Shown one piece after another: positions 1 to 37,060 of a stretch of DNA of 37,060 nt; position 1 is the stretch's first letter; every line of letters starts with the position of its first letter. Under the pieces are notes generated by a model that searched no databases, had not been told where the DNA came from, and worked only from the letters and a program-made list of their open reading frames with translations. The DNA comes from an uncultured Bacilli bacterium (GTDB lineage: Bacteria; Bacillota_I; Bacilli_A; RFN20; CAG-826): the NCBI GenBank assembly GCA_944358865.1, contig CALVRV010000014.1, positions 1-37,060 on the forward strand, in the 5' to 3' direction. Position numbers and translations under genes: made by a program.

Positions 1-476
1 AGGCAAATATTGATTTAGGTGCTTTATCTAAAGGATATGTTTTAAATAAAATTTATCAATTTTTAAACGATAATAACACTTATAATTATCTTATTGATTT
101 AGGATCTTCTTCTATTGCCTTAGGTGTTAAGCCAAATAATGATTCATTTAAAGTAGTTGTTAAAGATATTCCTAAAACCTCATTTAATGCTTATGATTGT
201 TTTATTTCAACTTCATCAAATTATGAACAGGGGATTGATATTGATGGAGTGCGTTATTCACATATAATTAATCCAGTTAATGGTGATGCTTCTAATTATT
301 TTGACTTAGTAATTATTAAAAACGATAACGCTTTACTTGGTGATATGCTTACAACTTTAATTATGCTTCAAAATAACATTGAAGATGTAAAAAATATCAT
401 TAATCAATATAACATCAACGACATTCTTATTTATAAAGATGAGATATTATTTTATCAACAAGGCAATTGGTGGTGA
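1..476 (+). CDS. apbE: FAD:protein FMN transferase, C-terminal part (5' end outside window)
   Basis: The reading frame is open from base 3 to a TGA at 474-476, giving 158 residues of the C-terminal part. ApbE enzymes act outside the membrane and attach FMN from FAD to a threonine of target redox proteins. Visible family motifs are IDLGALSKGY near the start (compare the usual DLGGIAKGY), HIINPVNG (the usual HIIDPxTG) and GDMLTTLIM near the end (the Asp/Thr region that binds metal and FAD). The gene runs directly into a NusG-domain-II gene with a GTGA-type overlap, so they are probably co-transcribed. The N-terminus, signal peptide and any upstream flavinylation substrate lie outside the window. 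Confidence 0.85.
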   Translation, partial: ANIDLGALSKGYVLNKIYQFLNDNNTYNYLIDLGSSSIALGVKPNNDSFKVVVKDIPKTSFNAYDCFISTSSNYEQGIDIDGVRYSHIINPVNGDASNYFDLVIIKNDNALLGDMLTTLIMLQNNIEDVKNIINQYNINDILIYKDEILFYQQGNWW

Positions 477-868
477 TTTTTATTAATAAGATGTTATTAT
501 TTTTTAAAAAAACTTGGTGGCAAATTCTTATTATTTTTTTAATTGCATCATCATGTATTGGCCTCATATGTTATTTTTATTTTTCTCAACCTAATCAACC
601 TATTGCCTCAATATATTTTAAAGATCAATTAATTAGAACTATTGATTTAAATGCTTCTAAAGATGAAATTTTTTATGTTGATGGAGAACATGATCGCTTA
701 CAAATCACTATTAAAGATCATCAAATTGGGATTACTCATTCTAATTGTCCATTACAATATTGTGTAAATATGGGATTAACTAATAAAGCTAATATGCCAA
801 TTGTTTGTATGTATAATGGCATTTACATCATAATAAGTGGAGAAAGTGATTTTGATATTGCTATATGA
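473..868 (+). CDS. NusG domain II-containing membrane-anchored protein (EetA-like)
   Basis: A small protein with one N-terminal membrane helix (ILIIFLIASSCIGLICYFYF) and an extracytoplasmic domain. The domain has the NusG-II cysteine pattern SNCPLQYCVNMG followed by IVCMYNG, matching the typical CPxxxCVxxG...IVCxPN. I place the start at GTG 473, which overlaps the apbE stop (GTGA) and has AAGG about ten bases upstream; ATG 491 and TTG 467 are alternatives. The order ApbE / NusG-II / Gx transporter resembles parts of the flavin-based extracellular electron transfer locus of Listeria (eetA, eetB, fmnB). Its exact molecular role is not established; assembly of, or electron delivery to, flavinylated proteins is inference. 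Confidence 0.75.
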   Translation: MIFINKMLLFFKKTWWQILIIFLIASSCIGLICYFYFSQPNQPIASIYFKDQLIRTIDLNASKDEIFYVDGEHDRLQITIKDHQIGITHSNCPLQYCVNMGLTNKANMPIVCMYNGIYIIISGESDFDIAI

Positions 869-1389
869 ATAATATTAAAAAGATAACATTTCTTTCTTTG
901 TTACTAGCGATCGCTATTATTTTAGGTATTGTTGATTCGTATATACCAACAAATATACCTGGTGTTAAACTTGGATTAGCAAATATTATTATTGTTATGG
1001 TTTTATATTTGTTTTCTTATAAAGAAGCAATATTAATAAATTTAATACGTATTTATATAAGCGCTTTATTAAGAGGAACAATATTTTCAATGGGATTTTT
1101 AATGTCTTTAAGTGGTGGTATCTTATCTTTATTAATAATGATTATTTTAAAAATTATACTTAAAAATAAAGGGATTATTTTTGTTTCAATTATAGGCGCA
1201 ATATTTCATTCAATTGGGCAAATTTTAATTGCAATAATTTATCTTGATACGATTAATATTTTATATTATTTACCAATTTTAATTTTAATTTCAATTTTAA
1301 CAGGATTTATCATGGGACTTATTGCTTATAAAATAGTAAATAACAAAACAATCATAAGAAAAGTAGAACAAATAAATAACAATAAATGA
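865..1389 (+). CDS. Gx transporter family membrane protein (EetB-like)
   Basis: A 174-residue, very hydrophobic protein with about five membrane helices. The N-terminal block with IVDSYIPTNIPGVKLGLANI is characteristic of the family often annotated as Gx transporter or heptaprenyl diphosphate synthase component I. Small multi-helix proteins of this kind resemble ECF-type substrate-binding subunits, and the family occurs beside NusG-II and ApbE genes in electron-transfer loci. Its ATG overlaps the previous stop (ATGA at 865-868), so it is the third gene of the same operon. The substrate, possibly a flavin or quinone precursor, is unknown. No prenyltransferase or NADH dehydrogenase gene follows, unlike the full Listeria locus. 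Confidence 0.75.
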   Translation: MNNIKKITFLSLLLAIAIILGIVDSYIPTNIPGVKLGLANIIIVMVLYLFSYKEAILINLIRIYISALLRGTIFSMGFLMSLSGGILSLLIMIILKIILKNKGIIFVSIIGAIFHSIGQILIAIIYLDTINILYYLPILILISILTGFIMGLIAYKIVNNKTIIRKVEQINNNK

Positions 1390-1418
1390 AATTTAAAGAA
1401 ACAAATTAATATTTTTGT

Positions 1419-1446
1419 TTTGCAATAGTAAATAAAAGTTTATAAT
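1419..1446 (+). promoter_or_regulatory. Promoter of GrpB-like gene, predicted leaderless
   Basis: A perfect TATAAT lies at 1441-1446 with a -35-like TTTGCA at 1419-1424 (16-bp spacer). Six bases (TAAATC) separate the -10 box from ATG 1453, so the expected transcription start is the A of the start codon. There is no Shine-Dalgarno sequence. Confidence 0.6.
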
Positions 1447-1452
1447 TAAATC

Positions 1453-1977
1453 ATGATAGGTGAACCAATAGACACATTATTTCTAACTAATTTTGATGAT
1501 AATTATTCAAAAGCTTTTAAAGTGGAAAAAGGATATTTAAAAAATATATTATGCAATCATAAATATGTCATCGATCATATTGGCAGCACAGCAATTAAAG
1601 ATATCCGTTCTAGACCAATTATTGATATCGCTATTGGGGCAGGAAATGTATATGATCAAATTAATATCAAAGATAAATTAACATTATCAGGATATACATA
1701 CGACAATGAACGTTCAACTTTAGATTGCTTTTGCTTTTATCGTGTCATTGATAAAAAAATATATTTTATGATATATGTTATGGTTTTTAATTCTCCATCT
1801 TGGAATCTTGCCATTAACATGAGAAATTATTTAATAAATAATGCAAAAGCAAAAACTCGTTATGAAAATGCAAAAGCAGATTTATTAAATGGTGTTAATA
1901 ATGATAAAGCCACTTACGATAAATTAAAAAAAGAATATATCAAAAAAGAGATATATCCTAGAATATTTTTATATTAA
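1453..1977 (+). CDS. GrpB family protein (nucleotidyltransferase-like, UPF0157)
   Basis: At 174 residues this is the normal length for the GrpB/UPF0157 family. The signature is the block around residues 39-60, DHIGSTAIKDIRSRPIIDIA, matching the family's H(V/I)GSTAVxGLxAKPIIDI; the Gly-Ser and downstream Asp pattern recalls the nucleotidyltransferase fold. The cellular substrate is not known; in some bacteria the domain is fused to dephospho-CoA kinase. The gene stands alone on the plus strand and converges on the glucokinase, with stops only two bases apart. It has no Shine-Dalgarno sequence and its -10 box is 6 nt from ATG, so a leaderless transcript is expected. Confidence 0.8.
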   Translation: MIGEPIDTLFLTNFDDNYSKAFKVEKGYLKNILCNHKYVIDHIGSTAIKDIRSRPIIDIAIGAGNVYDQINIKDKLTLSGYTYDNERSTLDCFCFYRVIDKKIYFMIYVMVFNSPSWNLAINMRNYLINNAKAKTRYENAKADLLNGVNNDKATYDKLKKEYIKKEIYPRIFLY

Positions 1978-1978
1978 A

Positions 1979-2929
1979 TTAATCCATTAATAAGGCTGCC
2001 GCTCCAATAATTCCGGCATCATTACCAAGTTTAGCAATAAGCACTTCCACAGGAGGTGTATTTTTATATCCGTAATTATTTTCTTTTAATATTTCTTTGA
2101 TTGGGTTGGTTAAATATTCTTTTTGATTTGATACGCCACCACCTAAAATAACAACTTCTGGTCTAAAAATATTACAAAAATTTAATATTCCATATGATAA
2201 ATAAGATATGTATTGATCAACTACTTTTTTGGCACTAGGATCGCCATTTTTTGCACATTCAAAAGCAGTTTTTCCATTTACTTTTTCTATATCGTTTTCA
2301 CAATATTTCCACATTAAACTATCTTTATCAAGTTTCATAGCTTCTTTAGTATCATAAATTAAAGCACTGGCACTTGCATATTTTTCAAAACATCCTTTTA
2401 ATCCACAGGCACATTTTCTTCCATTATATATAAATAGTGAATGACCTAATTCAGCGCCTTTTCCTTCATTACCTTCAAACAATTTATCATCTAGATATAA
2501 GCCTCCGCCAACACCTGTTCCAAGTGTTAACATTACGACATTATGATAATTTTTAGCAATGCCAAATTTTACTTCTCCAAGAATTGCCGCATTAGCGTCA
2601 TTTGTAATTTTTGCTTCTAATCCCGTGTATTTTGTTAAAATTCCACATAAATCAAGTTTATTCCAATTTAAATTTGCACTATAATCACAATAACCAGTTT
2701 TGGTATTTACCACTCCAGCACAACTTACACCAATACCTTTAATATCATTAATATTGTATTTTTCTTCTTTAATATGATTTTTAATATTGTTTGCTAAGGC
2801 AACAATCATTTCTTCTTGTTTTGATTGTTTATCAAAAACCATTACAAATCGTGATAAAATTTCACCTTTTTCATTAACAATTCCTATTTTTAGAGACATT
2901 CCTCCAATATCAACACCGACATATAACAT
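1979..2929 (-). CDS. glcK: ROK family glucokinase
   Basis: ATP-dependent sugar kinase of the ROK family, most likely phosphorylating glucose to glucose-6-phosphate in the cytoplasm. Motifs in order: the phosphate-binding loop VGVDIGGMSLKIGIV at the N-terminus, TNDANAAILGE (with the catalytic Asp), TLGTGVGGG, and the zinc-binding CACGLKGCFEKYASA signature. The start is set at ATG 2929 because AGAGGT precedes it at good spacing and the protein then begins MLYVGVDIGG as in relatives; an upstream in-frame ATG at 2956 would add nine residues with no ribosome-binding site. The family's usual DIGGT is DIGGM here. Divergent from the zinc-ribbon gene. Confidence 0.88.
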   Translation of the reverse strand: MLYVGVDIGGMSLKIGIVNEKGEILSRFVMVFDKQSKQEEMIVALANNIKNHIKEEKYNINDIKGIGVSCAGVVNTKTGYCDYSANLNWNKLDLCGILTKYTGLEAKITNDANAAILGEVKFGIAKNYHNVVMLTLGTGVGGGLYLDDKLFEGNEGKGAELGHSLFIYNGRKCACGLKGCFEKYASASALIYDTKEAMKLDKDSLMWKYCENDIEKVNGKTAFECAKNGDPSAKKVVDQYISYLSYGILNFCNIFRPEVVILGGGVSNQKEYLTNPIKEILKENNYGYKNTPPVEVLIAKLGNDAGIIGAAALLMD

Positions 2930-2947
2930 AATTTTTACCTCTACTAT

Positions 2948-2953
2948 ATTATA
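2948..2953 (-). promoter_or_regulatory. glcK: -10 box, glucokinase promoter
   Basis: TATAAT on the minus strand, 18 bases upstream of the chosen ATG; the matching -35 position (TTTATT, 2971-2976) is weak. It lies back-to-back with the plus-strand TATAAT at 2984-2989. Confidence 0.45.
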
Positions 2954-2983
2954 CAAATTATATTTGTAAAAATAAATTTATTG

Positions 2984-2989
2984 TATAAT
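2984..2989 (+). promoter_or_regulatory. -10 box, zinc-ribbon gene promoter
   Basis: TATAAT on the plus strand; the expected start of transcription near 2996 gives a leader of about 15 nt carrying the GGAG at 3001-3004. No convincing -35 at standard spacing. Confidence 0.45.
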
Positions 2990-3010
2990 AATTATCGCTT
3001 GGAGATTATT

Positions 3011-4204
3011 GTGGTTATTACATGTCCTTATTGTAAACAAAGTATTGAAACTGATGAAACGTTAAATGTTAATAAATGTTCTTTTTGTGGTGCGATTATT
3101 GAATCTAAATTTTTTGAAGAAGATGAATCTTATCATGATATGTATAGCCAAGCCGTATCTTTTTTAGAAAAAAAACAATTTGATTTATTATTAGATTTAA
3201 CTAACGCAATGTTAAAAAGATGGCCATTTAATTTTTATAGCAATTTATTTTATTTGTGTGCAAAAACGCAGTTAGATCTAACTAAACCATTACCATATAT
3301 TACATATAAATTAAGTTCTGAAGAGATGGAAGAAGATTTAAAAGCGCGTATTTATTATTTTGCAAGAATTAAATATCAAAAATCTAGTCAGACTATTTAT
3401 AACGCTATATCTAGTTATTATCCTGATGTCGCTGATAAAAATTCTGATACTGGATGGAGCAAAACAAAAACTAGTTTTGATTGTAAATTAGAAAATATCA
3501 ATATGTATTTAAGCAAATTAAATCTAGTCGCACAAAATATTTCTAATTTAAAAACATATGCCAAAAAAGATAGTCAAATAAATATAATAGAAAAAATATA
3601 TAAGTGGGGTGATTATCTTTTAAAAGCTAAAAAAGAACTTTTAAGATACGATGATTATGCTTCTACATTAGTAAAAAATGACTTTGATAATACTCCTAAT
3701 CCGGGTCATTTGCCATATGCTTCTTTATATATGGGATTATTTATTTTTTCTTTAATTTTATTATTAGTTACTCTTGTTGAAATTGTTATTGGTTTTTCTT
3801 TAGGAAATTTTTATAATTTATTTTCACAAATCGGAAGTATTTTTATCAGTGTATATATGATGACAATGGTTATATATTTTACTATCAAGTTAAAATTATT
3901 TTCTTTAGGAAGACACCCAATTATTGGATGTGCATTATATGGCTTTACGATTGCACTTTCAATTGTTGGTATTACATCTTGTTTTATTAACAATACTAGT
4001 ATGAATAATCTTATTATTACATATTTCTTTTTAACTCTTATTGCTTTAATTTATTCTTCGACAACCGCGATTATTAAATGGAATAAATATCGTTCTAGAA
4101 AAAATAAAAAATCATCTACTTACATTGGAAATTTACAAGCTTTAGAAAAAAATAATTTTATAATCGATTTTGATTTTAAATTTGAGGATATTAAAAAGGA
4201 ATAA
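3011..4204 (+). CDS. Zinc-ribbon protein with four C-terminal membrane helices, function unknown
   Basis: I do not recognise a named family. The start is GTG 3011, preceded by TTGGAG six bases upstream, which gives an N-terminus reading VITCPYCKQS. The first 30 residues form a zinc ribbon (CPYC ... CSFC, two CxxC pairs). The middle 200 residues look helical and cytoplasmic, perhaps repeat-like. Four hydrophobic segments follow (starting near LYMGLFIFSL, IFISVYMMTM, GCALYGFTIA and IITYFFLTLI), then a basic stretch (KYRSRKNKKSS) and a cytoplasmic tail. It is followed two bases later by an ATP-grasp ligase, so the two are probably one transcriptional unit. Confidence 0.7.
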   Translation: MVITCPYCKQSIETDETLNVNKCSFCGAIIESKFFEEDESYHDMYSQAVSFLEKKQFDLLLDLTNAMLKRWPFNFYSNLFYLCAKTQLDLTKPLPYITYKLSSEEMEEDLKARIYYFARIKYQKSSQTIYNAISSYYPDVADKNSDTGWSKTKTSFDCKLENINMYLSKLNLVAQNISNLKTYAKKDSQINIIEKIYKWGDYLLKAKKELLRYDDYASTLVKNDFDNTPNPGHLPYASLYMGLFIFSLILLLVTLVEIVIGFSLGNFYNLFSQIGSIFISVYMMTMVIYFTIKLKLFSLGRHPIIGCALYGFTIALSIVGITSCFINNTSMNNLIITYFFLTLIALIYSSTTAIIKWNKYRSRKNKKSSTYIGNLQALEKNNFIIDFDFKFEDIKKE

Positions 4205-4206
4205 TT

Positions 4207-5106
4207 ATGTATCAAGGTATTATTATTGTTAATCATCAATATGGGATGGCATCAGGACCTATTGAATATAAAATAAAACGTTTTAAAGAAGAATTTTTAA
4301 AATTTGATTGTCAATTAATTGTTTTAAAAAATGATGGTTCATTATCATATATTGATAATACTGGAAACATTATTTTAAATCTTCCAAAATTTGATTTTAT
4401 TATTTATTTAGATAAAGATAAATATTTATTACAAATATTAAAAAAAGAAAACGCTATTGTCTTTAACAATCCTGATTTTATTCAGTTATGTGATGATAAA
4501 ATGTTAACCCATATCCGTCTATCTAATTTAAATATAAGTATGCCCAAAACTATTCCTGGTCCATTAAATTATAATTTAAAAGATGACAATTTTAATCAAA
4601 TTATAGATAACATTATTAATAAGATTAATTTTCCTATGTTGATTAAAGGTGTTTATGGTTCAATGGGTTTAAATATGCTTTTAGTAAGAAACAAAAAAGA
4701 GTTGCTCGATGGATATAACAAAATGAAAAAAGAACCATTATTGTTTCAAGAATATATTACCTCTAGTTATGGAAAATCCTTACGCGTACTAGTGGTGGAT
4801 AAACAAATTGTTGGTGCTTTCCTTCGTTATAATGATAATGATTATCGTAGTAATTTTTCTATCGGTGCGAAAAGTATGCCATATCAATTAAATGAAGAAT
4901 ATATTGAATTTGTAAATAAGATTGTTAACGAATTAAACATTTTCTATGCTGGTATTGATTTATTATTTGGAAAAGATAATAAACCAATATTATGTGAAAT
5001 AAATCCTAATGCTTTTTTTAGTGAATTTGAAAAAGTAACTAATATTAATGTTGCAAAATTATTTGCAAATATGGTAATTAAAAAAATAAAAAATGTGGTA
5101 GAATAA
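4207..5106 (+). CDS. RimK-like ATP-grasp ligase
   Basis: A 299-residue ATP-grasp enzyme of the RimK/LysX type, which joins a carboxylate to an amine through an acyl-phosphate. Visible features are the N-terminal substrate-binding half, the lid segment FPMLIKGVYGSMGLNMLLV (ATP-binding Lys and Gly-rich turn), the hinge LLFQEYI, RVLVVDKQIVGAFLR, and the metal-binding CEINPNAFFSEFEK near the C-terminus (E-x-N). The substrate cannot be deduced. Candidates from the superfamily include addition of glutamate or another amino acid to a protein or cofactor. AGGA precedes ATG 4207, and the gene is tightly packed behind the zinc-ribbon gene. Confidence 0.8.
   Translation: MYQGIIIVNHQYGMASGPIEYKIKRFKEEFLKFDCQLIVLKNDGSLSYIDNTGNIILNLPKFDFIIYLDKDKYLLQILKKENAIVFNNPDFIQLCDDKMLTHIRLSNLNISMPKTIPGPLNYNLKDDNFNQIIDNIINKINFPMLIKGVYGSMGLNMLLVRNKKELLDGYNKMKKEPLLFQEYITSSYGKSLRVLVVDKQIVGAFLRYNDNDYRSNFSIGAKSMPYQLNEEYIEFVNKIVNELNIFYAGIDLLFGKDNKPILCEINPNAFFSEFEKVTNINVAKLFANMVIKKIKNVVE
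5096..5104 (+). promoter_or_regulatory. Extended -10 promoter of lipoprotein gene, predicted leaderless
   Basis: TGG-TAGAAT (extended -10) sits over the last codons of the ATP-grasp gene. Six bases (AAATCT) separate it from ATG 5111, which lacks a Shine-Dalgarno sequence. Same geometry as at 1441, 8126, 12425 and 33159. Confidence 0.5.
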
Positions 5107-5110
5107 ATCT

Positions 5111-6241
5111 ATGAAAATAAACAAATTATTAGCGTTTTCAATGCTTTTTCCTCTAACTTTATGTTCTTGTAATAATAATGTTACTAGACAATATTCTTTA
5201 GAAGCTTATATTAGTAATTTACCATTTAGAGATCAATTTTTAATTTGTCACTTAGGCGATTTACATTTTTCAACTTCGAGTAATTTAGAAAGAGATTTTG
5301 AATATTTAAGAAAGGTAGTTTATTCTTACGCTGAAGTAAAGAATGTTAACCCTAATATAGTAAATGTTGGAAAACCAGCTTTAATTATTATTAATGGCGA
5401 TACATTTATGAACGCTACTAAAGATATAGTTGTAAAAACATTTGAATTTTTTGACTCATTAGAAATTCCATACGCTTTTAATTATGGCAATCATGATTTA
5501 CAGGGTAGTTATACAGGCAATTTTATTAATAATTACTTATTAAATAATGATAGTCCTTACAATATGTATAGAAATCCATATAACGACAATGTTTTTGGCA
5601 ATTCTAATTATGTTATAAATTTAGTTAATTCATTAGGTCAAAGTCAATTTCAAATATTTTTAATGGATAGCAATTGTTTTTATTATGGTGATTATGATTC
5701 TATACACGAAGATCAAATTGCCTGGTATCAAAGAATGCTTCTTTATTTTAATGGTTATAATAGTTTACCAACTAATATTGATAATAATACGTTTAAAAAA
5801 TCGATGATTTTTACACACATCCCGTTATTAGAATTTGGGGATGCAATAAATAGTTATCATGATAATGCTGGAAATGCTATATCTTATCAAGATAATTATT
5901 GTAATGATTTAGAAGAATTTCCACCATCACCAATGAATTCTGGTTTATTTGATACAGTTTTAAAATATCGTTCTACAGTTTCTATCAGTGCGAATCACAA
6001 TCACACTATATCTAGCGATATTTTTTATAAAAAAGAAGGAAGCGATTGGCCGGTAAGACTTATTTTTGGAGAAAAAACTACCACAAATCTTTATTGTGAA
6101 GATTCTATGGTTGGCGCGACTTTTTATAACATAAATGAAAATTTACAATATTCTCGATATAATAGTCCTTTATATTTTAATATCACTAAAGTACATGTAC
6201 CATACGAAGGAGAATCATCAATTATATGGCAGAACCAGTAA
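5111..6241 (+). CDS. Lipoprotein calcineurin-like metallophosphoesterase
   Basis: The first 20 residues form a lipoprotein signal (KINK, hydrophobic core, lipobox LCS-C with the modified Cys near residue 19), so the enzyme is anchored on the outer face of the membrane. The metallophosphoesterase motifs appear in order: CHLGDLHFS (Asp-x-His), IIINGDTF (Gly-Asp), NYGNHD (Gly-Asn-His-Asp), FTHIPL (His) and ANHNHTIS in place of the usual GHxH. This fits a dinuclear-metal phosphoesterase of the purple acid phosphatase/Icc superfamily. The substrate is unknown; an extracellular phosphate ester is likely. The gene overlaps the next one by 16 bases, suggesting coupled translation. Confidence 0.85.
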   Translation: MKINKLLAFSMLFPLTLCSCNNNVTRQYSLEAYISNLPFRDQFLICHLGDLHFSTSSNLERDFEYLRKVVYSYAEVKNVNPNIVNVGKPALIIINGDTFMNATKDIVVKTFEFFDSLEIPYAFNYGNHDLQGSYTGNFINNYLLNNDSPYNMYRNPYNDNVFGNSNYVINLVNSLGQSQFQIFLMDSNCFYYGDYDSIHEDQIAWYQRMLLYFNGYNSLPTNIDNNTFKKSMIFTHIPLLEFGDAINSYHDNAGNAISYQDNYCNDLEEFPPSPMNSGLFDTVLKYRSTVSISANHNHTISSDIFYKKEGSDWPVRLIFGEKTTTNLYCEDSMVGATFYNINENLQYSRYNSPLYFNITKVHVPYEGESSIIWQNQ

Positions 6242-7185
6242 TTAAAGATTTAGAACTTTTACAAAGAAGAAAACATATAATTGGATCGATTATATTATCT
6301 ATTTGTTTTGTTATTGTAAGTATAACAACATTTTATGGTGTTCGTATCTTTTTCCCAATTGTTGGTTCTTATGGTAAAGGCGCTTTAAATACTTTACCTT
6401 GTTCATTTACTTATTTAATTCCATTATTTATTTTTTATATGGCATTATTATATGTCTATGCAAAAGAAAATAAATCAAGATTAAAAATACTATATATTTT
6501 AGGATATGTTTTAATTGCTTTATCAATATTTAATATTGTTTTAATGACTATTGTTTATTTTGTTTTACTTGATGGAGACATCTTTTTCCAAACTATGACA
6601 CCAATGTATCCTCTTGATGTCTTTATTATTAATAGTGTTTATTTTTTAGTTGGTGTTGCTTGCTTAATATATTATTTTTTAGATAAAAAATATCAATTAA
6701 CGATTTTAATAAGACCAAGACCATTTTTTAAAAAAGATTTTGTTTTAGCAGGGTTTTTATTACCATTTGCCACGTATTTTGTTGGTGAATTTTTCTTTAT
6801 GTTTATTTATTTTCAAGAAGGATATATTGATCCAAATTGGCCTTTTATGGTTCCTGTTTATTTAAGCTTTTTACTTTTGGCTTCTTTATGTATTTGTTAT
6901 TATATTTATCCATATATTAAAGATAATAAAAAAGATTTATATCAGATGATTGTCTTAATTGTTGAATACGCTTTAACAATAATTTTAGGTATTTGGATAT
7001 TATGTGGTGTAATTATTAACCCATATTTAGTTAGTCAATCTCTACAGTGGGAATTTGAAATAGGTTTAGCGGCTAAAATTCCTTTTGGATTATTTGTTAA
7101 CTTTTTATTTACTATTCCTATTTTAATTGTTTCTTCTGTTAAGTTTTTTAAAAAGACTATAAAAAAGAAAAATGAACAAGAATAA
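6226..7185 (+). CDS. Eight-helix integral membrane protein, function unknown
   Basis: A 319-residue protein with about eight predicted membrane helices spread over its whole length, a charged N-terminus (KDLELLQRRKH) and a basic C-terminal tail (KKTIKKKNEQE). I see no motif that identifies a family. ATG 6226 lies inside the end of the phosphoesterase gene, with AAGGAG 13 bases upstream, so expression is probably coupled to it; the end in turn overlaps the pseudouridine synthase gene by 14 bases. The context suggests a partner of the surface lipoprotein, but that is inference. Confidence 0.6.
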   Translation: MAEPVIKDLELLQRRKHIIGSIILSICFVIVSITTFYGVRIFFPIVGSYGKGALNTLPCSFTYLIPLFIFYMALLYVYAKENKSRLKILYILGYVLIALSIFNIVLMTIVYFVLLDGDIFFQTMTPMYPLDVFIINSVYFLVGVACLIYYFLDKKYQLTILIRPRPFFKKDFVLAGFLLPFATYFVGEFFFMFIYFQEGYIDPNWPFMVPVYLSFLLLASLCICYYIYPYIKDNKKDLYQMIVLIVEYALTIILGIWILCGVIINPYLVSQSLQWEFEIGLAAKIPFGLFVNFLFTIPILIVSSVKFFKKTIKKKNEQE

Positions 7186-8092
7186 AAAAAGATTTAATAA
7201 CTATTCTAAAAATTATAATAGTCAAAAAATGTATCATGTTTTAAAAGAAGATACATTACTTAATTTTTTATTAAACAATATTAAAGGAGAATCAAGAAAT
7301 TCAATTAAAGGATTACTTTCTCATAATCTTGTCAGTGTTAATGGCGCAATCATACGTCAATTTGATTACCCTCTAGCGGTGAAAGATGAAATTATTATTT
7401 TAAATAAGCCATCACACAATACAAAAAATATTAAAGCCACACTTAATATCGTTTATGAAGATGATGAATTAATAGTAATAAATAAACCAAGTGGTCTTTT
7501 AAGTGTTTCAAGCGATAAAGAAAAAGGCAAGACCGCTTATCGACTCATAAGTGATTATCTATTAACAAAAGATAAACATCTAAGACCATATGTTGTTCAT
7601 CGTATTGATGAAGATACTTCAGGGATTCTATTAATGGTAAAATCAAAAACACTTCAAGATGAATTTACAAATAAATGGAACGATTTAGTTCTTGATCGAG
7701 GCTATTATGCAATATGTGAAGGAATTTTTAATAAAAAAGAAGGAACAATTAAAACTTATCTTAAATCTAATAATTTAAATTTAATGTATTCTAGCAACGA
7801 TAAAGTTCATGGCAAATTAGCTATTACGCATTACAAAGTTATTAAAGAAAATGATTTATATTCTTTATTAGATGTTCATATAGATACTGGTAGAAAAAAT
7901 CAAATACGTGTTGCAATGAATGATATGGGCCATACAATTATCGGTGATGATAAATATGGAGAGCCATCTAATCCTTTAAAAAGACTTGGCCTACATGCTT
8001 ATCGATTAAAAATAAAACATCCATTTACAAACAAAATATATAACTTTGAATCTAAAATTCCTAATGAGTTTTTAAATTTGTTAAAAAAATAA
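7172..8092 (+). CDS. RluA family pseudouridine synthase
   Basis: RNA pseudouridine synthase that converts uridine to pseudouridine in rRNA or tRNA. The N-terminal 85 residues form an S4-type RNA-binding region (YHVLKEDTLLNFLLNNI ... LVSVNGAI). The catalytic domain has the signature VVHRIDEDTSGILLMVKS, whose Asp is the nucleophile (usual motif HRLDxxTSG), then TGRKNQIRVAMNDMGH and IIGDDKYG. Length 306 is normal for the RluD/YlyB/YjbO group; the exact target uridine cannot be assigned. The gene starts inside the preceding membrane protein gene without an obvious ribosome-binding site, so coupled translation is likely. Confidence 0.88.
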   Translation: MNKNKKRFNNYSKNYNSQKMYHVLKEDTLLNFLLNNIKGESRNSIKGLLSHNLVSVNGAIIRQFDYPLAVKDEIIILNKPSHNTKNIKATLNIVYEDDELIVINKPSGLLSVSSDKEKGKTAYRLISDYLLTKDKHLRPYVVHRIDEDTSGILLMVKSKTLQDEFTNKWNDLVLDRGYYAICEGIFNKKEGTIKTYLKSNNLNLMYSSNDKVHGKLAITHYKVIKENDLYSLLDVHIDTGRKNQIRVAMNDMGHTIIGDDKYGEPSNPLKRLGLHAYRLKIKHPFTNKIYNFESKIPNEFLNLLKK

Positions 8093-8122
8093 ATTTATCT
8101 ATAGGTTAAAATATTATTTTAA

Positions 8123-8131
8123 TGCTAAAAT
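8123..8131 (+). promoter_or_regulatory. Extended -10 promoter of DUF1538 operon, predicted leaderless
   Basis: TGC-TAAAAT (extended -10, 8123-8131) is followed by six bases and ATG 8138, with no Shine-Dalgarno sequence. Immediately upstream is an A/T-only inverted repeat, TTAAAAT-ATT-ATTTTAA (8106-8122). Confidence 0.55.
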
Positions 8132-8137
8132 AATTAT

Positions 8138-9733
8138 ATGAAATTTTTAAGAGTTTTTTTAGAGTCGTCTTTATCAATAATTCCTATTGTCGCTATTATC
8201 TTGATCTTATCATTATCAACTTTAACACCATTAATTGGTGGATGGGATTATTTATTGTTAATTGTTGGCGCGTTAGTGTTAATAATTGGACTTAGTATTT
8301 TTTCTATAGGTTCTTCAAGAAGCTTATCTAAAGTTGGAGAACATATGGGTGCTTCTTTATCAAAACAAAACAATATTTGGATTGTTATATTAGTATCATT
8401 TTTATTAGGCGCGCTTGTCACTTGCGCTGAACCTTCAATTATGATATTAGCAGAACTAACACCTATGGATGATTGGATGTTAATTTTATTTATTTCTGTT
8501 GGGGTTGGTTTATTTGTTGCACTAGGGGTTATTCGTGTTTTTAAAAGAAAATCACTAAAATGGTGGCTTATAACTTTATATGGCATCGTTTTTGGTTTGT
8601 GCTTAATTATAGACAGCAATCAACAAGCTCAATATCTACCATTAATTTTTGACGCTAGTGGGGCAACAACTGGAAGTGCAACAGTTCCATTTTTATTATC
8701 TTTAGGTAGTGGTGTTGCTATGGTAAGAGCAGGAAAAAAAGCTAAAGAAGAAAGTTTTGGATTAGTAGCTATATCTAGTGTTGGTCCTATTATTTCTATG
8801 GTAATCATGGTTATTATTAATACCTCCACTGTAGCGGGTAATTATGATCTTGGTTCAACATTATTAAATAATAGTAGCGATATATTCACACGTTTTTATC
8901 AAGCTATTTTTCCTACTTTTGATGTTAATGGTAACATTTTAGGATATGGGACAATTATTGAGGTCTTAGTTGCTTTACTTCCTATTATGGTTGTATTTTT
9001 TATTTATCAAAAGATTTTTATTAAATTACCTAAAGGTGAATTAATTCGTATTTCATTAGGATTTTTATATTCTTATCTTGGTTTAGTTTTATTTTTAAGC
9101 GCAGTTAGCGCAGTAATGATGCCATTTGGAATATTCATTGGGCAAGAATTAGGAAATTACGCTCCATGGGTTATTATATTAATATTCTTTATAATTGGTT
9201 TAGTATCGATTATGTGTGAGCCAGCAATTCATGTTTTAACTAAACAAATTGAACAAGTTAGCGATGGTGGTATTAAAAAAAGCAGTGTCTTATTAACACT
9301 TTCTATCGGTGTTGGTGTGGCTATTGGACTTTGCGCTATACGCGCTATATATAAATTTAGTATTGCTTATTATATTATTCCTGGTTATTTAATTGCTCTT
9401 GGATTAACATTTTTATCACCAAATTTATTTACTGCATTAGCCTTTGATAGCGGTGGTGTTGCCAGTGGACCAATGACTGTTTCTTTTTTACTACCTTTAA
9501 CAATTGGAATGTATGCTAGTCAAAATAATATAGTCATTTCTAATGACAGCCAAGACGGTTTATTAAAACAAGACGTTTTAACAAATTGTTTTGGTGTTAT
9601 TGCTATGGTTGCGATGACTCCATTGATTGCAATTCAAATTTTAGGAATAATCATTGAATATAAAAAATATCGTCGTCAATCTCTATATCAAAGTCAATTG
9701 CTATTATCAGATAATGAGGTTATACATTTTTAG
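8138..9733 (+). CDS. Double DUF1538 integral membrane protein (fused UmpA/UmpB-like)
   Basis: A 531-residue membrane protein made of two homologous halves. Each half has a CxEP motif (TCAEPSIMIL at about 95-104; MCEPAIHVL at about 359-367) and a later FD-Gly-Ser-rich motif (FDASGATTGSATVPF at about 171-185; FDSGGVASGPMTVSF at about 436-450). That is the DUF1538 family, usually found as one double-length protein or as two adjacent proteins; from memory a two-protein member (UmpAB) was reported to act as a cation/proton antiporter. Two PII-like genes follow at once (10 and 12 bp gaps), so the transporter is probably regulated by a nucleotide or metabolite through them. A basic cytoplasmic tail (KKYRRQ) ends the protein. 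Confidence 0.8.
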   Translation: MKFLRVFLESSLSIIPIVAIILILSLSTLTPLIGGWDYLLLIVGALVLIIGLSIFSIGSSRSLSKVGEHMGASLSKQNNIWIVILVSFLLGALVTCAEPSIMILAELTPMDDWMLILFISVGVGLFVALGVIRVFKRKSLKWWLITLYGIVFGLCLIIDSNQQAQYLPLIFDASGATTGSATVPFLLSLGSGVAMVRAGKKAKEESFGLVAISSVGPIISMVIMVIINTSTVAGNYDLGSTLLNNSSDIFTRFYQAIFPTFDVNGNILGYGTIIEVLVALLPIMVVFFIYQKIFIKLPKGELIRISLGFLYSYLGLVLFLSAVSAVMMPFGIFIGQELGNYAPWVIILIFFIIGLVSIMCEPAIHVLTKQIEQVSDGGIKKSSVLLTLSIGVGVAIGLCAIRAIYKFSIAYYIIPGYLIALGLTFLSPNLFTALAFDSGGVASGPMTVSFLLPLTIGMYASQNNIVISNDSQDGLLKQDVLTNCFGVIAMVAMTPLIAIQILGIIIEYKKYRRQSLYQSQLLLSDNEVIHF

Positions 9734-9742
9734 GAGTTATTT

Positions 9743-10126
9743 ATGGCTATAATTAAAAAGAAGAAAAATAATTTAAATGTTACCTCCAAGATTGAAATTA
9801 AAAAGATATGTCTTTTAATTGTTGTAGTTAATCGTGGTCAAGGAATGCCAATTATTAAATTATTAGAAAAATATGGTGTTGCCACATCATTAATTTTAAA
9901 AGGAGAAGGAACGGCCGAACCTAATTTATATGATTTACTCGGCTTAAGTGAAAAATCAAAAGATGTTGTTTTAACAACAATAAGAGAAGATTTAATTAAT
10001 GATATTAAAGATGAATTAAATTTATATTTTTTATCTAGTAAGAAAAATAAAGGTGTAGCTAGTATTGTTGATTTATCATCAATAGTTAATGGTCTAGCAT
10101 ATCGCTTTTTAACGAATCAATATTAA
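9743..10126 (+). CDS. PII-like protein, divergent (first of two)
   Basis: A 127-residue protein with a basic N-terminal extension (IKKKKNNLN) followed by a PII-like beta-alpha-beta core: KICLLIVVVNRGQGMPIIKLLEKYGVATSLILKGEG is split here as KICLLIVVVNRG, then IIKLLEKYGV, then SLILKGEGTA. The usual T-loop with its uridylylated Tyr is not recognisable. A good ribosome-binding site (AGGAG) precedes ATG 9743. It is more divergent than the second copy and the C-terminal nucleotide-binding motif is altered, so it may bind a different ligand or only form mixed trimers. Function is inferred from position between a DUF1538 transporter and a clearer PII gene. Confidence 0.7.
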   Translation: MAIIKKKKNNLNVTSKIEIKKICLLIVVVNRGQGMPIIKLLEKYGVATSLILKGEGTAEPNLYDLLGLSEKSKDVVLTTIREDLINDIKDELNLYFLSSKKNKGVASIVDLSSIVNGLAYRFLTNQY

Positions 10127-10137
10127 GGAGAATCAAA

Positions 10138-10452
10138 ATGGAAAATAGTTATTCATTAGTGTTTGCAATTGTTGATGCAGGGTTTACTGATTTAGTAATG
10201 GATGCAGCAAGAGATAATGGCGCAAGAGGGGGAACAGTTTTACACGCTCGTGGTACTGGCAATAAAGAGATAGAGGAAAAATTTGGTATCATAATTAACG
10301 ATGATAAAGAAATTGTAATGATCATCGTTAAAGATGATATGGTTGATAATATTTTAAAAGCTATTAATGATGTTGCAGGTCTATCAACACCAGGCAAAGG
10401 AATTGCATTTTCTTGCAAATGTCGAGATGTTGTTGGATTAAAATTTGATTAA
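10138..10452 (+). CDS. PII family signal protein (second of two)
   Basis: A 104-residue PII-family protein. The opening SLVFAIVDAGFTDLVMDAARDNGA, taken as SLVFAIVDAGF and VMDAARDNGA, corresponds to the first beta-alpha unit, followed by GGTVLHARGTG and a short T-loop (NKEIEEKFGI). The core continues with EIVMIIVKDDMVDNILKAI and ends in GLSTPGKGIAFS, comparable to the GxxGxGKIFV nucleotide-contact region of GlnB. No Tyr corresponding to the uridylylation site is visible, and no glnK-amtB pair is nearby, so nitrogen control by modification is unlikely. Strong AAGGAG ribosome-binding site. Third gene of the DUF1538 operon, ending at a strong terminator. Confidence 0.82.
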   Translation: MENSYSLVFAIVDAGFTDLVMDAARDNGARGGTVLHARGTGNKEIEEKFGIIINDDKEIVMIIVKDDMVDNILKAINDVAGLSTPGKGIAFSCKCRDVVGLKFD

Positions 10453-10461
10453 AAATAAAAT

Positions 10462-10487
10462 AAAAATTGGCAAATCGCCAATTTTTT
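10462..10487. terminator. Bidirectional rho-independent terminator
   Basis: A perfect 10-bp stem (10462-10471 with 10477-10486) carries GGC/GCC next to a 5-nt loop and a run of T on the plus strand and of A on the left arm. It lies between the PII gene and the end of typA and can serve both strands. Confidence 0.85.
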
Positions 10488-10501
10488 ATTAAATTTTATT
10501 A

Positions 10502-12325
10502 TTAATTATCTTGATCATCTTTATGATGTGCTTCATATTTTTTTCTTGTCGCAGTATCTAATATTTTCTTTCTCATACGATATGTTTTAGGTGTTATTTC
10601 CACTAATTCATCGCTGTTAATATAATCAAGACAAGCTTCTAAAGACATCAAACGAGGTGTTTTTAAAACAACGGTAAAATCTTTTGTTGAACTTCTAACA
10701 TTAGTTAAATTTTTCTTAGCAACAACATTAACCGCTAAATCGTTATCATAACGATTTTCACCAACAATCATACCAGTATATACTTTTGTGCCAGGTTGAA
10801 TAAACATCGTACCTCTTTCTTCAACGTGCTCAATAGCGTAAGGTGTCGCATCACCAGTTTCAGTCGCGACTAAAACACCAATTTTTCTTTCACCTAATTT
10901 TATATTTAACATAGGACGATATTCTTTAAAAGTGTGTGAAATAATACCATAACCTTTAGTCAAAGTCATAAAAGATGAAACAAAACCAATTAATCCACGG
11001 GAAGGAATAACATATTCTAATTTTGTTGTAAATTCATTATTGGTCATATCAATTAATTGAGCGTTTTTTGTACCAAGTGTTTCCATAATGTCTCCAACAA
11101 AATCATTAGGAACCTCAATAGTTAAATCTTCAAAGGGTTCATATTTTTGACCTTCTATTTCTTTAATAATAATTTCAGGTTTACTAACTTGTAATTCATA
11201 ACCTTCTCTTATCATATTCTCAATTAATATTGACAAATGTAATTCGCCTCTTCCAGATACAATCCATGTTTCTGAATTAGGAACTCTTTTAACACGTAAA
11301 GAAACATCTTTTTGCAATTCTTTAAATAATCTTTCTTCAATTTTTCTTGCCGTCAAATATTTTCCATCTTGACCAGCAAAAGGGGAAGTATTTACACCAA
11401 AAGTCATTTGTAATGTTGGTTCATCAATATGTAATAAAGGTAAAGGATCTAAATGATTATTATCACAAATTGTTTCTCCAACATTAATATCAGGAAGTCC
11501 AGCGATTGCAACAATATCACCTGCAAAAGCCTCGTTTACCTCAATTTTCTTTAAACCTTGGTTGCCATATAATTTTAAAATTTTAAATTGTTTATTTGTT
11601 CCATCTAAACGGCAACAAGTAACAGTTTCTCCTACACTTATTTTACCGTTTTTGATTTTACCAATTCCTACTCTTCCAACAAAGTCGTTATAGTCTAATA
11701 ACGAAATTTGAAATCTTAATGGTTGATTTATATCAGAATCAGGTTTTGGAATTTCTTTAATAATCGTATCAAAAATTGGATCCATATTATCAACTTGTTC
11801 TTCAATTGAATATCCAGATGTTCCTTTTAACGCTGAAGTGTAGCAAACTTTAAAATCTAATAAGTCATCATCTGCACCTAGTTCAATAAAAAGATTTAAA
11901 ATTTCATCTAAAGTTTTTTGTATATCAATATTTTTTCTATCAATTTTATTAATAACCACAACTGGCTTAATGTGAGCTTGTAAAGCCTTTTTTAAGACAA
12001 ACCTTGTTTGTGGCATTGCACCTTCAAAAGCATCAACAAGTAATAAACAACCATCGACCATATTCATAATACGTTCGACTTCTCCTCCAAAATCAGCGTG
12101 CCCAGGAGTGTCAACGATATTAATTTTATAGTCTTTGTAATAAATAGAAGTAGTCTTAGCTAAAATTGTGATACCTCTTTCTCTTTCTATATCGTTAGAG
12201 TCCATAACTCTATCGTTTACTTCTTCATTACTTCTAAAAGTTCCAGCACTTTTTAATAATTGATCCACTAAAGTGGTTTTGCCATGATCGACATGGGCTA
12301 TAATCGCAACATTTCTAATTTCCAT
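10502..12325 (-). CDS. typA: Ribosome-associated GTPase TypA/BipA
   Basis: Translational GTPase that binds the ribosome and helps 50S subunit assembly and stress adaptation. Motifs: [15 protein letters not shown] (G1), the RGITI effector segment, [15 protein letters not shown] (G3), NKIDRKN (G4), then the domain II, III and V regions and the TypA-specific C-terminus. I chose ATG 12325 (start [15 protein letters not shown], 607 aa) because a TTGAAT-N16-TATTAT promoter ends ten bases upstream of it and covers the alternative ATG at 12346. There is no clear Shine-Dalgarno sequence. Divergent from the YfhO gene, convergent with the PII operon. Confidence 0.93.
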
Positions 12326-12335
12326 AACGTTATAA

Positions 12336-12363
12336 ATAATAGTCATTTTTTATAAAAATTCAA
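12336..12363 (-). promoter_or_regulatory. typA: typA promoter, very short leader
   Basis: Minus strand: -35 TTGAAT (12358-12363), 16-bp spacer, -10 TATTAT (12336-12341). The ATG at 12325 is 10 nt past the -10 box, so the leader would be about four bases. Confidence 0.5.
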
Positions 12364-12401
12364 TAAATTTATATTATATTTAATATAAATAATAAAAAAG
12401 A

Positions 12402-12430
12402 TTTTAATTTTAAAGTCTTATCTTTATAAT
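12402..12430 (+). promoter_or_regulatory. Promoter of YfhO-family gene, predicted leaderless
   Basis: Perfect TATAAT at 12425-12430 with a weak TTTTAA at 12402-12407 (17-bp spacer). Six bases (GTAGGC) lead to ATG 12437, and there is no Shine-Dalgarno sequence. Confidence 0.6.
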
Positions 12431-12436
12431 GTAGGC

Positions 12437-15400
12437 ATGATTGATTTAACTAAACCACAAGTTCAAAAAGAAAATAAATTCCTTAGTTGGATAATAAACA
12501 AATTACAATATTTTAAGAATTACAATTCATTATTTTATTATGTTTTATTATTAGTAGGAGTTAGTTTTGGCTTTTATTTTTTAATGCTAGTTAATAATCA
12601 ATTTACCACACCTTATAGCGGTGATTTTGTTATGCAATATATTCCTTTTGCATATGATTATTATGATAACTGGTGGTCGTTTTTTAAGACAGGCGTTTTC
12701 CCTCACTGGGATAGTAATATCTTTTTAGGAGCGGATGCGATTACTAGTGATGGGTATTATATTTTATTTTCTCCATTTTTTGCTTTGCTATTATTTTTCC
12801 CTCGCGAATGGATACCACAGATGATGGTATTTGTTAGTGTTTTAAGAATGGTTCTAGCGGGAGTATTTTTTAGATTATATTTAAAAAAATTAGGCATTAA
12901 TGAATTGTTATCACGATTTGGTGGTATCGCCTTTATGTGTTGCGGTTGGGTCGCATATTTTCAGTGGTTTAATAATTTCTTAGATATTGCTGTATTTTTA
13001 CCTTTAATTTTATTAGGAATAGAAAAAGTTCTACAAGATAAAAAGCCATGGTTATTAATTGCTTCTTTAGGTTATTTAGGAATTGATAATTTCTTCTTTT
13101 TTCCAGCCATATGTATTATGACTTTTGTCTATTCTATTTTTAGATATTTTCAACGTCTTAAATTAAATAATTATAAGAATAATTTATTAATACTTTTAAT
13201 GGGCTTTTTAGGCTATGTCGGTGCGGTTGGGATAAGTTTAATAGTTTTTGTTCCTGGTTTAATTACTGGCATGTCTGATCCTAAAATTGAAGGTACATCA
13301 TATTTAGCAACTTTATTAGAATATTGGGAATCTAAAGACTTTTCTAATTTATTTGCGCACTTATTTATTTGGGATTCGACCGGAGATTTTAAATTACAAG
13401 CCTCACCAATTATTGAATTTTTTGTTTTTCCTACTACATGTCGACATATATCTTTAGTTAACGCAATAAGTGGTAATACATTTGTTAATGAAGCTGGCTC
13501 TTTATGGGTTGGTGTTCCTATTAGTTTCTTCTTTTTTCCTGCTTTTATTAATTCTATTAGAAAAGGGAAAATATCTCATATTATTGGTGTTGTAATATTT
13601 GTTTTTGTTTTGTTTACACCTTTTTCTTATTATTTATTATTTGGTGGTGCGAAAGCATATTCTAGATGGACAATAATTTTCCCAGCTTGTATGATTGCTT
13701 ATGTTTTATCTTATTTAAATTCTAATTATAAAAAGATATCCACATTAGATTTATTATTAGGATTAGGATTTATGACTATTGGCATCCTTGGTAGTGGTTT
13801 ATTAGCGCATTATTTTGTTAGTAATTCTTATAACTTAAAGTATTATTTACCATTCCCTTGGGCTTTAATTGGAGAAATAGTTTATATTTTATGTTTCTTT
13901 TTTGTTTTACTTTATTTCTATAACAAACCAATATTTAGTAACATATTATTATATTTTTGTGTTTTTGAATCTGTTTTAGTTGGAAATTTTGTTACTGTTG
14001 GTCATAGTTATACAAGTCCTGTTACTTCTAATGGTGGAAGTTATAATAATGCACTTGTATATGACGCTAGTAAAAAAATAAAGGATTATGATTCATCTTA
14101 TTATAGGTCCTATTCCTCTTTAGCGGCACAAAATTTAAGTGACAATAACCAAAATATTAATAATTACAATGGTACAGCAATGTTTAATACTTTGTATAAT
14201 TTTTATACCCGCGAATTTAAGTGGTGGGCAAGAATGAGCGACTGGTATGGTGGCTGGTCTGCGAGCTATGTTGAAAAAAGACAAGCATTAGATTATTTTT
14301 TAAATATTAAATATTATATGGTCAATAAAAATAACACTATTGCGACTAAAAGTGGTTATGAGAATTTAACTAATGATCAATTAGCAAGTTATATTAATGT
14401 TCCATTAGGTTATGAATATAATTCTGATTTATCAAATGAAGGTGTTTTAGTTTTTGAAAATAAAAATGTAAATAATATTGGTTTTAGTTATAACCAAATA
14501 TATGTTTATGAAGATGAAAACGCAAATAACGCGCTTAGCGGCAGTGGAAGCTATGCTTTAAGAAACGATGATATGTTCCTTTTAAGAGGTATAATGGCTC
14601 AATCTACATATGATAGTTTAAATAATGATATTAAAAACGATCTTGCTTTTAGTGATACAGCTTTACAACCATATCGAGCAGATTCTACATATCATGATAT
14701 TAGTGTCGTTGACACTAAAAACTTATCACTTGCGTATGGTGAACAATATGTCATGCGTTATTACAAAGTTGAAGATTCAAGAAATTATCCAATCAACAAT
14801 CTTAAAAATATTATTTTGAACGAAGAAGCTTCTAATCGTGATCAAATTCTAAGTGATAATAACGCTCAAAAAGGTGATTATTTTATCACTATTACTAAAG
14901 AAGATTTAAATGGTGATGTTTATAAAAACCCATCTTCTTTTGCTTCTTTAATGCCTTTTGATTATTTTGAAAATGGTACAGCTTTATATTTATACGCTCC
15001 ATATACACCAAATTATAATGTTGATGTTTATTTATTAAATAAAGATGGTGAAGTAATTAAATTTGATAATCACCGTGATGATTATGTCACTAATTCTTTA
15101 AAATCAATGCGAGGATTTTATAGTGATGAGGAAATTTACGCGGTTGTTATTTATCCTAGATATTATGGACGTTCAAGTTTTGATATTTATTTAGAATCAT
15201 ATCAAGCTTATCAAAATAAACTTAATACTGAAGTAAGCGCTATTCAAGGTGAATATCTTAACAGCAACGAATTTAGTTTTGATACTAATTATGATCAATA
15301 TAAAATGATTAGCTTAAATACACCTTATGAAAGAGGATGGTCAGTTTATGCAACACAAGGTGATGAAACAATTAAACTAGATACATTCCAAGGTCAAGGT

Positions 15401-15595
15401 GGATTCTTATCATTTATTTCTTTAAAAGGACCTGCTACATATCACGCTATATATCGAAATGCAGACATGGTAAAAGTTCAACCTATTACAAATGTTACAT
15501 TTGTATTATTTAGTGCAAGTTATATTATCTATTTAGTGGTAAGTAATTATAAAAAAGAAAAAGAAAGAAATAAAAAATTAAGACTTGATGCTTAA
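12437..15595 (+). CDS. YfhO family large membrane protein
   Basis: A 1052-residue membrane protein. The N-terminal half has about a dozen membrane helices and the family-typical stretch from PHWDSNIFLGAD to DGYYILFSPFFALLLFF, with the Asp/Trp-rich first outer loop (PYSGDFVMQYIPFAYD) seen in GT-C-type glycosyltransferases. The C-terminal half (from about residue 520) is a long extracytoplasmic domain rich in Asn, Tyr and Ser, followed by a last membrane helix and a basic tail (KKEKERNKKLR). YfhO proteins of Bacillota are implicated in adding sugars to lipoteichoic acid or other surface polymers; the donor and acceptor here are unknown. Single gene with its own promoter; its last 18 bases overlap the end of convergent rsmI. 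Confidence 0.82.
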   Translation: MIDLTKPQVQKENKFLSWIINKLQYFKNYNSLFYYVLLLVGVSFGFYFLMLVNNQFTTPYSGDFVMQYIPFAYDYYDNWWSFFKTGVFPHWDSNIFLGADAITSDGYYILFSPFFALLLFFPREWIPQMMVFVSVLRMVLAGVFFRLYLKKLGINELLSRFGGIAFMCCGWVAYFQWFNNFLDIAVFLPLILLGIEKVLQDKKPWLLIASLGYLGIDNFFFFPAICIMTFVYSIFRYFQRLKLNNYKNNLLILLMGFLGYVGAVGISLIVFVPGLITGMSDPKIEGTSYLATLLEYWESKDFSNLFAHLFIWDSTGDFKLQASPIIEFFVFPTTCRHISLVNAISGNTFVNEAGSLWVGVPISFFFFPAFINSIRKGKISHIIGVVIFVFVLFTPFSYYLLFGGAKAYSRWTIIFPACMIAYVLSYLNSNYKKISTLDLLLGLGFMTIGILGSGLLAHYFVSNSYNLKYYLPFPWALIGEIVYILCFFFVLLYFYNKPIFSNILLYFCVFESVLVGNFVTVGHSYTSPVTSNGGSYNNALVYDASKKIKDYDSSYYRSYSSLAAQNLSDNNQNINNYNGTAMFNTLYNFYTREFKWWARMSDWYGGWSASYVEKRQALDYFLNIKYYMVNKNNTIATKSGYENLTNDQLASYINVPLGYEYNSDLSNEGVLVFENKNVNNIGFSYNQIYVYEDENANNALSGSGSYALRNDDMFLLRGIMAQSTYDSLNNDIKNDLAFSDTALQPYRADSTYHDISVVDTKNLSLAYGEQYVMRYYKVEDSRNYPINNLKNIILNEEASNRDQILSDNNAQKGDYFITITKEDLNGDVYKNPSSFASLMPFDYFENGTALYLYAPYTPNYNVDVYLLNKDGEVIKFDNHRDDYVTNSLKSMRGFYSDEEIYAVVIYPRYYGRSSFDIYLESYQAYQNKLNTEVSAIQGEYLNSNEFSFDTNYDQYKMISLNTPYERGWSVYATQGDETIKLDTFQGQGGFLSFISLKGPATYHAIYRNADMVKVQPITNVTFVLFSASYIIYLVVSNYKKEKERNKKLRLDA

Positions 15596-16444
15596 TATTA
15601 AGTCATAAATCTCATTTTTACTAATATGATATTTTATAGATAATGATTTAGCTATTTCATTATTTTTTAGTTTTTCATCTTTTAAAAGACTTTTTATTTC
15701 ATTAATTAATTCATCATGATTAATTTTTATATCATTATTTTTGTTACCTTCGATAATTATGACCATTTCTCCTTTTAGGGTAGTGTAATCTAAATTATCA
15801 ATATCTTTTAGTTGCATATAAATATATTCTTCATGAATTTTTGTTAATTCACGTGCAATAGTTATTTTTCTTTCATCATCTTTAAAAACAGTTTTTATAT
15901 CTTGTAAGGTGTCTTTTATACGATGTGGAGCTTCATAAAATATCATTGTTTCTTTAAAATCTTTTAAAGATTCCAATTGCTTTTTTCTTTTAACTTTATT
16001 GCTATTTAAAAAACCATAAAAATAAAAATGATCACTAGGTAAATTACTTCCTATTAAACCATTTAATAATGCATTTGCGCCTGGAATTACACTTATTGCA
16101 ATATCATTTTCTAGACATAATTTAGCTAAGATAAAACCAGGATCACTTATAATAGGATATCCGGCATCAGAAATATAACAAACCTTTTTTCCAAGTTTAA
16201 TTTGTTCAATTATTTGTAAGGAATTACTACTTTCATTATGTTCGTGTATTGACACTAATTTCTTATTTTTTATATTGAAATAATTTAATAATTTAGCGCT
16301 GTTACGAGTGTCTTCACAAGCAATAATATCCGCATCATTTAATATTTTTAAACTACGAAAAGTAATATCATCTAAATTACCAATAGGCGTAGCTACTAGA
16401 TATAACAAATATTTACTATTATAAGAACTATTTCTTTTTATCAT
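15578..16444 (-). CDS. rsmI: 16S rRNA (cytidine(1402)-2'-O)-methyltransferase
   Basis: SAM-dependent methyltransferase that 2'-O-methylates C1402 in the decoding centre of 16S rRNA. The tetrapyrrole-methylase fold shows LYLVATPIGNLDDITFRSL near the N-terminus, IACEDTRNSAKLLNYF, SIHEHNE, CYISDAGYPIISDPGF and VIPGANALLNGLIGSNLPSD, all diagnostic for RsmI. Length 288 is normal. It is the last gene of the dnaX operon, overlapping ricT by four bases (ATGA). The C-terminal region is Lys/Ile-rich, as expected from the base composition. Its 3' end overlaps the convergent YfhO gene and no terminator with a U-tract is seen there. Confidence 0.93.
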   Translation of the reverse strand: MIKRNSSYNSKYLLYLVATPIGNLDDITFRSLKILNDADIIACEDTRNSAKLLNYFNIKNKKLVSIHEHNESSNSLQIIEQIKLGKKVCYISDAGYPIISDPGFILAKLCLENDIAISVIPGANALLNGLIGSNLPSDHFYFYGFLNSNKVKRKKQLESLKDFKETMIFYEAPHRIKDTLQDIKTVFKDDERKITIARELTKIHEEYIYMQLKDIDNLDYTTLKGEMVIIIEGNKNNDIKINHDELINEIKSLLKDEKLKNNEIAKSLSIKYHISKNEIYDLILSIKS

Positions 16445-17286
16445 TTTCTATTTTGTTTTTTATTTTCTTTATTAAATTTTATTTTATTATATTCATCTAA
16501 AGATAAATTAATCATATCACTTTCAGCGTTTTCTAATGTGATTTGCTTATTTATAACGTTAAATGAAACAACCTTAAAATCAATTTTATTATATGAAATG
16601 ACATCTCCAATTGAAGGATATAATTTCTTTAAATCTGTATAAATATCATCTTCAAATATTAAACAACAAACTAATTTACCACATTGACCGGATAATTTAG
16701 GAATATTAATTGCTAGCATTTGGTTTTTCGCGCGATTAATCGAAATTCCATCAAATTCATTTAAAAAAGTGGTGCAGCATAATGGCAATCCACATATACC
16801 GATTCCACCAATAATTTTAGCTTTATCACGTGGGCCAATTTGTTTTAATTCAATTCTTGTTCTTAAACGAGACGCTAAAACCTTTAATAATTCACGAAAA
16901 TCAACTCTATCATCGCTAGAATAAGTAAAAGTAATCTTTGCTTTATCTAAAGTATAATCTGCGTAAATTAATCGCATTTGTAAATTTAATTTATTTTGTT
17001 CAGCATTAAAAATATCTGCCGCTAATTTTGCGTCTTTTAAATTTTCATCAAAAAAATAAATATCTTTTTCATTAGCTTTTCTAATGATAGGAGTCAATTC
17101 AAGATTTGAATTATATTGGCTAATTTCTTGTGGCAAAATAGAAACAAAACCTAATTCTTTACCTTGGATAGTTTCTACTAATACTCGATCATTTATTGCA
17201 AAATCATTTTCTTTACATGAAAAATAATAACTACGGGAAGAGTGGATAAATTTTACTCCGATAAAATAATTAAATTCATTTTCCAT
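16441..17286 (-). CDS. ricT: PSP1 domain protein RicT (YaaT)
   Basis: A 281-residue PSP1-domain protein homologous to Bacillus YaaT/RicT. In Bacillus it forms an iron-sulfur Y-complex with RicA and RicF that directs RNase Y mRNA processing and affects sporulation, competence and biofilm formation. The conserved cysteines appear in GICGLPLCCTTFL and GQCGKLVCCLIFE, and the Arg-rich RVDFRELLKVLASRLRTRIEL segment is typical. A strong AAAGGAG precedes ATG 17286. RicA and RicF are not encoded in this window. Position between holB and rsmI matches the Bacillus order, although yabA is absent here. Confidence 0.9.
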   Translation of the reverse strand: MENEFNYFIGVKFIHSSRSYYFSCKENDFAINDRVLVETIQGKELGFVSILPQEISQYNSNLELTPIIRKANEKDIYFFDENLKDAKLAADIFNAEQNKLNLQMRLIYADYTLDKAKITFTYSSDDRVDFRELLKVLASRLRTRIELKQIGPRDKAKIIGGIGICGLPLCCTTFLNEFDGISINRAKNQMLAINIPKLSGQCGKLVCCLIFEDDIYTDLKKLYPSIGDVISYNKIDFKVVSFNVINKQITLENAESDMINLSLDEYNKIKFNKENKKQNRK

Positions 17287-17291
17287 CTTTC

Positions 17292-18281
17292 TTACTCCTT
17301 TATATGCTTAATTATAATATTAGTAATGTGATCTAAAATCAATGAAACATTGACATTTAAAGATAGTGATTCACGAGTTTTTAAAATCTCAAATAAAACT
17401 TCATCAACATGAATAATTTTATCATTAATTTGTTGCAATTTTTCTTTAATTGTTTGCAAAAACGGCTCATTTTTATAAAAAACATTTTCTGCATCAATAA
17501 AAACTGCACACAATAAATCAAAAAAATAACGGGCAGATTGTTTTGAATTAATAAACTCTAATAAATTTTTATTTGCAACATAAATTACTTCATTTTTATC
17601 TTTTAATAAAGCATCAATAAATAAATGTAATCCTTCTTTTGCGACAAGGTAATCATTATCTTTATTTACATGATTTTCTAACATGTCGACATCATTATAA
17701 ATATATGACATTAATTCTGCATCAAATTGATCGACACCTTTTTCTAATGCTAGAGCAATTACTTCTTCTCGAGGAATTAATTTTAAATGTAATACCTGAC
17801 ATCTTGAAATAATTGTAGGAAGAACTAAGTTCTCATTATTAGTGGTAAGAAAAGCATAAATGTTAGCTTCAGGTTCTTCTAAAAATTTTAATATCGCATT
17901 TATAGCCTGAGTAGTCATATTTTCAACAAGATGTAGAATATAGATTTTTATTTTTTTCTTTTCTAAAGACTTGTTTTCAAAATTAACTTCTAATGCAACA
18001 ACATCATCTTTTTTAATAGTTTCTTTTTCACCATTATAAACAATAAAATCGGGGTAATTATTACTATTAATTCTTTGACATGTAATACATTTTTCGCAGG
18101 CAAATGGTGTAGGGTTATCACATAAAAGTGATTTTGCTAAATATTTAGCTATATTTAAAAGAGGTACACCATTATTTCCTACAAGCAAATATGCATGAAC
18201 CAATTGGTTGCTTTCTAATGCATGTTTAAAAGTTTTATATATTATTGGTTGATAATTACTAAGATATTCATTTAATTCCAT
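17292..18281 (-). CDS. holB: DNA polymerase III subunit delta'
   Basis: Clamp-loader delta' subunit. The N-terminal AAA+ domain has a degenerate P-loop (LLVGNNGVPLLN instead of GxxGxGK[ST]), the usual state for delta', which does not hydrolyse ATP. A zinc module (CDNPTPFACEKCITCQRI) follows, then NAILKFLEEPEANIYAFL and the SRC motif (IISRCQVL) that contacts the neighbouring ATPase subunit. Length 329 is normal. It starts 14 bases inside tmk, so translation is probably coupled. Together with DnaX from the same operon it would load the beta clamp. Confidence 0.9.
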   Translation of the reverse strand: MELNEYLSNYQPIIYKTFKHALESNQLVHAYLLVGNNGVPLLNIAKYLAKSLLCDNPTPFACEKCITCQRINSNNYPDFIVYNGEKETIKKDDVVALEVNFENKSLEKKKIKIYILHLVENMTTQAINAILKFLEEPEANIYAFLTTNNENLVLPTIISRCQVLHLKLIPREEVIALALEKGVDQFDAELMSYIYNDVDMLENHVNKDNDYLVAKEGLHLFIDALLKDKNEVIYVANKNLLEFINSKQSARYFFDLLCAVFIDAENVFYKNEPFLQTIKEKLQQINDKIIHVDEVLFEILKTRESLSLNVNVSLILDHITNIIIKHIKE

Positions 18282-18894
18282 TCAATCTTTCCTTAATAAT
18301 ATTATAAACTTCTTCTTCAACTTCTTTTTGACTTTTAGAAGCATCGATAATTACATAGCGATCATGATATTTTTTAGCTAAATTTAAAAATGTTTCTCTT
18401 ACTTTTTTATGAAATTCAATTTTTTCTAAATCAAGACGATTAACTTCTCTTCCTTGATTTTTTCTTATTCTATCTAGACCTAATTCCGGATCTATATCAA
18501 ATAACAAAGTTAAATCTGGCCAAGTATTTTCGGTAGCAAACATATTAATATTAGTAATATTTTCAATACCTAAATTTCTTGCACCACCTTGATAGGCAAG
18601 ACTAGAATCAATAAATCTATCACATATAACAATTTTTCCTTGTTTTAAAGCTGGCCAAACTTTTTCAATTAAATGTTGTCTTCTACTTGCTGCGTATAAT
18701 AAAGCTTCAGCTCGCGGATCAAGATTTGTATTATTTACATCTAAGATTATATCTCTAATTTTTTCTGCGATTGGTGTTCCACCTGGTTCACGCGTTGTAA
18801 TAATATCATATCCTTCTTTTCTTAAACGATTAACTACATCGTTTGTGGATGAACTTTTTCCGCTTCCTTCAACACCTTCAATTGTTATAAACAT
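18268..18894 (-). CDS. tmk: Thymidylate kinase
   Basis: Phosphorylates dTMP to dTDP with ATP. The P-loop is MFITIEGVEGSGKSSS at the N-terminus, followed by TTREPGGTPIAEKIR (the DR/EPGG dTMP-binding motif), DRFIDSSLAYQGGARNLG and a LID region with DRIRKNQGREVNRLD. At 208 residues it has normal length. AGGAGATG precedes ATG 18894. Located between recR and holB as in many Bacilli; the Bacillus genes yaaQ (darA) and yaaR that lie between tmk and holB are missing. Confidence 0.94.
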   Translation of the reverse strand: MFITIEGVEGSGKSSSTNDVVNRLRKEGYDIITTREPGGTPIAEKIRDIILDVNNTNLDPRAEALLYAASRRQHLIEKVWPALKQGKIVICDRFIDSSLAYQGGARNLGIENITNINMFATENTWPDLTLLFDIDPELGLDRIRKNQGREVNRLDLEKIEFHKKVRETFLNLAKKYHDRYVIIDASKSQKEVEEEVYNIIKERLNGIK

Positions 18895-18896
18895 GT

Positions 18897-19505
18897 TTAA
18901 TCATCTCCTAATTTATGTCTGCCTTGTAAAGATTTAGTCAAGGTTAATGAGTCAGTATAATCTAGGGCACCACCCATTTGTAATCCATACGCCAATCTTG
19001 TTATTTCTATATTAAATTGTTTTAATTTTTTATTTAGATATAGCGCAGTGGTTTCACCATCAATATTTGGATTAGTGGCAATAATAATTTCTTTAATTTC
19101 TGTATGGTTTTTAATTCTTTCTAATAAAGATTGAATATTTAAATCTTCAACACCAATATTTTTATTTGTAGATATAACACCATTTAAAATATGGTATAAA
19201 CCATTAAATCCTTTACTTTTTTCAAACGCTAGAACATCTTTTGGATAAGAAACAACCATTAAAGTAGTTTTATCTCTATTCTCATCTTGGCAAATAGGGC
19301 AAATGTCTTCTTGAGAATACATCCCACATATTTGACATGTTTTGATATTAGATTTTACTTCTTTTAAAGCTAAAATAAATTCATCAACATCTTCATTAGA
19401 CATATCTAAAACCGAATAAGCCAATCGTTCAGCAGTTTTTTTACCAATACTAGGCAATTTATTAAAATTTTCAATAAGATTTTCAATGGATTTTAATTGT
19501 TCCAT
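18897..19505 (-). CDS. recR: Recombination protein RecR
   Basis: Recombination mediator that works with RecO (and RecF) to load RecA at gaps. Visible features: N-terminal helix-hairpin-helix (FNKLPSIGKKTAERLAY), the four-cysteine zinc finger (CQICGMYSQEDICPICQD), and the Toprim domain (TLMVVSYPKDVLAFEKSKGF, GLYHILNGVIS, IIATNPNIDGETTALYL). Length 202 is typical. The start codon overlaps the ybaB stop (TAATG), indicating tight coupling. Confidence 0.95.
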   Translation of the reverse strand: MEQLKSIENLIENFNKLPSIGKKTAERLAYSVLDMSNEDVDEFILALKEVKSNIKTCQICGMYSQEDICPICQDENRDKTTLMVVSYPKDVLAFEKSKGFNGLYHILNGVISTNKNIGVEDLNIQSLLERIKNHTEIKEIIIATNPNIDGETTALYLNKKLKQFNIEITRLAYGLQMGGALDYTDSLTLTKSLQGRHKLGDD

Positions 19506-19810
19506 TAAAATAGACCGCCTCCATTACTAGAACCGGTTATTTTTTCATTTATTGCTTCTTCTTGACTTAAAATTTCTTTTAATAATTCATTAATGCATAA
19601 AGCAATAGATTCTTCTAACATTTCTTTATTTTCAGCATCTAATGCATCTTTATCAATATCGATAGATTTAATGGTTTTATTTCCTAACATTGTTACATTT
19701 ACCATTCCATTTTTTGATAAAGTAAATTCTTTACTTGCTAATGCATCTTTAGCTTTTCTTAATTCGCGTTGCATTTTTTGGGCTTGCGCCATAATTTGTG
19801 AAAGATTCAT
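19505..19810 (-). CDS. ybaB: YbaB/EbfC family nucleoid-associated protein
   Basis: A 101-residue DNA-binding protein found between dnaX and recR in most bacteria. It opens with the helical MNLSQIMAQAQKMQRELRKA and then has the beta-strand segment GMVNVTMLGNKTIKSIDID and a C-terminal helix (EEAINEKITG), ending in the typical SNGGGLF. Dimers form a tweezer-like structure and bind DNA with little sequence preference. Separated from dnaX by three bases. Confidence 0.93.
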   Translation of the reverse strand: MNLSQIMAQAQKMQRELRKAKDALASKEFTLSKNGMVNVTMLGNKTIKSIDIDKDALDAENKEMLEESIALCINELLKEILSQEEAINEKITGSSNGGGLF

Positions 19811-19813
19811 TTT

Positions 19814-21553
19814 TTAATTTTCTCCTATCATTGTAATTTGTATAGTATCTGGTTTAGCTAGTTTATTAACTTCCTTCAAATTTCTAAATTTAACCTGCAA
19901 ATCGACACTATCTTTTCTAGAAATTGCATAAACAAACAATTTCTTTTTAAAGACTATTTGACAAATTGCCTGTAAATCTTTTTGAGCGTCTACAGAATTA
20001 ATTTTATTTACATTAGCTAATATATCATATTCAATAATTAGAATTGATTTTGTTGCTAAAAGTAGATGTCCATCTTTTAAAAGGGTAGCCTTAGAACCAT
20101 ATTTTGGATGAATTGCTAATTGATCTAAGTCACCCCACATTTGACTATATTTTGTTTTAATATCTCTTTTTGCGATGACTGTTATGTTTAATAAGTCTTC
20201 AAGTGAGAGTTTATAACAAGATTCTTCAACCCTAACGACATTAGGGAACATTACTTCTTTACTAATTTTAGATTCATCAATGTTATCAAACAAACTTAAT
20301 GTTTCTTCTTTAACAGTTTCTATTTTATTTTTTTCTTCTTTTTGTTCTTTTATTTCCTCTTTAATTTCTTCTTTATTTTCTTTTTCTTCAATTTTTTTAG
20401 TTTTTATATAAGGTTTAGTTTGTTCACTTGTTGTAATTTTAATATTAGTTTTATTTTCTTGATTATTAATTTTATTATTAGAATCGCTTTTTAATTTTAA
20501 AAATGCAATTTCAAAAATTGGATTAATATTATTAACTAATTTATAATTTTTAATTGCTTCTAAAATAATATCTATATTAAAAATAAGACTATCATAAGAA
20601 AAATTATTGTTTAAATTATGCGCTTCATCTTCATTTAAAACTTCTAATAATGCCTCGTTTTTTGTTTTATTATAAATAAGAGCGTCTTTTAAAATATCTA
20701 ATATATCAGAAGTTAGCCTTTTAATATCAGTACCTTTTGCAATATAGTTTTTTATTCTTTTTAAGACACTAGCCGTATCATTATTAGCGACATCATCTAA
20801 TAAATTTAATTTTTCTTGTTTAGATTCAATAGAAAAAATAGCTAAGACATCTTTTGCTTTTAAATTATCATTAGAAAAAGCTAAAACTTGATCAAGAATT
20901 GATAAAGCATCTCTCATCCCTCCATCACATAGAGAAATAATAATATCTAATGCCTCATCTTCATATTTAACATTTTCTTTTTCTAAAACATAAATTAAGC
21001 GATTTTTAATTTCTTCATTAGATAATTTAGAAAAATCAAATCTTTGACAGCGACTTAAAATAGTAGGCAATATCTTATGTGGTTCAGTAGTGGCTAATAT
21101 AAATATTACATGTTCTGGTGGTTCTTCTAATGTTTTTAATAAGGCATTAAAGGCACCAGGAGTCATCATATGAACTTCATCAATAATATAAACTTTGTAT
21201 CTACCTAAAATTGTTGAATAGTGAACTTTATCAATTAAGTCTCTAACTTCATCAACACCATTATTACTTGCCGCGTCAATTTCTATTACATCTGGGTGAG
21301 AAGAATTATTAATTGCTAAACAATTTTGACATTCATTACATTGATGACCAACACCTTCATCACAATTCAAGGCTTTAGCAAAAAGTTTAGCCATGGTTGT
21401 TTTACCAGTTCCTCTTGGACCAGCAAAAAGATATGCATGTCCAATTTTATTGGTCTTCAATGCGTTTTTTAAAATAGTAACAATATGGCTTTGACCTGAG
21501 ACTTCTTCAAAAGTTGTTGGTCGATATTTTCTATATAATGCTTTATAACTCAT
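19814..21553 (-). CDS. dnaX: DNA polymerase III subunits gamma/tau
   Basis: The ATPase of the clamp loader. AAA+ domain: P-loop FAGPRGTGKTTMAK, zinc module (CDEGVGHQCNECQNC), Walker B IIDEVHMM, LLKTLEEPPEHVIFILATTEP, and sensor/Arg finger SRCQRFDF. Domain III follows, then a Glu/Lys-rich linker (about residues 375-420) and a C-terminal domain for polymerase contact. Start ATG 21553 has AAAAGGA at good spacing and a TATAAT about 20 bases upstream. Codons 386-388 (T AAA AAA ATT) contain an A7 run; slipping one base back would give AAT TGA, a 388-residue gamma-like protein. First gene of the operon. Confidence 0.95.
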   Translation of the reverse strand: MSYKALYRKYRPTTFEEVSGQSHIVTILKNALKTNKIGHAYLFAGPRGTGKTTMAKLFAKALNCDEGVGHQCNECQNCLAINNSSHPDVIEIDAASNNGVDEVRDLIDKVHYSTILGRYKVYIIDEVHMMTPGAFNALLKTLEEPPEHVIFILATTEPHKILPTILSRCQRFDFSKLSNEEIKNRLIYVLEKENVKYEDEALDIIISLCDGGMRDALSILDQVLAFSNDNLKAKDVLAIFSIESKQEKLNLLDDVANNDTASVLKRIKNYIAKGTDIKRLTSDILDILKDALIYNKTKNEALLEVLNEDEAHNLNNNFSYDSLIFNIDIILEAIKNYKLVNNINPIFEIAFLKLKSDSNNKINNQENKTNIKITTSEQTKPYIKTKKIEEKENKEEIKEEIKEQKEEKNKIETVKEETLSLFDNIDESKISKEVMFPNVVRVEESCYKLSLEDLLNITVIAKRDIKTKYSQMWGDLDQLAIHPKYGSKATLLKDGHLLLATKSILIIEYDILANVNKINSVDAQKDLQAICQIVFKKKLFVYAISRKDSVDLQVKFRNLKEVNKLAKPDTIQITMIGEN

Positions 21554-21569
21554 AACGTTTCCTTTTGAT

Positions 21570-21575
21570 ATTATA
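21570..21575 (-). promoter_or_regulatory. dnaX: -10 box, dnaX operon promoter
   Basis: TATAAT on the minus strand, 16 bases upstream of the dnaX ATG; the AAAAGGA ribosome-binding site lies between. No good -35 sequence is visible. Confidence 0.45.
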
Positions 21576-21670
21576 CACTTAAAAATATTCTTAATAAATG
21601 ATTATAAATCATTAAATTAATTTTTTTTGAAAAATCCACCCTTATGGCACTTTTTAAAATTAACATTCTA

Positions 21671-21679
21671 TGGTATTAT
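21671..21679 (+). promoter_or_regulatory. prfA: Extended -10 promoter of prfA
   Basis: TGG-TATTAT (21671-21679) predicts a start near 21686 and an 18-nt leader containing AAGGA (21689-21693) before ATG 21704. This placement rules out the longer in-frame start at 21644, which would be upstream of the transcript start. Confidence 0.55.
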
Positions 21680-21703
21680 ACATTCGATAAAGGAATAAGA
21701 TTT

Positions 21704-22780
21704 ATGGAAGAAATAATGTTTGAAAGATTAAATTCAGCAAAAAAAAGATTAGCGGAAATTGATAATCAATTAATGGATGAAAATATTGCTAAAGATATTA
21801 ATTTATTTAAAAATTTATCAAAAGAAAGAGCAAACCTCGAACCACAAGTTAGTAAATTTAATGAATATTTAAAAACTATAGAAGATAAACAGCAAGCATT
21901 TGAAATGTCAAAAGATAACGATAATGATATTGCAGAAATGGGTAAAGAAGAATATAAAAGATTATCTAATTTAGAGGAAACAATAATTGATGAACTTAAT
22001 ATCTTATTAATACCTAAAGATCCTAATGATGATAAAAATATTATTGTTGAAATACGTGGTGCGGTTGGTGGAGATGAGGCAAATATATTTGCTGGTGACT
22101 TATTTAGAATGTATACAAAATATGCTGAAAAGCAAAATTGGAAAATGCAAATATTAGATTCATCACCATGTGAAGCAGGCGGATATTCTTTAATAAGTTT
22201 TAAGATAAAAGGTGATAGTGTTTATTCTAAATTAAAATTTGAAAGTGGGGCACATCGTGTTCAAAGAGTGCCAAAAACCGAAGCAAATGGTCGAATTCAT
22301 ACTTCAACCGCGACAGTATTAGTTATGCCTGAAGCTGATGAAATCGACATTCAAATTAATCCTAGTGATTTACAGATTGACACTTATCATTCTCAAGGTG
22401 CCGGTGGACAAAACGTTAATAAAACTGAATCTGCAGTTAGAATTACTCATTTACCTACAAACACTGTTGTCGCGTGTCAAACAGAAAAATCTCAAATTCA
22501 AAATAAAGAACTTGCGATGCAAATGTTAAGAGCTAAATTATACGCGGATGCATTAGCAAAGCAAGAACAAGAAAGAGGCTCGGAAAGAAAATTAAAAGTA
22601 GGTACAGGTGAAAGAAGTGAAAAAATAAGGACATATAACTACCCTCAAAATCGTGTTACTGATCATCGTATTGGATTCACTATTCAAAAACTTGATCGTG
22701 TAATGGAAGGGGAACTAGATGAAGTAATAGATGCTTTAATCCATTTTGACCAACAACACAAACTCGCTAACGAGAAATAA
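21704..22780 (+). CDS. prfA: Peptide chain release factor 1
   Basis: Recognises UAA and UAG stop codons and triggers release of the finished protein. The tripeptide anticodon is P-K-T in [14 protein letters not shown] (the PxT motif), and the catalytic GGQ is in [19 protein letters not shown] 21704 is chosen because AAAGGA lies ten bases upstream and the predicted promoter ends just before it; the protein is then 358 residues, normal for RF1. It is followed two bases later by prmC, whose product methylates the Gln of GGQ. Confidence 0.95.
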
Positions 22781-22782
22781 AT

Positions 22783-23628
22783 ATGTCAACTATAAAGGAT
22801 AATTATTTTAAATTAAAACAATTAGAAAACGAATATCTAACGCCTAGTGTTATTAAATATTTATTGATTGACGCTAATAATTTTAGTAATTTTTCACAAT
22901 TAATTTTACATTTTGATAATAATTGCTTAAATGAAGAAAAATTATTTGATAATGCTAAAAAAGTAATAAATGGCTATCCATATCAATATGTTTTAGGTCA
23001 TGTTGATTTTTTAGATATTAATATAGATATTTGTCCAGAAGTTTTAATACCACGTCAAGAAAGTGAACAACTTTGTTTAATTGCTAAAGAATATATTGAT
23101 GATTATTTTAAAGATGAACAAATTGATATTTTAGATCTTTGTAGCGGAAGTGGTTGTCTTTCTTTATATTTAAAATCTAAATTTTATAATAGTAATGTTT
23201 TAGGGGTTGATATTAAAAAAAGATGTGTTGATTTAGCTAATCAAAATATTAAAAAACTTTCTCTTACTAACATTAAATATATTCAAAAAGATATCGAATC
23301 ATTTATATCAAATAATACAAAAAAATATGATATTTTGATTTGTAACCCGCCCTATATTAAAGATGAATCTAGCGTCGATAAACAAGTTTTAAAATATGAA
23401 CCACACGATGCTTTATTTGCTTCACCAAATTATTATTTTTATGAACTAATATTATCTAATTATGAGAAACTTTTTAATGATAAATTTTTAATTTTTTTTG
23501 AAATAGATGAAGATTTGCAACAAGATTTAACAAATTTGATTAATATTTATTTAAAAGATAATTGCACTTTTATTTTTAAAAAAGACTTATATAATAAAAC
23601 TAGATTCTTAATAATTTATAAGGTGTGA
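22783..23628 (+). CDS. prmC: Release factor glutamine methyltransferase
   Basis: SAM-dependent enzyme that N5-methylates the Gln in the GGQ motif of RF1 and RF2. Motifs: the PrmC-specific VLIPRQESEQL, SAM-binding ILDLCSGSGCLSLYL, and the catalytic ICNPPYIK (NPPY). Length 281 is normal. Both substrates (prfA directly upstream, prfB at 29080) are in this window. The ATG follows the prfA stop closely without a strong ribosome-binding site, suggesting coupling; the stop overlaps a GTG of the next gene. Confidence 0.94.
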   Translation: MSTIKDNYFKLKQLENEYLTPSVIKYLLIDANNFSNFSQLILHFDNNCLNEEKLFDNAKKVINGYPYQYVLGHVDFLDINIDICPEVLIPRQESEQLCLIAKEYIDDYFKDEQIDILDLCSGSGCLSLYLKSKFYNSNVLGVDIKKRCVDLANQNIKKLSLTNIKYIQKDIESFISNNTKKYDILICNPPYIKDESSVDKQVLKYEPHDALFASPNYYFYELILSNYEKLFNDKFLIFFEIDEDLQQDLTNLINIYLKDNCTFIFKKDLYNKTRFLIIYKV

Positions 23629-23630
23629 TT

Positions 23631-24218
23631 ATGATAGATTTAAAACAAATTAAACAAATATTATTAAATCATGGTATCATTGCTTTTCCTAGCGAGACTG
23701 TTTGTGGTTTAGGTATTGTTTATGATGATTTAATTAGTTATGAAAAATTAAACAAAATAAAAAGAAGACATGAAGATAAACCATACACTATGATGCTTGG
23801 TAGTGTTAATGATATAGAAAAATATGCTTATGTTAATGATGATATTTTAAAAATTATTCATAAATATATGCCAGGTAAAATAACTTTATTATTAAAAGCT
23901 AAAGAAAGTGTTTTACCACATATCACCCATAATAGCGGCATTATAGGTATAAGAATTCCTGATTATCCTTTGATATTAGATATTATTAATTATGTTGGAA
24001 AACCTTTACTAGTGCCAAGCGCTAATCGGGCTGATCAACCTTCTTTGTTAGATATTGAAGATGTTAAAAAAGAATTTGGATGTGAAATTGATTATTATAT
24101 TCAAGGCAAAGCATTAGGTTTAAAACCATCAACGATTATAAATTGTTGTGATACAATAAAAATAATAAGAGAAGGCGATATTTCTTTTTCTGATATTATA
24201 AACACATTAAAGGAGTAA
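23631..24218 (+). CDS. tsaC: Threonylcarbamoyl-AMP synthase (Sua5/YrdC/YwlC family)
   Basis: Makes threonylcarbamoyl-AMP from Thr, bicarbonate and ATP for the t6A37 modification of ANN-decoding tRNAs. Motifs: IAFPSETVCGLGIVYDD, the KRRHEDKPYTMML segment, GIRIPDYPL and LVPSANRADQPS (SxN). At 195 residues it is the short YrdC type without the C-terminal Sua5 domain. I use ATG 23631 because AGGTG lies five bases upstream; an in-frame GTG at 23625 overlapping the prmC stop would add two residues. Neighbouring tsaB, tsaD and tsaE are not in the window. Confidence 0.9.
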   Translation: MIDLKQIKQILLNHGIIAFPSETVCGLGIVYDDLISYEKLNKIKRRHEDKPYTMMLGSVNDIEKYAYVNDDILKIIHKYMPGKITLLLKAKESVLPHITHNSGIIGIRIPDYPLILDIINYVGKPLLVPSANRADQPSLLDIEDVKKEFGCEIDYYIQGKALGLKPSTIINCCDTIKIIREGDISFSDIINTLKE

Positions 24219-24223
24219 CTTTT

Positions 24224-24667
24224 ATGAAAATTGCAATTGGCTCAGATCATGGTGGTCTTGATTACAAAACTAGAATCATTTCACATTTAAAAAATAAAAA
24301 TATTGAAGTTATAGATGTAGGAACATTTAAACAAGAATCGTGTCACTATCCAATTTATGCTTTTAAAGTAGGTGAACTAGTAAGCAATCATGAAGCGGAT
24401 TTTGGTGTTGTTATATGTACAAGTGGAGAAGGAGTATGTATTGCTGCAAACAAAGTTAAAGGAATTAGATGTGGCATTGCATATAATGATGAAGTAGCAA
24501 AATTAATGCGTCAGCATAACGATGCTAATGTGATTGCTTTTTCACAAGCTTTTATGGACTTTAATGATGTTATTAATCGTCTTGATTTATTTTTAAAGAC
24601 ACCATTTGAAGGTGGAAGACATCAATTACGAGTACAATTAATTAGCGATTTTGAAAAAAATATTTAG
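24224..24667 (+). CDS. rpiB: Ribose-5-phosphate isomerase B
   Basis: Interconverts ribulose-5-phosphate and ribose-5-phosphate in the pentose phosphate pathway. The N-terminal IAIGSDHGGLDYK and the active-site cysteine in VVICTSGEGVCIAANK, followed by GIRCGIAYNDEVAKLMRQHNDANVIAF, are diagnostic of the RpiB/LacAB fold. Here the usual CGTGIG loop reads CTSGEG. Length 147 is typical. A good ribosome-binding site (AAAGGAGT) precedes ATG 24224. Last gene of the prfA unit. Confidence 0.93.
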   Translation: MKIAIGSDHGGLDYKTRIISHLKNKNIEVIDVGTFKQESCHYPIYAFKVGELVSNHEADFGVVICTSGEGVCIAANKVKGIRCGIAYNDEVAKLMRQHNDANVIAFSQAFMDFNDVINRLDLFLKTPFEGGRHQLRVQLISDFEKNI

Positions 24668-24693
24668 CATTTTTTATTTTTAACGCCTATAAG
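24664..24693 (+). promoter_or_regulatory. comFA: Promoter of comFA, probable leaderless start
   Basis: TATAAG at 24688-24693 with TTAGCA at 24664-24669 (18-bp spacer). Five bases separate the -10 box from ATG 24699 and no Shine-Dalgarno sequence is present. Confidence 0.4.
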
Positions 24694-24698
24694 TAATT

Positions 24699-25847
24699 AT
24701 GGGTGATTATTATAAATGTCCTAGATGCGGCAATAGCGATATAAAAAAATTAGGCTATTTAAATGGCAAAATTTATTGCCGTGCTTGTTTAACTTTTAAT
24801 GGCCAAGAAGTTAAACAAGAAAAAAATATAGTCAATAAAAAATGTGACTATTCACTAACATATGAGTTGAGCGAAAGTCAAAAAAACATTTCTAAAAAAG
24901 TTTTAGAAAACTATATTAACGGTATCGATACATTAATTCATGCAGTATGTGGTGCTGGTAAAACTGAATTAGTGTATGAAGTTATTTCCTATGTTATTTC
25001 AAGGGGTGGTAATGTTGGTTTTGCTATACCTAGGACAGATGTTGTTATTGAATTATATGAAAGGATGAAAGAAGTATTCAAAAACAACACTATCTGCGCT
25101 GTTTATGGTGGCAATAATAATAATTTATGTGGAGACATAATATGTTTAACTTGTCATCAATTATATCGTTATAATCATTTTTTTGATCTTCTCATAATAG
25201 ATGAGATAGATGCTTTTCCTTTTCAAAATAATGATGTTTTAAATGCGTTTGCGCTGCGCTCAATGCGTGGACGTTTAATTGTTTTAAGCGCGACACCTAG
25301 CGAATCAGTTATAAGTACTTTTAAAAGTAAAAACCATAGTATTTTAACTTTAAACAAACGTTTTCATAATCATCCTTTACCAATACCAAAGGTTCTAGTT
25401 CGTGTGTTTTTTCTTAAATACTTTACATTGGTAAAATTATTACTTAACTTTCAAAAGCAAAATAAACAGGTTTTTGTATTTACACCGACTATTGAGTTAT
25501 GCGAAGAAGTGTTTAGTTTTGTTTTTGAATTTGTTAAGAAAGGGAATCGCGTCCACTCTAAAATGGAAGATAGAGAAATAATCATTAAAGATTTTAAAAA
25601 TAAAAAATATGATTATCTAATAACTACTTCCGTTTTAGAAAGAGGCGTGACTGTAAAAGATTTACAAGTCATTGTATTTTTTGCTGATCATAAAATTTAT
25701 ACAAGCGAAATGCTTATACAAATATCAGGTCGTGCTGGAAGAAAAAAAGACGCTCCTGATGGTGAAGTTATTTTTTTAGTTAACAAAGAAAATGAAAAAA
25801 TTAAAAATTGTATTTTCAAAATTAATAAAGCCAACAATGACTTGTAA
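24699..25847 (+). CDS. comFA: DNA uptake helicase ComFA
   Basis: ATP-driven DNA translocase that helps pull single-stranded DNA into the cell during transformation. An N-terminal zinc module (CPRCGN ... YCRACL) is followed by helicase motifs: P-loop HAVCGAGKTELVYE, DEAD-like LLIIDEIDAFPF, LSATPSES (motif III), and the C-terminal QISGRAGRKKDAPDG (motif VI). Length 382 is slightly short of Bacillus ComFA. The comFA-comFC pair is conserved in Bacillota; comFB is missing. The protein N-terminus lies directly behind a -10 box, predicting a leaderless mRNA. Other competence genes (comEA, comEC, comG) are not in the window. Confidence 0.9.
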   Translation: MGDYYKCPRCGNSDIKKLGYLNGKIYCRACLTFNGQEVKQEKNIVNKKCDYSLTYELSESQKNISKKVLENYINGIDTLIHAVCGAGKTELVYEVISYVISRGGNVGFAIPRTDVVIELYERMKEVFKNNTICAVYGGNNNNLCGDIICLTCHQLYRYNHFFDLLIIDEIDAFPFQNNDVLNAFALRSMRGRLIVLSATPSESVISTFKSKNHSILTLNKRFHNHPLPIPKVLVRVFFLKYFTLVKLLLNFQKQNKQVFVFTPTIELCEEVFSFVFEFVKKGNRVHSKMEDREIIIKDFKNKKYDYLITTSVLERGVTVKDLQVIVFFADHKIYTSEMLIQISGRAGRKKDAPDGEVIFLVNKENEKIKNCIFKINKANNDL

Positions 25848-26547
25848 AATATGTTTTAATGATTTTGATATTAAAAGTTTTACAAATCTTTTTAATCAAA
25901 AGACATGTATATGTAACAAATGTCAAAAAACATTATATCCACACTTTTATAAATTCAAAATTAATAATTGTAATGGAGTAGCGATTTATGATTATGATGA
26001 CACTATTAAAAGTTTAATATATCAATTTAAAGGGTGTAGTGATATTGAATTAAAAGACATATTTTTATCACCATATAGTTATTTATTAAAATTATTATAT
26101 TTTGATTATTATCTTGTTTATATACCATCTTTAAGTGAAGATGATACATCTCGTGGTTTTAATCATGTTAAGGAGATGTTTTCTATTTTAAATTTAAAAC
26201 ATATTGATCTATTAACAAAAGAAGGTAATTATAAGCAAAGTGATCAAGACTATAAAAATCGTGAAAATATTTGCCATTATTTAAAATTAAAAAATAATGT
26301 GAAATTAAAAAACAAAAAGATTTTGCTTGTTGACGATATATTGACCACAGGTAATACCTTATATTATTCAATTGAATTAATTAAAAGATTAAAACCAAAA
26401 AAAATTAAAGTTTTAACAATTGCAAAAGTAAAACCATTAAATAACGATTATAAACATAAATACGAGCAAAAAAATGGATTTTTGCAAACTTTTTTAAATA
26501 AAATTCAAGAAAAATTTAATATTAGGGCAATTAAAAATGACAAATAA
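25837..26547 (+). CDS. comFC: Competence protein ComFC (phosphoribosyltransferase-like)
   Basis: ComF-family protein with an N-terminal zinc module (CKICFN ... CICNKCQKTL) and a type I phosphoribosyltransferase-like domain whose PRPP loop is ILLVDDILTTGNT near the C-terminus. In competent bacteria it is needed for DNA uptake or for processing incoming single strands; the enzyme reaction is not established. I favour ATG 25837, which puts the first Cys at residue 3 as in relatives and overlaps comFA by 11 bases; an in-frame ATG at 25792 would add 15 basic residues and overlap by 56. Neither has a strong ribosome-binding site. 236 residues. Confidence 0.88.
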   Translation: MTCKICFNDFDIKSFTNLFNQKTCICNKCQKTLYPHFYKFKINNCNGVAIYDYDDTIKSLIYQFKGCSDIELKDIFLSPYSYLLKLLYFDYYLVYIPSLSEDDTSRGFNHVKEMFSILNLKHIDLLTKEGNYKQSDQDYKNRENICHYLKLKNNVKLKNKKILLVDDILTTGNTLYYSIELIKRLKPKKIKVLTIAKVKPLNNDYKHKYEQKNGFLQTFLNKIQEKFNIRAIKNDK

Positions 26548-26571
26548 AAATAATTACATAAAAATTTAAAA

Positions 26572-26600
26572 TAGACTATTATTAGTCTAAATGGTAAAAT
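26572..26600 (+). promoter_or_regulatory. secA: secA promoter with 18-bp palindrome over -35
   Basis: Extended -10 TGG-TAAAAT (26592-26600). A perfect inverted repeat TAGACTA-TTAT-TAGTCTA (26572-26589) covers the -35 position, where TAGACT (26572-26577) gives a 17-bp spacer. The palindrome is placed as an operator would be. Confidence 0.5.
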
Positions 26601-26648
26601 ACGAAAGCGAATGTAAATCATTCTTACTTATAGAAAGGCTAAAAAGAT

Positions 26649-29063
26649 ATGGGCTTTTTTGATAACAGATTATTAAAAAAATATACTAAACAAGCAGAAC
26701 AAGTTCTTGCTTTAGAAGATGCAATGAAATCTTTAAGCGACGAACAATTAAAAGACAAGACAACTTATTTTAGACAATTGCTTGCTGAAGGTAAAACATT
26801 AGAGGATATTAAAATTGAAGCATTTGCAGTTGCTCGTGAAGCAGCTAGACGTGTTTTAAATCAATTCCCTTTTAAAGTTCAAATTATTGGAGCTTTAATT
26901 TTAAACGCTGGTGATGTTGCTGAAATGAAAACTGGTGAAGGTAAAACTTTAACAGCAACTATGGCTGTCTATTTAAATGCATTAAATGGAAAAGGCGTTC
27001 ATGTTGTTACAGTTAATGAATATTTAGCGGAACGTGACGCTAATTGGATGGGGCAAATTTATACATTCCTTGGTTTAAAAGTTGGAGTTAATTTACGTAG
27101 CAAAACAACAAGTGAGAAAAAAGAAGCTTACTTGTGTGATATAACATATACCACTAACAGTGAACTTGGTTTTGACTATTTAAGAGATAATATGGCTCAA
27201 TCATTAAATGGTCGTGTTTTAAGAGGATTGGAATACGCTATTATTGACGAAGCCGATTCTATTTTAATTGATGAAAGTAGAACTCCTTTAATTATTTCTG
27301 GTGGTGCAAAAGCTTCACCAAGTCAATATACTGTCGCGGATCGTTTTGTTAAGACTTTAAGAAAAGAAAAAGATTTTACTATCGATGTTAAAGACAAAAC
27401 TGTAAATCTTACTGATGATGGCAACGCTAAAGCTGAAAGAATGTTTGGAATTAAAAACTTATACGCTCCTGAATATGCTGATTTAGTCCATCGAATTCAC
27501 AATGCTTTAAAAGCAAACTATATTATGCAAAGAGATGTTGACTATTTAATCGATAAAGAAAGACAAGTACAAATCATTGACCAATTTACTGGTCGTGTAC
27601 TTTCTGGTCGTGAATGGAGCGACGGTTTACATCAAGCTGTCCAAGCTAAAGAAAATGTTGAAATTAAGCAAGAAACAATTACTATGGCTACTATTACATA
27701 TCAAAATTTCTTTAGATTATATAAGAAATTATCTGGTATGACTGGTACAGCTAAAACTGAAGAAGAAGAATTTCAAAAAATATACAATATGCGCGTTTTA
27801 TGTGTTCCAACTAATCGTCCAATTCAACGTATTGATGCTTTAGATTATGTTTATGCACATAAAGGTCCAAAACTCAATGCTTTAATTAATGAAGTTAAAG
27901 CGCGTCATGAAAAAGGTCAGCCTATTCTTATTGGCACTGTTTCTGTTGAATCTAGTGAAGAAATATCTGATTTATTAACAAAAGCTGGATTAAAACATGA
28001 AATGTTAAATGCTAAAAACCACGCTAGAGAAGCTGAAATTATTGCTCTAGCAGGAAGAAAAGGCGCTATTACTCTTGCTACTAATATGGCAGGTCGTGGT
28101 ACCGATATTAAAATTGATGACGAGGTCAGAGCGTTAGGCGGTCTTTGTGTTTTTGGCACTGAAAGACATGAATCAAGACGTATTGATAATCAACTTCGTG
28201 GAAGAAGTGGTCGTCAAGGTGACCCAGGTTTTTCACGTTTTTATGTTTCATTTGATGATACTTTATTAGTAAGATTTGCTGCCGATAGAATTCGTAATTT
28301 TGTTGAAAAAAATTGTGGTGATGAAGCTTTAGAAATGAAGATGATTTCAAATGTCATCACTGGCGCTCAAAAACGTATTGAAGGACAAAACTTCGATACT
28401 CGTAAAACGTTATTAGATTATGATGATGTTTTAGCTAAACAAAGACAAATTATTTATTCACGTCGTGATAAAATATTATTCGGTGAAGATATTACTGAAA
28501 TTGTTAATGATATCTTTAATACGGCTGGTTTATTTTTAGCCAATAAATCTATTCCTATGGGTAGTAGTTCTAATCTTATTGATGGTGAATTACTTATTAA
28601 ACAAGTTGAACCACGTTTTTTACCTGCAGGTAGTATAGAAAAACGTTTGTATGATGAATCACCTGCTGATGAAGTAGGCGCTGATATTGGTGTAGTTATG
28701 CTTGATTATTATCAACAAAGAAAAGCTTCTTGGCCACAAGAACTTGCTGATCAAATTGAAAGAAGTTTTATTTTAAGATGTATTGATCATAACTGGACAC
28801 ATCATATTGATAAGATGTCATCATTAAGAGAAGGTATATTTTTAAGAAGTTACGCTAATGTAAATCCTTTACAAGACTATGTTAATGAAGGCTATTCAAT
28901 GTTTAGAGAAACTTTGAATTTAGCTTCTGTTGATGCTGTTTTAAATTTATTAAATGTTAAAGTTGAAAGAAAACCAAAAGAAGAAGAACAAAATAAAGAA
29001 AATAAAGAAGTTGAAGCAGAAGTAAAAGATAAAAAAGACGAATCTCAAAGTGAAAATAAATAG
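26649..29063 (+). CDS. secA: Preprotein translocase ATPase SecA
   Basis: Motor of the Sec pathway that pushes unfolded preproteins through SecYEG using ATP. Motifs: MKTGEGKTLTATMA (Walker A), VTVNEYLAERDANWMG, IIDEADSILIDESRTPLIIS (DEAD and motif Ia/II region), the preprotein-binding domain, GMTGTAKTEEEEF, NMAGRGTDIKI, DNQLRGRSGRQGDPG and the helical scaffold. At 804 residues it lacks the usual C-terminal zinc finger; the tail is only Glu/Lys-rich (EEEQNKENKEVEAEV). GAAAGG precedes ATG 26649. The hpf gene that commonly lies between comFC and secA is absent. Upstream of prfB, as in Bacillus. Confidence 0.96.
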   Translation: MGFFDNRLLKKYTKQAEQVLALEDAMKSLSDEQLKDKTTYFRQLLAEGKTLEDIKIEAFAVAREAARRVLNQFPFKVQIIGALILNAGDVAEMKTGEGKTLTATMAVYLNALNGKGVHVVTVNEYLAERDANWMGQIYTFLGLKVGVNLRSKTTSEKKEAYLCDITYTTNSELGFDYLRDNMAQSLNGRVLRGLEYAIIDEADSILIDESRTPLIISGGAKASPSQYTVADRFVKTLRKEKDFTIDVKDKTVNLTDDGNAKAERMFGIKNLYAPEYADLVHRIHNALKANYIMQRDVDYLIDKERQVQIIDQFTGRVLSGREWSDGLHQAVQAKENVEIKQETITMATITYQNFFRLYKKLSGMTGTAKTEEEEFQKIYNMRVLCVPTNRPIQRIDALDYVYAHKGPKLNALINEVKARHEKGQPILIGTVSVESSEEISDLLTKAGLKHEMLNAKNHAREAEIIALAGRKGAITLATNMAGRGTDIKIDDEVRALGGLCVFGTERHESRRIDNQLRGRSGRQGDPGFSRFYVSFDDTLLVRFAADRIRNFVEKNCGDEALEMKMISNVITGAQKRIEGQNFDTRKTLLDYDDVLAKQRQIIYSRRDKILFGEDITEIVNDIFNTAGLFLANKSIPMGSSSNLIDGELLIKQVEPRFLPAGSIEKRLYDESPADEVGADIGVVMLDYYQQRKASWPQELADQIERSFILRCIDHNWTHHIDKMSSLREGIFLRSYANVNPLQDYVNEGYSMFRETLNLASVDAVLNLLNVKVERKPKEEEQNKENKEVEAEVKDKKDESQSENK

Positions 29064-29070
29064 AAAGGAT

Positions 29071-29158
29071 ACGACTCTAATGGAGACTTTAAAAGATGTA
29101 AATACGATTAAAAACTCACTATTAGAAATTAAACAAAAACTCCAAAAATTAGAGTCGT
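29071..29158 (+). repeat. prfB: Long-range inverted repeat linking prfB start codon to frameshift region
   Basis: The 11 bases ACGACTCTAAT (29071-29081), which span the ribosome-binding spacer and the first two bases of ATG 29080, are the exact reverse complement of ATTAGAGTCGT (29148-29158), which ends three bases before the CTTTGAC frameshift site. Four of the eleven pairs are G-C. In mRNA this would form a stem closing a 66-nt loop and hiding the start codon. Confidence 0.8.
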
Positions 29159-30187
29159 CTCTTTGACATACCTAAATTAAAAGAAGATGTCGAAAATTTA
29201 ACAAAAATTTCTTTAAAAGACGATTTTTGGAATGACAACAAAAAAGCTTTAGAGATAATTAATACGTTAAATGATAAAAAAGAAATAATATCTGTCAGCG
29301 AACAAATTAATACTGATATTTCTTTTTTATTAGATTTAATTGAGTTAAATGATGAAACATTAATTGATGAAATTGATTTAAATTTTAAAAAAGTTAATTC
29401 TGAATTTAAAGAATTTCAAACTAATTTATTATTTACTGATAAAAATGATAAATTATCATGTCTTTTAGATATTCATCCAGGTGCTGGTGGAACAGAAGCG
29501 CAAGACTGGGCTCAAATGCTCATGCGCATGTATGTTAGATTTTGTGAAAGAAATAAATTAAAATGCCAAGTTATGGATTATCAAGATGGCGATGAAGCTG
29601 GTATTAAAAGTGTCACTTTGCGTATCAGCGGAAAGCACGCTTATGGTTTATTAAAAAGTGAAAAAGGTGTTCATCGTTTAGTTAGAATTTCACCTTTTGA
29701 CGCAAATAAAAGAAGACATACTTCATTTGCAAGTGTTTCTGTTGTTCCTGAATTTGACGATTTAAAAGATGTTAAAATTAATGAATCCGAATTAAAAATT
29801 GACACTTATCATTCTCAAGGCGCAGGTGGTCAAAACGTAAATAAAACTGAATCGGCTGTTCGAATTACTCATTTGCCTACTGGTATTGTTGTTTCTTGTC
29901 AAGTTGAAAGATCGCAAATGAACAATAAAGAAACAGCTTTGAATATGTTAAAAGCAAAATTAATGCAACTTGAGCAAGAAAAAAGAAATAAAGAATTAGC
30001 TAATATTGTCGGAGAACAAAAAAATATTGAATGGGGTTCACAAATTCGTTCTTATGTTTTTTGTCCTTATACTTTAGTAAAAGATAACCGCACAAATTAT
30101 GAAGAAGTTGATGTTAATTCTGTTATGGATGGAAACATCATTAATTTTATTTATGCCTATCTAGAAATGGAGGTTAAAAAATGCTAA
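29080..30187 (+). CDS. prfB: Peptide chain release factor 2, with +1 programmed frameshift
   Basis: Recognises UGA and UAA. Translation starts at ATG 29080 (AAAGGAT nine bases upstream), runs 27 codons to the in-frame TGA at 29164-29166, and continues after a +1 shift at CTT-TGA-C in the frame beginning GAC 29165, giving about 367 residues. After the shift the sequence LDIPKLKEDVENL and DDFWND is typical of RF2. The stop-codon recognition motif is SPF (RISPFDANKRRHTSF), and GGQ is in [16 protein letters not shown]. Frameshifting at low RF2 is the known autoregulation. The stimulatory Shine-Dalgarno-like element is weak here (GAG TCG TCT rather than AGG GGG TAT). Cotranscribed after secA. Confidence 0.95.
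29158..29167 (+). promoter_or_regulatory. prfB: prfB +1 programmed frameshift site
   Basis: CTT (29161-29163) followed by TGA C is the canonical slippery codon and stop with its unfavourable 3' C. When RF2 is scarce the peptidyl-tRNA slips from CTT to TTT and reading resumes at GAC. Confidence 0.92.
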
Positions 30188-31194
30188 TTAAAAAAACTAA
30201 AAAAGAAATTTTACAAATCATTTATCACAACTTCTTAATTGTTTTAGGTTCGCTTATTTTAGCTTTTGGCACTGCTATGTTTTTAACAAAAAACACTATT
30301 GTTGCTGGAGGATTAAGCGGTATTGCTTTTATTTTTGAAGCTTATTTAGGCAATGAATTTTCAAATCTAGGCACTATAGTGGATATTGTGGTTTGGATTT
30401 TCAATGTTGGTTTTTGGCTTTTATCTTTATTTACACTTGGTAAAACTTTTGCTTTAAGAACTTTATTAGCAACTTTATTATTTCCAGCTTTTTTATCATT
30501 ATTTACTCGTGTTGAAGTTTTTGATTCTTTAGCAAACACTATTTCTGGACTTGATATAAGCGATCCAACTAAGGATGTTGAAATTGGATACCTTTTATTG
30601 TGTGGTATATGTGGAGGTATTTCTGTCGGGTTAGGTATATCATTAACTTTTTTAGGAAAAGGATCGACTGGTGGAGTGGATGTTTTAGCCTTTTTAATTA
30701 ATAAAATATTTGGATTAAAAGTTTCAATTTGTTCACTTTCAATTGACACTACAATTATTGGAATTGGTATTATTTCATTAACAATTTTAAATCCGACAAT
30801 GATTTTAAATTGCTTGTGTGGAATTATATCTGCAATTATTACTTCTTTAGTTATTGAAGTTATGTTTTCTAGAAAACAAAATGCTTTCATTTTGCATATT
30901 ATCAGCGATCATCATCAAGAAATTGCACAATACATAATGGAAAAGATGGAAAGAGGAGTAACTGTTATTCCTGTTAAAGGTGCATATACTAAAACTGATC
31001 GTATTATGTTAGAAACTGTTTTAAGTCGAAATGAATATATTGAAATTAAAGATGTAATTTCAAAAATTGACCCCCAAGCATTTTTAACTTTTACTGACAC
31101 TAATGCGGTATATGGTGAAGGTTTTAGAGAAAATTTTGGTAATTCCATATTTAAGAAAAAAAGAAAAAATAATGGAGATTTGAATGGAAAATAG
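30181..31194 (+). CDS. YitT family membrane protein with DUF2179 domain
   Basis: A 337-residue membrane protein. About six helices are visible, starting with LIVLGSLILAFGTAMFL and the conserved NTIVAGGLSGIAFIF; the second conserved block GKGSTGGVDVLAFLINKIFG is typical of YitT. The cytoplasmic C-terminal DUF2179 domain (AFILHIISDHHQEIAQYIM, MERGVTVIPVKGAYTK, DPQAFLTFTDTNAVYGEGF) ends the protein. Members are often called transporters but no substrate is established. It overlaps the prfB end by seven bases and uvrB by eleven, so it belongs to the same transcription unit. It is longer than usual, with an insert near residues 115-135. Confidence 0.85.
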   Translation: MLIKKTKKEILQIIYHNFLIVLGSLILAFGTAMFLTKNTIVAGGLSGIAFIFEAYLGNEFSNLGTIVDIVVWIFNVGFWLLSLFTLGKTFALRTLLATLLFPAFLSLFTRVEVFDSLANTISGLDISDPTKDVEIGYLLLCGICGGISVGLGISLTFLGKGSTGGVDVLAFLINKIFGLKVSICSLSIDTTIIGIGIISLTILNPTMILNCLCGIISAIITSLVIEVMFSRKQNAFILHIISDHHQEIAQYIMEKMERGVTVIPVKGAYTKTDRIMLETVLSRNEYIEIKDVISKIDPQAFLTFTDTNAVYGEGFRENFGNSIFKKKRKNNGDLNGK

Positions 31195-33163
31195 AAAATT
31201 TGAACTTGTTTCAAACTTTAAACCAACCGGAGATCAGCCTGAGGCTATTGATAAATTAGTAAAAGGAATTAAGCAAAATAAAAAATTCCAAGTTTTATTA
31301 GGGGCAACAGGTACTGGAAAAACTTTTACTATCGCTAATGTTATAAATAAAGTTAATAAACCTACGCTTGTCATTGTTCATAATAAAACTCTTGCTGGTC
31401 AACTTTATTCAGAATTTAAAAGTTTGTTTCCTAACAATCGTGTTGAATATTTTGTCAGTAATTTTGATTTTTATCAACCAGAAGCATATATTCCAAAAAC
31501 TGATACTTATATTGATAAAAATGCAGTTATGAATGAAGAAATAGAAATGATGCGTACCAGTGCGATTAATTCTGTTTTAGAAAGAAGCGATACAATTATT
31601 GTCGCGTCAGTGGCATCTATATTTGGTTTAACTGATCCAGATGAATATAAACGTCTTGTCTTTGAAATAAGAGTAGGGGAAGAGATAAATCGAAAAGAAT
31701 TTTTTAATAAATTAATTACTGCACAATATAAAAGAAATAATTTAGATTTAACTCCAGGTACTTTTCGTGTAAGAGGAGATATTATTGAAATTTTTCCTGC
31801 TTCTTATGAATCTAATTTTATTATTCGTATTGATACATTTGGAGATGAAATAGAAAAAATATATATGTGTGATAATTTGACAGGTGAAATTTTACACTCC
31901 TACCTTACTTATCCTATTTTTCCTGCCTATGATCATGCTTCAACTTTTGAAAGAATTAAAAAAGCGTGTGTTTCTATTCGTGAAGAACTTGTTGAGCGTT
32001 TACAATATTTTAAAGAACATGATAAGCCATTAGAATATGAAAGATTAGATATGCGCACCAACCATGACTTAGAATCTTTACAAGAATTTGGGATTTGTCC
32101 TGGTATTGAAAATTATGCTAGACATATCGATCAAAGAAAACCAGGAGAAAAACCTTATTGTTTATTTGATTATTTTCCTAGAGACTTTCTTTTAATAGTT
32201 GATGAATCTCATGCAACTTTTCCTCAAATACGAGGGATGTATAATGGCGATAGATCAAGAAAATTAACTCTTGTTGAATATGGCTTTCGTCTACCAAGCG
32301 CATTAGATAATCGTCCTTTAAATTTTCAAGAATTTGAAAGTGAATTAAATCAAGTTATTTGTACCAGTGCGACTCCAGGTGATTATGAATTAGATAAGGC
32401 TAATAATGAAGTAGTAGAACAAATTATTCGTCCTACTGGTTTATTAGATCCTAAAATATCTTTAAGAAAAACTACTGGTCAAATTGATGATATTTTAGAA
32501 AATATAAAAACTAGAATTGCTAAAAATCAAAGATGTATGATAGTGACTTTAACTGTTAAAATGGCAGAAGATTTAACAGATTTTTTAAAAGAAAAAGGCA
32601 TTAAAGTTGTTTACTTACATCATGAAGTTAAAACATTACAAAGAAGTGAAATTATTTATCAATTAAGAAAAGGTAAATATGATGTTTTAGTTGGTGTTAA
32701 TCTATTAAGAGAAGGTTTAGATATTCCAGAAGTTAGTTGTGTCATGATTTTAGACGCGGATAAAGAAGGATTTTTAAGAACAACAAGATCGCTTATTCAA
32801 GTGATAGGGCGCGCTGCTAGAAACGCTGAGGGTGAGGTAATTATGTATGCCGATACGATTACTAAATCTATGCAAGAAGCAATTAATGAAACTAATCGTC
32901 GTCGCTCTATTCAAGAAAAATATAATCTAGATAATGGAATTATTCCTAAAACAATTATTAAAGAAATATCATTACCATTAAAAATGATAGATGAAGTGGA
33001 TGTTAAAAATAATAAAAAACTTAATTCTAAACAATCTATCGCACAACTTAAATTACAAATTAAAGATTTAGAAAAACAAATGCGTAAAGCGGCAAATGAA
33101 TTTGATTTTGAAAGAGCAGCAGAAATAAGAGATATTATTATTGAATTAAAAACTGCGTTATAA
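31184..33163 (+). CDS. uvrB: UvrABC system protein B
   Basis: Damage-verification helicase of nucleotide excision repair. Motifs: GDQPEAIDKLV (Q-motif), GATGTGKTFTIANV (Walker A), the beta-hairpin region YIPKTDTYIDKNAVMNEEIE, DESHATFPQIRGMYNGDRSRK, LREGLDIPEVSCVMILDADKEGFLR and QVIGRAARNAEGEV. A C-terminal UVR domain (QLKLQIKDLEKQMRKAANEFDFERAAEIRD) is complete, so it can recruit UvrC. Length 659 is normal. GGAG lies six bases before ATG 31184. uvrA and uvrC are not next to it in this window. Confidence 0.96.
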   Translation: MENRKFELVSNFKPTGDQPEAIDKLVKGIKQNKKFQVLLGATGTGKTFTIANVINKVNKPTLVIVHNKTLAGQLYSEFKSLFPNNRVEYFVSNFDFYQPEAYIPKTDTYIDKNAVMNEEIEMMRTSAINSVLERSDTIIVASVASIFGLTDPDEYKRLVFEIRVGEEINRKEFFNKLITAQYKRNNLDLTPGTFRVRGDIIEIFPASYESNFIIRIDTFGDEIEKIYMCDNLTGEILHSYLTYPIFPAYDHASTFERIKKACVSIREELVERLQYFKEHDKPLEYERLDMRTNHDLESLQEFGICPGIENYARHIDQRKPGEKPYCLFDYFPRDFLLIVDESHATFPQIRGMYNGDRSRKLTLVEYGFRLPSALDNRPLNFQEFESELNQVICTSATPGDYELDKANNEVVEQIIRPTGLLDPKISLRKTTGQIDDILENIKTRIAKNQRCMIVTLTVKMAEDLTDFLKEKGIKVVYLHHEVKTLQRSEIIYQLRKGKYDVLVGVNLLREGLDIPEVSCVMILDADKEGFLRTTRSLIQVIGRAARNAEGEVIMYADTITKSMQEAINETNRRRSIQEKYNLDNGIIPKTIIKEISLPLKMIDEVDVKNNKKLNSKQSIAQLKLQIKDLEKQMRKAANEFDFERAAEIRDIIIELKTAL

Positions 33164-33164
33164 T
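33159..33164 (+). promoter_or_regulatory. -10 box of small membrane protein gene, predicted leaderless
   Basis: TATAAT overlaps the uvrB stop codon; six bases (TAAAAT) lead to ATG 33171 and there is no Shine-Dalgarno sequence. The -35 region is not convincing. Confidence 0.5.
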
Positions 33165-33170
33165 TAAAAT

Positions 33171-33731
33171 ATGAAACAAGAAAGAATAGAAAAAATTGCT
33201 AAAAAATTAAAAATTAAATTAGATGATGAAAATCGCGCAATATTAAATTTAAAAATTAGTGATGATTCTAATTTTCTATCTCCTTATTATTATGATAAAC
33301 CAATCATTAGTAATGATGTTGCTAGTTTTATTAATTTAAATAAAGCTATTTTATTATGGAAATATGGTTTAACAATTAATATTATCAGCGATGTTATTGA
33401 TAAGGATGAAGAAGAAACTTATAAAAATGCCATAAAACATTATTATGAAACTGACTTAATTCATAATAAAAGAACTATGAAAAGAAATTATATACTCGCT
33501 TTAATTATGTTTATTATTGGTGTATTAGTGTTTTCTTTGATGTTTATTTTAGATCATTTTTTTGCTAATTCATTAGGATTATGGAAAGAAGTAATTGATG
33601 TAGTTGCTTGGGTTTTCATTTGGGAAAGTGTTGATATTGCTTTTATTGAAAAAATAGAAAATTCCAATCTAATTAAAATTTCTAATAATATTATTAATAG
33701 CAAGATAATATTTAGCAAAATGATTAATTGA
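33171..33731 (+). CDS. Small protein with two membrane helices, function unknown
   Basis: A 186-residue protein. The first 105 residues are charged and soluble-looking, with segments LNLKISDDSNFLSPYYYDKPIIS (seen as NLKISDDSNF and SPYYYDKPII) and a run of helices (VIDKDEEETYKNAIKHYYE). Two hydrophobic helices follow (YILALIMFIIGVLVFSLMF and EVIDVVAWVFIWESVDIAF), then a short tail. The layout resembles small uncharacterised proteins of Bacillota with a soluble domain and a two-helix anchor, but I cannot name a family. Its start lies eight bases after the uvrB stop. Confidence 0.6.
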   Translation: MKQERIEKIAKKLKIKLDDENRAILNLKISDDSNFLSPYYYDKPIISNDVASFINLNKAILLWKYGLTINIISDVIDKDEEETYKNAIKHYYETDLIHNKRTMKRNYILALIMFIIGVLVFSLMFILDHFFANSLGLWKEVIDVVAWVFIWESVDIAFIEKIENSNLIKISNNIINSKIIFSKMIN

Positions 33732-33760
33732 TTGATATTTTTTTTGTTTTTATATATTAT
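33732..33760 (+). promoter_or_regulatory. secG: secG promoter
   Basis: TTGATA (33732-33737), 17-bp spacer, TATTAT (33755-33760): a good housekeeping-sigma promoter. The leader carries AAGGAGAT ahead of ATG 33795. Confidence 0.65.
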
Positions 33761-33794
33761 ATAAAGCGATATCCGAAAAAAGGAGATAAGATTT

Positions 33795-34055
33795 ATGGAT
33801 TGGTATGACTATTTATTCATGATAATGTCAGTGGTATTAATTGTCTTGTGTCTATTACAAGGTGGTAAGACTGAAGGTGCATCAGGTGCGATTACTGGTG
33901 GTGGATTGAATGTCTTTGTTAAAACTAAAGAACGTGGCTCTGAAAGAGTAGTATCTATATTAACTTATATAGGTGCGATTATTTTCTTTGTATTTGCTAT
34001 TTTAATTCAAGTCTTAGGTGTTGCTTTAGAAGTTACATCTAGTACTTCTGTTTAA
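33795..34055 (+). CDS. secG: Preprotein translocase subunit SecG
   Basis: An 86-residue protein with two membrane helices. The first ends in the conserved LLQGGKTEGASGAITGGG loop (LQxGKxxGxS...GG), and the second is LTYIGAIIFFVFAILIQVLG. SecG assists SecA cycling at the SecYEG channel. Own promoter and a strong ribosome-binding site (AGGAGAT); followed by a terminator. The usual downstream rnr-smpB pair is absent from the following bases. Confidence 0.9.
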   Translation: MDWYDYLFMIMSVVLIVLCLLQGGKTEGASGAITGGGLNVFVKTKERGSERVVSILTYIGAIIFFVFAILIQVLGVALEVTSSTSV

Positions 34056-34080
34056 TTTTATTAATAAATGTAATTAAAAA

Positions 34081-34108
34081 AATGAGAATCAAACGATTCT
34101 CATTTTTT
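34081..34108. terminator. Bidirectional rho-independent terminator
   Basis: A 10-bp perfect stem, AATGAGAATC (34081-34090) and GATTCTCATT (34095-34104), with loop AAAC and a T-run on the plus strand and A-run on the left. It serves secG and the convergent DUF308 gene. Confidence 0.9.
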
Positions 34109-34112
34109 ATTT

Positions 34113-34826
34113 TTATTCTTCACTTTGATCTAATTTTTCATCATTTAAAGGTAATTCTTTTACCTTTTTTCTTCTTCTTGTTTTTGTTTTAACTTCTACG
34201 ATGGTATTTTGACTGCTAATATCAACACCTTCAGCTTCAATTATTTCTGGTTTAGCAGGGCCTTCTTCTTTTCTCTTTTTTATTTCTTCAACTGCTAAAA
34301 TTATGTCAAATATTCCTAATACCGTAATAGCGGTTCCAAGAATAATATAAATGACATTTATAGCTTCTGCTTCACGATAAATAATACAAGCAACACCTAA
34401 TCCTATGCCAATTAAGGCAATTAACATATCTAAAATTATCCAGCCAATAGCTCTTTTATAATATATATGAACGATTGATTTAATTAAGTACGCTGCACCT
34501 GCAGTTAATAACATAGTAGCGACAAATATAGCTAAAATATTTTGAACAGATTGTTGACCAACATCCGTGCATAATACAACACCTATTGCAATAAATAGGG
34601 CACCAAAAACAATACTTAATGAGAAATTCTTTTTTGGATCTACAATTAAAGCAAATAATGTAATACCGCCATCAATAAATAAAAATATTGCAATAACTAT
34701 TGATAATGCTTGAGTCATATTTTCACGGTCAATACCACCAAGAATACCAACCAATAATCCTAATAGTATTAATAATATTCCTTCAACTATTTTTACCCAC
34801 GACCATCTTGCTAACAATGTTTTCAT
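34113..34826 (-). CDS. DUF308 (HdeD-like) membrane protein
   Basis: A 237-residue protein with about six membrane helices grouped in pairs, beginning WSWVKIVEGILLILLGLLVGILGG as the family usually does (split: WSWVKIVEGILLI, LLGLLVGILGG), and later IAIFLFIDGGITLFALI, LAIFVATMLLTAGAAYL and IYIILGTAITVLGIFDIILA. The C-terminal 60 residues are charged and cytoplasmic (KTRRRKKVKELPLNDEKLDQSEE, as RRRKKVKE plus acidic end). DUF308 proteins are of unknown function; HdeD of E. coli is linked to acid stress. GAGGTGG precedes ATG 34826 and TATACT lies upstream at 34847-34852. Confidence 0.8.
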   Translation of the reverse strand: MKTLLARWSWVKIVEGILLILLGLLVGILGGIDRENMTQALSIVIAIFLFIDGGITLFALIVDPKKNFSLSIVFGALFIAIGVVLCTDVGQQSVQNILAIFVATMLLTAGAAYLIKSIVHIYYKRAIGWIILDMLIALIGIGLGVACIIYREAEAINVIYIILGTAITVLGIFDIILAVEEIKKRKEEGPAKPEIIEAEGVDISSQNTIVEVKTKTRRRKKVKELPLNDEKLDQSEE

Positions 34827-34884
34827 AAAGCCACCTCACTAGAAATAGTATAGTACAAAATATTAAGAATTTTTATGATAATTT

Positions 34885-35208
34885 TTAGAAAAAATTAAAA
34901 TCATCAACTTCAATATCGATAATATCATTAATATTGATATATTCATTTCTAGAAAAAAAGACTTTTTTATACATGGCATCAATTTTATATAAAGTCTTAT
35001 TAGCGGTGTAGATATATCCATCATAATAAAATTTAATATGCAAAATTTCATTGTTATAATTTTTAAGAATATAATTAATTTTATTTGCAACTTCATTTGA
35101 TATTAACGGTTTATCTTTTTTATTTTTTATATAAATCATCTTATCAATAAATTGCTCCTGTTCACAAAGAGACTTATATGGCAAAAATTTTTTCATTCCT
35201 CGATCCAT
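34885..35208 (-). CDS. yolD: YolD-like family protein
   Basis: A 107-residue protein opening MDRGMKKFLPYKSLCEQEQF, which matches the YolD signature (DRGxxKWxPFxxLPEQ). The rest is a small beta-rich domain (ILHIKFYYDGYIYTANKTL and INDIIDIEVDDF). YolD proteins are encoded beside Y-family polymerases of the UvrX/YqjW type and are thought to be their accessory factors, as UmuD is for UmuC. Here the gene starts two bases after the polymerase stop, so it is probably co-translated. Start ATG 35208 keeps the conserved MDRG; the GGAGGT further upstream belongs to the polymerase codons and is rather far. Confidence 0.85.
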   Translation of the reverse strand: MDRGMKKFLPYKSLCEQEQFIDKMIYIKNKKDKPLISNEVANKINYILKNYNNEILHIKFYYDGYIYTANKTLYKIDAMYKKVFFSRNEYININDIIDIEVDDFNFF

Positions 35209-35210
35209 AA

Positions 35211-36458
35211 TTATCTTTGATGACCTCCGATATAGTTATGTCTTTCTTTAATTGTTGAATGTTTTAATAAAGATGTCGCTCTTAGTATTGAATTTGAACC
35301 ATATGTATTTTGGATTTTATCGATTGTTTTATTTAATTTTGTTAATTTAAATTCTTCATCATTATCTAAAAAAAGATCTAACTGAGTTACATCAGTATTA
35401 TCTTTTAATTTTGAAAAACAAATAGATACTCTTCTAATCGTTAAATTTTTAATAATATATTTTTCATATATCTCTAAAAGTGCATTGTAAAGGATTTCAT
35501 TATTGTCGGTGTTTTTTAATAAAGACATAGAATGCGCAAAACCACCAGTTTTGGAATAACCAATATATAATGAAACAACACCACAAGTTTTATTTTTATC
35601 TCTCATTCTTTTTGATAAATCATCGCATTCTTCTCTTATAATTAATTTTGCTTCATCATATGTATAATCATTAAATAATACTTGACCATTTGTTAATGAA
35701 GTCTCATTTGGAATGTATTTATTTTGAATATTTGTGTTATCTATCCCGTTAGCGTGATTATGTAATTCCTCACCAATTATTCCAAATTTTAATTTTAAAA
35801 AATCAAGGCTCGCTAACGCTAAATCTTTTACTGAATAAATTCCAAAATAATTAAGTTTTGCAGCAATTCTTTCTCCAATTCCCCAAATTTTAGTTAATGG
35901 AGAAATATTCCATAATTCATTTTTAATATTTTCTTTTTTTAAATAATAAATACAATCCTTATTACTTTTAGCGTAATTATCTAACGCGACTTTGGCTAAA
36001 AACATATTATCGCCTATTCCAATTGTAGTATCTAAACCAGTTTTATCTTTAATAGTGTCTTTAATTTTTTTAACTAGTTCATATGGTGTCATTTTATAAT
36101 ATTTTAAATATGGTGATAAATTTATAAATCCTTCATCAATGGAATAAATATGTATATCTTCTTTTGCAATAAAATCTAATATGATTGAAAACGCTTGAGC
36201 AGATAAATATAAATATCTTTCCATCCTCGGTGTAGCGTATATATAATTTTCACCTTTTGGTAAGTCTTTTAATCTTAATCTAGATGGGATGCCTTTATTT
36301 TTTAAATAAGGTGTAACAGATAAAATAATTGTATTACTACTCCTTGATACATCTGCCACAACAAGAGGTGTTTTATATGGATCAAAATTACGATCAATAC
36401 ATTCGACAAATGAGTAGAATGCCTTCATATCAATAACCGCGTATATAGATTTTTTCAT
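35211..36458 (-). CDS. Y-family DNA polymerase (UvrX/UmuC-like)
   Basis: Translesion DNA polymerase. Catalytic-site features: YAVIDMKAFYSFVECIDR at the N-terminus (first metal-binding Asp), SVTPYLKNKGI, and YSIDEGFINLS (the SIDE motif with the second metal ligands); then the thumb helix-hairpin-helix LTKIWGIGERIAAKLNYFGI and the little-finger domain (KTCGVVSLYIGYSK). The UmuC/UvrX class is supported by the YolD partner. ATG 36458 is chosen since TATAAT (36467-36472) lies eight bases upstream and covers the alternative TTG at 36467; 415 residues. No LexA/DinR box is apparent near the promoter. Confidence 0.9.
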   Translation of the reverse strand: MKKSIYAVIDMKAFYSFVECIDRNFDPYKTPLVVADVSRSSNTIILSVTPYLKNKGIPSRLRLKDLPKGENYIYATPRMERYLYLSAQAFSIILDFIAKEDIHIYSIDEGFINLSPYLKYYKMTPYELVKKIKDTIKDKTGLDTTIGIGDNMFLAKVALDNYAKSNKDCIYYLKKENIKNELWNISPLTKIWGIGERIAAKLNYFGIYSVKDLALASLDFLKLKFGIIGEELHNHANGIDNTNIQNKYIPNETSLTNGQVLFNDYTYDEAKLIIREECDDLSKRMRDKNKTCGVVSLYIGYSKTGGFAHSMSLLKNTDNNEILYNALLEIYEKYIIKNLTIRRVSICFSKLKDNTDVTQLDLFLDNDEEFKLTKLNKTIDKIQNTYGSNSILRATSLLKHSTIKERHNYIGGHQR

Positions 36459-36466
36459 GTGAAGCA

Positions 36467-36472
36467 ATTATA
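36467..36472 (-). promoter_or_regulatory. -10 box of Y-family polymerase operon, very short leader
   Basis: TATAAT on the minus strand; the ATG is eight bases on, so the leader would be at most about two bases and no Shine-Dalgarno sequence is present. The -35 is weak. Confidence 0.5.
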
Positions 36473-36564
36473 AAATAAAAATATTTTATTTATAGTCTTG
36501 ACATTAAATAATTTTAAACCATTTCTAACAATAGTATTTTTTTAGTAATAAAAAGATAAAAATC

Positions 36565-36593
36565 TTGTTTTAAATCATTAATTTAATTAAAAT
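36565..36593 (+). promoter_or_regulatory. tRNA-Ala promoter
   Basis: TTGTTT (36565-36570), 17-bp spacer, TAAAAT (36588-36593); start expected near 36600, five bases before the mature tRNA. Confidence 0.6.
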
Positions 36594-36604
36594 GATTAAG
36601 CACT

Positions 36605-36680
36605 GGGCCTGTAGCTCATCTGGGAGAGCGCATCGTTCGCAACGATGAGGTAGAGGGTTCGAGCCCCTTCAGGTCCACCA
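36605..36680 (+). tRNA. tRNA-Ala (anticodon CGC)
   Basis: A 76-nt cloverleaf: acceptor GGGCCTG/CAGGTCC (one G-T pair), D-arm with GCTC...GAGC, anticodon arm CATCG/CGATG with loop TTCGCAA (anticodon CGC, reads GCG), T-arm GAGGG/CCCTT with TTCGAGC loop, discriminator A and encoded CCA. It has its own promoter and a terminator about 15 bases downstream. Confidence 0.95.
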
Positions 36681-36696
36681 AAATTGCTAAAAATCT

Positions 36697-36741
36697 GTCT
36701 GATATTATTCTAAATATGTTAGAATGGTTCAGGCTTTTTTT
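36697..36741 (+). terminator. tRNA terminator
   Basis: A two-part hairpin: outer stem GTCTGA (36697-36702) with TCAGGC (36729-36734, one G-U pair) and inner stem ATTCTAA (36707-36713) with TTAGAAT (36719-36725), followed by seven T (36735-36741). Confidence 0.75.
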
Positions 36742-36900
36742 ATTTTATGTGACAAATAGAAATTTTATAAACCTCGTTAATTAACACCCATTTGAAATCA
36801 AATAAGAAAAAACGGTAATAAATTAATATTTTTATATCGTGGGTTTTAATCTCATATCACGGAAATTCGCGAAGTTTAGATAACTTATTTATTTTTTGAT
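36742..36900. other. Non-coding A/T-rich stretch
   Basis: Together with the terminator and repeats this makes a 334-base gap between the tRNA and the next gene. I see no open frame, no tRNA and no convincing promoter in these 160 bases, and no copy of the tRNA 3' end that would mark an attachment site. Confidence 0.5.
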
Positions 36901-36904
36901 AAAA

Positions 36905-36978
36905 GTGCACTTATATACTTGAAAAAAGTGCACTTATATACTTGAAAAAAGTGCACTTATATACTTGAAAAAAGTGCA
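36905..36978 (+). repeat. Tandem 23-bp repeats, three full units plus partial fourth
   Basis: GTGCA begins at 36905, 36928, 36951 and 36974, exactly 23 bases apart. The three full units are identical and include the palindromic core AAGTGCACTT and a TTGAAA. The TTGAAA at the end of the third unit is the -35 of the next gene, and the fourth unit breaks down after GTGCA. No spacers, so this is not a CRISPR array. Confidence 0.95.
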
Positions 36979-36993
36979 TCATCATAGTAGAAT
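36965..36993 (+). promoter_or_regulatory. Promoter of the last gene, built into the repeat array
   Basis: TTGAAA (36965-36970), 17-bp spacer, TAGAAT (36988-36993). Start expected near 37000, directly at the AAAGGTG ribosome-binding site (37001-37007). Confidence 0.65.
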
Positions 36994-37014
36994 CATATTG
37001 AAAGGTGATTAACT

Positions 37015-37060
37015 ATGCCAATTAAACTTGAAAATTATAAAGAACGATTAATTGATAAAA
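37015..37060 (+). CDS. N-terminal fragment, possibly AAA ATPase with DUF4143
   Basis: Only 15 codons are in the window (MPIKLENYKERLIDK), preceded by AAAGGTG seven bases upstream. The NYKERLIDK opening resembles the start of the common AAA ATPases with a C-terminal DUF4143 domain, which go on to an EGPKxxGKT P-loop. That loop is beyond the window, so this is a tentative resemblance only. Confidence 0.4.
   Translation, partial: MPIKLENYKERLIDK

Follow-up and report, generated by a model that had tools for sequence, protein, structure and literature searches.

A conserved gene unit in Bacilli joins a two-half DUF1538 membrane protein to a pair of divergent PII-family proteins

PII proteins are the textbook sensors of nitrogen and carbon. 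What, then, are two different PII-family genes doing directly behind the gene for a putative ion transporter in an uncultured member of the Bacilli? The window, by which we mean the whole 37,060-nucleotide stretch of DNA that was analysed, holds at positions 8138-10452 a tight three-gene unit encoding DUF1538, PII-A and PII-B, in that order, with intergenic gaps of 9 and 11 bases. The host genome is streamlined (a 1.19 Mb assembly, 97.65% complete), and glutamine synthetase and the ammonium transporter Amt, which the first-pass annotation had not seen near the unit, are absent from the entire host assembly. The genes and signals of the unit are laid out as follows.

8138-9733, forward strand: DUF1538 open reading frame, a two-half membrane protein of PF07556 (531 aa)
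9732-9736, forward strand: ribosome-binding site (Shine-Dalgarno) for PII-A; overlaps the stop codon of DUF1538; read from the sequence
9743-10126, forward strand: PII-A open reading frame, a divergent PII-family protein with a degenerate adenine-pocket face (127 aa)
10125-10130, forward strand: ribosome-binding site (Shine-Dalgarno) for PII-B; overlaps the stop codon of PII-A; read from the sequence
10138-10452, forward strand: PII-B open reading frame, PF00543, with a short T-loop (104 aa)
10462-10486, no strand: bidirectional terminator-like hairpin at the end of the unit

Riboswitch control of the unit was rejected after an Rfam scan of the window and 58 loci, which returned tRNAs, one downstream fluoride riboswitch and nothing else. 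In the host's family the unit often lies 3' of a pseudouridine synthase gene (28 loci), and typA is sometimes convergent behind it (window 7172-8092 and 10502-12346); the neighbours are different outside that family.

The first gene had been read at the outset as carrying both DUF1538 halves, and this reading proved exact down to the coordinates. PF07556 matches the protein twice, once in each half, with 352 bits in total against a gathering score of 22.6 and E 1e-105 for the whole protein, which places it in the Pfam family. The parts of the protein to which we refer below are these.

8189-8815, forward strand: first DUF1538 half, seven helical segments, containing E98-P99 and D172 (PF07556 E 3.2e-49)
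8429-8434, forward strand: codons of E98-P99; the acidic residue is invariant and lies where a helix is predicted to break (alignment, half model)
8651-8653, forward strand: codon of D172, FDASG motif (alignment)
8984-9652, forward strand: second DUF1538 half, containing E361-P362 and D437 (PF07556 E 6.2e-59)
9218-9223, forward strand: codons of E361-P362 (alignment)
9446-9448, forward strand: codon of D437, FDSGG motif (alignment)
9710-9730, forward strand: C-terminal tail DNEVIHF, predicted to be cytoplasmic (alignment, charge counts)

What had been described as a duplicated CxEP motif is, in its conserved part, E-P (CAEP at 96-99, CEP at 360-362); the cysteine beside it is not conserved, and its register differs between the halves. 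The duplicated FD-Gly/Ser motif stands as described (FDASGA at 171-176, FDSGG at 436-440), and E98, D172, E361 and D437 are each conserved in 95-96 of 96 aligned homologues. Counts of Lys plus Arg across the predicted loops alternate with opposite phase in the two halves, from which the N-terminus and the C-terminal tail are both predicted to lie inside, in the cytoplasm, and the two halves to be inverted in the membrane relative to each other. For the first half AlphaFold2 gave a fair model (pLDDT 79), with helices broken next to E98-P99, and the predicted structure of the full-length protein was poor (pLDDT 56). Searches of the PDB with these two models gave no convincing fold, with no Foldseek match below E 0.06 and VIA Z values of at most 6.3, and no sequence relatives of DUF1538 were found in the PDB.

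Membrane ion transport had been proposed as the likely activity, a proposal that homology to UmpAB of Halomonas zhaodongensis supports. UmpAB, the sole characterised DUF1538 system that we found, is a Na+(Li+,K+)/H+ antiporter whose activity was measured directly and required both subunits (PMC5484666). It shares with the window protein the Pfam family and the construction from two homologous DUF1538 units, with seven transmembrane segments predicted for each of UmpA and UmpB (PMC5484666), but it consists of two genes that are needed together where the window unit has one chain, and no PII was described or tested in the UmpAB work whereas the window unit has two. Against the NCBIfam models of UmpA and UmpB (NF041627/NF041628) the window protein scored 122.5/121.4 bits, far below the equivalog cut-offs of 490/500, so isofunction with UmpAB is not established by these models. 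Judged by homology and by analogy with UmpAB, the DUF1538 protein is probably a monovalent cation/H+ antiporter, UmpA-UmpB-like in one chain.

Is its association with PII genes more than an accident of one genome? We gathered some 100 DUF1538 loci, drawn from Bacilli genomes and from seven records of a plasmid collection. An A-type followed by a B-type PII domain lies 3' of DUF1538 at every one of the 96 full-length single-gene loci, which come from Bacilli families and Clostridia: as two PII genes at 73 of them, as a fused A-B protein, some 220 aa long and containing both domains, at 22, and as three genes at one. The order is A then B in 95 of these 96 intact loci and B-A-B in the remaining one. 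At two partial DUF1538 genes no PII is seen, since each runs into the end of its contig. When 344 Bacilli genomes were searched with the B profile, counting 70 bits or more as a strong match, a B-type PII was present in 77 of the 78 genomes with DUF1538 versus 4 of the 266 without it; the one other DUF1538 genome gave a weak partial match to the profile. Because A is followed by B at all 96 loci and the genomes with and without DUF1538 differ so sharply, the linkage is not due to chance, and the DUF1538-PII unit is real and widespread. Conserved co-occurrence, which the first-pass annotation had set as its own refutation test, is thus what the genomes display.

Two separate PII genes, the arrangement described at first, turned out to be one of several. 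Besides the fused double PII and the locus with three PII genes, split DUF1538, in which umpA and umpB are two genes, is accompanied by a single B-type PII on two Alphaproteobacteria plasmids, by A and B in one Bacilli genome and by three PII genes upstream in another. Three consecutive PII genes thus adjoin DUF1538 at L153 (5963-6888, upstream of split umpAB) and at L115 (5984-7000, B-A-B, downstream). Among the genes recurring around the locus in 27 surveyed groups, DUF1538 occurred in 26, PII in 25 and the next cluster in 6, and no conserved neighbour was found in these groups beyond DUF1538 and PII. The unit may be carried by mobile elements: one DUF1538 gene, at the terminus of an IMG/VR contig (L157, 1-4668), has several serine recombinase genes as neighbours, and in Chelativorans the unit lies on a plasmid that was typed as conjugative (L098).

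That the two small proteins are strongly different members of the PII family was the view taken at the outset, and profile comparisons agree with it. PII-B matches PF00543 (E 4.8e-10, 40.1 bits, gathering score 25), as do 42 of 44 PII-B relatives, and is the single PF00543 match in the host genome. PII-A of the window had no Pfam match at E 0.1 and so does not itself enter PF00543. In hhalign the A and B families align with 99.4% probability (E 1e-21, 121 columns, 16% identity), and 10 of 42 PII-A relatives match PF00543 directly, so that PII-A is a PII by profile homology. In the tree A and B split as old paralogues, with a support of about 0.92. Neither the A nor the B family matched the Pfam families of DarA/PstA and CutA when scanned at E 0.01.

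Do these proteins retain the means to act as classical PII sensors? Taking as reference E. coli GlnB, the sequence of which was verified against PDB 1pil, and numbering residues by an alignment that is gapped in the T-loop, we find the ATP-phosphate residues K90, R101 and R103 lost in both A and B, in all groups. In nearly all of 80 PII-B sequences K90 is replaced by Ile, Leu or Val, R101 is a conserved Gly and R103 is lost; the adenine pocket (G24, G27, T29) is kept in 77 of the 80. The T-loop of PII-B is shortened and the Q39 region is missing. The initial claim that a uridylylation Tyr is lacking is right for the T-loop of the window PII-B, which contains no Tyr, and has to be qualified for PII-A, which has Y63, a residue that is not conserved. 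The window PII-B therefore has none of the canonical GlnB/GlnK marks (K90, R101, R103 and Tyr51 uridylylation). It might nevertheless be an ordinary ATP/2-oxoglutarate PII simply recruited by the transporter, as would suit its above-cut-off score with PF00543 and a Lys at or adjoining the K58 position that is nearly invariant (78 of 80 sequences), but we find this very hard to credit in view of the replaced K90 and R101, the lost R103, the shorter T-loop without the Q39 region and a host genome with neither glutamine synthetase nor Amt. The lost ATP-phosphate residues, taken with the absence of these two nitrogen genes, argue against classical PII sensing, and favour the earlier suggestion of PII-type control outside nitrogen metabolism.

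PIIs that act on transporters usually control carbon or nitrogen carriers, as in AmtB-GlnK and SbtA-SbtB, and UmpAB, for which antiport is known, is a single and distant pair of homologues. One could accordingly suppose that DUF1538 moves some other substrate, e.g. bicarbonate, ammonium or an organic ion, and that the PIIs report carbon or nitrogen status. Against this supposition, which we judge quite unlikely, stand the direct measurement of antiport by UmpAB (PMC5484666), the listing of DUF1538 among the key pH-adaptation Pfam domains in a machine-learning study of growth pH (PMC13255231), and, once more, the missing host genes for glutamine synthetase and Amt and the lost ATP-phosphate residues.

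How A and B relate to each other is a further question. Classical PIIs are homotrimers, and A and B, each a PII by profile and each on its own side of an old and deep divergence (16% identity in the profile alignment, and the tree), might form separate homotrimers that respond to different signals and act independently on the same transporter. This is unlikely in our view, since A and B have repeatedly been fused into one chain and keep their order, A then B in 95 of the 96 intact loci and B-A-B in the other. On the DUF1538 tree the fused state requires four changes, in four separate clades, which is classical evidence that two domains work together. Moreover, separate-gene PII-A has lost G27 and mostly T29, and has kept G35 and G89 on the other face, so that the faces of the nucleotide site have degenerated differently in A and B. 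To judge from the alignment, a homotrimer of A, in which the adenine-pocket face is gone and the other remains, would have no complete sites, whereas an A subunit that joined B in a mixed trimer could still contribute to a complete site. Of the two options offered at first, separate sensors or a mixed trimer, the fusions in four clades and the unequal decay of the faces favour the mixed trimer.

A possible precedent for such a mixed assembly is 9p1x, the top PDB sequence match to the B profile, which contains 12 copies of a 105-residue and 6 copies of a 125-residue P-II protein. We take these chains to be NifI1 and NifI2 in a 2:1 mixture. The A profile gave no match to the second 9p1x chain. 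NifI1/NifI2 resembles the unit in that two different PII genes lie beside their target, but that target is an enzyme, nitrogenase, and the signal is 2-oxoglutarate.

Transporter-PII pairs as such are already known. In GlnK-AmtB, too, a PII gene directly adjoins a membrane transporter, but the AmtB family is unrelated to DUF1538 by Pfam, the window unit has two PIIs rather than one, these PIIs are without the ATP-phosphate residues and the uridylylation Tyr, and the host genome is without Amt. SbtB-SbtA is alike in that a PII-like protein, SbtB, regulates an ion transporter outside nitrogen control; it differs in its transporter family and in having a single PII instead of a pair, and SbtB scored weakly against the B profile (E 0.12). 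DarA/PstA, a c-di-AMP-binding PII-like protein of Bacillota that also stands outside nitrogen control, offers a candidate model for the ligand, but A and B do not match its Pfam family in the scans described above. DarA/PstA also has a distinct binding motif.

Does the PII pair serve DUF1538 alone? In four genomes from two genera of the host's family, DUF1538 is gone from both the locus and the genome and the A-B pair is still in place.

L159, 6843-7554: A-B pair retained after DUF1538 loss
L160, 6821-7541: A-B pair retained after DUF1538 loss
L161: A-B pair retained after DUF1538 loss
L162, 7371-8092: A-B pair retained after DUF1538 loss

Among three DUF1538-free genomes of one genus, dN/dS was 0.04-0.14 for PII-A and, in the two comparisons with measurable dS, 0.005-0.05 for PII-B, and the pair is thus under strong purifying selection in these three. 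The retention of the pair after DUF1538 loss and its low dN/dS point to a function independent of the transporter; the notion of the PII pair as an obligate transporter subunit was rejected on the strength of the four genomes. In one genome (L163, 7192-9291) a second, diverged A/B-like pair immediately precedes the genes of an ABC ATPase and a UPF0014 permease, which suggests that PII pairs also serve a metal-exporter-like (UPF0014) system. Together with the DUF1538-free pairs, this indicates that the PII pair probably has clients besides DUF1538. These observations would also suit a broader reading, in which the pair is a more general regulator and DUF1538 is one of several clients, perhaps among other transporters or enzymes. 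We regard that reading as improbable, since DUF1538 is present in 77 of the 81 genomes with a B-type PII, its linkage to the pair is unbroken at the intact loci and no other neighbour is conserved.

If the PII pair acts on the DUF1538 protein directly, it may do so through the end of that protein. Most Bacilli homologues have an acidic-hydrophobic tail of the DNEVIHF type, which is absent from a clade of 14 with fused PII, and we consider this C-terminal tail a candidate docking peptide for PII. In the four DUF1538-free genomes a search for other carriers of the tail motif gave pattern matches at control level, none of them at the terminus of a transporter.

Our preferred reading, to which we would give an even chance, is of a dedicated unit in which A and B together make up a single hetero-oligomeric PII, and this PII, through a bound ligand, gates an antiporter of the UmpAB kind. 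Antiport by the DUF1538 protein, the heteromer, its docking, the direction of gating and the ligand are what we infer from the comparisons made here, in the following form. The DUF1538 chain would be an UmpA/UmpB heterodimer in one chain, with two seven-helix halves in opposite membrane orientation; in each half the invariant Glu of the EP motif and the Asp of the FD-G/S motif would lie near helix breaks, and Na+, K+ or Li+ would be exchanged for H+. PII-A and PII-B would assemble into a hetero-oligomer, in the simplest case a trimer containing more B than A, which would dock on the cytoplasmic face and either inhibit or open the antiporter. The signal would be a ligand in the adenine pocket kept by B, and not the classical read-out of MgATP and 2-oxoglutarate because K90, R101 and R103 are gone. 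Candidates are c-di-AMP or another adenine nucleotide, and the host genome encodes one diadenylate cyclase (DAC, c-di-AMP cyclase) domain. A fuller version of the proposal, in which a hetero-oligomer of a ligand-competent B and a half-degenerate A binds an adenine-type ligand other than ATP/2-oxoglutarate, directly gates a cation/proton antiporter and in some lineages has been detached and reused, e.g. for UPF0014-type exporters, is one that we put forward tentatively, as possible and no better than that.

The link between DUF1538 and PII was not found in the searchable literature on DUF1538 or UmpAB, nor in related literature searches, and the initial statement that the coupling has no described mechanism holds to that extent. 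As far as the searchable literature shows, therefore, the DUF1538-PII unit is an undescribed transporter-PII unit. To our knowledge the UmpAB antiporter family has no known regulator, and if the proposal is true the PII pair would be one. PII signalling would then extend to the balance of Na+, K+ and pH, the natural fused A-B proteins, of which Peptoclostridium acidaminophilum has one, would offer a clean system in which to study mixed PII assemblies, and the automatic label 'P-II family nitrogen regulator', carried by Clostridia and Alphaproteobacteria records, would be misleading for these genes. In the host, whose streamlined genome of 1.2 Mb has neither glutamine synthetase nor an ammonium transporter, a PII pair would be linked with ion exchange, and the unit, with its counterparts in the intact single-gene relatives, points to a widespread system for the control of ion transport that is separate from PII nitrogen control.
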